A DNA stretch of 64,000 bases, from NCBI GenBank assembly GCA_943789005.1, contig CALSSL010000001.1:576511-640510 (forward strand), given 5' to 3'. Shown one piece after another: positions 1-64,000 of this stretch. This DNA comes from an uncultured SAR86 cluster bacterium (GTDB lineage: Bacteria > Pseudomonadota > Gammaproteobacteria > Magnimaribacterales > D2472). Numbering within the stretch: the first letter of the stretch is position 1; every line of letters begins with the position of its first letter. The notes beneath the pieces are model-generated. The model ran no database searches and was not told the origin of the DNA. It saw only the letters and a list, made by a program, of their open reading frames with translations. Position numbers and translations under genes: made by a program.

Positions 1-623
1 TTAGCTATATCAGATATATATGAACCTTTATAGGCATTTTTTGGGAAATAACCCTTTAATCCTTCCTCATAAATTCTAATAAAAACACTTGCTGTAAGAA
101 TATCTATTTGTCGCCCCGCATCGTTAATGTAATATTCTTTTTGAACCTTGTAGCCAGAGGATTTAAGAATTCTTCCAATAGCATCGCCATATGCAGCACC
201 TCTTCCATGGCCAACATGAAGCGGGCCGGTAGGATTTGCTGAAACAAATTCAATTTGTATTGATTGATCCTTACCATGATTTGATGATCCAAAGTTTGAA
301 GATTGAAGATTAATATTATCAATTGTTGAAATAAAGTCTTCTCGCTTAAGTGTAATATTAATAAACCCAGGTCCAGCCGTTTCTACTTTTTCAAACTTGC
401 GAGAGTCAATTAATTTTCTCTGTAATTTATCAGCTAACTCTTTTGGATTTTTTTTTAATTGACTTGCAGCAATCATGCAAACATTTGTTGTTAAATGTCC
501 TTTCGACAGGTCATCCGTAACAGTCGAAGAATACCTTTCTTTTATTTGATTGAAAGAGCTTTCTTCTAGACCAGTAAGTGATGATAAAAATATATCTATT
601 TCATCATTTAGAGACCCAATCAT
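1..623 (-). CDS. argS: Arginyl-tRNA synthetase, N-terminal part (runs off window start)
   Basis: Manual translation of the minus strand from ATG at 623 is open to position 1 and contains FVSANPTGPLHVGHGRGAAYGD and YYINDAGRQ, class I ArgRS signatures. Not in the ORF track because it has no stop inside the window. Confidence 0.97.
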   Translation of the reverse strand, partial: MIGSLNDEIDIFLSSLTGLEESSFNQIKERYSSTVTDDLSKGHLTTNVCMIAASQLKKNPKELADKLQRKLIDSRKFEKVETAGPGFINITLKREDFISTIDNINLQSSNFGSSNHGKDQSIQIEFVSANPTGPLHVGHGRGAAYGDAIGRILKSSGYKVQKEYYINDAGRQIDILTASVFIRIYEEGLKGYFPKNAYKGSYISDIA

Positions 624-1186
624 TACTTAGCTCTTCCAATATAGCTTTCATCTCTAGTATCTACTTTGACACTTTCTCCCTCATTAACAAATAAAGGAAC
701 CTGTATAGTAACTCCAGTCTCTAATTCAGCCGGCTTAGTTGCTCCTGAAACAGTATCACCTTTGACACCCGGCTCAGATTTAACAATTTTAAGCTCCACG
801 TTTACTGGAGCATTAACCAGTATAGGCTTATCATTCCATAAAATAATTTCACAAGTTTCTTGACCAACTAGCCATTTTTTTGCATCACCCATTTCTTTAG
901 AACCAATTTCTATTTGTTCGAAAGTTGTAGAGTCCATAAAGTGCCAGCTATCTCCGTCACAATATAAAAACTCCATGTCCTTGTGATTAATATCAGCTGT
1001 TTCAGCAGACTCTCCTGACTTGAATGTTTTATCATTAGTATTTCCAGTAAGTAGATTCTTGTACTTAACCCTCATAACCGCTTGACCCTTACCAGGCTTA
1101 TGAAATTCATGTTCAATTATCGAGCACGGGGCATTATCTATTAAGAGCTTTGTTCCATTTTTAAATTGGTTTGTTGAAATCTTCAT
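623..1186 (-). CDS. efp: Elongation factor P
   Basis: 187 aa, KPGKGQA modification loop, full-length EF-P pattern; TAATG overlap with argS start. Confidence 0.97.
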   Translation of the reverse strand: MKISTNQFKNGTKLLIDNAPCSIIEHEFHKPGKGQAVMRVKYKNLLTGNTNDKTFKSGESAETADINHKDMEFLYCDGDSWHFMDSTTFEQIEIGSKEMGDAKKWLVGQETCEIILWNDKPILVNAPVNVELKIVKSEPGVKGDTVSGATKPAELETGVTIQVPLFVNEGESVKVDTRDESYIGRAK

Positions 1187-1234
1187 TTTATGTATATTTT
1201 TGTGTTATTTTATTATTTGTTATCGAGGAAAACT

Positions 1235-3052
1235 ATGAAAAAATTATTTTTATTAATTGCCATGTCTGCAATTGTAACGTCTTGCAGTCAAACTAGCGAA
1301 CAAACTAAATCCGAAAATGATTTAGAAATCTTTCTACAAAAAATCGAAGAAGACAATTTATCTCAAGGCCCTGTTGTCAGTTCTGCTTATTGGATAGGAT
1401 CAAATTTTATTACCTATGATTCTCAAAATATCGTTGCAGACTATAGCAAAAGATATACCCTGAAATCTTTAGAAAACTCTAGAGAAGCTTCAAGTTTTAA
1501 TAGTTTAAAAACCTCAGACTCTAACAGAAGAAAACTTGAGCTATTAAAAAGTTCATTTGTTATGCCTCCACCATTAGATGAAAGCTTAGCAAGCGAATTA
1601 TCATCAATATCTACAAAATTAGAGGCGATGTATGGAAGCGGCGAGTATTGTTACGAAGATGGAGGCTGTTATGACCTTGAAGCTTTTGAACAGATCATAG
1701 ATAGTTCTAGAAATCCAGATGAGCTACTTATGGCTTGGAACGGCTGGCATGAGGTTGGAAAATCAATGAAACCAATGTATATGAGAATGGTTGAAATTGG
1801 AAATGAGGGATCAAGAGATCTTGGGTATAGCGGTTTAGATGATTTATGGTTTAGTAAATATGATATGCCAGCAGATAAATTTTTAGAGGTAACAGATTCT
1901 GTTTGGGAAGAGGTAAAACCCTTATATGAAGCTTTGCATTGTCATGTTAGAAGCCAACTTAATGAATACTATGGAGATGAGATAGTGCCACCTGAAGGCT
2001 CCCTTCCAGTTCATCTAACTGGAAATATGTGGGGACAATCATGGTCAAATATTTATGATCTTGTTTATCCGCAGGCCAGTCAAACGAAATCCGTAGATGT
2101 TACCAAAATTATTAAAGACAGGAATATCAATGAAATTGAGATGGTTGAATATGCCGAAGACTTTTTCTTGTCGATGGGCTTTGAGCCTCTTCCAGATACT
2201 TTTTGGGAACGCTCGTTATTTACCAAACCCCAAGACAGATCAGTTGTTTGTCATGCATCTGCATGGAATCTTGATTCAGTTAATAATGATTTAAGAATTA
2301 AGATGTGCATAGAAAAAAATGAAGAAGACTTTATAACAATTCATCATGAATTAGGGCATATTTTTTATTACCAAGCCTACAATCATTTACCAACACTTTT
2401 TCAAGGCGGTGCAAACGATGGGTTTCATGAGGCATTTGGCGATCTCTTAACATTATCAATTACACCAGACTATCTAAAAAAAATTGGATTCATCAGTTTA
2501 GATGAGGCTAAATTAGCCAAAAATGATTCAATAGGCTTATTGATGAAGCAAGCTTTGGAGGGAGTAGTAGTTATTCCTTGGGCTTTAATGTTAGACAAAT
2601 GGAGGGCAGGAGTATTCACTGGCGATATTGCTGAAAATGAATTAAACAAAGCTTGGTGGGATATGCGAGAGTCATACCAAGGTATTGCACCACCAGATGA
2701 AAGGTCTGAAGATTATTTTGATCCTGGAGCAAAATATCATATTCCGGGCAATACCCCATATACAAGATATTATCTGGCGCGAATAATGCAATATCAATTT
2801 CATGAATCACTTTGCAATGACATAGGTTTCTCGGGTCCCCTGCATGAATGTTCTATATATGGGAATAAATTAGCTGGAGAAAAAATTATATCAACCATGG
2901 CAATGGGGCAGAGCGCCCCATGGCAAGATGCTTTTGAGAAACTAACTGGCTCAAGAAACATTAGCGGAGAGTCAGTTATGAATTATTATAAACCTCTTAA
3001 AGAATGGCTAGACACTCAAAACAATGATAGAAGCTGTGGCTGGGAGAAATAA
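1235..3052 (+). CDS. M2-family (angiotensin-converting-enzyme-like) zinc dipeptidase, predicted lipoprotein
   Basis: HHELGH zinc motif, downstream EAFGD glutamate; MKKLFLLIAMSAIVTSC lipobox favours the start at 1235 over track start 1190. Confidence 0.9.
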   Translation: MKKLFLLIAMSAIVTSCSQTSEQTKSENDLEIFLQKIEEDNLSQGPVVSSAYWIGSNFITYDSQNIVADYSKRYTLKSLENSREASSFNSLKTSDSNRRKLELLKSSFVMPPPLDESLASELSSISTKLEAMYGSGEYCYEDGGCYDLEAFEQIIDSSRNPDELLMAWNGWHEVGKSMKPMYMRMVEIGNEGSRDLGYSGLDDLWFSKYDMPADKFLEVTDSVWEEVKPLYEALHCHVRSQLNEYYGDEIVPPEGSLPVHLTGNMWGQSWSNIYDLVYPQASQTKSVDVTKIIKDRNINEIEMVEYAEDFFLSMGFEPLPDTFWERSLFTKPQDRSVVCHASAWNLDSVNNDLRIKMCIEKNEEDFITIHHELGHIFYYQAYNHLPTLFQGGANDGFHEAFGDLLTLSITPDYLKKIGFISLDEAKLAKNDSIGLLMKQALEGVVVIPWALMLDKWRAGVFTGDIAENELNKAWWDMRESYQGIAPPDERSEDYFDPGAKYHIPGNTPYTRYYLARIMQYQFHESLCNDIGFSGPLHECSIYGNKLAGEKIISTMAMGQSAPWQDAFEKLTGSRNISGESVMNYYKPLKEWLDTQNNDRSCGWEK

Positions 3053-3054
3053 AG

Positions 3055-3909
3055 TTGCAACAAGTAATTAATATATTTATATCACTAATAGCTTTCTTGC
3101 TAGCTGTCTTTATTGCTGGCGCAACAGAAATAGATTTAGTTCTTAGGGTAGTAATCTTAGCTTTTATAATTCAGTGGATTGCTTTTTTGCCTGCATATAT
3201 ATTTCAAACTGAAAAGTTTTATGATTTAACGGGAAGCCTTACCTATCTATCTGTTATATGGTATTCACTTTTCTATAGCTCAAACTCTTTTACTGATTTA
3301 AATGGTGCTAATATAGCAACAGTACTTCTCATTACTTTTTGGGCACTAAGACTTGGCAGTTTTTTATTTATGAGAATTCATAAAGATGGAGAAGACAAAA
3401 GATTTAGAACAATCAAACCATCAGCAACACAATTTTTTATGACATGGACTCTACAGGGCTTGTGGGTTTCGCTTTGTTCAATGTGTGCTTTAACAGCAAT
3501 CTCATCAGAGACGGGCGTAATAGTAAACACTTTATTTTATGTTGGTTTTAATTTATTCCTTTTTGGATTTATTACCGAGGTCATTGCAGACAAGCAAAAA
3601 ACTGCATTTAGATCAATTCCGGAAAATAGGGATAAATTTATTACTACTGGCTTATGGGCAAAATCTAGACACCCAAATTTTTTTGGTGAAATTATTTTAT
3701 GGACAGGAATTGCAGTAATGTCATTTTCATCGTTGAGCGGACTTCAATATCTAACTCTTATTTCTCCATTTTTCACATATCTACTTCTTGTTTACGTAAG
3801 CGGAGTTCGCATGCTTGAAGCCAGAGCAGACAAAAAATGGGGAGACAATGAAGAGTATAAAAAATATAAAGCCAATACACCTGTATTATGGCTAAGATTT
3901 AGAGGTTAA
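3055..3909 (+). CDS. DUF1295 family membrane protein (steroid 5-alpha-reductase-like fold)
   Basis: Multi-TM; SRHPNFFGEIILWTGI motif typical of the family; TTG start. Confidence 0.85.
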   Translation: MQQVINIFISLIAFLLAVFIAGATEIDLVLRVVILAFIIQWIAFLPAYIFQTEKFYDLTGSLTYLSVIWYSLFYSSNSFTDLNGANIATVLLITFWALRLGSFLFMRIHKDGEDKRFRTIKPSATQFFMTWTLQGLWVSLCSMCALTAISSETGVIVNTLFYVGFNLFLFGFITEVIADKQKTAFRSIPENRDKFITTGLWAKSRHPNFFGEIILWTGIAVMSFSSLSGLQYLTLISPFFTYLLLVYVSGVRMLEARADKKWGDNEEYKKYKANTPVLWLRFRG

Positions 3910-3999
3910 AAAAAAGTAGTTTTTTACAAAAGCTTTACATAAAAAGTTTTATTATTGGCCTATGACTGTTAATATGGTCAAACTTTTAGGGAGATATTT

Positions 4000-4749
4000 A
4001 TGAAGAATAAATTTAATTTGATGCACTTGTGCATGATAGTCTCTATTTCTGCGACTCTTTCAGCCTCTGATATGGAAAGTGTTCTTGAGGTCGGAAGAGA
4101 GAATCAATTATTATCTGCTAAATCGCAAGATAATATAGATAAGACAGAAAGACAGACTGACAGGATCGTTAATGAGTGGAAGTCTGTTTCTAAACAAGTT
4201 GAAGGTTTAAAGTTATATAACGAACAGAAAAGAATTCAAATCGCAGCACAACTGGAATTGATGGATAAGCTTGACGATCAGCTTGTACAGGTTGTTGTTA
4301 TGCAAAGACAAATACCTCCACTAGCCCAAAGAATGCTAGAAAGTCTTGAGTCCTTCATTAGTCTTGATACTCCCTTCAGGATAGAAGAAAGACAAAATAG
4401 AATTGATTTGGTTAGATCATCTTTAGCCAAACCAAAAGTTACTGCTTCAGAGCAAGTAAGACAAGTCCTAGAAGCCTATAACATAGAAGCGGAGTATGGA
4501 AGAAAAATTGATACATATGAAAGTACTCTTCAAGATGGAACAGTGGTTAATATTCTTGTCATAGGAAGAATAGGAATGTTTTATCAAACCAAAGATGAGC
4601 AGTCTAGTGGTAGATGGAATAACGAAACTAATTCGTGGGATGAGCTGCCGAATACTTATCGAAAACCTATTAGAAATGGAATTAGAATGGCTAAAAAATT
4701 AGCTCCCACAGACATGTTAATGATGCCTGTTATTAAAGGAGAGGTGTAA
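4000..4749 (+). CDS. DUF3450-family periplasmic protein of a TonB2-type cluster
   Basis: Signal peptide, coiled-coil N-terminal region, first gene of the ExbB/ExbD/TonB cluster. Confidence 0.75.
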   Translation: MKNKFNLMHLCMIVSISATLSASDMESVLEVGRENQLLSAKSQDNIDKTERQTDRIVNEWKSVSKQVEGLKLYNEQKRIQIAAQLELMDKLDDQLVQVVVMQRQIPPLAQRMLESLESFISLDTPFRIEERQNRIDLVRSSLAKPKVTASEQVRQVLEAYNIEAEYGRKIDTYESTLQDGTVVNILVIGRIGMFYQTKDEQSSGRWNNETNSWDELPNTYRKPIRNGIRMAKKLAPTDMLMMPVIKGEV

Positions 4750-6134
4750 TGAAAAATTTATATGTAATTCCATTGCTATTAATATCTTTGAGTGGGTTAA
4801 TTTTTGCTCAAGATAATGCAGAAGAGGTTGTTGAGCTTTCGACTGTTGAAGCTTTATTAGCTCTTGTCAAGGAAGGTAAAACTAAAGAACAGGCTGCGAA
4901 TACTCAAAGAGAAGATAGTTTTATGGCAAACAAGAACAAACAAGCTTCAATTCTTGCCGCTGAAAAAAGAGAGCTAGCTAGACAAGAAAAAATAGCAGAT
5001 ACCCTAGAAGCTGAATATAAAAAGAACGAAGAAATATTGCGAGTCAAAGAAGAGGCTTATAAAAAAGAGCTAGGTTCGCTTGTAGAATTATTTGGACACC
5101 TTCAAAGTTCAGCTGGTGAGGCTGCGGTTCAGTTCTCTGGCTCATTAACTGGCGCTGAATATGGCCAAGAAAGGGTTAAATTCTTAAATGATTTAACTGG
5201 AAAAATGTCAGAAACCACTGAACTGCCAACCATCAGAGAAATTGAAGGTTTATGGTATGAGCTTCAAAGAGAAATGGTTGCTAGTGGTCAAGTGGTTTCA
5301 TTTACTACAAATGTTATTGATGTAGATGGTGAAACTTCTGAATGTAAAGTCACCAGAGTTGGTCTTTTTAATGCAGTGTGTGATGGCAAGTATCTAGAAT
5401 ATGCAACATCTAAGGGGCAGTATGCTTTCTTACCACGACAACCTGCCGGCAGATATACCAAAACAGCTAGCAAAGTTGGAGATGCAAATATTGGTGATCA
5501 GGTTAAATTTGGTGTAGATCCAACTGGTCCTACTGGAGGAAGTCTACTTGCTAATTTAATTCAAACCCCTTCTTTAATGGAAAGAGCGCAACAGGGTAGA
5601 GAGGTTGGTTATGCAATCATTGCCGTAGGTATTATTGCTGTTCTATTTGCATTTTATAAACTATATACCTTATATATGATAGGAACAGCTGTTAGAAAAC
5701 AGGCAAACCAAGACGCTGCTGATTCTTCTAATCCTTTGGGTAGGGTCTTGAAAGTTGGAAAAGATAATTTTGATAAAGATATAGATACTTTAGAACTTAA
5801 GTTGGCTGAAGCAATTATGGCAGAAAGGCCTGCCATTGATTCAGGAATAGGTTTCATTAAGATTATTTCAGTTATCGCTCCACTAGCAGGTCTTTTAGGA
5901 ACGGTGACGGGTATGATTGTTACTTTCCAAATGATTACTCTATATGGAACAGGTGATCCAAAATTGATGGCAGGTGGTATATCTCAAGCGCTTGTAACAA
6001 CAGTTTTGGGTTTATTAGTCGCAATCCCAACTAGTTTACTGCACTCATTTACACAATCTTCTGCTAGAGGAATTATTAGTATTTTAGAAGAACAGAGTAC
6101 AGGTATTCTTGCTGAGAGAGCAGAATCTAAGTAG
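4749..6134 (+). CDS. MotA/TolQ/ExbB proton channel protein with large N-terminal periplasmic domain (TtpC-like)
   Basis: C-terminal APLAGLLGTVTGMIVTFQ ... ISQALVTTVLGLLVAIP ExbB signature; signal peptide and coiled-coil N-terminus. Confidence 0.9.
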   Translation: MKNLYVIPLLLISLSGLIFAQDNAEEVVELSTVEALLALVKEGKTKEQAANTQREDSFMANKNKQASILAAEKRELARQEKIADTLEAEYKKNEEILRVKEEAYKKELGSLVELFGHLQSSAGEAAVQFSGSLTGAEYGQERVKFLNDLTGKMSETTELPTIREIEGLWYELQREMVASGQVVSFTTNVIDVDGETSECKVTRVGLFNAVCDGKYLEYATSKGQYAFLPRQPAGRYTKTASKVGDANIGDQVKFGVDPTGPTGGSLLANLIQTPSLMERAQQGREVGYAIIAVGIIAVLFAFYKLYTLYMIGTAVRKQANQDAADSSNPLGRVLKVGKDNFDKDIDTLELKLAEAIMAERPAIDSGIGFIKIISVIAPLAGLLGTVTGMIVTFQMITLYGTGDPKLMAGGISQALVTTVLGLLVAIPTSLLHSFTQSSARGIISILEEQSTGILAERAESK

Positions 6135-6144
6135 GTAGTAGCGT

Positions 6145-6675
6145 ATGCTTTTTGCATTTACTGAAGCCTTGTCATCCATAAGAGATTTTATGGAGCAGGG
6201 CGGAAGCGTGCTTTGGCTGATAGCAATTCTTGTATTCTTTATGTGGGGAATGATATTCGAAAGAATATGGTATTTATCTCATGCACATAAAGAATACGTA
6301 TTAGATCTGGCTGACCAATGGAATTCTAGAAAAGATAAAAAATCTTGGTATGCTCTTCAAATCAGAGAGAAGATGATGTCTCAAGCAAAAATAGAAATTA
6401 ATAAAAACATAAGCATTATTCAAACCTGTATCGTTTTGGCGCCTTTGCTAGGTTTGCTGGGAACAGTTACTGGAATGATCGAAGTTTTCCAAGTAATGGC
6501 ATTTAATGGCGGTGGAGATGCAAGAGCAATGGCAGGAGGTGTGTCTAAGGCTACTCTTCCTACGATGGCTGGAATGGTTGCGGCATTATCAGGTTCGTTT
6601 GCCGCTATTTACCTTACAAGCACAAGCAAAAGACACGAATCAGAACTTAATGAAATTATTAAAAGAGACATTTAG
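6145..6675 (+). CDS. exbB: ExbB-like proton channel protein
   Basis: LAPLLGLLGTVTGMIEVFQ, AMAGGVSKATLPTMAGM. Confidence 0.93.
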   Translation: MLFAFTEALSSIRDFMEQGGSVLWLIAILVFFMWGMIFERIWYLSHAHKEYVLDLADQWNSRKDKKSWYALQIREKMMSQAKIEINKNISIIQTCIVLAPLLGLLGTVTGMIEVFQVMAFNGGGDARAMAGGVSKATLPTMAGMVAALSGSFAAIYLTSTSKRHESELNEIIKRDI

Positions 6676-6684
6676 AGGAAGATT

Positions 6685-7095
6685 ATGAGAAGAAACGCAA
6701 TTACTAGTGCCGTTCAAGAAGAAAGTGATGAAATTAATTTAACACCAATGTTGGATGTTGTTTTTATTATGCTTATATTTTTCATCGTTACTGCTAACTT
6801 TATTAAAGAGCCAGGCCTTGAAATTAATCGGCCTGATTCAGATACTGCTGAAACTCAAGAAAATGCTGCAATTTTAATTGCTGTTGGCCCGACAGGTGAG
6901 GTCTGGATGGATGGCAGAAGAATTGATGTAAGACAGGTTAAGGCCAATGTTGTTAAGTTATTGGCTGATAATCCAAAAGGCTCAGTTGTTATTCAGGCTG
7001 ATGAAAAAGCAATGGCAGATACAATTATCCAAGTTATGGATGGAGCAAGAGAAGCTGGTGTCAGCGCAATATCTTTAGCATCAGAACCAAAATAA
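6685..7095 (+). CDS. exbD: ExbD/TolR family protein
   Basis: INLTPMLDVVFIMLIFFIVTA with membrane Asp. Confidence 0.95.
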   Translation: MRRNAITSAVQEESDEINLTPMLDVVFIMLIFFIVTANFIKEPGLEINRPDSDTAETQENAAILIAVGPTGEVWMDGRRIDVRQVKANVVKLLADNPKGSVVIQADEKAMADTIIQVMDGAREAGVSAISLASEPK

Positions 7096-7101
7096 TAAAA
7101 T

Positions 7102-7800
7102 ATGGATCAAATTACCTCAGCAATAAAGTCTGCTCTTAAACCAGTTCAGTCTTTATATAACAAAGCTTTTAATGCTAATAAGTATGCTGCGGGTATTGGA
7201 CTTTCTGTCATAATTACAACTGCATTATTTTTTGTAATGGTTATCTTAATTTCTTTAGGTGATAGTGGAATGAAAGAAGATACCTCTGTAAAACTAGCTG
7301 ATGTAGTAATGCCTGAAAGACAAATTGATACTTTTATCACAGAGGTAGATAAGCCAGATAAGCCTGAAGAACAACCTGAAGATATTGCTCAACCTGACTT
7401 AGACCTTCAACCTTTAACAGGGTTGGATGTTTCTATTGCTAAACCTAAAGCTAATTTTAAAGCTGGAGGTTCTTTTTTCAGAGATGGAGAATATATACCC
7501 TTGTTTAAAGTGCAACCTATTTATCCTAGAAGAGCACAAGAAAGAGGGACGGAAGGGTTCGCTATAGTATCATTTACAATCACTGACTCAGGATCTGTCG
7601 AGGACGTGCAAGCATTAGAGGGTTTTTGTGGTGACCCAGAAGGACCTCCAGAAGAAATGAGACCTTGTACTTTATTCAATAGCGCTTCATCAAGAGCTGC
7701 ATTAAAATTAAAATATAAACCTAAAATTGTAGATGGCAAGGCAACTCCTGTAGAAGGAGTTTTACACAGGTTTACCTTTATAATGGAAGATAATGATTAA
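7102..7800 (+). CDS. tonB: TonB family protein (TonB2-like)
   Basis: Single N-terminal TM, Pro-rich linker, C-terminal YPRRAQERGTEGFAIVSFTI. Confidence 0.93.
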   Translation: MDQITSAIKSALKPVQSLYNKAFNANKYAAGIGLSVIITTALFFVMVILISLGDSGMKEDTSVKLADVVMPERQIDTFITEVDKPDKPEEQPEDIAQPDLDLQPLTGLDVSIAKPKANFKAGGSFFRDGEYIPLFKVQPIYPRRAQERGTEGFAIVSFTITDSGSVEDVQALEGFCGDPEGPPEEMRPCTLFNSASSRAALKLKYKPKIVDGKATPVEGVLHRFTFIMEDND

Positions 7801-9220
7801 ATCTAAACTCATATATTTATTTGCTTTATTGGCATTAACTTTCTCTTACCCAACGTCATATATCGAAGCTCAGTCTTCAGAAAAACCAAAAAAAACACAA
7901 TATAAAAAAGCTAGAGCTCTCCAAACTAGCACCGCAAAAAAAATGGCTAAGGTATACGAAGCATTGGAAGTGGTTGATGAAAAGGGTGAACCAGCACCTG
8001 ATATGGAAACAGTTATAGAAATTTTAACAGAGTTAAGAGATGCTCGAGCTGATCTTAAAAGTTATGACCGGTCTGTGATGTGGAACTCATGGGGTTATGT
8101 ATACTTTTCTGACGCCAAATATGAACAAGCAATGCAGGCTTATGAAAATGTTATTAATGAACCAGAAGTAACTCTACCCATCAGAAATGCAGCTCTTTTT
8201 ACGTTAGCACAACTTAACTTAGTAAAAGAAAACTACTCAAAAGGTATTGAATTAATTCTGCAATGGATGGACGAAGTTGAAACTGTTACAGCTCAATCAT
8301 GGGCACTCTTAGGACAGGCATATTATCAGCAAGGTAATTTTAATAAGTCTATGTCTTCATTAAAGACAGCTATTTCAATGGCAGAAGAAGAGGGGTATAA
8401 ACCGAAAGAAAACTGGTATGTTCTTCTTGCTGCGTGTATAAGCGAACTAAAGAAAGAAATTGGTGAAAAAGAAGCGCTTCTTCAACAGGTTGATATATAT
8501 GAAATATTAGTTAATCTTTATCCTAAAAAATTATACTTTGTTCAGCTTGGTGGTACTTATGGTCAGCTGGGAAGAGAAAAAGATTACATGATTACTCTTA
8601 AAGCAGCGCATGCCAAAGATTTTCTTGATAAAGAGTCAGAATATTTAGCTTTAGCTCAATTATTACTATTAAATCAAAATCCATTTTGGGCAGCACAAGT
8701 ACTCGTGTCTGGGCAAAAAAAGATCACAACATATACTGAGACAGTCATAGATAAAACAACAGGAAAGGAAGTTAAAGTTGAAAAAACAGGCCCTGTTGTT
8801 AGAGACACTGAAAAAAATCTAAAACTCCTTGCTGACTCATGGAGAATGGCGCAAGAGATAGATAAAGCCATACCAGTCTTAGAGAAAGCAGCAAAACTTT
8901 CAAAAGACGGAAAGTCGTATGTCCTTCTAGGCAATTTATATCTTTCTGAAGATAAATTAGATGAAGCAGTTGATTCTATCAAGAAAGGTCTTAAGAAAGG
9001 TAAAGTTGATAAACTTTCACAAGTACACTTAACGCTTGGTCAAGCATATTTTGAGCTTCAAAAGTTTGAAGATGCCAAGAAACAGTTTAGGATTGCTGCT
9101 AGAGATAAGGATAAAAAAGTTAAAACAACTGCAAATAACTGGATTAAATATACTGAGAACGAAGAAATTAGGGTTAAAAACTTAGCTCTCAGAAGAGATT
9201 ATATTCAATCTCAATCATAG
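7793..9220 (+). CDS. TPR-repeat periplasmic protein of the TonB2 cluster
   Basis: Signal peptide, multiple TPR units, overlaps tonB stop. Confidence 0.85.
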   Translation: MIKSKLIYLFALLALTFSYPTSYIEAQSSEKPKKTQYKKARALQTSTAKKMAKVYEALEVVDEKGEPAPDMETVIEILTELRDARADLKSYDRSVMWNSWGYVYFSDAKYEQAMQAYENVINEPEVTLPIRNAALFTLAQLNLVKENYSKGIELILQWMDEVETVTAQSWALLGQAYYQQGNFNKSMSSLKTAISMAEEEGYKPKENWYVLLAACISELKKEIGEKEALLQQVDIYEILVNLYPKKLYFVQLGGTYGQLGREKDYMITLKAAHAKDFLDKESEYLALAQLLLLNQNPFWAAQVLVSGQKKITTYTETVIDKTTGKEVKVEKTGPVVRDTEKNLKLLADSWRMAQEIDKAIPVLEKAAKLSKDGKSYVLLGNLYLSEDKLDEAVDSIKKGLKKGKVDKLSQVHLTLGQAYFELQKFEDAKKQFRIAARDKDKKVKTTANNWIKYTENEEIRVKNLALRRDYIQSQS

Positions 9221-9721
9221 CTTTACATATTCCTTTATTTCAAAGTCGTAGTCATTTTCAGAATCTTTTTTATATAATTCTGTTTTGACAAGTTTCCACT
9301 TAGCTAAATCAATTTCAGGATAGTAAACGTCTCCATCAATATCACAATCGACTCTTGTAATAACTAATTTATTTGCAGATTTAAGCGTCTTATAAAAAAT
9401 ATCCCCGCCACCAATAATTATGATTTCGTTGTCTCTATTCATTAGCAAATTTTCTTTTTCAGCTGCAGAAATAGCAGCATCTATACTATTAAAAACATGC
9501 GCTCCCTTAATTTCTTTTAGAGTTCTTGAAACCACGTAATTAACTCTATTAGGGAGAGGCCTGCCTATAGATTCATAGGTTTTTCTTCCCATGATTATTA
9601 TTTTATCTAACGTATATTTCTTAAAATGAGCTAGATCTGATTTAAGATTCCAAGGCAGGTCATTATCTACACCAATAACTAAATTATTTGATACAGCAAC
9701 TAAGTGAGAGATTGTCTTCAT
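9215..9721 (-). CDS. folA: Dihydrofolate reductase
   Basis: VDNDLPWNLKSDLAHFKKYT and IIMGRKTYESIGRPLPNR. Confidence 0.96.
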   Translation of the reverse strand: MKTISHLVAVSNNLVIGVDNDLPWNLKSDLAHFKKYTLDKIIIMGRKTYESIGRPLPNRVNYVVSRTLKEIKGAHVFNSIDAAISAAEKENLLMNRDNEIIIIGGGDIFYKTLKSANKLVITRVDCDIDGDVYYPEIDLAKWKLVKTELYKKDSENDYDFEIKEYVKL

Positions 9722-9723
9722 AA

Positions 9724-10587
9724 TTAAATGGCCATTTTAGCCTTGATAGCTGGATGATGTTTATAGTTTTCTAACTTGAAATCATCAATAGAAAATGATT
9801 TCAGATCATCCAGTGAATTTATTGTTGGCAGAACTAATGTTGGCAATTCAAGCGGCTCTCTTGATATTTGTTCTTTAACTTGGTCGATAGAGTTTAAATA
9901 AATGTGCGCATCCCCAAACGAATGAATAAATTTATTTGGTTTTAAATTTAATATCTCACCAAATATGCTTAAAAGTAGCGCATAACTAGCTATATTAAAA
10001 GGGACACCTAAAAACATATCAGCACTTCTTTGATACATATGACAGCTAATAGTGCCATCATTTATATAAAATTGAGACATTACATGACAGGGAGGTAGGG
10101 CCATTTTGTCTATCTTTCCTACATTCCAGGCAGATAGTATATGTCGTCTACTATCAGGATTATTTTTTAGTCCTTCAAGCAATTCTTTGATTTGATCTCT
10201 CCCATCCCAATCTCGCCATTGAACTCCATATACGGGTCCAAGCTCTTTTTTCATTAGATTATTAACATAACCAAGATTTTTACCTTGGTTGTCTGCATTG
10301 TCAGTCCAGATTGTAGAAAATTTACTTAAGTCAGTGAGCTCTTCTCTATTTTTATTAAATCTAATTTCAGCAAGTCTTCTTTCATCACTTGATCCCTCTA
10401 GAAACCAGAGTAATTCTGAAACCACTCCTTTCCAGGCCAATGATTTAGTGGTAACAGCAGGAAAACCCTTTGATAAATCAAAAGAAAGTTGATGCCCAAA
10501 TGAAGAAATAGTTCCAGTATTAGTTCTATCTTCTTTCCTATCACCATTTTCTAGAATATGTTTTAGAAGATCTATATAAGCTTTCAT
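9724..10587 (-). CDS. thyA: Thymidylate synthase
   Basis: LPPCHVMSQFYI active-site Cys, RSADMFLGVPFNIASYALL; start MKAYIDLLK at 10587, overlapping the lgt stop. Confidence 0.97.
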   Translation of the reverse strand: MKAYIDLLKHILENGDRKEDRTNTGTISSFGHQLSFDLSKGFPAVTTKSLAWKGVVSELLWFLEGSSDERRLAEIRFNKNREELTDLSKFSTIWTDNADNQGKNLGYVNNLMKKELGPVYGVQWRDWDGRDQIKELLEGLKNNPDSRRHILSAWNVGKIDKMALPPCHVMSQFYINDGTISCHMYQRSADMFLGVPFNIASYALLLSIFGEILNLKPNKFIHSFGDAHIYLNSIDQVKEQISREPLELPTLVLPTINSLDDLKSFSIDDFKLENYKHHPAIKAKMAI

Positions 10588-11381
10588 GCTCTTTTCCTTG
10601 AGTAAAACAATATTATAAATCCTATTATTATCATAGGAATACAAAGGATTTGGCCCATACTTAAAAAATTATAAGCAACGTATCCAATATGAGCATCCGG
10701 TTGCCTAAAGAACTCTATCACAAACCTTATAAGGCCATAGAATATTAAAAAGAATGAACACACTACCCCATGAGAACTTGCAATTCTATTCACAAAAAAA
10801 AGTAACCCAAAAAGTATCAACCCCTCTCCTAAACTTTCATAGAGTTGAGAAGGATGTCTTAATAATCCGAAAGGGTCGGTAGGAAAAATAAAACCCCAGT
10901 CTCCATTTGTTTCTTTGCCATATAATTCTCCATTAAGAAAATTACCAATTCTAACCAAACCAAGACCTATTGGCATTGAAAGAGCCACACCATCCATAAG
11001 TCTAAAAAAGTCTAGGTTATTTTTTTTAGCAAATATTAAAAAACTTATAACAACTCCTATTAATCCTCCATGAAAGCTCAATCCTCCTTGCCAAACATAA
11101 AAGAGTGACAACGGATTGCTTAAGAGTTGGTCAATGCCATAAAAAAGCATATAGCCAACTCTACCGCCACACATTGCACCAATAAAAAGACCATAAAGAA
11201 AAACTAGATCATTAACTTTTTCATGATTTATACCTAATTCAATAATAATCTCGTTCGATCTTAAATAAAGATATATAAACACCGCAGATAATAACCATGT
11301 AACAGCATAGTACTGAATCTTAAGCGGACCTATGTCTATAAGAGAGGGATTATTAAAAAAATCTGATAGCTCAATTATCAT
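10584..11381 (-). CDS. lgt: Prolipoprotein diacylglyceryl transferase
   Basis: GGLSFHGGLIG and VRIGNFLNGELYGKET. Confidence 0.97.
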   Translation of the reverse strand: MIIELSDFFNNPSLIDIGPLKIQYYAVTWLLSAVFIYLYLRSNEIIIELGINHEKVNDLVFLYGLFIGAMCGGRVGYMLFYGIDQLLSNPLSLFYVWQGGLSFHGGLIGVVISFLIFAKKNNLDFFRLMDGVALSMPIGLGLVRIGNFLNGELYGKETNGDWGFIFPTDPFGLLRHPSQLYESLGEGLILFGLLFFVNRIASSHGVVCSFFLIFYGLIRFVIEFFRQPDAHIGYVAYNFLSMGQILCIPMIIIGFIILFYSRKRA

Positions 11382-12163
11382 AATGCAATCATATATATTG
11401 ATATTAAAAGCATTAAAGATACCATAAGTTTTTTCAAAATGTGATCAGAAACATAATGCGCAATAGCGGCACCATACTTTGCTGAAATAATGCTTGTAAC
11501 GGTTATTCCAAATAAAGCTGGAAGATAAATATACCCTAATGTAAAGCTCGGCAAGCTCTCATTTGAGATTCCTAAAATAAAATATCCTAGCGCTCCAAAA
11601 AAAGCAATTGGAATACCGCATGCTGCAGAAGTTCCAACACTTGAAGTCATGCTTAGTCCCAAAGATTTAAAATAAGGAACAGAAAATATACCTCCACCAA
11701 TACCCAGAATTGATGAGAGAAACCCAATACCTGTCCCGACAATATAAGACCCTTTAGAAAAATTATTTTTTATAGAGAGAGTAAAATTAAAACTAATCTG
11801 CATTGCCATAATTAATGCAAAAGTCCCAATAATGATCTTTAAAAGGTTTCCATTAAGCTGAACTGCAAACATGGAACCTAATAAAGCTCCCAGTATTATT
11901 CCTAAGGCAACTTGTTTGAATAGAGTAAAGTTAATAGCTTGTTTTTTTTTATGAGCATTAGCAGATGAGAGTCCTGTAAAAAATATACAAGCAAGAGAAG
12001 TTCCGATAGCCAAATGAATAATTATGCTTTCATCAAACCCGTAGCTCATAAAAGAGGCAACCAAAACAGGAACTATAATAATGCCCCCTCCGATACCAAA
12101 CATACCGGCAATCAAACCAGAGAAAACTCCTAATACAGTGAATAATATAAATTCTTCAATCAT
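11378..12163 (-). CDS. TauE/SafE-family sulfite/anion exporter-like membrane protein
   Basis: Two GIGGGII/GIGGGIF repeats with TM helices. Confidence 0.9.
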   Translation of the reverse strand: MIEEFILFTVLGVFSGLIAGMFGIGGGIIIVPVLVASFMSYGFDESIIIHLAIGTSLACIFFTGLSSANAHKKKQAINFTLFKQVALGIILGALLGSMFAVQLNGNLLKIIIGTFALIMAMQISFNFTLSIKNNFSKGSYIVGTGIGFLSSILGIGGGIFSVPYFKSLGLSMTSSVGTSAACGIPIAFFGALGYFILGISNESLPSFTLGYIYLPALFGITVTSIISAKYGAAIAHYVSDHILKKLMVSLMLLISIYMIAL

Positions 12164-12643
12164 GACTTAGCTCCTTAGAGAACTCATGTCGGAGCTCCAT
12201 AAGAACTGAACGATAAACTTCTTTTTTAAAATCAACAATAGTATGTAAGGGTACCAATAAGGAACCCACTTATAATCAATAAATTCATTATCTGGATCGT
12301 TTTCAAAACTTATATCAATATCTTTCAACAATTTAAACATAAACCATTTTTGTTTTTGGCCTTTAAATTCTTTTTTTAAGAAATGGCTCTTTCTTTTTTC
12401 TTTTGGAATATCGTATTTTATCCAATTCCTTGTTGAAGACAGTAACTTAGTATCGTTGCTTTTTATTCCCACCTCTTCAAAAAGTTCTCGCTTAGATGCT
12501 TTAATAGGACTTTCTCCCTCATCTATACCTCCTTGTGGAAATTGCCAGCTATCTATATTTTTTCTTTTGCATAGAAGCAATTTGCCTTTATCATTGAATA
12601 TAACAATACCAACGTTTAATCTGTATCCTGGTTCATTAATCAT
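12156..12643 (-). CDS. rppH: RNA pyrophosphohydrolase (Nudix); C-terminus requires a frameshift correction near 12247
   Basis: GYRLNVGIVIFNDKGKLLLCKRKNIDSWQFPQGGIDEGESP and Nudix box. Track ORF stops at 12167 in a non-homologous tail; the alternate frame gives LHTIVDFKKEVYRSVLMELRHEFSKELSHD*. Confidence 0.9.
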
Positions 12644-12660
12644 TATTAGAGTATGTTTTT

Positions 12661-13323
12661 ATGAAAAGAAATTTAGCAATATTTGATTTAGATAATACCA
12701 TTCTTAATGGCGATTCTGATTATTCGTGGATTAATTTTTTAATAGAACAGGGTGTTGTTGATAAAGAAGAATATGAGAAAAAAAATAAATACTTCTACGA
12801 TCAATATTACAAAGGAAAGCTTGACTATGATGAATGGACAGAATTTTCTCTCACAACAGTCAAAGGTAAAAAACCAGAAGAAATTGCAGATCTTTTATCT
12901 AATTTTCTTAGCTCTGTGATAGAGCCAATGGTAAATATTTACGCATTAAGACTTCTGCATGAACATAATCACAACAATGACATTATGTTGCTTGCATCAG
13001 CTACCAACTCGGTAATAGTAAAGCCTATTGCTAGAAGATTAGGTTTTAAAAACATTGTTTCGACTGAAGTAGAAATTATTGATGGGTTTTATACTGGTAA
13101 GGTTTCAGGCATTCCAGCATTGGGCGAGGGTAAGCTAGTAAAAGTTAAAGAATGGATGTCTAAAAATAATATCAATGATTTTCATGATACAACTTTTTAT
13201 TCCGACTCTATTAATGATTTACCCTTAATGGCTGAAGTTAACAAAGCAGTCGCCGTAAATCCTGATGATCTTCTCAGAGAAGAATGTGATTCTAGATCTT
13301 GGGAGGTTATTGACCTACCTTAG
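12661..13323 (+). CDS. HAD-superfamily IB hydrolase (SerB-like)
   Basis: AIFDLDNTILNGDSD motif, FYSDSINDLPLM. Confidence 0.92.
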   Translation: MKRNLAIFDLDNTILNGDSDYSWINFLIEQGVVDKEEYEKKNKYFYDQYYKGKLDYDEWTEFSLTTVKGKKPEEIADLLSNFLSSVIEPMVNIYALRLLHEHNHNNDIMLLASATNSVIVKPIARRLGFKNIVSTEVEIIDGFYTGKVSGIPALGEGKLVKVKEWMSKNNINDFHDTTFYSDSINDLPLMAEVNKAVAVNPDDLLREECDSRSWEVIDLP

Positions 13324-14558
13324 CTTTTGCCTTCAATTCTATCTGCCACCATCTGGGCAGTTTGAGCACTTAAAGTCCAACCCAAATGCCCGTGACCAGT
13401 GTGATAATAGATTCCCTTCATTTTACTTTCTCTAGTAATGGGCATCATGTTTGGCGTCATTGGTCTTAATCCAGCCCATGGCGTATATGTCTCTGTACTA
13501 ACGTTTGGAAAGTATTTTTCTACCCATTTTAGTAAAGGCCTTATTCTATCTTGTCTTATATCTGTATTAATCCCAGCTAATTCAGCAGTTCCGGCAACCC
13601 TAAATCTATTACCAAGTCTACTTGCAACAATTTTTACAGGTTGATCTATAAGTGAAACTGTCGGAGCACATTTTTTTGAGATTTCATCTTTAAGATCAAT
13701 AGTGATACTGTAGCCCTTAACAGGATATACATTCATTTTATCACCAAGCCTATTAGCAAATTTCTGTGTACCAACTCCTGCACAAATAACAACATTATCA
13801 AATGCTTCATTTATTAGTTCATTCTCATTCCTCATTGTCAAAACGAGTTGATTTTTTTGTCTTGTTATATGCTCTACAGTTGTATTAAGTTGCAGATTCG
13901 CAGAGTATTTTTCTACCAAAACTTGTTCAAGACTAGTACAAAATTTATGAATGTCGCCGCTTGCATCAGACTTTGTATATATTCCTCCTAAGATTTTTTC
14001 ATAGTTTTTATTATTTTCAAAAGCTGGCTCTAGATTCTTAACCTCTTCAGTCGTCAGTATGTCCCATTCCATTCCTTCTTGGTTCAGCCATGAAGCCTTT
14101 TCTTTATCTAATTTGAACTCTTTTTTAGAGTCGTAGAATCTTAAAATACCTTTTTTTAACAACTCAAATTCAATGCCTTCTTCATCAGCTATTTTGAAAT
14201 ATATTTCTCTAGCTTTTTTAGCCATATCTATTGTTTCTAATGTATTTTTCTTATGTTCTCCTTTAAAAGTTGCCATCAAAAATCCAAACATCCATTTATA
14301 CTTTTGAATTTCTGGTGATGGATTGAACAATAGTGGGGCATCGGGTTTAAACATCCACTTAATGCCACTGATTACATTTTTTGTAGTATTCCAAGTTTCG
14401 GCATTACTAGCACTAAGTTGCCCACCATTAGCATAGCTTGTTGCCATAGCTGGATATCTTCTGTAATCAATAATTGTTACGTTATGACCTCTTTTCAAGA
14501 GAGCATGGGCGGTAGTTGTACCAGCTATTCCAGCGCCAATGACTGCAATTTTTTTCAT
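13320..14558 (-). CDS. dadA: D-amino acid dehydrogenase (FAD-dependent)
   Basis: VIGAGIAGTTTAHALLKRGHNVTIID, GLRPMTPNMMPI, GHGHLGWTLSAQTAQMVAD. Confidence 0.9.
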   Translation of the reverse strand: MKKIAVIGAGIAGTTTAHALLKRGHNVTIIDYRRYPAMATSYANGGQLSASNAETWNTTKNVISGIKWMFKPDAPLLFNPSPEIQKYKWMFGFLMATFKGEHKKNTLETIDMAKKAREIYFKIADEEGIEFELLKKGILRFYDSKKEFKLDKEKASWLNQEGMEWDILTTEEVKNLEPAFENNKNYEKILGGIYTKSDASGDIHKFCTSLEQVLVEKYSANLQLNTTVEHITRQKNQLVLTMRNENELINEAFDNVVICAGVGTQKFANRLGDKMNVYPVKGYSITIDLKDEISKKCAPTVSLIDQPVKIVASRLGNRFRVAGTAELAGINTDIRQDRIRPLLKWVEKYFPNVSTETYTPWAGLRPMTPNMMPITRESKMKGIYYHTGHGHLGWTLSAQTAQMVADRIEGKS

Positions 14559-14644
14559 GACATATTGTCTCAGCAATTAAGCTTAAAATCGATAGACAAA
14601 AAGAAAAGATTCTTTTTTTTTAATAAAAACTCCGATACAATCTA

Positions 14645-14663
14645 AATAAGAATCGTTCTCATT
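14645..14663 (+). promoter_or_regulatory. Fur-box-like operator upstream of FTR1 permease
   Basis: AATAAGAATCGTTCTCATT, 17/19 to the symmetric form AATGAGAATCATTCTCATT; just downstream of a -10-like TACAAT (14636-14641). Confidence 0.6.
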
Positions 14664-14686
14664 TAAAAATACCCCAAGGAAATCCT

Positions 14687-15526
14687 ATGAGTGAATTTAT
14701 TATAGTTTTCAGAGAAGTATTAGAAGCCTCTTTGGTTGTAGGCATAATTTATTTAATTCTAGAAAAATCTAATCAACTTAGTCATATGTTTCAGCTTTGG
14801 ATGGGTGTTTTAGCTGCCATAGTTGCAAGTATTATAGTTGGGTATCTTGTTCTAATAGCTAAAGATTCTTTGGGAAATGATTCAACAGCAGCTCTATTTG
14901 AGGGAACATTTTTATACCTAACCGCATTTTTGATATGGTATGTGATATTTTGGCTATCTAAGCACGTTGGTGACAGAAAAGAGCTTGAAGGCAAAACCTT
15001 AAGCGCAATTAAGCTTTCATCATGGGGTGTTTTTTTTGTGGTCTTCTTTGCAATTCTAAGAGAGGGATTCGAAACTGCAGTATTTTTAATTTCTAGCTTC
15101 TCCATTACTGGCTCTTTTTCGTATCTTGGTTTTTTTATTGGAGGAGCTCTAGCAATTTTAATTGGTTATTTTATTGTTCTTCAGGGCAGGAAAATTAACT
15201 TACGATATGTTTTTAAATATACAACTCTTTTATTAGTATTCTTGTCTGCTGGAATGATTGCTTATGGAACTCATGAATTTGAAGAATATTTAGTTAAATC
15301 TGAGCAAATAGAAAAAACTGAGATATACAGGCCTTGGAACATTTTAGAGCCACAAACAAGCTCTGATGGATCTAAGACTTATCATCCATTTCATGATAAA
15401 GGTTCTGTTGGAGTCTTCTTAAAAGGTTTTTTTGGCTACAACAGTAACCCTAATATCCCTGAAGTTGTTTTGTGGGTTTGCGCTCTATTTTTTGGACTAA
15501 ATATGTGGCGGAGATTTTATTTCTAA
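14687..15526 (+). CDS. FTR1-family high-affinity iron permease
   Basis: Two REXXE-type motifs (FREVLEASLVVG, LREGFETAVFL), 7 TM-like. Confidence 0.93.
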   Translation: MSEFIIVFREVLEASLVVGIIYLILEKSNQLSHMFQLWMGVLAAIVASIIVGYLVLIAKDSLGNDSTAALFEGTFLYLTAFLIWYVIFWLSKHVGDRKELEGKTLSAIKLSSWGVFFVVFFAILREGFETAVFLISSFSITGSFSYLGFFIGGALAILIGYFIVLQGRKINLRYVFKYTTLLLVFLSAGMIAYGTHEFEEYLVKSEQIEKTEIYRPWNILEPQTSSDGSKTYHPFHDKGSVGVFLKGFFGYNSNPNIPEVVLWVCALFFGLNMWRRFYF

Positions 15527-16425
15527 GAATCTAATTGATCCATATTTTTAATAGCTTTACTCATCTGCCTTTCTCTTGTTGAATGTTCATTAACAGCCTT
15601 GATCATTGCATCTGCTTTTTTTAGCAGATCATCAGTAGAGCTTCCAAATTTCTCAAATTCCTTTTTTAATTTTCCAAATTCTTCCATAATTTCACTAGCT
15701 CTGTTATTGAGCGCTAGGGTTCTAAACCCCATATGAACACTAATTAAATAGGCTGCAAGTGAATTAGGCCCCATTATTAGAACTCTAGAATCTCTAAAAA
15801 TAGTTTCTCTAATATTTCCAATTGAATCAATTAATTGCATAAGCGATTCACTTGGGATATACATAATACCCAAATCTATTGTGATGCCTGATTGAATATA
15901 TTTTTCTTGAATATCAGAAGCATCTTTTATCACATGCCTTTTGATGTCATCAATTGATTTCTTAATCATTCTTTCATCAGATTGCTCTAAGGATAGCAAA
16001 TAACTGTCATATAGACCTGATGGAAACTTTGCATCGATTGGCAACAATAAACCTTCGGGCATTTTAAGAACAAATTCGACTCTTTTGCCCGATCCCTTTA
16101 TAACCTCAGCATTTTTATAATATTGATTTGAATGAAAGATATCCTGCATTATTGCTTCCAAAGACCATTCTCCAAATTTACCAGCAAGAGTACCACCAGA
16201 TAGATATCTTCTTAGCTTATCTAGTGGGTCTTGAAATGATTGAATATCTTTTGTTAGAACCGAAAGAGTGTCTTCTTGTCTCTCTATTGCCTTATCAATA
16301 TCCTTAATAGATTCTTCATTTTGTAATTTAATAGGATCACTTTTTGTATGCAAATAAATTATTCCTATCAATAAAATAATAATAATTATTAACAATGTAG
16401 AAACGACCCAAAGATTCATAATCAA
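15523..16425 (-). CDS. rmuC: RmuC-family DNA recombination protein (short form)
   Basis: GKFGEWSLEAIMQDIF, LLPIDAKFPSGLYDSY, MGPNSLAAYL. Confidence 0.9.
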   Translation of the reverse strand: MIMNLWVVSTLLIIIIILLIGIIYLHTKSDPIKLQNEESIKDIDKAIERQEDTLSVLTKDIQSFQDPLDKLRRYLSGGTLAGKFGEWSLEAIMQDIFHSNQYYKNAEVIKGSGKRVEFVLKMPEGLLLPIDAKFPSGLYDSYLLSLEQSDERMIKKSIDDIKRHVIKDASDIQEKYIQSGITIDLGIMYIPSESLMQLIDSIGNIRETIFRDSRVLIMGPNSLAAYLISVHMGFRTLALNNRASEIMEEFGKLKKEFEKFGSSTDDLLKKADAMIKAVNEHSTRERQMSKAIKNMDQLDS

Positions 16426-16495
16426 TGTCCAGGAAAAATTTAAAACCTATACATAATATATACCACTTACAACTTTATCCTATAAAATAAACGGT

Positions 16496-17698
16496 ATGTT
16501 AGAGTCTATTTTAACTCATTTTGCAGAAATCAAAGCTAGAGGCCTATCTATTGATATTACTAGGGGCAAGCCAGACTCCTATCAATTAGATTTGTCTAAT
16601 GAACTACTTAAGATGGATGTAGAACCTTTTGATGGTGATGTTGATTTAAGGAATTACGGAGAGCCTTTTGGTATTTCTGATGCTAGACAGCTTGGCGCAG
16701 ATGTTCTTTGCGCCCCTAAAGAAAACATAATAACAGGGGAGCAATCCAGCCTATTACTTTCATATCAAATGATTCTAGCAAAATATTTATTCGACAATCC
16801 TACTGCTTGGAAAGATTTAGATAGCCCAAAATTTATTTGCCCGGTGCCTGGATTTGATAGGCATTTTAGAATGCTTGAAGATTTTGGAATAGAGATGATT
16901 AGCGTACCTTTGATTGAGGAGGGCATTGATATTCAAAAATTTGAAGAAACATTAGATTCTAATGCAAATGTAATGGGTGTCATATGTGTTCCTAGGCACT
17001 CAAACCCATCAGGCGAGGTTTATTCAGATCAAAATATAATAAATATTTTTCAAGCTGGAAAAGCATACTCAGATAACTTCCTTTTTCTTTTTGATAATGC
17101 TTATTTAGTCCATGATTTCATGCCAACCAGAGAACAAACTCCAGTATGGAGGTTGGCTGAAGATACTAAAACCATGAATCAAGCGGTGGTTGTAACTTCT
17201 TTTTCTAAAGTAACTTTTGGTGGTGGGGGCCTGTCTTTTATGGCTGCTAGCGGTGCTAATTTAGAACTTATAAAAAGAATAAGAGGCTCGATGGTTATCT
17301 GTCCAGATAAGATCAATCAGAAAAGGCATACTCAGTTTTTTTCTGGCTTAAATGATATAAAAAATCATATGATTAAACATGCTGAGTTAATCAGGCCTAA
17401 ATTTGAAATAGCATATAAGGCATTAAGGAAACTTGATAAACACTTTGGTAATTTTTCTGAACCAACAGGAGGATATTTCATAACCTTCATATCAAAAAAA
17501 CCAACAGCTTCAAGAATAGTTGAGTTGTGTAAGGAGGCTGGAGTTCTTCTGACACCTGCGGGTGCAACTCATCCATATGGAAAAGATCCTAACAACAGCA
17601 CGCTGAGAATAGCGCCTACATTTATTGATGAACAAGAATTAGAAGTGGCAATGGATGTTTTTATAACAGCTGTTCAAATAGCACATTTAGAAACTTGA
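16496..17698 (+). CDS. PLP-dependent aminotransferase (class I, PF12897-like)
   Basis: ITRGKPDSYQLDLS, SFSKVTFGGGGLSF PLP-lysine region, CVPRHSNPSGEVY. Confidence 0.88.
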   Translation: MLESILTHFAEIKARGLSIDITRGKPDSYQLDLSNELLKMDVEPFDGDVDLRNYGEPFGISDARQLGADVLCAPKENIITGEQSSLLLSYQMILAKYLFDNPTAWKDLDSPKFICPVPGFDRHFRMLEDFGIEMISVPLIEEGIDIQKFEETLDSNANVMGVICVPRHSNPSGEVYSDQNIINIFQAGKAYSDNFLFLFDNAYLVHDFMPTREQTPVWRLAEDTKTMNQAVVVTSFSKVTFGGGGLSFMAASGANLELIKRIRGSMVICPDKINQKRHTQFFSGLNDIKNHMIKHAELIRPKFEIAYKALRKLDKHFGNFSEPTGGYFITFISKKPTASRIVELCKEAGVLLTPAGATHPYGKDPNNSTLRIAPTFIDEQELEVAMDVFITAVQIAHLET

Positions 17699-17699
17699 T

Positions 17700-18032
17700 T
17701 TAATTTTTAGCTTTGCTATGCGGCTTATAGCTTGATCCATTAAAGCTTTCAAATATTTCCTTAATTCCAGGATGATTACATGGTTTTTTTGAATCATCTA
17801 TTAATAAATTTTGTTCAGAAACATATGCTATATAAAAAATTTCTTCATTTTCTGCAAACAGATGATAAAAAGGTTGTTCTTTTATTGGTCTAATCTGTTC
17901 TGGTATTGCTAAGTACCATTCTTCAGTGTTATTAAACTCAGGATCTAGATCAAATATAACCCCTCTAAAGTTTAAAAATCGATGTTTTACTATATTTCCT
18001 ATAGAAAACTTTGCTTCTACTAGTTTCTGCAT
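17700..18032 (-). CDS. hspQ: HspQ/YccV-like heat-shock (hemimethylated-DNA-binding family) protein
   Basis: FSIGNIVKHRFLNFRGVIFDLDPEF ... QPFYHLFAENE ... YVSEQNLL. Confidence 0.88.
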   Translation of the reverse strand: MQKLVEAKFSIGNIVKHRFLNFRGVIFDLDPEFNNTEEWYLAIPEQIRPIKEQPFYHLFAENEEIFYIAYVSEQNLLIDDSKKPCNHPGIKEIFESFNGSSYKPHSKAKN

Positions 18033-18068
18033 TATATTTATAAATTAAACCATTTTAGGAAAAATGTC

Positions 18069-18395
18069 ATGACAGAAAATTTTTTAGTTGTGTCTGCGAA
18101 TGATTTAGCAGGTATAGAAATTAAAGAGCACATAGGCGTAGTCCAAGGCAGCACAGTCAGGTCACGAAATATTGGCTCAGATATTTTCGCAAGACTTAAA
18201 AACTTGGTTGGAGGAGAGTTGGTTGGCTATTCCAAGCTTCTTGCAACTTCTAGAGAGCAAGCTTATAAAAGAATGATAGAAGATGCTGAGGCCAAAGGAG
18301 CTGATGCTGTTGTTTGCTTCCGGTTTCAAACCTCTACCATTACTGAGGGTGCTTCTGAAATTCTTGCTTATGGCACGGGCGTAAAATATAAATAA
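18069..18395 (+). CDS. YbjQ-family protein
   Basis: GVVQGSTVRSRNIGSDIFARLKNLVGGELVGYSKLLATSREQA. Confidence 0.88.
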   Translation: MTENFLVVSANDLAGIEIKEHIGVVQGSTVRSRNIGSDIFARLKNLVGGELVGYSKLLATSREQAYKRMIEDAEAKGADAVVCFRFQTSTITEGASEILAYGTGVKYK

Positions 18396-18404
18396 GGATA
18401 AATT

Positions 18405-18629
18405 ATGAATAAAACTGAGAAAGTAGCTTTCAGAGAGGCTGTAATAGTTGTGCTTATGGGAGCAGTTATAAATTTCCCACTTCAAACATTCTTATTATGG
18501 TTAACGATTGATAACTGGAGCTGGTCCAACCCATTAACTATTTCTATTTTTACCCAATCTATTCTTACTTTTGTAGCGTTGTTAAGGGTGTACTCAATTA
18601 GGATGAGATTTCAAAGAGGAAAGTTTTAG
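18405..18629 (+). CDS. Small two-TM hypothetical protein
   Basis: Open frame with two hydrophobic stretches directly behind the YbjQ gene. Confidence 0.6.
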   Translation: MNKTEKVAFREAVIVVLMGAVINFPLQTFLLWLTIDNWSWSNPLTISIFTQSILTFVALLRVYSIRMRFQRGKF

Positions 18630-18632
18630 AAA

Positions 18633-19007
18633 TTAATCTTTTTTAGCTTCTTTCTTTTTGTTATGATCCTGATGTCGCTTCTTCATTTTCATTTTTATTC
18701 TGCGTTCAATCATATCTTTGCACCAAACGTCATAAACTGTTGAGTAATTGGCAGCTAAATCAGCCAAAGCGATCGCTTCAGTCCACTTTTCTTCATTCCA
18801 TGACTTATCTTTTTTGTCGCCATGCTCTTCAATTTCATCAAAAACACTATCAGCTGCAGATAAAAAGAATATCACCCCAGCTTTAGTTTCCATGCATTGT
18901 TCATTATTCATAATTTTATTGGGATGATCTTTTTGCTTATCAACATGACCATCGGCATCCGCAAAGCCTGCCATTAGAATTATTATTAGCGCTCCAAGTC
19001 TTATCAT
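18633..19007 (-). CDS. Hypothetical secreted protein with Lys/His-rich C-terminal tail
   Basis: Signal peptide-like N-terminus; tail IKMKMKKRHQDHNKKKEAKKD. Confidence 0.65.
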   Translation of the reverse strand: MIRLGALIIILMAGFADADGHVDKQKDHPNKIMNNEQCMETKAGVIFFLSAADSVFDEIEEHGDKKDKSWNEEKWTEAIALADLAANYSTVYDVWCKDMIERRIKMKMKKRHQDHNKKKEAKKD

Positions 19008-19134
19008 TTTATCTCTCCAATATATGCTTAATTATATAGAGTAAATAATTTACAAAAAGTTCAAAAAAAACATTTACATTTAAAAAAAAACAATCATAAT
19101 TCGCGAATATTTATACTCATAGGCATAATTCTTT

Positions 19135-19413
19135 TTGTCTATCAGTATGACTATCCTAGAATTTATTCAGATTGGTAGTGTTTTTTTCGGTACTTTGATA
19201 GCCGCGCCTCTTATTGTCTCAAAGAAATATAATAAGAGATTAATAGGCTTGATTGCAGTTGCCGCGGGAAGCATGCTTGCAATGATTGTTCAGCTTAATG
19301 CCGGACTATATTATTTTTTCTTTGCTTCTGCTTTTTGGCTATTAAATTCTGCTCATGCTATTAGAAAAATGGTCAGAACAAGTAAAAGCTATGCTAATTT
19401 AAAAAATCTTTAA
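19135..19413 (+). CDS. Small membrane hypothetical protein
   Basis: Open frame (TTG 19135 or ATG 19147), three TM-like segments. Confidence 0.6.
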   Translation: MSISMTILEFIQIGSVFFGTLIAAPLIVSKKYNKRLIGLIAVAAGSMLAMIVQLNAGLYYFFFASAFWLLNSAHAIRKMVRTSKSYANLKNL

Positions 19414-20062
19414 ATTTTAATATTGAATGGCTGTTTGAGCTTTCATTCATAGCTTCAACCATTTTCTTTGCAACATCAGACGCTTTAGCAAACCTTAGGT
19501 CTGATAACGGACCTCTCATTAAAGGGTCTAAGACCTTGGCTCCAAGCTCAATAATAGGCACTTCAATAGCTACTTTCTGATTTGGTCTGCTTCCTAATAG
19601 ATGGCTAGGTTGAGCATAAACTATTTTCTCATAACCTATTTCTTTTATTGAGTTTTCCATCTTCCCTTTGGTCTGAAGATAAAAATTACTCGAATTTATA
19701 TCTGCGCCAACCGCAGAAACTATAGCAATTGACCTTGCTCCCATATCAAATGCTTTTTTAGCGATGTTATAAACAAGGTCATGATCCACCTTAAAAAATT
19801 CTTTTCTTTTACTATTTTTTACATGAATTAATTCAAAAGTTGTTAATCTCATCCCAATAGCAATATAAACATGATCAAATATTGGGAAGTTAAGATTATT
19901 AATCTCATCAAAATCAACAATAATTTCCTTAGTATTATGTGATAAATGCTCCAGAGGAGATCTTGTAAATAAAGTTATATCTTGATCTCTTCCATTTAGA
20001 TTTTCCAGTATCTCACTTCCAACGAGACCAGAAGCGCCAACTAACAACGATTTAATTTTCAT
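19394..20062 (-). CDS. NAD(P)-binding oxidoreductase (SDR-like, HTATIP2-type)
   Basis: LLVGASGLVGSEILENL, IAIVSAVGADINSSNFYLQTKGKMENSI. Confidence 0.82.
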   Translation of the reverse strand: MKIKSLLVGASGLVGSEILENLNGRDQDITLFTRSPLEHLSHNTKEIIVDFDEINNLNFPIFDHVYIAIGMRLTTFELIHVKNSKRKEFFKVDHDLVYNIAKKAFDMGARSIAIVSAVGADINSSNFYLQTKGKMENSIKEIGYEKIVYAQPSHLLGSRPNQKVAIEVPIIELGAKVLDPLMRGPLSDLRFAKASDVAKKMVEAMNESSNSHSILKFKDFLN

Positions 20063-20555
20063 TACCCAATATTCTTAATGCTATTAAATTCACAAGTTCA
20101 TCGATAGAAAGTGTTCCATCTAATGTACTTTGAGCCCATTTTTCATACATTGGCTTTCTTTCCAAATACACATCCTCAATTGGTGTTCCAATTGGAGCTG
20201 CTAGACCTCTCTCTTGACCACTACCAATTCTTTTCTTGATTACTTCTAAGGGAACCGATATATAAATAACCTCTGTGAAGGAGCTTAAATATTTCATAGA
20301 TTTATCTGAGTAAATTGCACTTCCTCCAGTTGAAATAATGTGTGAATTATTACTTAGATTTAAAATGATCCCCTCTTCAGCCAATCTAACAAATTTATAG
20401 CCTTTGTCTTTTTTTAATTCTTCCAATGATTGATTAAATTTTTGTTCTATTAACATATCAGTATCAATGCACTCGATACCAATTTTATTTGATAGCGCTC
20501 TTCCAAGAGTGGATTTTCCACAACCAGCCATTCCAATAAAAGTTATCTTATTCAT
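20052..20555 (-). CDS. aroK: Shikimate kinase
   Basis: ITFIGMAGCGKSTLGRALS, DTDMLIEQKF, STGGSAIY. Confidence 0.88.
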   Translation of the reverse strand: MNKITFIGMAGCGKSTLGRALSNKIGIECIDTDMLIEQKFNQSLEELKKDKGYKFVRLAEEGIILNLSNNSHIISTGGSAIYSDKSMKYLSSFTEVIYISVPLEVIKKRIGSGQERGLAAPIGTPIEDVYLERKPMYEKWAQSTLDGTLSIDELVNLIALRILGNEN

Positions 20556-21510
20556 ATGAGTCTGCAAAAGTATTTGTCGCTTTTATAAGCTCATGAGTTA
20601 TTTCTAATTCAAAAGCCGTATGACCGGAAGAGGGCGCTATGATTAGCTTTGCTTCTGGCCAATTTTGAGATAACTCCCACGCAGTACTTATAGGGCATAC
20701 GATGTCATATCTTCCTTGAACTATTACAGTTGGAATATTTCTAATGATATCAATACCTGATTCAATTAATTGATTTTCATGCTCAAGGAAACCCTTATTT
20801 ACAAAGTAGTGATTTTCAATCAGAGCAAAAGCTAGAGCAAACTTGGGATCTGAAAAACTATTAGCCATATCAGGATTATAGCTAAGACTGCTAGTTGACC
20901 CTTCCCATCTTGACCATGCTATAGCAGCATTTAATTTTTTTTCTTCGTTATTGCTCAAGAAAATTTTATGATAAGCTGCCATCAAATCATCGCGTTCATT
21001 TTCTTCTATAGGTTCTATAAATTTTTGCCAAGCTTCAGGAAAAATATTGCTAGCTCCGTATTGATAAAACCAATCTAGCTCTTTCTTTCTGAGCATAAAA
21101 ATTCCCCTCAAAACCATCTCACTAACAGAATTAGGATAGGTTTGAGAATATGCTAGAGCAAGTGTGCTGCCCCAGGAGCCACCAAATACAAGCCACTTTT
21201 TAATTCCAAGTTGTACCTTTAGATTTTCAATATCTTCTACTAAATCCCAGGTTGTGTTGTTTTTAAGGCACCCATGTGGAAGACTTCTTCCACAGCCTCT
21301 TTGATCAAAGATTACAATATGATACTTATCAGGATCAAAGAATCTTCTTACTTGGGTGCTTCCTCCACCACCAGGACCCCCATGAAGAAATACTGCTGGT
21401 TTTCCATTTGGATTTCCGCATTGTTCGTAATATATACTGTGATCATCTTTTTCCATAAAACCAAAATTAAAAGGTTCCAATGGAGGAAAAAGTGATAAGA
21501 GTCGATTCAT
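20548..21510 (-). CDS. pip: Proline iminopeptidase
   Basis: HGGPGGGGSTQVRRFFDPDKYHIVIFDQRGCGRS, GGSWGSTLALAY. Confidence 0.95.
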   Translation of the reverse strand: MNRLLSLFPPLEPFNFGFMEKDDHSIYYEQCGNPNGKPAVFLHGGPGGGGSTQVRRFFDPDKYHIVIFDQRGCGRSLPHGCLKNNTTWDLVEDIENLKVQLGIKKWLVFGGSWGSTLALAYSQTYPNSVSEMVLRGIFMLRKKELDWFYQYGASNIFPEAWQKFIEPIEENERDDLMAAYHKIFLSNNEEKKLNAAIAWSRWEGSTSSLSYNPDMANSFSDPKFALAFALIENHYFVNKGFLEHENQLIESGIDIIRNIPTVIVQGRYDIVCPISTAWELSQNWPEAKLIIAPSSGHTAFELEITHELIKATNTFADSYE

Positions 21511-21515
21511 TTATA

Positions 21516-22814
21516 CTAACTGTACTTTTTTTTAAGAGATTTCATTTCGCTTGAAAGAATAACTTCTTTATTTTTAAAGAATAGCTCATGATTTTTTTCA
21601 ACCACATCGAGGTCATACAAGTAGTTAACCATAATCCCGTTAGATTGAGTTAATCCCTTTTTTGATGGGTCTGCATTTAAATTAATTTTATGAAGTATTG
21701 CCCCATTTCCAAGATGAAATCTCGCTACAGGATCGTTTGGCAAATTATCCTCTCTATTTGATTCTGTAAGATATACAAAAGTCTTCTTTAGTAGGTTTTC
21801 TTCATCATCAATTTTATTAAGACAGTTTTCAAAAGCCAGAGGCGCATTTTTTTCCATCCATCGCATTAAGCCAGGCACGGGGGACAGAGTTACAAATTTA
21901 TTTAATCCAGGAATTTTTTGTTTTAATCTATGCGCTACTTTTTTAATTAAAAAGTTACCAAAAGAAATACCAGCAAGGCCGTCCTGACAATTTGAAATTG
22001 AATAAAAAACAGCTGTATTAATTTTATTATACTCAACCTCCTCTCTATTAATTTTTATAACTTTCTCAATTGATGTAGGTATTTCATTTGTTAAAGCAAC
22101 TTCTACAAAAATTAATGGATCTTCTGGTATAAGGGGATGAAAGAAAGCAAAACATTGCCTGTCATTAGGTGCCAATCTTGCTCTAAGGTCATTCCAAGAA
22201 TTTATTTCATGAACAGCCTCATACTCTATTATTTTTTCAAGAACATTGGCTGGAGTTGACCAATCTATTTTTTCTAACACAAGAAAAGATGAATTAAACC
22301 AATATCTAAATAATTTTAAAAGTCCATCATCAAGAGCTTTTAGATGAGGACTACTATCTCTTAGAAGTAATTTAATTCTTTCTCTAAGCTTAATAAGTCT
22401 GTGAGTTCCACCTGGTGTTGCGTTCAGCCTCCTAAAAAGCTCAATCCACCCAGGTTCAGAAAAGCCCCCAATTAAGACTAAGTTTTTATTATTTCTGTCT
22501 TTTGAATAAGCCTCAACATTTTTTAATAGAGAATCAGTATTAATATCGTATTCTTCCATTAAATAAGTTAAGAATATATCAAGATCTTCATTATTTTGAG
22601 CCTCTATCAAATCAAGCAGATGACCAGAGAATGCCATTGAGGAAACCTCTCCAGTAGAAGACATAACAGATTTGGTTGCTTTTTTTATATCTTTGTGAAA
22701 GATTCCAAATTCCTGAGTGCCAAATCTAGTGAGGTTCAGGCCATTCTTCATTATTGAAGAAATCATATTTTGGAAAAAACTCATACTTAAATTATACTTT
22801 ATCTCCTTCATCAC
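21516..22814 (-). CDS. Malonyl-CoA decarboxylase
   Basis: NSWNDLRARLAPNDRQCFAFFHPLIPEDPLIFVEVALT, TLSPVPGLMRWM, DPVARFHLGNGA. Confidence 0.9.
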   Translation of the reverse strand: MMKEIKYNLSMSFFQNMISSIMKNGLNLTRFGTQEFGIFHKDIKKATKSVMSSTGEVSSMAFSGHLLDLIEAQNNEDLDIFLTYLMEEYDINTDSLLKNVEAYSKDRNNKNLVLIGGFSEPGWIELFRRLNATPGGTHRLIKLRERIKLLLRDSSPHLKALDDGLLKLFRYWFNSSFLVLEKIDWSTPANVLEKIIEYEAVHEINSWNDLRARLAPNDRQCFAFFHPLIPEDPLIFVEVALTNEIPTSIEKVIKINREEVEYNKINTAVFYSISNCQDGLAGISFGNFLIKKVAHRLKQKIPGLNKFVTLSPVPGLMRWMEKNAPLAFENCLNKIDDEENLLKKTFVYLTESNREDNLPNDPVARFHLGNGAILHKINLNADPSKKGLTQSNGIMVNYLYDLDVVEKNHELFFKNKEVILSSEMKSLKKKYS

Positions 22815-22857
22815 AATGAACTAATAAAAAAGTAAATTTATTAACTAAAATTAAATA

Positions 22858-23529
22858 ATGCCAAAAAAAAATTCAAATACTAAATATTATATTCATCCTG
22901 AGGGATGGAAATTTGCCATTATTTTTTTTGTTATTTCATATCTGATATCCTTTTTATATATGCCAGCATCTATTGTGGGCTATACATTGACAATGTTTAC
23001 TCTATGGTTTTTTAGAAACCCAAAAAGAAACACCCCCAATATTACTAACTCAATCATTAGCTCTGCAGATGGAAAAGTGTGCTTAATTGATAAAGCATAT
23101 CCTCCTGAAGAGATTGGAATGAATGCAAATGAAATGCTTCGTATTTGCGTTTTCATGAACGTATTCAATGTTCATATTAATAGAAGCCCAATTGCAGGAA
23201 AAATTAATAAGATTGTCTATAAAAAAGGCCATTTCTTTAATGCTAGTTTAGATAAAGCAAGTGAAAAAAATGAAAGAAGTAGTCTCGTTCTTTCAAATGA
23301 AAAAGGAGTTGAAATAGTTGTTGTTCAAATCGCTGGCTTAATAGCTAGAAGAATTCTTAGCTTTGTTTCTGCCAATCAAGGCCTAGATCAAGGAGAGAGA
23401 TATGGATTAATTAGGTTTGGATCAAGAGTAGATATTTATCTGCCTATAGACTCAAAAATTAATTGCAATGTTGGTGATAAGGTTATAGCGGGAGAAAGTG
23501 TTCTTGCGACTTTGGCTGAAGGCTTGTGA
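22858..23529 (+). CDS. psd: Phosphatidylserine decarboxylase
   Basis: SADGKVCLI, FMNVFNVHINRSPIAG, RFGSRVDIYLP. Confidence 0.93.
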   Translation: MPKKNSNTKYYIHPEGWKFAIIFFVISYLISFLYMPASIVGYTLTMFTLWFFRNPKRNTPNITNSIISSADGKVCLIDKAYPPEEIGMNANEMLRICVFMNVFNVHINRSPIAGKINKIVYKKGHFFNASLDKASEKNERSSLVLSNEKGVEIVVVQIAGLIARRILSFVSANQGLDQGERYGLIRFGSRVDIYLPIDSKINCNVGDKVIAGESVLATLAEGL

Positions 23530-24260
23530 GAAGATTAAATTTAAGGTCTTTGATACCAAATTTAATTACTTTATCAGGCTTAAGCTTTGGATTAAGTTCT
23601 ATAAGATTTGCTATTGAAGGAGAGTTTAGTCTGGCAGTAACTTGTATTCTATTTGCTGCAGTATGCGATGTTCTTGATGGAATGCTTGCTAGATATCTTG
23701 AGAGTGAATCAGATCTTGGTTTTCAGTTAGATTCTCTTTCAGATTTTCTAAGCTTTGGAGTAGCTCCTGGCATTTTAATATATATGGCTATTTTTTATGA
23801 AAATAGCAGCATTGGTGTTTTTGCAACTTTAATTTTTATTATTTTTTCTTGCCTAAGATTAGCTCTTTTTAATGTCCTGCATGAAAAATTAAAGCAAGAT
23901 GAAATTCAAAGAATAGATTTTTTTACAGGCATACCCACCCCAGCAGGCGCCATTTTAATATTACTCCCTCTTACTCACGTTTTTATGGGATACGAATGGC
24001 CTTATGAAAATATAAATTTTGTTGCTGGTTATATTATTTTAATAAGTGGTTTATTGGTAAGTAAGATTCCAACCTTCTCTTTGAAGGGAAGAGGGCTGGC
24101 TATAAGATCAAAATTTACTTTTCTAATTCTATTTTCAATATTAGTTCTAAGTATGATTAACCTGCCGTGGCACACTCTTAATGTATTGGCATTAATTTAC
24201 CTATTAACAATTCCTTTCTCAATTCTGTCCTGGCAAAAACAGAAATTTATCAATAGTTAA
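23526..24260 (+). CDS. pssA: CDP-diacylglycerol-serine O-phosphatidyltransferase
   Basis: DVLDGMLARYLESESDLGFQLDSLSD CDP-alcohol phosphotransferase motif; TTG/GTG-type start overlapping psd. Confidence 0.92.
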   Translation: MRRLNLRSLIPNLITLSGLSFGLSSIRFAIEGEFSLAVTCILFAAVCDVLDGMLARYLESESDLGFQLDSLSDFLSFGVAPGILIYMAIFYENSSIGVFATLIFIIFSCLRLALFNVLHEKLKQDEIQRIDFFTGIPTPAGAILILLPLTHVFMGYEWPYENINFVAGYIILISGLLVSKIPTFSLKGRGLAIRSKFTFLILFSILVLSMINLPWHTLNVLALIYLLTIPFSILSWQKQKFINS

Positions 24261-24263
24261 AAT

Positions 24264-25478
24264 CTAAATCTTTGAGTAAAGCGCATCAATTAATTGATTG
24301 GCAGTCTTGTACAAATTTTTTGTGTCATGCATTTTGTTACACAAAAAAGAGAAACCTATTTTTTTATCAATATCTCCAAATGCAACTGCTCCACCAATGC
24401 CCGCATGACCATACATAGATCCCATAAATTTTGGAGAAAAACTTCCTTTTAAAAGCATTTCACTAGCTAACTCAAATCCAAGACCAAAAGTTATATCAGA
24501 ACCAAACAAGACCGTATCCGGACCTGATGAGAAAGGTTGAATACAGTACTTAAGGGTCTCAGGATTCATAATTTGATTTCCATTCTTTTTACAATCTGAG
24601 CTTAAAATTCCATACAGCTTGGCAAGACCCTCAGAAGTTCCATGGCCGTTTGCAGATGGGATCTGTGCCATACGCCAGTCTGGTGAATTAACGTATCCTT
24701 TGTTATCACCAGACCTTTTTTGAAAAGCTATTTTGAAGTGACCAGTTTCCATAGATTTTTTTAAGTTTTTTAATTTCTCAGGCAGCATAATATCTGGAAC
24801 GTATTTAATTTTTTCGAAAGGAGGACTACCATCACCAAAATCTTCAAGAACTTGCATATCTGCACAATTAATAAAATCCTCTTTTGATAAACCGATTTTA
24901 AAATTTATATTTAATGGCTCAGCAATCTCCTCTTTAAAATAAGTTCCAACATCACGTCCATCAATCCTTCTAATAATTTCTCCAACAAGCCATCCATAAG
25001 TTATAGCATGGTAGCCCTGAATTGATCCTGGCTTTGCAAATGGCTCTTGTTTTGCAAGTATATCTGTATAGACATCCCAGTTTTTCCAGCTTTCTGAGGG
25101 AATTCCATTTTGAAAACCAAAGTTGCAAGCTCTATGACATAAAAAATCTATAACTCTGGTATTCTCTTTGCCATTGCAGCCGTACTCAGGCCAGTAATCA
25201 GAAACTTTTTTATTAACATCAAGATGGCCTCTATCGATTAGCATGGCAATACAAATTGCTGTAATACCCTTAGTAACAGAATATGTGTTAACGATAGTAT
25301 CTTTATTCCAGGCTTTGCTCTTAGATTCATCTTTGAAGCCACCATACAGGTCTACTATCATTTCTTTGTCATACGATACTGCTACAGAAGCGCCGATCTC
25401 ATAGCCACACTCAATAGAGTCTCTAAGAATATTTTCTATTTCTGTAAAGTTGGAATCACAATATCCTTTAATAGTCAT
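24264..25478 (-). CDS. Serine hydrolase, beta-lactamase class C / esterase family
   Basis: YSVTKGITAICIAMLIDRG (SxxK), YHAITYGWLVGEIIRR. Confidence 0.9.
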   Translation of the reverse strand: MTIKGYCDSNFTEIENILRDSIECGYEIGASVAVSYDKEMIVDLYGGFKDESKSKAWNKDTIVNTYSVTKGITAICIAMLIDRGHLDVNKKVSDYWPEYGCNGKENTRVIDFLCHRACNFGFQNGIPSESWKNWDVYTDILAKQEPFAKPGSIQGYHAITYGWLVGEIIRRIDGRDVGTYFKEEIAEPLNINFKIGLSKEDFINCADMQVLEDFGDGSPPFEKIKYVPDIMLPEKLKNLKKSMETGHFKIAFQKRSGDNKGYVNSPDWRMAQIPSANGHGTSEGLAKLYGILSSDCKKNGNQIMNPETLKYCIQPFSSGPDTVLFGSDITFGLGFELASEMLLKGSFSPKFMGSMYGHAGIGGAVAFGDIDKKIGFSFLCNKMHDTKNLYKTANQLIDALYSKI

Positions 25479-25578
25479 TTAATATATTTTATTGATTACT
25501 TATCTCCAATTAAGAGATTAATATAGACTCAAGAAATTTAAAACAATTGAATGATAAAAATAGTAAACTATTTACATA

Positions 25579-26934
25579 ATGTCTAAAAGTTTCGTTCTGT
25601 CATCTAAAATTTTAAATAACAAAATTAATGACCCTAGCTTTGAAAAAAAGTTTACTCATAGCCCATCAAATTTCCTTAATGATTTAGCTCTTTTTACAAA
25701 AGGCCAGCCTTTTGATTTATATAAAGAGCTACGAGAAAATGCGCCAGTATTTTTTCATCCTCCTATGCTTAGTGACCCAGAACCAGGTTATTGGGTTCTC
25801 ACAAGATATGAGGATATAAAGATGGTTTCAATGAATCCAAAGATTTTTTCATCACAATACTCAACTGGTAACTTATTAACACTTGGTTCAGAAGAAAATA
25901 GACATCCAAAATTATTTAAATCTACAATTGACCATATGCTTAATCTTGACGGTGAAATGCATCTAAATTTGAGAAAAGAGCATATGCCTTTTTTTAAGCC
26001 GGGCTATATAGATGAATTACAAAATAAAGTTTCTATCAAAGTTAGTCATCTGTTGGATGCGGCTGAAAAGCTTAATGAATTTAATTTAGTAAAAGAAATA
26101 TCGCAACAACTGCCAATCTATACTCTATCTGAAATCTTAGGTATTCCCGAATCAGATAGACAAAAACTTGTCGAGTGGATGGAATTTTTAGAGTTAGCTC
26201 AATATTTTACTCTTGAGCAAATCAAAGAAAATGAGGAGGGGGTAACTGATTCCACTCCAGATCCCGCTCTCGTTGATATGTTCAACAATATGATTGACGA
26301 AATGTTTGACTACGGAAGATTTATTCTAAATAAGAAAAAAGAGAAACCAGAAAATGATTTACTAAGCGCAATTGCAAATGCAAAGATTGATGGAGAGGAT
26401 TTATCACAAGAATTTCTTGACGGTTCATGGTTATTAATAATTTTTGCAGGAAACGATACTACTAGAAATACTATGAGTGGCGGTATTAAATTACTTCACG
26501 AAAATCCTGAGCAAAAAAAATTAGTTTTAGATGATTTTGAAAGGGTCTCAGGATTAATAAATGAGACCGTTAGATATGTTTCTCCTGTAATCCATATGAG
26601 AAGAACCTCCCTTGAGGAAACGGTCATAGGCGAACAAAGAATAGGCCCGTATGAAAAAATTGCATTATGGTATGGGGCTGCAAACAGAGACCCTGAAATT
26701 TTTGATGATCCAGATAAATTTAATATCATGAGAAGCAATGCTGAGAAACATCTTGCATTTGGAATTGGAAGGCACACCTGTCTAGGTAAGCCTGTTGCTT
26801 TGATGCAATTAAGAGAGTTTTTCTCACAGTTTTTATCAAGATTTCCAGACTATCAATTAACCGGGGACTGGAAAGTTGCACCAAATAATTTTGTCCATGC
26901 AATTCAAGAAATACCCATACGACTTAAAAAATAA
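25579..26934 (+). CDS. Cytochrome P450
   Basis: I-helix FAGNDTTRNT, ExxR (ETVR), heme loop FGIGRHTCLGKPVA. Confidence 0.97.
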   Translation: MSKSFVLSSKILNNKINDPSFEKKFTHSPSNFLNDLALFTKGQPFDLYKELRENAPVFFHPPMLSDPEPGYWVLTRYEDIKMVSMNPKIFSSQYSTGNLLTLGSEENRHPKLFKSTIDHMLNLDGEMHLNLRKEHMPFFKPGYIDELQNKVSIKVSHLLDAAEKLNEFNLVKEISQQLPIYTLSEILGIPESDRQKLVEWMEFLELAQYFTLEQIKENEEGVTDSTPDPALVDMFNNMIDEMFDYGRFILNKKKEKPENDLLSAIANAKIDGEDLSQEFLDGSWLLIIFAGNDTTRNTMSGGIKLLHENPEQKKLVLDDFERVSGLINETVRYVSPVIHMRRTSLEETVIGEQRIGPYEKIALWYGAANRDPEIFDDPDKFNIMRSNAEKHLAFGIGRHTCLGKPVALMQLREFFSQFLSRFPDYQLTGDWKVAPNNFVHAIQEIPIRLKK

Positions 26935-26957
26935 CCAAGCCTTCTTAAATAAAAATT

Positions 26958-26978
26958 TACTATTTTAATAAAATAGTA
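26958..26978. repeat. 21-bp inverted repeat TACTATTTTA-A-TAAAATAGTA between P450 and metal operon
   Basis: Read directly: 10-bp perfect arms with 1-nt centre. Confidence 0.85.
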
Positions 26979-26983
26979 TTAAT

Positions 26984-27000
26984 ATACCCCCTATGGGTAT
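26984..27000. promoter_or_regulatory. CsoR/FrmR-type operator ATACCC-CCTAT-GGGTAT
   Basis: Perfect 6-bp inverted arms around a 5-nt centre; G/C block flanked by AT as in CsoR/RcnR/FrmR family operators; a csoR-like gene ends the operon. Confidence 0.75.
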
Positions 27001-27598
27001 GTACCGTTATATTTTATTTTTTTATATAATAGCTTCAATCAATATTGAAGCTAGGCCTATCTCATATTCTGGAGGATCAACATTAATGATGTTTTCAGAT
27101 AATATGAAAGATTCGATCTATTATCACTTTTCACCTACTTATAAATATTCAATTGGAATAGAAAGCGTGAAAGATAATTATTTAAATAATGATTATTCTC
27201 TTTTAAGAGCCACCTACCTAATTAATCGAAAAAATACGCAATATTCCCAAAGAAATTTATATATAAACGCTGGCTTAAGCATTAATGACACAAGTAATAA
27301 TTTTTACGGTATTCATGGTGACTGGGAAACTCGAAGGTGGTTTGTTGGATTTGGGTTTAAGAAGTTAAACAATAAAATTATTGATTATGATCAAAAGCAT
27401 CTTCAACTTGGTGTTGCACCATATCTTGGTGAATACGGTGATTTGCACACCTGGCTGATGATTAAAACAAAAAAGAATTCTTTGAATGATGATTGGTATA
27501 CGTACCCTGTTTTAAAGTTTTTTAAAGGAAATGTTCTCGTTGAGTTTGGTTATAACGATGAAACTGAATGGGACGCTCATTTTATGTATAGATTCTAA
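26999..27598 (+). CDS. Predicted outer-membrane/periplasmic beta-rich protein, first gene of metal operon
   Basis: Signal peptide, alternating beta-like pattern, ends in aromatic MYRF; track start ATG 26993 lies inside the operator, alternative ATG 26999. Confidence 0.75.
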   Translation: MYRYILFFYIIASINIEARPISYSGGSTLMMFSDNMKDSIYYHFSPTYKYSIGIESVKDNYLNNDYSLLRATYLINRKNTQYSQRNLYINAGLSINDTSNNFYGIHGDWETRRWFVGFGFKKLNNKIIDYDQKHLQLGVAPYLGEYGDLHTWLMIKTKKNSLNDDWYTYPVLKFFKGNVLVEFGYNDETEWDAHFMYRF

Positions 27599-27609
27599 GG
27601 AGGAATTTT

Positions 27610-28035
27610 ATGAAACTTATTGGCATTATTTTATTTTTATTTTCATCTTGGATGGTGGCATCAGATCACTCTCATGATCATATGGATCATTCAGATATGA
27701 TGCATCATTCGCATGAGGGTCATGCTCATGAAGAATTGGTTGACGGAGAAAAGCTAGAAGTCAATCCTGAGAGATTTGATAAGTTTGTTGCAAATCTTTC
27801 TAACGCACAAGTCGCTGTAGTAAGTGTGAAGGGGATGGTCTGTGATTTTTGTGCCAGAGGGATTGAGAAGACATTTGAAAAAGATAAAAACGTGAAAAAA
27901 ATTGATGTAGATTTAAGTCAGGGCAAAGTCTTAGTTGCTTTTGATAAAGGCTTTGATATAAATTTTGAGGACATTAAGAAAAAGATTTTGGCCAATGGCC
28001 AAAATGCAACCGGAATGCAAGTTGTATCAATCTAA
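27610..28035 (+). CDS. His-rich periplasmic heavy-metal-associated (HMA, MerP-like) domain protein
   Basis: Signal peptide; SDHSHDHMDHSDMMHHSHEGHAH (9 His); VKGMVCDFCARGIEK CxxC HMA motif; strong SD aaggagg. Confidence 0.9.
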   Translation: MKLIGIILFLFSSWMVASDHSHDHMDHSDMMHHSHEGHAHEELVDGEKLEVNPERFDKFVANLSNAQVAVVSVKGMVCDFCARGIEKTFEKDKNVKKIDVDLSQGKVLVAFDKGFDINFEDIKKKILANGQNATGMQVVSI

Positions 28036-28049
28036 TATTTAAAATAAAG

Positions 28050-28415
28050 ATGAATGATAAAACTACAAATTTCTTGTCACTATTTGCATCGTCATCAACT
28101 TTAATATGTTGTGCATTGCCTGCAATATTTGTTGCAATAGGCGCAGGAGCATCCTTTGCAAGTTTGATAACCGTATTCCCGTTTTTGATAGTTTTATCTC
28201 AATATAAGATTTATATAACCTTATTTGCATTGGTCATGATTTTAATAGCAGGTTATGTAAATTATAAGACGTACCATATGCCATGTCCTGCTGACCCCGA
28301 ACTGGGTAGAATGTGTATGCAAACAAGAAAAAGATCAAGATATTTATATTATTTTTCACTAGTTTTATTTATTTTTGCAACCATTTTTACATACATAGTA
28401 CCGAGGTTAATATGA
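28050..28415 (+). CDS. MerT-like small membrane metal transport protein
   Basis: TLICCALPAIFVAIGAG vicinal Cys-Pro TM motif, second Cys pair PCPADPELGRMC. Confidence 0.7.
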   Translation: MNDKTTNFLSLFASSSTLICCALPAIFVAIGAGASFASLITVFPFLIVLSQYKIYITLFALVMILIAGYVNYKTYHMPCPADPELGRMCMQTRKRSRYLYYFSLVLFIFATIFTYIVPRLI

Positions 28416-28672
28416 ATCATCCGTGTCATAAAGAACAAATTCCTAGCATCAAAAGAATTGAAGGTCAGGTTCGAGGTGTTAGAAGAATGATAGAGTCAGA
28501 AAAATACTGTATCGATATTCTCAACCAGATCAAGGCATTAAAAAATGCAATCTCAACAGTAGAGGGGAAAATCTTAAAAAATCATTTACAGGCCTGTGTA
28601 AAGGATGCCCTTAATGATGAAAAAAATTTTGATGACAAAGTTGAAGAGTTGATGAAAACACTAAAAAGATAA
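28412..28672 (+). CDS. CsoR/FrmR/RcnR-family metal-sensing repressor
   Basis: MNHPCHKEQIPSIKRIEGQVRGVRRMIESEKYCIDILNQIKAL; C33-H58-C62 triad; ATGA overlap with preceding gene. Confidence 0.93.
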   Translation: MNHPCHKEQIPSIKRIEGQVRGVRRMIESEKYCIDILNQIKALKNAISTVEGKILKNHLQACVKDALNDEKNFDDKVEELMKTLKR

Positions 28673-28759
28673 TTCAACACTCGTGAAAAACATTGAGCCA
28701 GTCTTTCCTCACAATAACTAATTTGAATAAATTTGATTAATAAGAAGATTCAAGAGATA

Positions 28760-28835
28760 TGGTGCCCAGAGGTGGGATCGAACCACCGACACAAGGATTT
28801 TCAGTCCTTTGCTCTACCGACTGAGCTATCTGGGC
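28760..28835 (-). tRNA. tRNA-Phe (GAA), CCA encoded
   Basis: Minus strand GCCCAGATAGCTCAGTCGGTAGAGCAAAGGACTGAAAATCCTTGTGTCGGTGGTTCGATCCCACCTCTGGGCACCA; cloverleaf arms pair. Confidence 0.97.
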
Positions 28836-28901
28836 AATAAATGAAAGAGGATTATAGAAAAGATTCTACCCAATGTCATTAAGATTAAATTTTTTAATTA
28901 A

Positions 28902-31505
28902 CTATGTGCGAACCTTTTCATTTTTAGGGTCATAGAGCGAACCTTTACCCACTATCTTAACAGTCATTGGATATAAGCCATCACCGTCTTCATTGAAGTA
29001 CTCTATTGATAATTTTTTACCTTCTTTAGCAATATCTTTAGGCAAATATCCCATAACAACAAATTCTTTAATAGAAGGGCAGTATGACATTCCTGTGGTA
29101 TAGGATCTCCTACCTTTGTTGTCGACAGGAACCTCTCCGGTATCAGGATCAATAATGGGAGAAATACCAACTGGATATCTAGTTTCGCCAGAAACATTCA
29201 GATCATCTGCTGTCATAGTGCATAAAATTGAACAAGGTTCTTCTTCTCTTTGAGTTAGATGAGCAGCTTTTCCATGAAAGTCTGCTTCCTTTACAAGCGG
29301 CCTCTGAATTGCAGCTTCACATGCATTATATTCAGTCTCAAGATCTGCGCCCTGAAGGCGAAAGCTTTTTTCTAAACGTCTGCTATTAGCATATGTTTCA
29401 ATACCAACAGGTATCACACCAACTTCAAGGAGTGAGTCATAAAGCGCTAATCCTTCTTCGCTATTATTATTTAAATAAATTTCCCATCCACTTTCTCCAA
29501 CGTAAGATATTCTTGCTGCCCAAACATCAACCTTCTTTCCTCCAGAAAGGTTTAAGGTTAAATTTTTTGCAGTTACAAAAGGAAAGTTAGCTAAATTAAT
29601 TTCTTCTGGATCAATAAAATTGCCTAAGGCAGCTTCTGCATCTGGGCCCCACAATCCCAGGGTTGCAATATCATGGGTCCGAATATTTATATCAGCATCT
29701 AAGCCCATATCATCACGATAGTTTCGTAATACTACCCAATCTCTATTTCCATCAGCACCACCGGTTACAATTCTATATTTATTTTCTGCAAGGCGAGAAA
29801 TTGTTAGGTCTGCATGCACACCTCCATCCTCATCAAGAAAGTTGGTGTAAATAACTTTTCCTATAGCAGTATTGCCGCCGACCTTTGCTACTGAAAGATA
29901 CTCTAGCATTTTCTCTGCATCAGGGCCTTCAATATCCATAATAGGGAAATGAGAAAGATTAATCATTCCAACCGAATCACTCATAGCTAAGTGTTCAGCA
30001 TTGGCAAGTTCATAGGGCACATGACGTCTATCCCATTCGTTTTCTCTAACAGGAATATCTTTCAGATATTCACCAAGCTTTTCTCTATTGCTTTCGTATG
30101 CGAATGCTCGCTCCCAACAAGCAACCTCATTATCAAAATGTCCTCCAAGCTCTTTCTCTCTTTCATAAAAAGGGCTAACAAATTTTTCTCTCTGAGAAAT
30201 ATATGGCTCTCTTGGATGTACAGCAGGAGTATAAATAGTTTGCGAATTCTCATAAGCCCTAGATTTAACAAACTCTCTTTCTTTTTGTTCAGGATAAAAT
30301 CGCGATATGTCAAAAGAATGCATATCTACTTGAGTTTTACCATTAACCATAGCTTCAGCACAAAGTCTTGCACAACCTGGACCATCCTTAACCCATACAG
30401 CTTCACATAACCAAAAACCTCTCACTTCAGGACTTTCACCGATTAAAGAACCAGCATCAGGTGTAACAGATAGCAGTCCATTAAAAGAACTCTTTTCATC
30501 CCAACCAAGTTCATTGAGTATAGGCGTCGTTTCAAAAGCTTTCTCTAAAGGTTCAGCAACCTCTTCAAGATCAAGATATCTCATTGAATCTGAGCCCATT
30601 GTTTTTTCCGGATTACCAATATCTTCTGGGTCAACTAATCTTGGATTTTTATCTTCATAAAATCCCCACTCTAGCATTCCTCCATGAAGTCTTCCGGTAT
30701 CACGAACATAGGCAGAGTTTCCTTGATCTCTTAGTAATGGGTAAACTAAAAAATCTTTAGCATCTTGAGCTTCAGGAAGGGGTCCAAAAAATAGCAGTGG
30801 ATGCTCTAATGGCATAAGTGGAACAGGGACTCCAGCTTTTTTACCCATCAAAGGCCCCCATATTCCAGATGCAATAACAACTTTTTCAGTTTTAATTGTT
30901 CCTTTATCTGTTTTGACACCAACAACTCTTCCATTTTCAATCTCAAAATCAATGGCAGGTGTGTCTGTAAATGTTTTAAGAGCGCCTTTATCTTTTGCAG
31001 TTTCAACAGCAAAACTAACTACATCTTGTGATCTAGGAGTAACTAGACCAGCATCTGGATCCCACATAGCGCCTCGTATAGAGTCTTCTTCTAGAAGTGG
31101 AAACTTTTCTTTTGCTTCAGCTGCGGAAATTAAGCGAACATTTGTACCAAATGCTTTACCTGATGAAACTTTTCTTTTTAATTCCTCCCAGCGAGCATCG
31201 TCATCTGTTCTGCATATTTCCAAACCACCTTTTTTTAAGAAAAAGCCATTATCTTCATAAAACTTTCTACTAAACTCTGTTGTCCAACAGCCTAACTTGT
31301 CATGAGTCGTGTTGTAGACAAAATCGGAAGCATGAGCAGTAGATGCTATATCTGATGGAATAACACTAGACTTCTCTAAACCAACTATATTTTTCTGACC
31401 AAGATCTGCCAGCCAATATGCCAGCATAGATCCAACAATTCCACCCACACCGACTATAACAACATCAGCTTCTTTTGGAAATTTTGAGTTTGTATTTTCC
31501 GTCAT
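28902..31505 (-). CDS. FAD-dependent oxidoreductase fused to GcvT-like domain (dimethylglycine/sarcosine dehydrogenase-like)
   Basis: VVIVGVGGIVGSMLAYWLADLG FAD fold at N-terminus; C-terminal aminomethyltransferase-type region (GESGWEIYL, LEKSFRLQGADL). Confidence 0.88.
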   Translation of the reverse strand: MTENTNSKFPKEADVVIVGVGGIVGSMLAYWLADLGQKNIVGLEKSSVIPSDIASTAHASDFVYNTTHDKLGCWTTEFSRKFYEDNGFFLKKGGLEICRTDDDARWEELKRKVSSGKAFGTNVRLISAAEAKEKFPLLEEDSIRGAMWDPDAGLVTPRSQDVVSFAVETAKDKGALKTFTDTPAIDFEIENGRVVGVKTDKGTIKTEKVVIASGIWGPLMGKKAGVPVPLMPLEHPLLFFGPLPEAQDAKDFLVYPLLRDQGNSAYVRDTGRLHGGMLEWGFYEDKNPRLVDPEDIGNPEKTMGSDSMRYLDLEEVAEPLEKAFETTPILNELGWDEKSSFNGLLSVTPDAGSLIGESPEVRGFWLCEAVWVKDGPGCARLCAEAMVNGKTQVDMHSFDISRFYPEQKEREFVKSRAYENSQTIYTPAVHPREPYISQREKFVSPFYEREKELGGHFDNEVACWERAFAYESNREKLGEYLKDIPVRENEWDRRHVPYELANAEHLAMSDSVGMINLSHFPIMDIEGPDAEKMLEYLSVAKVGGNTAIGKVIYTNFLDEDGGVHADLTISRLAENKYRIVTGGADGNRDWVVLRNYRDDMGLDADINIRTHDIATLGLWGPDAEAALGNFIDPEEINLANFPFVTAKNLTLNLSGGKKVDVWAARISYVGESGWEIYLNNNSEEGLALYDSLLEVGVIPVGIETYANSRRLEKSFRLQGADLETEYNACEAAIQRPLVKEADFHGKAAHLTQREEEPCSILCTMTADDLNVSGETRYPVGISPIIDPDTGEVPVDNKGRRSYTTGMSYCPSIKEFVVMGYLPKDIAKEGKKLSIEYFNEDGDGLYPMTVKIVGKGSLYDPKNEKVRT

Positions 31506-31613
31506 ATTTATTTTCCCCTGTATACAACAATCTTAATAAATTAAACGCTATTTTATTTATTTTGTAAATGTAATTATTTGATGCATTTTGCATCGCAATT
31601 TATATTTAATGAG

Positions 31614-31636
31614 TACCAAATTTTTGGTATTTTTTT
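31614..31636 (+). terminator. Intrinsic-terminator-like hairpin plus T-tract in + orientation
   Basis: TACCAAA-TT-TTTGGTA followed by TTTTTTT. Confidence 0.5.
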
Positions 31637-31904
31637 AGTCTAAAGCTTTAAAACCAGAAGCCTTTTCGTAGTCTTCATTATTAAAAAATTTGTCCATTTG
31701 TTCTGACAACCATTTTCTATTATCTGGATTAGACATGTCTAAATGTTTCTCATTTATTAATGTAGTTTGATGAGATTTCCATTTATCCCAAGCCTCTTGA
31801 GAAATGTTCAGTTGAAGTTCCTTGCCTTTAGGTCCGGGAATGGGAGGCAGGGCAAGACCTGGCATCTCTTTTTGATATTTTTTGCAAAAAACTTTATGAC
31901 TCAT
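31635..31904 (-). CDS. yggX: YggX-like Fe(II)-trafficking/oxidative damage protection protein
   Basis: VFCKKYQKEMPGLALPPIPGPKGKELQ ... LSEQMDKFFN. Confidence 0.95.
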   Translation of the reverse strand: MSHKVFCKKYQKEMPGLALPPIPGPKGKELQLNISQEAWDKWKSHQTTLINEKHLDMSNPDNRKWLSEQMDKFFNNEDYEKASGFKALD

Positions 31905-32923
31905 AAGTTAGTTATTATAGACTTAATAGGCTTTGGTAAACCATATTTATCAATGTCAGTTATCTCAATCCACTTGTGTTCTTTATTAGATTTAAAATGA
32001 AATTTTTTATCGAAATATAAGATTGTTATTTTTATATCTAAGTTCAAATGAGAAAGCTTATGGATAAGATTTATCTCTTCTTTGTTTTTATAAGAATCAT
32101 TCCAGGGTAATTTATCACCTGTCTCTAATTCGTAAGGCGTCCAAAGACTCTCCCAAAATGTTTCCTCTTGTTTTTTAAAAAGCAATAACGATTTTTTATT
32201 AATAGCGAGAACAAAGTTAATTTTTCTTGTTAGATTAATTTTCTTTCTTGTGCTCTTCTCTTTCGTCACTCTAAAAGCGCTTTTGCAGAGTCTACTTAAT
32301 GGACAGATATCACAAGATGGTGAGGAGGGGGTGCAAACAGTTGCCCCTAAATCCATAATGCCTTGAGTATATTCAAATATCTTATTTTGTGGGGTATGTT
32401 TAGATGAAAATTGCCAAAGTATTTTATCTGCACTGGAGGATGAATCATTTTGAATTGACTCAAATCTAGATAAGGTTCTTTTAACATTTGCATCAAGAAT
32501 GGGTTGAGGATTTCTATAGGCAATAGACATTATTGCGCCAGCTGTAGAATTACCAATACCTGGCAGAGAAACTATATCTTTAAATGATTTTGGAAATCTA
32601 TTTTTAAAATCATTTTTAAGAATCTCCTTTGTTTTAAAAATATTCTTCGCTCTTCTATAAAAGCCTAGTCCAGTCCATAAAGCTAAAACATCTTCTTCGG
32701 TTGCCTCTGATAAAGATTTAAGACTTGGATATCGCTTAATAAATTTTTTATAAAATGGAATAACAGTCTTTACTTGAGTCTGTTGGAGCATAATTTCAGA
32801 AATCCAAACTCTGTAGGCGGTTATATTTTTCCTCCATGGAAGGTCGCTTCTTCCGCTTATCTCATACCAACTTATAATTTTTCTTGAAAATAAACTATCT
32901 GCCTGCTTCAGATCATTCTTCAT
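31901..32923 (-). CDS. mutY: A/G-specific adenine glycosylase
   Basis: [45 protein letters not shown]-x6-C-x2-C-x5-C iron-sulfur loop; start at internal Met 32923. Confidence 0.96.
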
Positions 32924-33539
32924 AAAGTTTGGTTTTATTAATAACCTCACCGCTTTGATTAAATTCATATTGAATTGGAGCGCCTGTAGGAATTTCAAGC
33001 TTTACTATATCTTCGGACGATATTGAATCTAGCTCCATTATTAAAGCTCTTAATGAGTTGCCATGAGCGGCAACAAGAATACTTGAGCCCTGAATGACTT
33101 TAGGCATGATATGTTCTTTAAAATAAGGCAATACGCGTTCAGCTGTATCTTTAAGACTTTCCCCATTAGGGGGAGGCACATCAAAAGACCTTCTCCAAAT
33201 ATGAACCTGTTCTTCACCCCATTTTTTCCTTGCATCATCTTTATTCAGTCCAGCCAAGCTTCCATAGTTTCTCTCATTTAAAGCTTGATTTTTAGTAATT
33301 GGGATATCTTGTTGGTTAATAGAATTCAAGATAATCGCTCCGGTATTTTGTGCTCTGACTAGCATTGAGGTGAACATTTCATCAAAAACAATGCCCTGAT
33401 CTGATATTAATGAACCAGCTTTTTTTGCTTCTTGTATACCCAGCTCTGTAAGTCCTGGATCCTTCCATCCTGTGAATAGATTTTGTTCATTCCATTCACT
33501 TTGACCGTGTCTGACCAATATAAGATTTCTTGTTTTCAT
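32913..33539 (-). CDS. gpmA: 2,3-bisphosphoglycerate-dependent phosphoglycerate mutase
   Basis: [39 protein letters not shown]. Confidence 0.96.
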
Positions 33540-33586
33540 TTTAAGATTTGTAATACTTTTAGTTTATTTTAATGGATAATATGCTC

Positions 33587-33998
33587 ATGGATAAGTTTAT
33601 TTTATTTCTAATTGAGCATTATTTTTATTCTGTGCCGCTTTTGGTAGTTTCTGATTCTGTTAATTAGGTCAAACGCAATTAAGGGAGGAAAAAAAATTAC
33701 TCCACAGGACCTAATAAACTTAACCAATCAAGACGCAGCACAATTAATAGATTTAAGGTCTTCAAATGAATTTAACGACGGCCATATCACAGGCTCTATT
33801 AATATTCCCTATACGGATTTAGAAGATAGAATTCATGAGATCAAAAAACAGGAAGATAAGTCATTGGTTTTAATATGCGACACTGGCAGTCAATCAGCAA
33901 ATGCTGGTGAAGTTTTAAATAAATCTGGCTTCGAAAACACAGTTATCTTGTCGGGGGGCATTGGAGCATGGAGACTGGATAATCTTCCTCTAGTTTAG
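33587..33998 (+). pseudogene. YibN-like membrane-anchored rhodanese, interrupted by an apparent +1 frameshift near 33648
   Basis: Frame A: MDKFILFLIEHYFYSVPLLVV; frame B: LILLIRSNAIKGGKKITPQDLINLTNQDAAQLIDLRSSNEFNDGHITGSINIPYTDLEDRIHEIKKQEDKSLVLICDTGSQSANAGEVLNKSGFENTVILSGGIGAWRLDNLPLV*. Absent from the ORF track. Confidence 0.85.
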
Positions 33999-35372
33999 AT
34001 TCCAAGTTCTTTTATTTTCTTTCGCTAGAGTATTTCTTCCTAGACCTAGTAAAATTGCAGCTTCATTTTTTTTACCATTAGTTTTTTCTAAAGCAGCATT
34101 AATTATAATTTTTTCAATTTTTGGATTAACAATATCAAGTAGGTCGTTTTCAATGGTGGTAGCTACGTTATTAACCCAACTATTAAAACCATCTTCCCAA
34201 GATGAGCTAGGCGCTTCTACCATCTGATTATCCTTAATTTCTTCCGGTAGATCTTCTACCTTAACATTCTGAGTTGGAGTCATTAATGCCAACCAATAGC
34301 ATATATTTTCTAGCTGCCTAACATTGCCTGGCCAATCATATCTTGTTATTACATCCATAACTTCTTTTGATAAGACCCTAAGCTCTTCTCCAAGAGAATC
34401 AGAATGTTTTTTTAAAAAGTACTTAGTTAAGATATCAATATCTTCTTTGCGCTCTCTAAGTGCAGGAACATTAATTTTAATAACATTTAATCTATAGAAT
34501 AAGTCTTCTCTAAAAGATTTTTGTGATACTAAATTATTAAGATTCTGGTGGGTTGCAGCAATTATTCTTACATCAACTTTAATTGGCTTATCTCCTCCAA
34601 CTCTATAAAATTCTTTATTTGATAAAACTCTTAGGAGTCTTGTTTGAGAATCAAGAGGCATATCACCAATCTCATCTAGAAAAAGAGTGCCGCCATTTGC
34701 TTGTTCAAACCTCCCAATTCTTTGATCAACAGCTCCGGTAAAAGCTCCCTTTTCATGACCAAAAAGCTCAGATTCAACTAACTCTTTTGGAATATCAGCC
34801 ATATTGAGGGCAATGAAAGGCATATCATATCTTGGGCTATTCTTATGAAGTGATTTTGCAATAAGCTCTTTACCAGTTCCAGATTCACCTTGGACTAAGA
34901 CAGTTGCTGTTGTGGTTGAAAGCTTGCCAATGGCCCTAAAAACAGTTTGCATCGAAGCAGATTCACCAATGATATCTGTTTTAGCTTTAGCTTTTAAACC
35001 CTTTGTTTTTGGCTTTTCCTCTAAAGCCCTATTAATTATTTGTATAGCATCATCTAAATCAAAAGGTTTTGGGATATATTCAAAAGCACCACCACCGTAT
35101 GAATCAATTGCTGCCTGCATATCTGTGAATGCAGTCATAACTATAACTGGAATATTCTCATGATTATCATTAATGTGTTTTAGTAAATCATATCCAAGCA
35201 TGCCTGGCATTTGCACATCCGTTAGAATGAGATCGGGTAAATCATTTTTAAGTTCATTTACAACATCATCTCCTGAAGAAAAAGTTTGAACACTAAAGCC
35301 TGCCGAGGAAAGACTTTCTTCAAGGATAATTCTTATAGCGCTATCATCGTCAGCAACCCAAACTTTATGCAC
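33995..35372 (-). CDS. ntrC: NtrC sigma-54-dependent response regulator (C-terminus needs frameshift correction near 34011-34022)
   Basis: Receiver domain, GESGTGKELIAKSLH, GAFTGA loop, NVRQLENICYW; alternate frame restores ...IKELGI* Fis-type HTH end. Confidence 0.94.
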
Positions 35373-36450
35373 TTTTCATGTCCTCATTTTTTGATTCTAG
35401 ATTTATAGGGATTAATATTGAGAAGGTTGTTCCTTTTGAAGCGCTATTGAAAGAAATAGCGCCACCATGAATTCTGATAATGTCTTGTGAGATAGATAAG
35501 CCCAAGCCAGAGCCATCTTCTTTAGAAGATACCATTGGAAAAAATACTTGTTCTTGAATGTCTTGAGGAATGCCTGGACCGTTGTCGATGATGCTTACTT
35601 CGCACAATGTTGAGTGCATCACTCCATTAATTGGCTGACCATAAGCAACTCTAGATTTAATTATTATTGTTGGTTCTTCTGTTGAAAGAAGCGCTTGTTG
35701 AGCATTTTTAAAAATATTTAAGACAGCTTGTATGAACAAATCTTCGTCACCATAAATCTCAGGAATGCTTGGATCATAGTCACGATTAATTTTAAGATTT
35801 TTATATTCATCTGTTTGCGACAAAGCAAAGACTTTTTCAAGAGCAGAGTGGATGTTAAAAGCTTCAAGTTTTGGTCTTTTAGGGGGTGTAAGTATTTTTG
35901 TTACAATAGAATTTAATCTTTCAGTTTCATTAATAATGATATCTAAAAACTTTTTAGAAAAATCATCATCAGCCTTTGATAACAATATTTGAGCGCTGCC
36001 TTTTATTCCTGAAAGAGGATTCTTCACCTCGTGAGCTAATGTCCTTGCTAAATTCGCTGCAATTTTTTGTGTAGAAAATATTTTTGAAGAGTCAATAATT
36101 TTATTCAAGTTGTCTACACATAAAATTTCAATTATCAAAATATTATCTGTATCAGACCAGCTTGCAGTCAGATCTACAATCCTATGGCTCTCATTGGGTT
36201 TAGCTAGCTTGAAATTTCTTTTTGTTATTGTGTTGCCTGAATTAGCACAATCCTGAAGAAGTTCTAGGAGCTCATTATTTGTCTCAGATGTAAATTGATT
36301 TTTAATATTTGAGTCATCAGAAGAATAAATCCAGCCATTTGAAACCGCTGAGTCATTAAGCCAGAGAATTTTGAACTCATCATCTAAAACAACAATCTCT
36401 GAGGCTATTTGGTTTAATAAAAGATTGTTAAATTTTTCAGAATTAGTCAT
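35365..36450 (-). CDS. ntrB: NtrB nitrogen-regulation sensor histidine kinase
   Basis: ARTLAHEVKNPLSGIKGSAQIL H-box, DNGPGIPQDIQEQVFFPMVSSKEDGSGLGLSI; start MTNSEKFNN at 36450. Confidence 0.93.
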   Translation of the reverse strand: MTNSEKFNNLLLNQIASEIVVLDDEFKILWLNDSAVSNGWIYSSDDSNIKNQFTSETNNELLELLQDCANSGNTITKRNFKLAKPNESHRIVDLTASWSDTDNILIIEILCVDNLNKIIDSSKIFSTQKIAANLARTLAHEVKNPLSGIKGSAQILLSKADDDFSKKFLDIIINETERLNSIVTKILTPPKRPKLEAFNIHSALEKVFALSQTDEYKNLKINRDYDPSIPEIYGDEDLFIQAVLNIFKNAQQALLSTEEPTIIIKSRVAYGQPINGVMHSTLCEVSIIDNGPGIPQDIQEQVFFPMVSSKEDGSGLGLSISQDIIRIHGGAISFNSASKGTTFSILIPINLESKNEDMKSA

Positions 36451-36458
36451 TAAGAAGA

Positions 36459-36482
36459 TTGGCTCCTTTTGCAAGGAGCCAA
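36459..36482 (-). promoter_or_regulatory. Intercistronic hairpin between glutamine synthetase and ntrB
   Basis: TTGGCTCCTT-TTGC-AAGGAGCCAA, 10-bp perfect stem, tetraloop; no T-tract on the minus strand. Confidence 0.8.
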
Positions 36483-36496
36483 TATTATCGAGGGTG

Positions 36497-37477
36497 TTAT
36501 TTTGTTAATGTTCCCACTATATGTGCCAGGATTTTATAAGGATCAGCATTAGAAGCAGGTCTTCTATCTTCTAAGTAGCCATTCCAGTTATGCTCTACTG
36601 TATAAACAGGAATTCTAATACTGGCCCCTCTATCACTTACTCCGTATGAGAATTTATCAATACTTTGTGTTTCGTGAAGCCCAGTAAGTCTCATATCATT
36701 ATCAGAACCGTATAAAGATATACCTTCCTGATGAACTTCTCCTAACTTTTCACACATTGATGTAAATAATTCTTCAGTTCCACTAGATCTCATAGCTTCA
36801 TTAGAAAAGTTAGTATGCATACCGGAACCATTCCAATCACCAGTTTTGGGTTTAGGATGAATGTTAACACCTACACCAAATTCTTCTGCAATCTTATATA
36901 GTAGATATCTTGATACCCAAAGGTCATCAGCTGCTTTAATTCCTTTGCCTAGGCATTGATATTCCCATTGACCTAGTGCAACCTCAGCATTTGTACCGGT
37001 TAAGGTAATGCCAAGATCTAAACATGCTTGAAGGTGAGCATCTGAAATTTCTCTTCCAACGACATTCCCAGCACCAACAGCACAATAGTAGGGTCCTTGA
37101 GGTCCAGGCTCACCATTTTCCCATCCCAAAGGATCTCCTGTTTCAGGATCAGTAAAAAAGAATTCTTGCTCAAACCCAAACCACCATTCATCAGTTACGA
37201 CAGCTTCAGCTGCAGCTCTAAAATTAGTTGGATGAACAGAATGATCTGCTGCTTGGACTTGAGTCATTACTAAATCATGCCCATGTGGGTTTGCATATGT
37301 TTGTACAGGTATTAATAAGCAATCTGAACTACTGCCTTCAGCTTGACCTGTGGATGAGCCATCAAAAGACCAATCCGGAGGTGTGTCTGCATCAGTTGCT
37401 TTAACCTTGCTTCGCATTGAAGACTCAGGCTTATTTCCATCAAGCCATATGTATTCATAAGTTTTATATTCTGCCAT
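36497..37477 (-). CDS. Glutamine synthetase, type II (eukaryotic-type, GSII)
   Basis: 326 aa; PPDWSFDGSSTGQAEGSSSDCLL, DWNGSGMHTNFS, NADPYKILAHIVGT. Confidence 0.93.
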   Translation of the reverse strand: MAEYKTYEYIWLDGNKPESSMRSKVKATDADTPPDWSFDGSSTGQAEGSSSDCLLIPVQTYANPHGHDLVMTQVQAADHSVHPTNFRAAAEAVVTDEWWFGFEQEFFFTDPETGDPLGWENGEPGPQGPYYCAVGAGNVVGREISDAHLQACLDLGITLTGTNAEVALGQWEYQCLGKGIKAADDLWVSRYLLYKIAEEFGVGVNIHPKPKTGDWNGSGMHTNFSNEAMRSSGTEELFTSMCEKLGEVHQEGISLYGSDNDMRLTGLHETQSIDKFSYGVSDRGASIRIPVYTVEHNWNGYLEDRRPASNADPYKILAHIVGTLTK

Positions 37478-37517
37478 TATATCTCCTAATGTAATTTTTA
37501 ATTAGCACTATTAGTAA

Positions 37518-37533
37518 AGCAATTTACATGCCA
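37518..37533 (-). promoter_or_regulatory. Sigma-54 (-24/-12) promoter for GSII
   Basis: Minus strand TGGCATGTAAATTGCT matches TGGCAYR-N4-TTGCW exactly; SD AGGAG and start codon follow. Confidence 0.88.
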
Positions 37534-37550
37534 TTTATATTTAGGATAAA

Positions 37551-37567
37551 TGCACCGTATTTGTACA
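37551..37567. promoter_or_regulatory. NtrC-like site 1, TGCAC-N7-GTACA
   Basis: 17-bp geometry of TGCAC-N7-GTGCA. Confidence 0.6.
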
Positions 37568-37572
37568 TAATA

Positions 37573-37589
37573 TGCGTTATTTTAGTGCG
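37573..37589. promoter_or_regulatory. NtrC-like site 2, minus strand CGCAC-TAAAATA-ACGCA
   Basis: Same 17-bp geometry as site 1. Confidence 0.55.
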
Positions 37590-37600
37590 AATCTATAAAA

Positions 37601-37621
37601 ATTGCATTAATTTAATGCAAT
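37601..37621. promoter_or_regulatory. 21-bp palindrome ATTGCATTAA-T-TTAATGCAAT (NtrC-like site 3)
   Basis: Perfect arms; core TGCAT-N7-ATGCA at 37603-37619. Confidence 0.6.
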
Positions 37622-38196
37622 TATGTTATTTTTAGGAAGTCTTTAACTTTATTATGTTTATCTTTTAGTGAGGTATATGAATGATCGCCACCATAGACTA
37701 TATCTAGATGACAAGCTGCAAAATATTCAGTTGTTGCAGCGTAATCTAATACCTCATCGCCAGATTCAAGTAAGATTAAAATATTTTCTGGTTTTTTTAT
37801 TTTTTTATGATGAAGGGACCTAACAAAAGAAATATCATCTTTTGTCAATTCAAATTTATTTTTGGTTGCGTAGTTTTCATTTTCTCCTAAATGAATCTCG
37901 AAATCTTTTAGAGGCGGAATAGCTGGATTAATTAGAACAGCTTCAACGTTATGAATTTGGGAAAAATACAATGCATAGTAACCACCAAGAGAGCTTCCCA
38001 TAAAAACAATGTTAGGACCGTGGTTATTAATTAACTCTTCAACTTGTTGATAAGCTTTTTGAAAATTATCATTTAAATCAGGAATTATGATTTTAGTATT
38101 TTTGGTTGATTCAGATATGAATTTTTTGAAGTCTTGAGCTTTACCCGAATCGCTAGAAGATTTAAATCCATGAAAATAAAGTATTGTTTTAGACAT
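37621..38196 (-). CDS. YqiA-like esterase (alpha/beta fold)
   Basis: LYFHGFKSSSDSGKAQDF, FMGSSLGGYYALYFS. Confidence 0.88.
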   Translation of the reverse strand: MSKTILYFHGFKSSSDSGKAQDFKKFISESTKNTKIIIPDLNDNFQKAYQQVEELINNHGPNIVFMGSSLGGYYALYFSQIHNVEAVLINPAIPPLKDFEIHLGENENYATKNKFELTKDDISFVRSLHHKKIKKPENILILLESGDEVLDYAATTEYFAACHLDIVYGGDHSYTSLKDKHNKVKDFLKIT

Positions 38197-38635
38197 TATC
38201 TAAAATATCTTTGAGTTGCTCTTTATTTGAGATACCAGTAGCAAATATAGTTTCCAACCATTCAGTTAAAAATCTATTTTGTTGTAATTTTTCATCATAA
38301 GACTGTTTTTTAGACCGGTTCATAAAAAAAGGCAAAGCTTTCTCCCCCTGATATGAAATAACCTCAGCAAGCATTGCATCAAGACTAATTTGTATTCTTA
38401 ATACAAACTCATTATGTAAATTTTTATTATCACATTTTTGCTTAGCTTCTATGATTATTGTGTGCTTAGTCTTATCCAGCACCAAAAAATTTATATTTAG
38501 AGAAGATTCATCCGGATTTACAGACTCGAAAGAGCTTTCTTTATCGGAAAAGTTTCTTAATAATTTTTTTAGCCTAATAAAATTAGCCTCACATACTGTT
38601 AAATGATGAGAGGTTATAGGCAGTGTTCTTATCAT
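38189..38635 (-). CDS. DUF1249 (YqiB-like) protein
   Basis: CEANFIRLKKLLRNF; adjacent to yqiA as in other gammaproteobacteria. Confidence 0.75.
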   Translation of the reverse strand: MIRTLPITSHHLTVCEANFIRLKKLLRNFSDKESSFESVNPDESSLNINFLVLDKTKHTIIIEAKQKCDNKNLHNEFVLRIQISLDAMLAEVISYQGEKALPFFMNRSKKQSYDEKLQQNRFLTEWLETIFATGISNKEQLKDILDNV

Positions 38636-38637
38636 CT

Positions 38638-39774
38638 CTAAATTCTATATTCTTTTTTTATTGGTGTATATTTTTTACATGCCACCAAATACTGCTCTAT
38701 TGATTTATATTCTTCTATACAAAAAGAATCTATAGCTTTTCTAAAGTCTTCTTTTATAACATAGTGATAGGAATTACAAAGTCTTGGCTCAAACCCTCTT
38801 CTTATTTTATGTTCGCCTTGTACACCTGGATCAAAATATTTAATGTTGTTCTTAATGCAGTAATCAATACCTTGATAATAGCAGCATTCAAAATGAAGAC
38901 TATCAACCATCATGGATGCGCCCCAATGCCTTCCATAAAGAATATCCTTTCCCTGAAAACATAGAGATCCAGCGACTCTCTGCTCATTCAATTCAGCAAA
39001 AAAAATGACTGGTTGCAGGATATCTTTATTTTTGTGTATTAGCTCAAAAAAACTAAAATTAAGATATGGAGCTTGCATTCTTTCCAAGTAGGTACTTTTA
39101 TAGAATTCATAAAAAGTCTTCCAATCGTCCAAGGTGATATTTTGTTTATCCTTTATAGAAAAGCTAATATTATTTTTTAGTATTTTATTTCTTTCTGTTC
39201 TTATATTTTTTCTTTGTCTTGAGGTAAAAATATTGAGGAATTCATCAAAATTAGAATAATTCTTGTTATTCCATACAAATCTGTAGCCACCTCTTTTTAT
39301 AAAATTATTTTTTATTAAATCTTCAGAGACGCTTGCATCAGGAAAAAGTATATGCCATGTTTCTACATTATTTTTTTCCATATATTCTCTTATCGGATCA
39401 ATGAATGAGCTTGCCTCAATATGATTTTTTGAAATAAATTTTCTTGTCTCACAGGGAGTAAATGGAATTGCAGAAAGCAGTTTTGGATAATACTCTCGTC
39501 CAGCTCTTCTAAGAGCATATGACCACTGATGATCAAATACGAACTCTCCATGACTATTATTTTTTAAATACAATGGAAGAAATCCTGATAAATTCGAATC
39601 ATCTTCTAATATTAAATGCATGGGCTGCCAGCCATTACTTTTTATGGCTGAGCCACTTGCCTCTAATGCATTTAAAAATTCATGAGATATCAATGGAGAG
39701 TCGTCATCTTTTAAGATATTTTTAAAATTCTGATTTGAAATCTTATTGACGCTGTTTATAAAAGAATTTTTCAT
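38638..39774 (-). CDS. FemAB-like / GNAT-fold N-acyltransferase (PF04339-like)
   Basis: SHEFLNALEASGSAIKSNGWQPMHL, LYGRHWGASMMVDSLHFECCYYQGIDYCI, FDPGVQGEHKIRRGFEP. Confidence 0.88.
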   Translation of the reverse strand: MKNSFINSVNKISNQNFKNILKDDDSPLISHEFLNALEASGSAIKSNGWQPMHLILEDDSNLSGFLPLYLKNNSHGEFVFDHQWSYALRRAGREYYPKLLSAIPFTPCETRKFISKNHIEASSFIDPIREYMEKNNVETWHILFPDASVSEDLIKNNFIKRGGYRFVWNNKNYSNFDEFLNIFTSRQRKNIRTERNKILKNNISFSIKDKQNITLDDWKTFYEFYKSTYLERMQAPYLNFSFFELIHKNKDILQPVIFFAELNEQRVAGSLCFQGKDILYGRHWGASMMVDSLHFECCYYQGIDYCIKNNIKYFDPGVQGEHKIRRGFEPRLCNSYHYVIKEDFRKAIDSFCIEEYKSIEQYLVACKKYTPIKKEYRI

Positions 39775-39785
39775 GATGATAAAAA

Positions 39786-40646
39786 CTAAACTAAAAATAT
39801 TTCTACAATAAACCCCATTGCAGCCGTCATTCCAATCCAGTGATTAAATTTAAAAGCATCTAGATATTGTTTATTATTTAGAAGTTTTTTTTGATAAATG
39901 TAGAGTCCGAGAAGCACTATAAGCATAACCACATATAGTAACGAAAATTCATTTATATAGCCTATGAAGGCTAATGAAGTGTAAAACGCTAAATGAAGAT
40001 AATTTGATATAATTAATGTCTTATCACCCCACAAAATTGGCGTTGAATTTATTCCAATTTTTATGTCATCTTCTATATCTTCAAATGCATAGATCGTATC
40101 AAAGCTAATAATCCACATAACTGTTCCAATGAATAAAGCTATTATTGAGATGGATAAATCAGGAGAGGCCAAACTATAAGAAATAATGGTCCCAGAGCCA
40201 AAAGTTATTCCTAAGAAGAATTGAGGAGCCTTAAGAAATCTCTTGGTCAAAGGATAGACCATAATAAATACCCCTACTATAAGTGATACAAAGACAGTAA
40301 ATGGCGGGACAAATATAAGCAAAATCAAAGACAATGTTGCTAAAACAATAAAATATATCCAAGCTTCAGTTATATTGATTTTACCTGAAGCAAGAGGCCT
40401 GTCTTTTGTTCTAGATACCAACCTATCAAATTTATAGTCATTAATATCATTAATAATGCAGCCTAAAGATCTAACAAGCACTGATCCAATTGCTAGAATT
40501 AAATAATTTTTATATTCCATTAACCCGCTATTAAGACCGCCTAAGAGAAGTCCTAAAAAAGATGGCCAAAACAAAAGGTATATTCCAATTGGTTTATCTA
40601 GTCTTGTTAATTCAATAAATCCTTGAATTTTTTTAATCATTCTCAT
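39786..40646 (-). CDS. ubiA: 4-hydroxybenzoate polyprenyltransferase
   Basis: NDINDYKFDRLVSRTKDRPLASGKI, YAFEDIEDDIKIGINSTPI. Confidence 0.95.
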   Translation of the reverse strand: MRMIKKIQGFIELTRLDKPIGIYLLFWPSFLGLLLGGLNSGLMEYKNYLILAIGSVLVRSLGCIINDINDYKFDRLVSRTKDRPLASGKINITEAWIYFIVLATLSLILLIFVPPFTVFVSLIVGVFIMVYPLTKRFLKAPQFFLGITFGSGTIISYSLASPDLSISIIALFIGTVMWIISFDTIYAFEDIEDDIKIGINSTPILWGDKTLIISNYLHLAFYTSLAFIGYINEFSLLYVVMLIVLLGLYIYQKKLLNNKQYLDAFKFNHWIGMTAAMGFIVEIFLV

Positions 40647-41166
40647 TCATTAAAAATGTTTCCATGACAGAAAATTTATATCCTTTAACAGAATATTTTG
40701 CTTTCCTGCCCCAATAAATATTTGATTCATTCTTAAAAGAAGCATAAAGAATTAGCTCTCTTAAAAAAATGTCTTTTTCAAACAAAATATCACCCAGTGG
40801 TTTAGTGCCAAGATTTCCTAGTTTATTAAAGCCATTTTCAATTGTTTCTAGTGGTATTATCGTTTGAGCAAAAACCACTGGTGAGTCGTTGCATAATAAT
40901 AGCACTTCTCTCTTTTTTATCTTTTCTGATTCAGCATTTACAAACTTCTTATCATCGTCTGATATTTTTGATAATTCATCCTGAATTAAATGCAGTTTGA
41001 ACTTTCCATGTTTTTTTATTCTTTTTGTAATTGGTCCTTTTTCTGATAGCCAAGATATAATTTTTTTATTAGCTATATTAGCTTTTATTGATTCGAAAGG
41101 GCTCCAAGGTGATATTTGCTTTAGCTTCATTAATTGACCTAATAAATCTGATATTATAACGCCCAT
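40633..41166 (-). CDS. ubiC: Chorismate lyase
   Basis: SWLSEKGPITKRIK, REVLLLCNDSPVVFAQTIIP, WGRKAKY; upstream of ubiA. Confidence 0.88.
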   Translation of the reverse strand: MGVIISDLLGQLMKLKQISPWSPFESIKANIANKKIISWLSEKGPITKRIKKHGKFKLHLIQDELSKISDDDKKFVNAESEKIKKREVLLLCNDSPVVFAQTIIPLETIENGFNKLGNLGTKPLGDILFEKDIFLRELILYASFKNESNIYWGRKAKYSVKGYKFSVMETFLMNEND

Positions 41167-41188
41167 ATTTTTAATCTTTGTAACTTAA

Positions 41189-41371
41189 TTGGATATGAAT
41201 ATGGAATTAAAAAAATACGAATGCATAGTTTGTGGTCTAATATATGATGAAGCCCTTGGATGGCCAGAAGATGGCATAGAGCCAGGAACAAAATGGGATG
41301 ATGTCCCTGATGATTGGTTATGTCCAGAATGCGGTGTTGGAAAAGAAGATTTTGATATGATTGAAATATAA
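41189..41371 (+). CDS. Rubredoxin
   Basis: [45 protein letters not shown]. Confidence 0.97.
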
Positions 41372-42621
41372 TGATTGAAACCCCTAAAAACTTAACAAGA
41401 AATATTTTATTTGGAATGTTTTTAGGTTTTATTATTGGATCGTTTTTTTACTATCTAGAAATTTTTCCAGAAAGCTTGGTTAATTTCGTAAGAATTTATG
41501 TTTTTAACTTAGGAAGCTCTATTTTTGTTAATTTATTAAAATTATTAATTGTGCCCCTTGTTTTCTTTTCACTAGTCTCTGGTATTTCATCATTAACAAG
41601 CATGCAAAGTCTTGGGAATATAACTCTTAAAACAATAACTTTGTACCTTTCTACAACTGCTATAGCTGTTTCATTGTCATTGCTGGTTGGGTCAATTTTT
41701 AAACCAGGTTCTGGTTATTCTTCTGAAATAGCTCCTCCAGATAAATTGCCTGAGGGCCAGGGAATATATGAAACGATATTAGATATCTTCCCTTCAAATA
41801 TTATTGAAGCAATGGCCCAAAATCAAATGCTTGCTGTTGTTTTTTTTAGTATCTTGTTTGGCCTAGCATTAAACAAAACAAATCATTTGACTAATAACTT
41901 TAGTGATTCTTTTGAAAAACTTAATACAGTATTTATGCAATTAGTGATAATGATCATTTCTTTTGCTCCTATCGGAGTTTTTTGCCTTATTGGAAAATTT
42001 GTTATTACTGATGGCTTAGACATTTTTCAGGAAGCATTTAAATATGTTTTGCTATTAATAATAGTATTAATAATCCATGCCTTTGTAACATATTCGTTGA
42101 TAATTAAAATCTTTACCAATCTAAGCATTAGCACTTTTTATAAAAAAATGAAGGATGTTGCAATATTTGCCTTTTCAACCTCCTCAAGCGCAGCAACTAT
42201 TCCAGTTACCTTAAAAACCGTTCAAGATGAATTGGGAGTTAATAAAAATGTGTCATCTTTTGTAATACCAGTTGGTGCGACCATTAATATGGATGGCACA
42301 GCGATTATGCAAGGCATGGCTACAGTATTTATTGCTCAAATGTCAGGTATCGATTTATCACTATTTCAATATGTTCAAGTTGTTATACTTGCAGTAGTAA
42401 CTTCTATAGGCACTGCAGCAGTTCCTTCTGCTGGAACAATAACTTTGGTAATAATTCTTCAGCAATTCGGACTACCTCTTGAAGCAATAGGCATAATACT
42501 AGCTGTAGATAGAATCTTAGATATGCTTCGTACCTCTGTGAATGTTACTGGAGATGCTGCTGTTGCATGCATAGTGGCAGATTCAGAGGGATTATTAGAT
42601 AAAAATTTATTCGATAAATAG
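41371..42621 (+). CDS. Dicarboxylate/amino acid:cation symporter (DAACS)
   Basis: FAFSTSSSAATIPVT, VPVGATINMDGTA-type motif, DRILDMLRTSVNVTGD. Confidence 0.95.
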   Translation: MIETPKNLTRNILFGMFLGFIIGSFFYYLEIFPESLVNFVRIYVFNLGSSIFVNLLKLLIVPLVFFSLVSGISSLTSMQSLGNITLKTITLYLSTTAIAVSLSLLVGSIFKPGSGYSSEIAPPDKLPEGQGIYETILDIFPSNIIEAMAQNQMLAVVFFSILFGLALNKTNHLTNNFSDSFEKLNTVFMQLVIMIISFAPIGVFCLIGKFVITDGLDIFQEAFKYVLLLIIVLIIHAFVTYSLIIKIFTNLSISTFYKKMKDVAIFAFSTSSSAATIPVTLKTVQDELGVNKNVSSFVIPVGATINMDGTAIMQGMATVFIAQMSGIDLSLFQYVQVVILAVVTSIGTAAVPSAGTITLVIILQQFGLPLEAIGIILAVDRILDMLRTSVNVTGDAAVACIVADSEGLLDKNLFDK

Positions 42622-42685
42622 AAAAAAAGTACGTCTTTTTTATAATTATTTGATAGAATGCCTCTTTAAAAAAAGGGGTCCTTAA

Positions 42686-44680
42686 ATGAATACTTTACTT
42701 TTACCACCAATATTAGGCGTCATAGGAATGATCGCTGCTCTTGTTGTATACCTTCTTGTAATGCAATATCCGGATGGAGACGATAAAGTTAAAAAAATAG
42801 GAGATCAGATTCATAAAGGAGCTTTAACCTTCATGAAAACTGAGTATAAGTATCTTTTAATTTTTATAGCTGTTTTAGTTTTGCTTGTTTGGTTTGCATT
42901 AGGAATGCATTCAGCAATAGCTGTCATTACAGGAGCCGCTTGTTCATCATTAGCTGGCTTCATAGGTATGTATGCAGCTACTAAAGCAAATGTAAGAACC
43001 GCAACTGCCGCTCAACAAGATGGAGCAGCTGCAGCATTATCAGTTTCATTCTACGGTGGTTCGGTAATGGGCCTTTGCGTAGCTTCTTTAGGACTTATTG
43101 GCCTTGGAACTTTATATTATTTTTTTAATGCGGATCATGTTCATGCTTTAGAAGGCTTTGGAATGGGAGCTTCCGTTGTAGCTTTATTTTCAAGAGTGGG
43201 CGGAGGCATATTTACTAAAAGTGCTGATGTTGGAGCTGATCTAGTAGGTAAAATTGAAGCTGGTATACCAGAAGATGATCCAAGAAATCCTGGTGTTATT
43301 GCAGACAATGTTGGAGATAATGTTGGTGATGTTGCTGGAATGGGTTCAGATATTTTCGAATCCTATTGTGGATCAATGATTGCATCAATAGCCATTGCTT
43401 ATACTTTGGTACTTGCTGGTGATGCTGGTGCAGTTGATATGATGAAGCTTCCACTTTTACTTGCATCTTCAGGATTAGTAGCTTCTATTCTTGGCATAGT
43501 GATTGTTAAACTTCAATCAGCTAAGGCTCCTGCAAGTGCTTTAAGATCTGGAACTTTGCTTGCGCCAGTAATATTTGTTGGCTTTGCTTGGTTCATAGTG
43601 CAATCATTACCTGGAGTTTCTAATACAGTGTGGTGGTGTGTTATAGCTGGAGCAGTTGGCGGAGTACTAATTGGCCTTATTACAGAATATTATACTGGCG
43701 GAAAACCAGTTAAGGATATTGCAGAATCAGGTGAAACCGGTCCAGCCACTGTTATGATTTCTGGTCTTGCAGTAGGAATGGAATCTGTTGTTATTCCTAT
43801 AGCCATCCTAGCTTCCATCATCTTTGTATCAACCGGTCTTTCTGGAGTCTATGGAGTTGGTATCGCAGCAGTTGGGATGTTATCTACTGTTGGAATTACC
43901 ATGGCAATTGATGCGTATGGACCTGTTGCTGATAATGCTGGCGGAATAGCAGAAATGTCTGGAATGGGTAAAGAAGTAAGAGATATCACAGACTCTTTGG
44001 ATGAATTAGGAAATACCACTGCAGCAATTGGTAAGGGATTTGCTATTGGAGCAGCAGCATTGGCAGCCCTGGCAATAATATCAGCTTACTCAGCTGTTGT
44101 AACAGTAAAGAATCCTGAATTCTCATTAGCCCTTACAGACCCAATTGTTCTTGTAGGTATGTTTATAGGCGCATGTATCCCTTTTTATATTGCATCCATA
44201 ACAATGAAAGCTGTTGGAGATGCAGCTTTTGAAATGATTAATGAAATCAGAAGGCAGTTCAGAGAAATTTCAGGCTTAATGGAGGGCACTGCGGATCCAG
44301 ATTCAGAAAAATGTGTAGAAATAGCCACCCGTGCATCTTTAAAGAAAATGATGTTACCTGGAGTTATTGCTGTTGCCATGCCTGCTATTGTTGGTTTTGG
44401 GTTAGGTGCTGAAGCCCTTGGCGGAATGCTTGCTGGTGGTCTTTTGGGGTGCGTATCTTTAGCTCTCATGATGGCTAATGCTGGCGGTGCCTGGGATAAT
44501 GCTAAAAAATATGTTGAGAAAGGAAATCTTGGCGGCAAAGGATCAGATACTCACGCTGCAGTAGTTGTGGGTGATACAGTTGGAGATCCATTTAAAGATA
44601 CCTCTGGCCCAGCAATGAATATTTTAATTAATGTTATGGCTATTGTTAGTTTAGTTATTGCTCCTTTGTTAAGCATATAA
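42686..44680 (+). CDS. hppA: Membrane-bound ion-translocating pyrophosphatase
   Basis: [51 protein letters not shown]. Confidence 0.97.
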
Positions 44681-44698
44681 ATTCAAATATAAACTTTA

Positions 44699-44726
44699 AT
44701 GATCCAGGGATTCTTTCCTGGATCAT
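44699..44726 (+). terminator. Hairpin downstream of hppA
   Basis: ATGATCCAGG-GATTCTTT-CCTGGATCAT, 10-bp perfect stem; weak T-tract. Confidence 0.6.
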
Positions 44727-44741
44727 ATGTTAAATTAAAGA

Positions 44742-45410
44742 ATGAATAAAAATATCCTAATCATAGGTTATGGAGATATTGGCAGTCGATTAAGTAAAAT
44801 TCTTAAAGAGCAATCGGCAAATATATATGCAGTATCTAGGCATGACTCTCTTAACCAAAATATTATTAAGATAAATTGGGACTGGCTTTCTAATAACAAT
44901 CTAGAATTACCTAGAGTTACTTTTGATTCAGTTATCATTATTCCTAAACCAAGTAATCTAGATGAAGATGGCTATAGGGATGGATTTATCTCTTCTTTAG
45001 AAAATATTACAAATTCATTACAAAACGCAGATATTAAAAGTGTAATAGCAATATCATCTACAAGAGTTTATGGAGATCATCAATTGGGCTATATCGATGA
45101 ATCTACTTTGGCTGAACCTTCTGATTTTCGAGGAAATCTTATAAAGGAATATGAATTAACACTAAACCAATCATTCCCAGAATATTTAAATATCTTAAGG
45201 TTTTCAGGGCTATATATAGATAGCTCAAAACATTCATCCCATAATAGATTAAATCGAAATACAGCAGCAAAAATCATATCTTTTGCAATTGATAAACTAT
45301 CCCAAAATAAAGAAAACGATATTTATAATTGTAGTGAGGATTGTGAAATCCTTGCATCAGTTAAATCTGTGAGTAATAAAAAATTAAAAGCAGCTGGGTT
45401 TAATTTTTAA
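44742..45410 (+). CDS. NAD-dependent epimerase/dehydratase-like protein (YeeZ-type)
   Basis: ILIIGYGDIGSRLSKIL, AISSTRVYGDHQLGYIDEST. Confidence 0.85.
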   Translation: MNKNILIIGYGDIGSRLSKILKEQSANIYAVSRHDSLNQNIIKINWDWLSNNNLELPRVTFDSVIIIPKPSNLDEDGYRDGFISSLENITNSLQNADIKSVIAISSTRVYGDHQLGYIDESTLAEPSDFRGNLIKEYELTLNQSFPEYLNILRFSGLYIDSSKHSSHNRLNRNTAAKIISFAIDKLSQNKENDIYNCSEDCEILASVKSVSNKKLKAAGFNF

Positions 45411-45456
45411 ATAATTAAAGCTAGAACTAAAACTCTAAGCAAAATACAATGTCTAT

Positions 45457-46308
45457 ATGATAGCTAGCATGACAGGCTTTGGCTCTTCGAAGCACATACA
45501 AAAAGAAACAGAAATATATTGTGATATAAAGAGCGTGAATCATAGATTCTTAGATGTTTCAATTAAACCAAACGATATTGGAAATGAGTTTGATGTTTTA
45601 ATTAGAGAAGATGTTTCAAAAAAAATAAAACGTGGAAGTGTAGATATTAGATTTAAGCTAAAGTTTCCATCTAGCAATACTTATACAATTAATAATGAGT
45701 CTGTAAAGAACTTAATTAAATCCATTAAATCCATTAAATCTATTGATACAAGCAATATAAGATTATCAGATATAAAAGATATTCCAGGAATAATAAAGTC
45801 CGAACAAAAAACTATAGTTAATCAAAAACTTTTAAAGAAAACTTTCAAAGCTGCCTTAAATGGATTGATAGAAAATAGGAGGGCAGAAGGAGAAAAGATA
45901 AGAAAAACATTTATATCAAAAATATCAAAAATACAAAATAACCTAGCAAAAATCACTAAATCAAATTCCAAACTAACCAAACTCAGGGCTGAAACACTTA
46001 ATAAGAAAGTGAAGATACTTTGTAATAATTTAGACAAGGATAGACTCGAACAAGAAATTGCAATGTTGGTTTTAAAACATGATGTTGCTGAAGAGATAGA
46101 AAGAATTGACTTTCATCTAAGTTCTTTAAAGAAAGAATTATCCATAAAAAATGGAAGCGGAAAAAAGATAGACTTTATTCTTCAAGAATTATTCAGAGAA
46201 ACAAGTACTTTATCTGTAAAAATTGATCATCCCAGCTACAAACAAATCGCATTAGATATGAAGCTCTCTGTTGAAGAAATGCGAGAACAATCCCAGAACA
46301 TTGAATAA
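45457..46308 (+). CDS. yicC: YicC-family endoribonuclease
   Basis: MIASMTGFGSSK, KSVNHRFLDVSIK, C-terminal REQSQNIE. Confidence 0.95.
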   Translation: MIASMTGFGSSKHIQKETEIYCDIKSVNHRFLDVSIKPNDIGNEFDVLIREDVSKKIKRGSVDIRFKLKFPSSNTYTINNESVKNLIKSIKSIKSIDTSNIRLSDIKDIPGIIKSEQKTIVNQKLLKKTFKAALNGLIENRRAEGEKIRKTFISKISKIQNNLAKITKSNSKLTKLRAETLNKKVKILCNNLDKDRLEQEIAMLVLKHDVAEEIERIDFHLSSLKKELSIKNGSGKKIDFILQELFRETSTLSVKIDHPSYKQIALDMKLSVEEMREQSQNIE

Positions 46309-46921
46309 TATAAAAAAAGGAAAGTTATATGTCATTTCAGCTCCATCAGGAGCTGGTAAATCATCTTTAATACAATCTATTCTTGATACAAGTAAGAATT
46401 TTGAGCTATCAGTATCAGCAACAACTAGAAAACCAAGAGAAGGAGAGGAAGAGGGTAAGCATTATTTCTTTATAGAAGATGATGAGTTTGATGAATTAAT
46501 CTCTAAACATGCCTTTATTGAATATGCTGTTGTACATAACCATAAATATGGAACATTAAAGTCACATATAGAAGAAAAAATTAATAAAGGCATAAGTGTT
46601 ATTTGTGATATTGATGTCCAAGGCTATAAATTAATTAAGGACGCATCAATAGAGCATATATCTATATTTATTATCCCTCCAAGCTTAGAAGAGCTTGAAA
46701 AGAGGCTCATAAATAGAGGTCTTGATACATCAGCAATTATTAATACAAGACTAAATAATGCTAAGAAAGAACTTAAATTTGCTGAAGAATTTGATTATCG
46801 AATATTAAATGATAGCTATGAAACTGCATGTATGGATATTATTGATATTGTTATAGATGGCAAATCTTTTAATAATAAGGATAAAATAAACTTAAAGATC
46901 TTGAGAGATATGTTGTCTTAA
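46301..46921 (+). CDS. gmk: Guanylate kinase
   Basis: LYVISAPSGAGKSSLI, SVSATTRKPREGEEEGKHYFF; likely TTG start at 46301 (track start 46271 overlaps yicC). Confidence 0.96.
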   Translation: MNNIKKGKLYVISAPSGAGKSSLIQSILDTSKNFELSVSATTRKPREGEEEGKHYFFIEDDEFDELISKHAFIEYAVVHNHKYGTLKSHIEEKINKGISVICDIDVQGYKLIKDASIEHISIFIIPPSLEELEKRLINRGLDTSAIINTRLNNAKKELKFAEEFDYRILNDSYETACMDIIDIVIDGKSFNNKDKINLKILRDMLS

Positions 46922-46962
46922 TTGATCAATAGAAATAGAATACTCTCCCTAGGAGAAATTAT

Positions 46963-47232
46963 ATGGCTAGAATTACAGTTGAAGATTGTTTACAAGTAGT
47001 ACCGAGTAGGTTTGATTTAATTATCATGGCCTCAAAAAGAGCTAGGCAGCTTGCTACCACAAGTAGGGATCCTCTCGTAGAATGGGATAATGATAAACCA
47101 ACATTAGTGGCTTTAAGAGAAATTGAAGCTGGTCTATTGGATATGGAGACCTTAGATAGAACTCTAGAAGAAGATGTATTAATGGATGGATTTTCAACAC
47201 CAGACTCAGAAGTATCACAAAGATCTGAGTAA
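46963..47232 (+). CDS. rpoZ: RNA polymerase omega subunit
   Basis: [30 protein letters not shown]. Confidence 0.96.
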
Positions 47233-47252
47233 ATGAATTTTGGAGAACTAAT

Positions 47253-49439
47253 TTGAGTGAAACAGTTCTCCCAAACCATTTAATAAATTTTTCAGAAACC
47301 AGTCTTTTAAAACTCCCAACTTCATTATATAAATCCTGCAAAGTTTATTTAAGCTACGATGATATAAAAAAAATTCAGAAAGCTTATTCTTTTGCTTTTT
47401 ATGCGCACTCGGGTCAAAAAAGAAAAGATGGCTCAGACTATATAACCCATCCTGTAGCTGTTACACAAATTCTTCTCGATCTAAAAATGGATTCAGATTC
47501 AGTTTGCTCAGCATTAATGCATGATGTTTTAGAAGATTGTAATGTTCAAAAAAATAACTTGGCTAAAATATTTGGTGATGATGTTGCACATATTGTAGAC
47601 GGTGTTAGTAAGCTTGGAAAAATTGAAACGAAAAACATATCCGATAGTGATGCGAACAATCTTCAAAAAATGGCACTGGCAATGGCTAATGACGTAAGAG
47701 TTGTTTTGGTTAAATTATGTGATCGTTTACACAACATGAGAACAATTGAGCATGTTCCAAGAAAAAAACAAATTCAGAAGGCCAAAGAGACTCTTGAATT
47801 ATATGGCCCTCTTGCTTTAAGAGTGGGTATGCAAGATATTAGAGCAGAACTCGAAGATCTTTCCTTCAGATGCATACACCCAATGCGAGCCAAGATGCTT
47901 GAAAAAGCTGTCAAAAGCTCAAGTGGTGGGAGAAAGAGAATTGTCACACAGATTAGAAAAGAACTTAAAACAAAACTTAAATCAAATAATATTCAAGATG
48001 TTGCTGTAAAAGGAAGGGAAAAGAATCTTTATAGTATTTATAACAAAATCAAGACAAAGCACAAACCTTTCTCAGAAATATTAGATGTTTATGGATTTAG
48101 AATTCTTGTAGACTCTGTAGATGATTGTTATAGAGCTCTTGGAATTATTCATAACTATTTCTCACCGATTGAAAATAAATTTAAAGACTATATTGCAATA
48201 CCAAAAACAAATGGCTATCAGGCTCTCCACACAAGTCTATTAGCCTTACAAGCATTCCCAATAGAAGTCCAAATACAAACAAGAAGCATGTGGGCTACAG
48301 CAAATATGGGTATTGCAGCTCATTGGGGTTATAAAACCGATGATAAGAGCAAAGGAACAGAGCTAAGAGCAAATAAGTGGTTGTCTGGCCTTGTTGACCT
48401 TAAGAAGAAGTCTTCGAATCCCTCTGAATTTGCTGACTCTCTTAGAAAAGATCTTGATTCTGAGGAAGTATATTTATTTTCTCCAAAAGGACATATTTAC
48501 GCATTAAAAGCTGGAGCGACTCCAATAGATTTTGCCTATGAGGTTCATACCGGATTGGGTAATAGTATTATTGGATGTAAAGTAAATAGAAGGGAAGCGC
48601 CGCTAAATGTTGAGCTTGAAAGCGGTCAAACAGTTGAAATTATTACTTCAAGCTCCTTTGTTGAGGCAGATCCAGCATGGCTTAATTTTGTTGTTACAAG
48701 TAAAGCTAGAAGCGGTATTAGAGCCAAATTAAGAAATCAAAAAGTATCTTCTGCTCGAAAGGCAGGAAAATTTATGCTCGAAACTGAACTACAAAGATCT
48801 GGAAAATCTCTAGAGGACTATCGAGGAAGCAATCTTAAAAGAGTGTTGGATTTAATTGGAGTAACGTCTCTTAATAAACTTTTAATTGAACTCGGCTCTG
48901 GCAAAAGAACTGGTAATATTGTTGCAGAAAGATTTTATTCAGGATTAAAAATTAGAAAAGATTCTGACATCAAAAAGATTAAACCAGTTTTTATCAGCGA
49001 TAATCATATAGAAGGCGTTTCAGTGGTTTTTGCTAAATGCTGCCATCCCATTTATCAAGATCCTGTAATTGCTCATTCTGATACTGAAAGAGGAATAGTA
49101 ATTCACCATAAAAAATGTAAACAGGTAGCACCATTTATCTCAAAAGACTCTAGATATATACCTGCAAAATGGACAACCAAATCAAAAAATCATGTGTATA
49201 CTGCAAAAATTAATATCGTAACCGTTGATGAAATAGGTGTATTGGCGGAAATTGTTTCAGTTTTTACAAAAGCAGCTATAAATATAGAGCAAGTTCATAC
49301 AAAAAATATTGACAGTACATTTAGTGATTTTGAAATGGAGGTTGATGTGGAGAGCAAAGAAGAGCTTCAATATATTATGCAAAAAATTAGATCTAAAAAA
49401 ATTACATCCAGTTGCACAAGATTAATTAATGAAAAATGA
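47253..49439 (+). CDS. spoT: (p)ppGpp synthetase/hydrolase
   Basis: HD domain (HDVLEDC), YGFRILVDSVDDCYRALGIIH synthetase region, TGS and ACT domains; TTG start. Confidence 0.95.
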   Translation: MSETVLPNHLINFSETSLLKLPTSLYKSCKVYLSYDDIKKIQKAYSFAFYAHSGQKRKDGSDYITHPVAVTQILLDLKMDSDSVCSALMHDVLEDCNVQKNNLAKIFGDDVAHIVDGVSKLGKIETKNISDSDANNLQKMALAMANDVRVVLVKLCDRLHNMRTIEHVPRKKQIQKAKETLELYGPLALRVGMQDIRAELEDLSFRCIHPMRAKMLEKAVKSSSGGRKRIVTQIRKELKTKLKSNNIQDVAVKGREKNLYSIYNKIKTKHKPFSEILDVYGFRILVDSVDDCYRALGIIHNYFSPIENKFKDYIAIPKTNGYQALHTSLLALQAFPIEVQIQTRSMWATANMGIAAHWGYKTDDKSKGTELRANKWLSGLVDLKKKSSNPSEFADSLRKDLDSEEVYLFSPKGHIYALKAGATPIDFAYEVHTGLGNSIIGCKVNRREAPLNVELESGQTVEIITSSSFVEADPAWLNFVVTSKARSGIRAKLRNQKVSSARKAGKFMLETELQRSGKSLEDYRGSNLKRVLDLIGVTSLNKLLIELGSGKRTGNIVAERFYSGLKIRKDSDIKKIKPVFISDNHIEGVSVVFAKCCHPIYQDPVIAHSDTERGIVIHHKKCKQVAPFISKDSRYIPAKWTTKSKNHVYTAKINIVTVDEIGVLAEIVSVFTKAAINIEQVHTKNIDSTFSDFEMEVDVESKEELQYIMQKIRSKKITSSCTRLINEK

Positions 49440-49499
49440 TAAGCCTAAAAATTTAATTTTAGGTACAATTCACTTCATAAACTACAGGCAGGTTACTTT

Positions 49500-49886
49500 A
49501 TGACAAAAAAAATTATTTTTACTGAAAATGCTCCAAAGGCTATAGGCCCGTATTCTCAAGCAGTTCAGGCTGGAGGTTTTACGTTCGTTTCTGGACAGGT
49601 TGCAATTAATCCAAAAACAGGAGATCTGATGAATGCTTCAATTGAAGAGCAAGCTGAACAAGTTCTACAAAATCTAACAGCTATATGCAAAGAAGCAAAT
49701 TTATCTTTATCAAATATTGTTAAGCTAACGATCTATATTACAAACATGAGTGACTTTTCTATTGTTAACGAAGCAATGCAAAGACATTTTGTTGAACCTT
49801 ATCCTGCAAGGGCTACAGTAGAGGTTTCTGCTTTACCTCTTGGAGTTAATGTAGAGATGGATGCAATTCTTATAAATAATGAATAA
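49500..49886 (+). CDS. ridA: RidA family reactive-intermediate deaminase
   Basis: APKAIGPYSQAVQAGGFTFVSGQ, YPARATVEVSALP. Confidence 0.96.
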   Translation: MTKKIIFTENAPKAIGPYSQAVQAGGFTFVSGQVAINPKTGDLMNASIEEQAEQVLQNLTAICKEANLSLSNIVKLTIYITNMSDFSIVNEAMQRHFVEPYPARATVEVSALPLGVNVEMDAILINNE

Positions 49887-50784
49887 AAACCTTCTTTCAT
49901 TAAATGATCTTTCAAAAAAAGAGATTCTTGAGATAATTGAATTTGCAAAAAACTTTAAACTCGAAGACGGCTCTTTTAGGAAAGAAAATTTATTTCCTGA
50001 CAAAACTGTTGCTAATGTCTTCTGTGAGCCTAGCACAAGAACAAAATCTTCTTTTGAAATTGCTGCAAAAAATCTTGGTTGTTTAGTTGTAGGATTTGAT
50101 ATCTCAAATTCATCTGTTGAAAAAGGGGAGTCAATATATGAGACAGTTGATGCCCTTAGTTTGATGGGGGTTGATTTGTGTGTATTAAGGCATCCTGAAT
50201 CTGTTATTAGAGATTTATCAGAATATTTGCCAGAGATGGTTTTTATTAATGGCGGTGAAGGTTCAATATCTCATCCAACTCAAGCCTTAATAGATTTGAT
50301 GACAATTATTGAAAACAAGGGATCAATAGATGATCTGAATATTGTTATTGTTGGTGATTTAGACCACTCAAGAGTTACCTCATCTTTTATTGAGGGGGTG
50401 TCAAATTTTGCATTTAACTCCTTGACCTTTTGTGGACACCCAAGCATGTCAACGAAATACATTAGTCCGGCTATGGGTAAATATGAATCAGATTTAGATG
50501 TGGCACTTCATGATGCTGATGTAATAATGACTCTTAGGATTCAACACGAGAGATTTGAAGAAACCTTAAATCTTGACTTGGAAGAATATAAGCATGCTTA
50601 TGAATTAACATCCGAAAGGTTAGAGCAAGCTAAGGGAGACGCAATTGTCATGCACCCTGGGCCAGTAAATTATATTGAAATTTCTGAAAGCGTTTACCAA
50701 TGCGATCAATCCGTCATTCGAAAACAGGTTGCAAATGGTGTGGCCATAAGAATGGCAGTGCTCTCAAGATTTCTGAGCAGCTAA
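49879..50784 (+). CDS. pyrB: Aspartate carbamoyltransferase catalytic subunit
   Basis: FCEPSTRTKSSFEIAAKNLG, HPTQALIDLMTI, VMHPGPVNY. Confidence 0.95.
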   Translation: MNKNLLSLNDLSKKEILEIIEFAKNFKLEDGSFRKENLFPDKTVANVFCEPSTRTKSSFEIAAKNLGCLVVGFDISNSSVEKGESIYETVDALSLMGVDLCVLRHPESVIRDLSEYLPEMVFINGGEGSISHPTQALIDLMTIIENKGSIDDLNIVIVGDLDHSRVTSSFIEGVSNFAFNSLTFCGHPSMSTKYISPAMGKYESDLDVALHDADVIMTLRIQHERFEETLNLDLEEYKHAYELTSERLEQAKGDAIVMHPGPVNYIEISESVYQCDQSVIRKQVANGVAIRMAVLSRFLSS

Positions 50785-51375
50785 AGTTCTCTTTACAGTA
50801 TCAACAATAGCAATGGTATTCTGATCAATTTCAATATTGACGGTATCGAGTTTTTTGAGGCTGCTTAAATTAGTGACCTTTAAAGTTTCTGGAATTAGAT
50901 GAATTTTAAAATTACTTTTATTTACTTTGCCTACAGTTAGACTGCACCCATTGATACCAATATATCCCTTTTCCATAACGTACTCAGAATAGTTTTTTGA
51001 CAAGCTAATTGTCATATCTTTGGTATTGTCTTTTTTAATAACTTTGTTTATTTTTGCAGTAAAGTGAATATGACCAGACATTAAATGACCGCCTATTTCT
51101 GATGATGCTTTGATAGATCTTTCAAGATTCACCATGTGACCTTTTGCAATATGTCCTAGATTAGTTCTATCTAGCGTTTCTTGAATAACATCAAATCTAA
51201 GGCTTTTATTACCACCATCTTTTGATGTTAAACATACGCCGTTAACCGAAACACTCGCACCTTTTTTTAAACCTTTGTTAAAGTTTTTAGGAGGATATAT
51301 TTCAAGACTCATGTAATCATCATGAAATTTAACTTTAAGAACTTTTGCTTTGTGAGAAACTATTCCTGAAAACAT
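50764..51375 (-). CDS. ribE: Riboflavin synthase alpha chain
   Basis: MFSGIVSHKAKV, VNGVCLTS, GGHLMSGHIH, GINGCSLTV. Confidence 0.95.
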   Translation of the reverse strand: MFSGIVSHKAKVLKVKFHDDYMSLEIYPPKNFNKGLKKGASVSVNGVCLTSKDGGNKSLRFDVIQETLDRTNLGHIAKGHMVNLERSIKASSEIGGHLMSGHIHFTAKINKVIKKDNTKDMTISLSKNYSEYVMEKGYIGINGCSLTVGKVNKSNFKIHLIPETLKVTNLSSLKKLDTVNIEIDQNTIAIVDTVKRTLAAQKS

Positions 51376-52014
51376 CTAAGCTCCCCATTCATCTCTATAA
51401 GAAACTAACTGTTCTAGATATTTTTTATGATCTGAGTTGTCTTCAGAAAAAGCTATCAGGGTATCTAAATTAATAATTGATATCACTTGTATTTCAAACA
51501 TTGTTTCTAATTCTTGTCTAGCAGAGATATCGCTTTTCCCTTTTTCTTGCCTATCAAGACCCACAAGCATTACTTTCGGAGTAGCTCCAAGGTCTTTTAT
51601 TTTCTCTATCGATTCTTTTGCTGCAGTCCCAGCAGAGATAACATCATCAATAATCAACACATCGCCAGCAGGATTTTTGCCAATTATTGTTCCGCCTTCA
51701 CCATGGTCTTTGATTTCTTTTCTATTAAAAGATAATGGGTATTTACCACCATCTTCGCTGAGTATCATGGATACAATAGAGCCCAAGAATATCCCTTTGT
51801 ATGCAGGACCATAAATGCAATCAAATGAGATATTTGCATCATTAATTGCCGCTTGATAACACTTAGCAAGATCATAAAGATACCCACCATTAAGCATCTT
51901 TGCTGCATTAAAAAAATACGGACTTTTTCTACCAGACTTTAAAGTAAAATCACCAAACTCTAGTACTTTGGCATGAAGTGCCAATTCTAGAAATTGTTTT
52001 TGATAATCCTTCAC
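51376..52014 (-). CDS. pyrE: Orotate phosphoribosyltransferase
   Basis: FGDFTLKSGRKSPYFFNAA, VLIIDDVISAGTAAKES. Confidence 0.96.
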   Translation of the reverse strand: MKDYQKQFLELALHAKVLEFGDFTLKSGRKSPYFFNAAKMLNGGYLYDLAKCYQAAINDANISFDCIYGPAYKGIFLGSIVSMILSEDGGKYPLSFNRKEIKDHGEGGTIIGKNPAGDVLIIDDVISAGTAAKESIEKIKDLGATPKVMLVGLDRQEKGKSDISARQELETMFEIQVISIINLDTLIAFSEDNSDHKKYLEQLVSYRDEWGA

Positions 52015-52719
52015 TTATATTAAACAGGCTTTTTGTTTTTCAATAATATCAGCTATAGCTGAACTTCCAACCTCAAGCATTTCATTTAGTTGTTCTTTGG
52101 AAAAAGGAGCCTCTTCACCAGTACCCTGAATTTCAATAAGTTCAAGAGAGTCAGTCATTACTAAGTTTAGATCAGTTTCAGCCGCGCTATCTTCATTATA
52201 ATCAAGATCAAGTATTACTTGATCATTTAGCACTCCAAGAGAAACAGCAGCAACATGGGTCTTTATTGCTCTGTGATCATCATGATGATTCTTTAATGCA
52301 AGAAAGAGAGCAACACAACCGCCTGTAATTGAAGCAGTTCTAGTTCCACCATCTGCCTGTATTACATCACAATCAATATTTATAGTTTTACCTTTAATAT
52401 ATTTTAAATTAACTGCTTGCCTTAGCGATCTGCCAATTAATCTTTGAATTTCTTGAGTTCTGCCACTTTGCTTTCCTCTTGCTGCTTCTCTTCCCATTCT
52501 TTCGTTTGTAGACCTTGGAAGCATTCCATATTCAGCTGTTACCCATCCCTCTTCACTTCCTCTCATCCATCTAGGAACATTTGTATCAATTGATGCAGTG
52601 CAGATAACTTTTGTGTTCCCAAAAGATACCAATACAGAGCCTTCGGCATGAATATTTATATTTGGTTCAAATGTAAGTTCTCTTAGTTCGTTTGATTTTC
52701 TGTTATTGCTTCTTTCCAT
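52015..52719 (-). CDS. rph: Ribonuclease PH
   Basis: [57 protein letters not shown]. Confidence 0.97.
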
Positions 52720-52754
52720 AATTTAATCCTATGGATGCATTGATCCAGTATTTG

Positions 52755-53201
52755 TTAATTTAATTGATCTTTAACAATTTTGCTTACCATGCCCATATCA
52801 GCAGTACCTGGCGCAATAGAGTTTTTAAGAATGCCCATTACCTTGCCAATATCTTGCATGGTAGATGCTCCAGACTCAGATATAGCAGACTGAACTTTTT
52901 CTGTGATTTCAAATTCGTTGAGTTGTTGGGGTTTGTATTTAGATAATATGGTAACTTCTAGTTGCTCTTTTTCAGCTAGATCAACTCTACCACCCTCTGT
53001 AAACTGAGTAATAGAATCTTTTCGTTGTTTAATCATTTTGTTGATAATCTGAAGAGCTTTTGCGTCATCAGCAGTCGCTTGATTGTCTATCTCAAACTTC
53101 TGGACTTCAGACTTAAACATTCTAAGAGTATCGCGAGTCATATCATCTTTATCAAGCATTGCTTGCTTGAGATCTGATTGAATTTGGGAAAGAAGGGTCA
53201 A
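52755..53201 (-). CDS. GatB/YqeY domain protein
   Basis: LKQAMLDKDDMTRDTLRMFKSEV, DIGKVMGILK. Confidence 0.94.
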   Translation of the reverse strand: MTLLSQIQSDLKQAMLDKDDMTRDTLRMFKSEVQKFEIDNQATADDAKALQIINKMIKQRKDSITQFTEGGRVDLAEKEQLEVTILSKYKPQQLNEFEITEKVQSAISESGASTMQDIGKVMGILKNSIAPGTADMGMVSKIVKDQLN

Positions 53202-53203
53202 GA

Positions 53204-53422
53204 TTATCTATAAGATCTTTGTCTTGGGAAAGAATATTTCCTATTTGATTTTCTAGCACGCTTAACAGCTGCTGCCATTAATCGCTTTCTTTTTTCTGTT
53301 GGTTTCTCATAGAACTCTCTTGCTCTGATTTCAGGTACAATTGCTGCTTTTTCGCAGGCACGCTTGAACTTTCTTAAACCAATGTCAAAATGTTCTGTTT
53401 CTTTTATTATAATTGAAGGCAT
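53204..53422 (-). CDS. rpsU: 30S ribosomal protein S21
   Basis: [31 protein letters not shown]. Confidence 0.97.
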
Positions 53423-53482
53423 AATTAGTCGCGTAGTTTAGGCTGTAATTAGAAATTTTGCAAAACATTTTATTAAAAAAAT

Positions 53483-54487
53483 ATGAAAACTTTAGGAATT
53501 GAAACATCTTGCGATGAAACCGCAATTGCAATATATGACTCCGAGCATGGAATCATAGGTGAATCTGTTTATAGTCAGATAAAAATGCATGCTCAGTATG
53601 GTGGAGTGGTTCCCGAGTTAGCTTCACGTGATCACTGCGTAAAAATAGTTGATGTTCTATATGAAGCTCTCGGAGACATCGATATAAAATCAATTGATCG
53701 GATTGCGTATACATCTGGTCCTGGATTATTAGGCGCTTTATTAATAGGAGAAAGTTTTGCTCAAGGTCTCTCCACCGCTTTAAAAATACCCTTAATACCT
53801 ATTAATCATCTTGAGGGACACTTAATGTCTCCAGTTATGGAGTTTCCAGAAATAAAAACCCCATATATTTCTTTATTAGTTAGCGGAGGACACAGCATGA
53901 TTGTTGATGTAAAAGAAAGAGGAGAATATGAAATTTTAGGACAATCTCAAGATGATGCAGTCGGAGAGGCTTTTGATAAAGTGGGTAAATTATTAGATTT
54001 ACCATATCCAGGAGGACCGCATATTGAAAAACTTGCATTACAAGGTAATTCAAAAGCTTATGACTTTCCAAGGCCAATGATGCACAGTGATAACCTTGAT
54101 TTAAGTTTTAGCGGCCTCAAAACATCTGTTTTATATACAGTCAGAGATATTGATAATTTAACCGATCAGATAAAAGCAGATATAGCAGCTTCATTTCAGC
54201 AAGCTGTTATAGAAGTTCTTTCAAAGAAGATTAAGAAGGCTGTAGAAATAAGTGGCAGGACCGAGGTAATAATTGCAGGTGGTGTTGCAGCTAATAAAGC
54301 GCTTAGGTCAGCAATTAAAGATTTAGAGAATTCTTTAGGAATTAAAGTTTTTTACCCCTCATTAAAATATTGTGGTGACAACGCCGCAATGATTGCTTTT
54401 GTCGGGTCATTGCGATCTTCTGATAAGATTGAATCCCAAGCCTCTTATGTGAGAGCAAGATGGCCACTAGGCGAGTTAACTAAATGA
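53483..54487 (+). CDS. tsaD: tRNA N6-adenosine threonylcarbamoyltransferase
   Basis: LGIETSCDETAIAIYD, GGVVPELASRDH, NHLEGHLMSP. Confidence 0.97.
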   Translation: MKTLGIETSCDETAIAIYDSEHGIIGESVYSQIKMHAQYGGVVPELASRDHCVKIVDVLYEALGDIDIKSIDRIAYTSGPGLLGALLIGESFAQGLSTALKIPLIPINHLEGHLMSPVMEFPEIKTPYISLLVSGGHSMIVDVKERGEYEILGQSQDDAVGEAFDKVGKLLDLPYPGGPHIEKLALQGNSKAYDFPRPMMHSDNLDLSFSGLKTSVLYTVRDIDNLTDQIKADIAASFQQAVIEVLSKKIKKAVEISGRTEVIIAGGVAANKALRSAIKDLENSLGIKVFYPSLKYCGDNAAMIAFVGSLRSSDKIESQASYVRARWPLGELTK

Positions 54488-54831
54488 AAGATATTATTTA
54501 CATAAAAGACCTTCGAATAAAAACTATTATTGGAATATTTGACTGGGAAAGAAAAGTAAAACAAGAAGTTAGCATTGACCTAGAGTTTCCATTTGATTGT
54601 AAAAAGGCGGCATCATCAGATTCTATTGAAGATACGATAGACTATAAAGCAATTGCTAAGGGCGTAATAAAATTTGTAGAAGAATCATCATTTCAACTTC
54701 AAGAAACTCTCGCTGAGGAAATAGCTTCTTTGGTAAAAAACGAATACGGTGTTGAATCAATTAAATTGAGAGTATCAAAGCCAGGAGCTATAAGAGGCTC
54801 CAAAGATGTTGGCCTAGTAATACATAGATAA
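54484..54831 (+). CDS. folB: Dihydroneopterin aldolase
   Basis: IYIKDLRIKTIIGIFDWERKVKQEV, DTIDYKAIAKGV. Confidence 0.93.
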   Translation: MKDIIYIKDLRIKTIIGIFDWERKVKQEVSIDLEFPFDCKKAASSDSIEDTIDYKAIAKGVIKFVEESSFQLQETLAEEIASLVKNEYGVESIKLRVSKPGAIRGSKDVGLVIHR

Positions 54832-55205
54832 TGCAATATTTCTTATCCTTGGGAAGCAATATCAATGCTGAAGCAAACATCATTTTTGCAATAGACCAGA
54901 TCAATAAGATATTAGCTAATACCAAATACTCATCTATTCATAAGACAAAAGCAGAGGGCTTTGAGGGTGATGATTTTTTAAATTTAGTAGTTGCAGGAGA
55001 GTCAGGACTTGGTTTTGATGAGCTTAACCAAAAACTCAAAGATATTGAAAATGAAACTGGAAGAAAAAGAGATGTCCCTAAGTTTAGCGCTAGAACATTA
55101 GATATAGATATCATTCTTCAAATCGATCAAGATGAGATATTATTTGAGAGTAATGAAATAGAAAAATATTCATTTGTATCTGAACCGTTAAAAGAGGTTT
55201 TATAA
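54831..55205 (+). CDS. folK: Short HPPK-like (2-amino-4-hydroxy-6-hydroxymethyldihydropteridine pyrophosphokinase)
   Basis: LSLGSNINAEANI, FLNLVVAGES, GRKRDVPKFSARTLDIDIIL; 124 aa. Confidence 0.85.
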   Translation: MQYFLSLGSNINAEANIIFAIDQINKILANTKYSSIHKTKAEGFEGDDFLNLVVAGESGLGFDELNQKLKDIENETGRKRDVPKFSARTLDIDIILQIDQDEILFESNEIEKYSFVSEPLKEVL

Positions 55206-55206
55206 A

Positions 55207-55818
55207 ATGGCAAAAAAATTTACAGTTAGAAAGATTCATAGGTATCTCAGCATCTTTATTGCAATTCAGCTTCTTCTTTGGACAGTCTCAGGAATTTATT
55301 TTGCATTTAACAAAATTGAAATGGTTAGGGGAGAGCAATACAGATTACCTCTAGATACAGAATACAGAATATTTAAAAGACTGGGAGAAGAAATAATAGA
55401 AACTAATGAGAATGGATTAAAAACTTATTTAACTCACCCCGATAAATTGCCAGTCAAAAACTTACTACCCGAAGAAGCAATAACAATAGCTAAAGAAAAA
55501 ACCTCATTAATTCCAATAGAGGTAAGTTTTATTGAAAAAGAAGAAAGAGGAGTAGAGTATAGGGGAAGAAGATTGCCGATATATAAAATCTCAACCGACA
55601 CCAAAGATGGTATTAATATTTATCTTGATCCAATAACTGGTGATATTGCAGCAATTAGATCTGATTCATGGAGAGCGTGGGACCTACTTTGGGCTTTGCA
55701 TATAATGGACTATCAAGACAGAGATAACATAAATAATATTTTGTTAAAAATCTTCTCTGTCCTTGCTTTAATAAGCTCTATTACTGGAATAATTCTTTTC
55801 TTTAAAAAAGCTATTTAA
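55207..55818 (+). CDS. PepSY-domain membrane protein
   Basis: KIHRYLSIFIAIQLLLWTVSGIYFAFNK; INIYLDPITGDIAAIRSDSWRAWDLLWALHIMDY. Confidence 0.85.
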   Translation: MAKKFTVRKIHRYLSIFIAIQLLLWTVSGIYFAFNKIEMVRGEQYRLPLDTEYRIFKRLGEEIIETNENGLKTYLTHPDKLPVKNLLPEEAITIAKEKTSLIPIEVSFIEKEERGVEYRGRRLPIYKISTDTKDGINIYLDPITGDIAAIRSDSWRAWDLLWALHIMDYQDRDNINNILLKIFSVLALISSITGIILFFKKAI

Positions 55819-56872
55819 AGTGATTTTTTACAATAGACCAAGCAAATTCTGACAGGGGATAGACTTTCATTCCCCTTTCTTCAGCATGTTTGCTTGAGGC
55901 TGTTCCATCTCTAACTCTGCCTAAAATACCCTGACATATAGCACCAACTTTAAATAAGCTAAAAGCCATATAAAACTCCCAATTTTTTGAAAGATCTTTT
56001 CCAGTAATTTCAGAATACATATCTCTGTACTCCATTTCATTTGGAATACCCATTTCTTTTAATTTAGCATGATCATAAAACAAGGGTTCTGTTCTCCATG
56101 TCAGACAGTGATAACAAAAATCTGCAATGGGATGACCTAATGTGGATAACTCCCAATCAAGAACTCCTATGACTTCTTGGTTTTTCATAATCATATTATC
56201 TAAACGATAATCTCCATGAACAATCGAAGTTTCGTCATCGTCAGGAATATTATTTGGCAACCATTCAATAAGATTATTCATTTCATCAATGTTGTCTGTT
56301 TCAGATGCTAGGTATTGTTTGGACCATCTTGATACCTGTCTTGCGACATAGTTACCGGGCTTGCCATAGTCTTCCAGACCAATCTTTTTGTAATCAACGC
56401 TATGCAGTGCTGCAAGAGTTTTATTTTTATTTTGATAGACTTTTATCCTTTGCTCTTTTGACAGAGAAGGTAACATTGGGTCCCAATAAATGTCACCATC
56501 TAAACAATCCATAACAAAAAAAGTAGTTCCTGCGACCTCTTGATCTTCACAAAGTCCATAAGTTTTTGGAACAGGTACATCAGTCTCACCAAGAGCGGTA
56601 ATAACCTTATATTCTCTATCAACTGCGTGAGCTGATGGTAAAAGTTTACCAGGTGGTTTTCTTCTTAAAACAAGATTTTTATTATCAGTAATAATTTTAT
56701 ATGTTGGATTTGATTGCCCGCCTTTAAATTGTTCAATTCCTGTAATAGCACCAGCACCAGGCACATGAGCATCTATCCATGGCTGAAGTTTCTCATTATC
56801 AATTTTAAGATTTTCAGCAACAGCCTTTGTACCTGAAAATACTTTTTCATATTTTTGATTATCGTTGGTCAT
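55811..56872 (-). CDS. Phosphotransferase family protein (APH-like)
   Basis: IVHGDYRLDNMIM, GVLDWELSTLGHPIADFCY. Confidence 0.92.
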   Translation of the reverse strand: MTNDNQKYEKVFSGTKAVAENLKIDNEKLQPWIDAHVPGAGAITGIEQFKGGQSNPTYKIITDNKNLVLRRKPPGKLLPSAHAVDREYKVITALGETDVPVPKTYGLCEDQEVAGTTFFVMDCLDGDIYWDPMLPSLSKEQRIKVYQNKNKTLAALHSVDYKKIGLEDYGKPGNYVARQVSRWSKQYLASETDNIDEMNNLIEWLPNNIPDDDETSIVHGDYRLDNMIMKNQEVIGVLDWELSTLGHPIADFCYHCLTWRTEPLFYDHAKLKEMGIPNEMEYRDMYSEITGKDLSKNWEFYMAFSLFKVGAICQGILGRVRDGTASSKHAEERGMKVYPLSEFAWSIVKNHFK

Positions 56873-57603
56873 GATAGCGATCTTCCTCCATCAACTTTAA
56901 TAATTTGACCTGTCATATACTTTGAACCAACAACAAATTTAACTGCGTTAGCAATATCTTTCTCGCAACCCATCTTTTTCAGAGGAATATTTGCTATCAC
57001 TTTTTCCTTTTGCTCTTCAGTCCAAGTAACATCAGGTGGTTCAAGCATTGCACCAGGAGCAATTGCATTAACATTAACATCTGGAGCTAACTCTCTCGCT
57101 AAAACCTTAGTAATGGATTCTAAACCTCCTTTAGCAGCTGCATATATAGCAAAATTTGCAACACCTTTGCTTAGATTTGTATCAGTAATATTAATAATAG
57201 TTCCTTTCGCTTCAATTAATTTATCTTTAAGGCCCTGGATTAAAAACAATGGACCTTTAAGATTACTTCCTATTAGTTTATCCCAGTGATCTTCAGAGAT
57301 TTCATCGATGGGAGTTGGGTAGAAAGTTGAAGCATTGTTTACCAAAACATCAATCGAATCAAAACAGGATCTAGCTTCAATAATTAATCTTTGGACATCT
57401 GTTACAACATCTAAATTTGCTTGAATTATTTTTGCAGTATTTGAGTTGATTGAATTAATTTGATTTGCCAATTCTTCAGCATCATTTTTGGAGGAGTTGT
57501 AATGAATTATTATATTCCAACCCATATCAGAAAAAGTTAGAGCTATCTCCTTGCCAATCCTCTTTGCAGCTCCTGTAATTAGTATGGTTTTATTTATAGA
57601 CAT
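56869..57603 (-). CDS. SDR oxidoreductase, pteridine-reductase (FolM)-like
   Basis: ILITGAAKRIGKEIALTF, VLVNNASTFYPTPIDEI, YAAAKGGLESITKVLARELAP. Confidence 0.87.
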   Translation of the reverse strand: MSINKTILITGAAKRIGKEIALTFSDMGWNIIIHYNSSKNDAEELANQINSINSNTAKIIQANLDVVTDVQRLIIEARSCFDSIDVLVNNASTFYPTPIDEISEDHWDKLIGSNLKGPLFLIQGLKDKLIEAKGTIINITDTNLSKGVANFAIYAAAKGGLESITKVLARELAPDVNVNAIAPGAMLEPPDVTWTEEQKEKVIANIPLKKMGCEKDIANAVKFVVGSKYMTGQIIKVDGGRSLS

Positions 57604-58613
57604 TGATTTAATATTTTTTCGTATATTTTATGCTTTTCTGCATGAATTTTCTCATTAGGTATATTTTTAAGAAAAGAGAAATCAGTTTCCATGGTTTTTG
57701 ATACTAATTTGAATATTAATTCTTTTGAATTAGAGAGCTGCGACAAAGAGCATAAGTCTTTAATTAATAACTCGTTTCTGACAAAGTTAATTAGAGGAAA
57801 TAACTGTATAAGTTCATTTCTTGGCATAGCTTTTGAAATCTTCATTAATTTCATTAGAACATCAGAAGCATTTTTTTGTGCATTTGGAATAGGAAGATTC
57901 CTGCCTAACGCAAAATCGTTATTAGCCTGCAATTCAGCCCATCGAATTATGTTGTTTGTGGTTGTATCGCAAAGAGATATTCTTAATTCCTCAAAGTAGG
58001 GATGATGCATTTTATATTTTATTATCAGCTCAAAAAAAATATTTGGATTTTTCGAAGACATCGCTCTATCAGTTTCAGTCCAAATCCTGTCTGGTGATAA
58101 GTTTGCTAGCTCCCCTGAATTAACAATTTTTTCTAGCATCTCTTCTGTCTTTGAATCAATTGAAAAATCTTTAAGATGTTCATAAGTATGAAATCTAGCG
58201 AGTCTTATTGCGCGCAATGGATCTTCTAAAAATGCATCTGAAACATGTCTAAAGATTTTTCTTTCAAGATCTTTGATGCCTCCATAGGGATCTATAATAT
58301 TTCCACCTGAGTCTCTAGCAATAGCATTGATAGTTAGGTCTCTTCTTGAAAGATCCTCTTCAAGAGTTACCTCTTGCCCAAAATAAAAATTAAAACCATG
58401 GTAGCCATGGCCTGTTTTTTTTTCAGTTCTTGCAAGGGCATATTCTTCATTGCTGGAAGGATGCAAAAATACAGGAAAGTCTTTGCCGATAGGCTTAAAT
58501 CCCTTTGATACCATCTCATCAGGAGATGATCCAACAACAACCCAGTCTCTATCCTTTGCTGTTACACCTAGAAGCGCATCTCTTACCGCTCCCCCAACTT
58601 CATATATTTTCAT
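57594..58613 (-). CDS. cca: CCA tRNA nucleotidyltransferase
   Basis: EVGGAVRDALLGVTAKDRDWVVVGSSPDEM, DLSRRDLTINAIARD; no HD domain tail. Confidence 0.93.
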   Translation of the reverse strand: MKIYEVGGAVRDALLGVTAKDRDWVVVGSSPDEMVSKGFKPIGKDFPVFLHPSSNEEYALARTEKKTGHGYHGFNFYFGQEVTLEEDLSRRDLTINAIARDSGGNIIDPYGGIKDLERKIFRHVSDAFLEDPLRAIRLARFHTYEHLKDFSIDSKTEEMLEKIVNSGELANLSPDRIWTETDRAMSSKNPNIFFELIIKYKMHHPYFEELRISLCDTTTNNIIRWAELQANNDFALGRNLPIPNAQKNASDVLMKLMKISKAMPRNELIQLFPLINFVRNELLIKDLCSLSQLSNSKELIFKLVSKTMETDFSFLKNIPNEKIHAEKHKIYEKILNQCL

Positions 58614-59416
58614 TTTTTCTTAATTTGAAATAACTTTTTATCTTCTAATCTTATAGCTGTAAGCTTATTTCCCCAAACGCAACCAGTATCCAGTCCAATA
58701 ATATTTTTTAAACCAGTCTTGCCTTCTAAAGACGCCCAGTGTCCAAAGACAATATTTTCATTATCTTTAAGGTTATTTATAGTTTTCTTGTACCAAGGTA
58801 CATAACCCTTTTTCCCTTTACCACTTTTTAAATTTAGTCTTAGTGAGCCATCTTTGCTCAAGAACCTCATTCTTGTAAAGTAGTTGATAATTGTTCTCTG
58901 TCTTTTGTATCCCCTTAGGTTTGGATTCCAAATTTTAGGTGTATCTCCCCAAATATTTTTTAATAAATTTGACGCATCATTTTTTAAAGCAACCTGTATC
59001 TCTTTAGAGAATTTCTTAGCTTCATCCACTTGCCAAATAAAAGGTATTCCAGCATGAGAAATCCAAAAAATTTCATTAGATTCTTTAATTTTGATATCTA
59101 ATAATAATGGCTGTTTTTTTAACCAGACTTGATATTTTTTAACATTTCTAGATTCTAAAACTTTCTTTAATGACTTATCTTTTTTTTGATGTTCGATTAA
59201 GTAAAGCAAATAAAAGTCATGATTTCCCAGAACAGCTTTAACAGATCCTTTATTTTTAATACAAAACTCTAAAACTTTTTCTGATGCATCGCCTCTATTA
59301 ACAAGATCGCCTGCAAAAATTAATATATCTTTATTTAAATTAAATTTAATTTTTTTAAGTAACCCCTCTAGTTCTTTAAAGCAACCTTGAACGTCTCCTA
59401 CAACATAGTGAGCCAT
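58610..59416 (-). CDS. apaH: Diadenosine tetraphosphatase
   Basis: YVVGDVQGCFKELEGLL, FAGDLVNRGDAS, VLGNHDFYLL, FGHWASLEGKTG. Confidence 0.95.
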   Translation of the reverse strand: MAHYVVGDVQGCFKELEGLLKKIKFNLNKDILIFAGDLVNRGDASEKVLEFCIKNKGSVKAVLGNHDFYLLYLIEHQKKDKSLKKVLESRNVKKYQVWLKKQPLLLDIKIKESNEIFWISHAGIPFIWQVDEAKKFSKEIQVALKNDASNLLKNIWGDTPKIWNPNLRGYKRQRTIINYFTRMRFLSKDGSLRLNLKSGKGKKGYVPWYKKTINNLKDNENIVFGHWASLEGKTGLKNIIGLDTGCVWGNKLTAIRLEDKKLFQIKKK

Positions 59417-60187
59417 TTAATTTTCCAATGTTTTAACTATTTTTAAAAAATTATCTAAAGATATTTCTTCCGGCCTTAGCCCAGGATTAATATCAAGACC
59501 ATTCCAGTCTAAATTTAATTTTTTTAAGTTATTTTTAATGTTTTTTCTTCTTGATAAAAAAGACATATCAATAATTTTGAATAATTTTTCTTTTGTTGAT
59601 TGGTCAATATTATATTTTTTTTGAGGCGTCATTCTTATGAAGCTTGAATTAACCTTTGGCTTAATATCGAATGCTTCAGGTGGAACATCAAAGAGTATTT
59701 GGGTATTAAAAAAAGCTGAAAGTTTTATTGATAATTTGCCCCAATTTTTAGTTGCAATTTTGCCTGCAATTTTTTCAGCAACTTCTTTTTGAACAAGGAA
59801 ATGAAGATCGTCTACTAGATGATGCCAGTTTGTGAGCATTAAGATTATCTGCGTTGAAATATTATATGGAAGGTTGCCAACTATCCTGTAGCTGTCTTTT
59901 TCAAGAAAATTTAAAGATGTTGATAAAACATCTCCATGTATAAAATCAAATTTAGCTGGCCCCATATATTGTTTTGTTAAATATTCAATATTCTTCTCAT
60001 CTACATCAATAGCTTTAACATTAATGCCAGCTAAATTAAGTACGTTGGTAAGTGCACCCATTCCTGGGCCAATTTCAAAAAAGTTATCTCCGACTAAGGG
60101 AGATATAGCTTGACCCATTTCAAATATGATTGCAGGATCGGAAAGATAATTTTGACCGAATTTCCTTCTAATACCCCGCGAAGCCAT
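59417..60187 (-). CDS. rsmA: 16S rRNA dimethyladenosine transferase
   Basis: RRKFGQNYLSDPAIIFEMGQA, FFEIGPGMGALT, GNLPYNIST. Confidence 0.96.
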   Translation of the reverse strand: MASRGIRRKFGQNYLSDPAIIFEMGQAISPLVGDNFFEIGPGMGALTNVLNLAGINVKAIDVDEKNIEYLTKQYMGPAKFDFIHGDVLSTSLNFLEKDSYRIVGNLPYNISTQIILMLTNWHHLVDDLHFLVQKEVAEKIAGKIATKNWGKLSIKLSAFFNTQILFDVPPEAFDIKPKVNSSFIRMTPQKKYNIDQSTKEKLFKIIDMSFLSRRKNIKNNLKKLNLDWNGLDINPGLRPEEISLDNFLKIVKTLEN

Positions 60188-61167
60188 TAAAGAATTTTCT
60201 TTGCAATTTTTATAGCTTCTTTAAGCGAAGAGGGGTCAGCTTTGCCTGAGCCAGCTATATCTAAGGCAACTCCATGGTCTACAGAAGTCCTTGTTATTGG
60301 AACACCCAAAGTTACATTAATAGCATTGCCAAAACTTAGAGCTTTAATAACAGGCAGGACTTGGTCATGATACATTCCTAAAAATGCATCTGTCTCTTTA
60401 AGGTTCTTTTTTGTAAATGCTGTATCGGCTGAAATAGGATATGAAATATTTATTTTCTTTTTCCTTAGCTCTTTTACAGCAGGGATAAGAATATCAACCT
60501 CTTCCTTTCCTATTTTTCCACCCTCACCTGAATGCGGGTTTAATCCAAGCAGTTTAATGATTGGATTTTTAATTTTAAATTTTTCTTTAAGCCCTTTATT
60601 TAGTGTTATCGCTTTACTTATTATGAGCTCTTTAGTTATTTTTTTTGAAACATTTTTTAGAGGTATGTGAGTGGTTGTTAAGGCAACTTTTAACTGGTCA
60701 GAAGAAAGAAGCATTAAAACCTCCTTACTATTTGTTTTCTGCTGAATGAATTCAGTATGACCAGAGAATGTTTTATTTATAGATATAATATTTTCTTTAC
60801 TTATTGGACCCGTTACTAGAGCAAGGTTTTTATTTTTTAAAGCCTCATCAATACCAAATTTTAAATTATCTAAAACATATTTAGCATTTGATTTATAAAG
60901 TTTTCCGTATTTCGTATTTTTACAATCTGAAATATGCATTACTTGTATAACATTTCTTTTATTTGCTTTTAATTCATCTATATCAGAAATTTTTTGTAGG
61001 GTAATTTTTTTTTCTAAGTCAGCAGCTCTTTTATCAAGAAGTTTAGGGTCAGATATGCATAGAATAGGTACCTTTATATCTGTCCAAAAAGTTGTTCTGC
61101 ACAACTGAATGATAATATCTGGGCCAATGCCTGATGGCTCCCCAGGAGAGTAAAGTATTTTTTTCAA
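60187..61167 (-). CDS. pdxA: 4-hydroxythreonine-4-phosphate dehydrogenase
   Basis: SPGEPSGIGPDII, TGPISKENI, GHTEFI, GLNPHSGEGGKIG, YHDQVLPVIK. Confidence 0.96.
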   Translation of the reverse strand: MKKILYSPGEPSGIGPDIIIQLCRTTFWTDIKVPILCISDPKLLDKRAADLEKKITLQKISDIDELKANKRNVIQVMHISDCKNTKYGKLYKSNAKYVLDNLKFGIDEALKNKNLALVTGPISKENIISINKTFSGHTEFIQQKTNSKEVLMLLSSDQLKVALTTTHIPLKNVSKKITKELIISKAITLNKGLKEKFKIKNPIIKLLGLNPHSGEGGKIGKEEVDILIPAVKELRKKKINISYPISADTAFTKKNLKETDAFLGMYHDQVLPVIKALSFGNAINVTLGVPITRTSVDHGVALDIAGSGKADPSSLKEAIKIAKKIL

Positions 61168-62423
61168 TCTAGATCTTTGATCTCAACAAAAGCTTCAGCT
61201 CTCATAGAGCGTAGTGTATTTTCAAGCTCTTCCTCATATTTTCTTCCATAAAGCATAGAGTAGGCTCGATCTTCAATTAAATCTCTAGTCATATCATATT
61301 TTCTTGTTTCTAGAACTTCAAGGAAATGGAAGCCGAACTCTGTTTGAAACACTGACGATACATCACCAATAGGTAATTCAATCATTACCCTCTCAAATTC
61401 AGCAGCGAGAACACCTTTTCCTAGCCAGCCAAGCTCACCGCCTTGCTGAGCAGAACCAGGATCTTCCGAATACTCCTTGGCTAAATCTGCAAAACTTTCA
61501 CCCTCTATAATTCTATCTCTTATATCATTGATTTCTTTTTCTGTTGTTTCTTCATCTCTTATGGTAGATGGAATTAACAATATATGTCTTGATGACCATT
61601 GATCTTCATATTGAACAAAAGGCCCTCTTTTATCAACTAACTTCAGTATGTGATAGCCAGCTCCACTTTCAAGCGGACTGCTTACATAACCAATATCTTT
61701 TTTACTTAAAGCATCAGAAAATAATTTTGGCATATCTACAGCTTTTCTCCATTGCATAATTCCACCATCAGATGCATTGGCACTTAGTGAAATATCTCTA
61801 GCAATATCTGAAAAATCATCACCATTTTTTATTCTTAAGATTGCTTGATTGGCCTCTTTAAGTGTCTTAACCAAAACTTGTTTAACTAAAAGCTCCGGCT
61901 CTAAAGCTGCTAAAGACTCATCAGTTGCAAGAAAGGCTTGAAATTCCTTTTCAGTAATTTCTATTTCTGAACCAACTCTTCCCCTTTGAATTCTTTGAAC
62001 AATCATTTGCTTGCGTATCTTTTCTCTTAACTCTTCATAGGAGTCACCATTAGTTTCAACATAGTCAATAAATTCTTGAAGCTCCATCTGATTATTGTTT
62101 GCAATTCTTATTACAGCATCATTTAATTCAGTATCACTTATTCTTACACCGGCAATGTTAGCCATTTGTAATTGCAGCTCTTCAATAATTAATGATTCTA
62201 TGACTTGTTCTTTCAAATCATCTAGATTTGGTTTAGGGATATTTTGTTCTTCGTATCGCAAAATAATATCGGCAAGGCCTGAATTTATTTGTGATTCCAT
62301 GATTACACCATCATCAACAATGACTGCGACCCTATCTAAGATTTCTATTGCAGAGTGAATGTTAGCGGTTAAAGATAAGGCTATGGCTAGAGTTAGTTTT
62401 TTCATATTTTTTAGTTTAATCAA
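61164..62423 (-). CDS. surA: Periplasmic chaperone/peptidyl-prolyl isomerase SurA
   Basis: Signal peptide, ILDRVAVIVDDGVI, two parvulin domains (EPELLVKQVLVKT; SSRHILLIPST), QQGGELGWLGKG. Confidence 0.95.
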   Translation of the reverse strand: MIKLKNMKKLTLAIALSLTANIHSAIEILDRVAVIVDDGVIMESQINSGLADIILRYEEQNIPKPNLDDLKEQVIESLIIEELQLQMANIAGVRISDTELNDAVIRIANNNQMELQEFIDYVETNGDSYEELREKIRKQMIVQRIQRGRVGSEIEITEKEFQAFLATDESLAALEPELLVKQVLVKTLKEANQAILRIKNGDDFSDIARDISLSANASDGGIMQWRKAVDMPKLFSDALSKKDIGYVSSPLESGAGYHILKLVDKRGPFVQYEDQWSSRHILLIPSTIRDEETTEKEINDIRDRIIEGESFADLAKEYSEDPGSAQQGGELGWLGKGVLAAEFERVMIELPIGDVSSVFQTEFGFHFLEVLETRKYDMTRDLIEDRAYSMLYGRKYEEELENTLRSMRAEAFVEIKDLD

Positions 62424-64000
62424 TAATTAAAGAGAGAGTTGTTAAATAATCTATTTACTTTATCAAAAGAAGAGTTAAGGCCTTTTAATTCAAATTCAAA
62501 ATTAATCCTACCCTTGCTTTCAATTTCAATTATATTATCCCACGCATCTCCTAGATGAGGGTATAAAATTTCTTGATTTAATATATATCTTGAGAGGTTT
62601 CTGTCAGTTCCTGTAATTCTAAGTGCAACGCAACAGTTTTCATATTCAATACCTATAAGGCTTTCTATATTTTTATTATTTTCATTATCTCTTTTAAGTT
62701 TTGTAATGAGCTTGAAGTTAGAGTTTAAACTTATGTCTGCAAAGACTTCTGAATAGTTCATTTGATCGTTAAAATCACCGGCCATCCTCCTATATCTTTT
62801 AGCAAAACCAATCGAGCCGGAATTGAATTTATGATTTAGGGTTATACCTCCAAGCGGCACTTTATTATTTTTTTTAAAATATTCTCCATGACCAACGATT
62901 GAGGTTTTCTTACTAGGCATCCATGCTCCCTGAATAAATAAAGGACCTTCATCGTCATTCATAGCTTCAATAGAGTTATTCATTTGAGGCATCCAAACTT
63001 TTCTATCTTTAAGATAGTATTTTTTTGAAAGACTTAGAGATATTTTTTCATGACCCAAGGACATTTTTTTGTATTTCATACTTAATGTATAAAAACTCTG
63101 ATCCCCAATACGATCCATGCCTGAGAATCTATCATTGTTAAACAGCTCATTGTTAGAAGAAATAACATCAGAATCAAAAATAGGGTTATTTTTTTGGTCT
63201 TGGTATGCCGAATAACCCATAGTCAACCTAGGTTCTATAAAGTATTTATTATCCCCATCATTTTTTAAGAATATTGTGCTTATGTCTAATAAGGCATTGG
63301 GAACATTTATATTCTTTGTCTTTTGTGCATTATTAGATAAGTCATAATTAATGCTCTTTAGTCCTATATTTGAGGAAATATTAAAACCATTAATATAAGC
63401 ATATTTAGAAAGAGAAAATTCAGAAAATATTCTTCTTCCCTCAACAGGATTCTCAATTAACCTTAAGAATTTATTATTTGTAGTTTGATATCCATAATAT
63501 CCATGAATTCTATTAGCTTTAAAAGAGGATATACTTAATTTTTCAGATATAACAATTCCATTAATCTTTTTAAGAAACCTATAACTAATTGATGGTGATT
63601 TTTCATAGCCATTGGATAAAATCGGATTTAGTGACTGATAGCCTTGATGCTCAATAGTTAAAAATGAATTATTAAATTGGGTATTAAAAGAAAAATTTTG
63701 ATTTAAGTTTTGAATCCTTTGATAGCCAATTGATGTGATGTCTCCAGGTATATCTCTCAAAACAAGGCCATCAGATGACTTAGACCAATCTATGTTTATA
63801 AAAGATGAGTCGTAAGTAAATTTATCAGTATATTTATATATCCATCTAGATGTCTCATCATCAAAAAACTCATCTTCAAACTCATCATCATTTGAAAAAT
63901 ATATTAGGTCTAGATTACGAATATTATTATCATTGCCATGTAATGACCTGAAGTTCATTTCAATGCCCGGACCTCTTTTTGCAATATAGCGAGGAGCGAT
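62420..64000 (-). CDS. lptD: LPS-assembly protein LptD, C-terminal part (N-terminus beyond window)
   Basis: Frame stays open upstream of track start 63958 (IAPRYIAKRGPGIEMNFRSLHG); beta-barrel pattern; immediately upstream of surA. Confidence 0.88.
   Translation of the reverse strand: MAPRYIAKRGPGIEMNFRSLHGNDNNIRNLDLIYFSNDDEFEDEFFDDETSRWIYKYTDKFTYDSSFINIDWSKSSDGLVLRDIPGDITSIGYQRIQNLNQNFSFNTQFNNSFLTIEHQGYQSLNPILSNGYEKSPSISYRFLKKINGIVISEKLSISSFKANRIHGYYGYQTTNNKFLRLIENPVEGRRIFSEFSLSKYAYINGFNISSNIGLKSINYDLSNNAQKTKNINVPNALLDISTIFLKNDGDNKYFIEPRLTMGYSAYQDQKNNPIFDSDVISSNNELFNNDRFSGMDRIGDQSFYTLSMKYKKMSLGHEKISLSLSKKYYLKDRKVWMPQMNNSIEAMNDDEGPLFIQGAWMPSKKTSIVGHGEYFKKNNKVPLGGITLNHKFNSGSIGFAKRYRRMAGDFNDQMNYSEVFADISLNSNFKLITKLKRDNENNKNIESLIGIEYENCCVALRITGTDRNLSRYILNQEILYPHLGDAWDNIIEIESKGRINFEFELKGLNSSFDKVNRLFNNSLFNY

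Follow-up and report, generated by a model that had tools for sequence, protein, structure and literature searches.

The csoR-copZA and csoR-cueA copper-efflux operons, known from S. lividans and Bradyrhizobium, are among the closest described counterparts of the four-gene cassette analyzed here, with which they share the family of the regulator, the type-2 operator and autoregulation. The consensus of the type-2 CsoR operator, TAC-N9-GTA with G/C tracts (PMC3902906), is fitted by the site found in the cassette. In Bradyrhizobium, csoR has been mapped as leaderless, with the operator box lying on its −10 element (PMC5057107), and the same arrangement is predicted for the cassette; another leaderless CsoR-family operon is nre of Mesorhizobium (PMC12724321). 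The merT-merP genes of mer operons resemble the cassette in encoding a small inner-membrane protein with a vicinal and a second Cys pair, together with a periplasmic HMA partner. The described MerT and MerP proteins move Hg(II) inward. The same combination of MerT-like and CopZ-like parts occurs in the MerT/CopZ fusion (seleno)proteins (NF045683) found with GDCCVxC proteins (e.g. on Vibrio plasmids), and one MerT-CopZ relative in Vibrio adjoins copper-resistance genes. Small outer-membrane channels with 12 strands, the number predicted for the first protein of the cassette, include KdgM/NanC, FapF and the intimin barrel.

The cassette, composed of the genes OM, HMA, MT and CsoR (Table 1), lies in the window, i.e. 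the whole stretch of 64,000 nucleotides that was analyzed, and differs from each of these systems. Unlike csoR-copZA and csoR-cueA, the operon (and the SAR86 genome carrying it) is devoid of a P1B-type ATPase, and its effectors are an inner-membrane MerT-like protein, a periplasmic HMA protein and a predicted outer-membrane barrel. In contrast to merT-merP, it has CsoR in place of MerR, lacks MerA and is always linked to the barrel gene, while the MT protein of the window stays below the Pfam cut-off for MerT. The NF045683 systems, unlike the cassette, consist of fused proteins and have neither an outer-membrane barrel nor an adjacent CsoR. Finally, in contrast to the KdgM/NanC-type channels, to which no sequence similarity was found, OM has a predicted lumen of His, Met and acidic residues and is tied to a metal-responsive operon.

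Table 1. Positions of the cassette genes, their predicted control elements and neighboring features within the window.
Feature	Positions	Strand	Description
Weak −35-like element TTTACT	26956-26961	+	Read from sequence; 4/6 match; 18-bp spacer
−10 element TAATAT	26980-26985	+	Overlaps the operator
CsoR type-2 operator ATACCCCCTATGGGTAT	26984-27000	+	Predicted; TAC-N9-GTA; overlaps the OM start codon and the −10 box
OM gene	26993-27598	+	201 aa; signal peptide; predicted 12-stranded outer-membrane beta-barrel; no known family
HMA gene	27610-28035	+	141 aa; periplasmic; His-rich N-terminal segment; GMVCDFC metal-binding loop; PF00403
MT gene	28050-28415	+	121 aa; MerT-like inner-membrane protein; C20-C21 in helix 1, C79/C89 in loop region
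CsoR gene	28412-28672	+	86 aa; repressor; Y32-C33-H58-C62-E79 invariant; PF02583
tRNA-Phe gene	28760-28835	-	3′ end facing the cassette; ARAGORN; not part of cassette function
PepSY-type membrane protein gene	~55219-55806		Outside the core of the cassette

The source genome (1.27 Mb, 91% complete) has SCGC AAA168-P09 as its nearest named relative, and its close relatives are mostly labelled SAR86. The gene content reported in the preliminary description was recovered as given: four co-directional ORFs, nine His residues ahead of GMVCDFC in the N-terminal segment of HMA, the ICCALP motif plus a second Cys pair (C79/C89) in MT, and C33-H58-C62 in CsoR. The MT and CsoR genes overlap via ATGA. The start of CsoR was assigned to MNHPCH at 28412, which is kept in relatives; a longer ORF of 119 aa begins at an upstream GTG.

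Profile searches with each of the proteins placed CsoR (PF02583, Trns_repr_metal; 5.7e-27, 94.4 bits versus a cut-off of 22.8) and HMA (PF00403; 4.6e-7, 30.6 bits versus 24.8) over their Pfam cut-offs and MT (PF02411, MerT; 1.3e-4, 22.4 bits versus 32.9) below it, while OM matched no family. The best PDB match of CsoR was the CsoR structure 4adz (9.6e-16). Its Cys-His-Cys ligands and the outer-shell Tyr and Glu (Y32, C33, H58, C62 and E79) are invariant in 19 aligned sequences; the profile, this ligand set and the type-2 operator at the regulated promoter are those of the Cu(I)-sensing CsoR branch. The GMVCDFC loop (GMxCxxC) is invariant in the relatives of HMA, whose closest NCBIfam models are CopZ and whose profile matches comprise HMA domains of Cu-ATPases, CopZ and MerP structures. 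By sequence, the HMA domain is thus nearest to copper chaperones, closer to CopZ than to MerP. In the cassette form of the protein, H35, H38 and H40 of the His-rich segment are invariant. MT, although below the MerT cut-off, is by its sequence related to MerT: 31 of 40 relatives match the MerT model at E 0.01, and C20, C21, C79 and C89, invariant in 40 sequences, form a vicinal pair in TM1 and a second pair, as in MerT. A model of moderate confidence predicted MT helices at residues 3-30, 33-51, 53-75 and 83-120.

The OM protein has no Pfam or NCBIfam family and no PDB match by sequence; judged on this basis, it is a new family, with no counterpart in the libraries searched. An AlphaFold2 model built from 50 sequences (pLDDT 89.1) folded this protein, which the preliminary description had called OM-like, into a predicted 12-stranded barrel, the closure of which was judged solely by fold matches. 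The top matches found with Foldseek in the PDB were outer-membrane barrels, including FapF, the intimin domain and KdgM, the best TM being approx. 0.5-0.6. A signal peptide (judged by eye), an even number of strands and an aromatic C-terminal residue (the protein ends with RF) are all features of such barrels.

When the strand residues were split by parity, at least 90% conservation was found at 39 of 66 lumen positions versus 15 of 65 outward ones (p 4e-5). The residues M32, H45, E57, D110, E112, H152, M156, E184, D194, H196 and M198 are all located on the predicted inner face, and the outward strand face of the predicted model carries no conserved H, M, D or E. The two faces were distinguished by hydrophobicity, a choice that biases charged residues toward the inside, but introduces no such bias for methionine or for conservation itself. 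The model therefore predicts a lumen lined with conserved His, Met and acidic residues.

In 63 of 74 loci, the predicted operator takes the form ATACCCCC(C/T)ATGGGTAT and overlaps the start codon of OM, and the conserved MG(I/M) start of OM results from the fact that these codons form the operator. In the Porticoccaceae/SAR92 loci the site is inverted and the ATG stands directly behind it; a cultured carrier, SAR92 H231, has this inverted site together with three of the four genes. The source genome contains exactly one perfect operator (0.04 expected by chance). Within the family, the operator occurs once, at OM, in 31 of the 32 genomes with the cassette, and in 1 of the 75 others; in the remaining cassette genome (G095), the site is probably one base shorter, as it is in locus L072. 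Among 52 non-redundant loci, the −10 element keeps a fixed place relative to the operator (T at −4 in 45, A at −3 in 51 and T at +1 in all 52), and a T/TTGACA −35 signal peaks 26 bases upstream of it. From this conserved geometry, the transcription start is predicted to coincide with the A of the OM ATG, which would make the mRNA leaderless. A single stretch of 17 bp would thus act as a compact switch, combining the operator with the start codon and part of the −10 box.

The sequence data make regulation of the cassette by CsoR well supported. The self-regulation put forward in the preliminary description, with Cu(I) as the signal, gains from the CsoR-type operator found at the head of the cassette and from the invariance of Y32, C33, H58, C62 and E79. 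The resemblance of MT and HMA to MerT and MerP would also fit a different reading, in which the true substrate sensed by CsoR is mercury or another soft metal (Hg, Ag, Cd, Zn), and the CsoR of Bradyrhizobium does respond to Zn and Cd as well (PMC5057107). We consider this very unlikely: both the operator and the C-H-C ligands are those of a Cu(I) CsoR, HMA is nearer to a copper chaperone than to its mercury-binding counterpart, and none of the 107 family genomes encodes MerA over the cut-off, so that import of Hg would be harmful. Matches to MerA below the cut-off, present in 106 of these genomes, are expected of related disulfide oxidoreductases. Mercury resistance as the function of the cassette was rejected on account of the missing MerA. 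In the source genome, a MerA/lipoamide-dehydrogenase-like gene outside the window (G000:C1:96058-97451) has several in-frame stops, which may be a genuine lesion or an artefact of assembly; it is intact in most relatives.

The distribution of the cassette was analyzed at several taxonomic levels. OM is encoded by 32 of 107 family genomes, all of which also encode HMA, MT and CsoR, i.e. within the SAR86 family the four-gene block is either there or missing as one unit. The few additional single matches were at contig ends (G038 and G062), a CsoR fragment (G057) or a weak match at another locus (G009), and outside the cassette CsoR was matched only by the G057 fragment and by an incomplete second copy of MT-CsoR in G012. 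At the level of the order, 57 of 203 genomes encode OM. All four genes occur in the same order in 76 of 80 named loci, which originate from SAR86, SAR92, Porticoccaceae, OM182, K189A and some Alphaproteobacteria. Two of the four incomplete loci are interrupted by contig ends (L082 and L113), and the other two (L134 and L143) retain OM-HMA-MT and a CsoR-like operator with no neighboring CsoR gene. Conservation of the block order in dozens of genomes indicates that the cassette is more than a chance arrangement. The preliminary description had stated beforehand that it would fail if OM were not conserved with the other three genes; OM proved to occupy the first place in the cassette invariably, and the gene-neighborhood survey bore out the proposed four-gene order.

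The genes flanking the cassette vary from clade to clade. A tRNA-Phe gene whose 3′ end adjoins the cassette, in either orientation, was also observed in L066, L068, L071, L072, L079 and L080, and a tRNA-Arg gene in L119; this frequent adjacency to tRNA 3′ ends resembles an insertion hotspot. A tree built from the concatenated proteins placed the alphaproteobacterial loci L105 and L112 among the SAR86 copies (with modest support of the nearest nodes, 0.78 and 0.81), which suggests, from sequence, exchange of the cassette between lineages. Carriage by plasmids or viruses was not borne out, as OM had no match on plasmids, MT had only distant plasmid relatives and no MT relative was found in viral contigs. 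A Variovorax plasmid (L166, 3630-4306) carries an HMA-MT gene pair, annotated as hypothetical proteins, with no OM and no CsoR.

Further candidate components were considered and rejected. A PepSY protein flanks 23 of the 80 loci, but in the source genome it lies 27 kb away, which places it outside the core. A TonB receptor and MerC were found near some loci only. In the source genome, a TonB receptor gene followed by a MerC-like gene is located outside the window (G000:C1:309805-312298), and both families occur near the cassette in a few SAR86 genomes.

In a class-wide sample, 11 of 369 genomes encode OM, and three distant ones have OM-HMA-MT devoid of both CsoR and the His-rich segment, which implies that the three-gene core is older or wider than its control by CsoR. 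Two of these triplets are preceded, in the same direction, by a gene for a small Cys/His-containing protein of approx. 115-132 aa (L234, 2211-2558; L236, 1036-1434). The association of OM, HMA and MT even without the His tail and CsoR bears on the possibility of a periplasmic buffer alone, in which the His-rich HMA would sequester copper, MT would recharge it and the barrel would be a structural or binding partner, with no export. Such a role would agree with the invariant H35, H38 and H40, and with the lack of an energy source for export. Since the triplet stays together in this reduced form, and since the conserved lumen of the modelled barrel suggests passage or binding within the pore, we regard a pure buffer as distinctly improbable.

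The genomic background of the cassette was examined with respect to other copper-handling genes. No match to the Cu P-type ATPase model (TIGR01511) was obtained in the 107 family genomes, and within the order a single genome of 203 (G156) had a match, whereas 14 of 14 controls were positive. The absence from the other 202 holds with or without the cassette. A CusA-type heavy-metal RND protein scored over the cut-off in only 1 of 107 family genomes. A motif scan of the source genome, at its 91% completeness, revealed neither the DKTGT signature of P-type ATPases nor a multicopper-oxidase motif, and the GMxCxxC motif of HMA was not found a second time. This genome encodes an aa3-type oxidase and an SCO-like protein, which, together with the lack of a recognised exporter, indicates that the cell uses copper and that the cassette is possibly its sole recognisable exporter. 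Approximately two thirds of SAR86 genomes have neither the cassette nor CopA, which shows that the cassette is dispensable.

Copper in the open ocean is scarce and strongly complexed. This, the oxidase and SCO-like protein, and the direction in which MerP and MerT carry Hg(II), would all suit copper uptake or delivery, with the barrel admitting copper, HMA carrying it and MT moving it inward for the supply of cytochrome oxidase or further copper-dependent enzymes. We find this unlikely, because CsoR derepresses at excess and not at scarcity (PMC3902906), and because a cassette that some two thirds of the genomes of the family lack is unlikely to be required for assembling the oxidase.

On balance, we lean toward a Cu(I)-derepressed, ATPase-free relay of MT, HMA and OM that removes or sequesters copper. 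At low cytosolic Cu(I), a CsoR tetramer would occupy the operator, covering the −10 element, the predicted start and the OM start codon, and would block transcription. Excess Cu(I) would bind C33-H58-C62 of CsoR and release the repressor, giving rise to a leaderless polycistronic mRNA. With its Cys pairs, MT could then pick up Cu(I) at the inner membrane for transfer to the CxxC motif of HMA in the periplasm, where the His-rich tail would additionally buffer copper, and the OM barrel may bind copper or let copper, or a copper ligand, out. No ATPase would be involved; the flow could be pulled by copper binding to HMA or to outside ligands. That copper is the metal, that it flows outward and that it is handed over among the three proteins is what we infer, the direction from derepression by excess, the missing exporters and the absence of the cassette from most relatives. 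The earlier choice of uptake, sequestration or efflux is narrowed, by inference only, to the latter two, with uptake kept as a rival.

Several points speak against the relay. By analogy with the described MerT, which imports Hg(II), outward flow would run in the opposite direction and with no evident energy source. The distant triplets (L234-L236), lacking CsoR and the His tail, may indicate a former role of the core different from that proposed. The OM model, moreover, has no close structural match, given its best TM of approx. 0.5-0.6.

The present analysis adds to the preliminary description the operator, the probable leaderless start, the wide distribution of the cassette and the finding that the clade essentially lacks CopA, MerA and CusA. 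No account of the cassette, or of the absence of CopA in SAR86, was found in the open literature searched. All parts except OM are of known kinds; neither the OM family nor this combination of genes turned up in the libraries and papers searched. It is conceivable, if somewhat short of an even chance, that the cassette represents a so far undescribed way of moving copper across the envelope, with no ATPase and with a small outer-membrane copper channel of its own. In streamlined marine bacteria this route would take the place of CopA, and the four genes, together with their regulation, would pass from lineage to lineage as a unit.

In the surface ocean, few bacterial groups are as abundant as SAR86. 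How SAR86-type cells cope with copper without a Cu P-type ATPase is a question to which the cassette offers a concrete, testable answer for approximately a quarter to a third of them. If this answer is true, a dedicated outer-membrane barrel would join the copper-handling repertoire.
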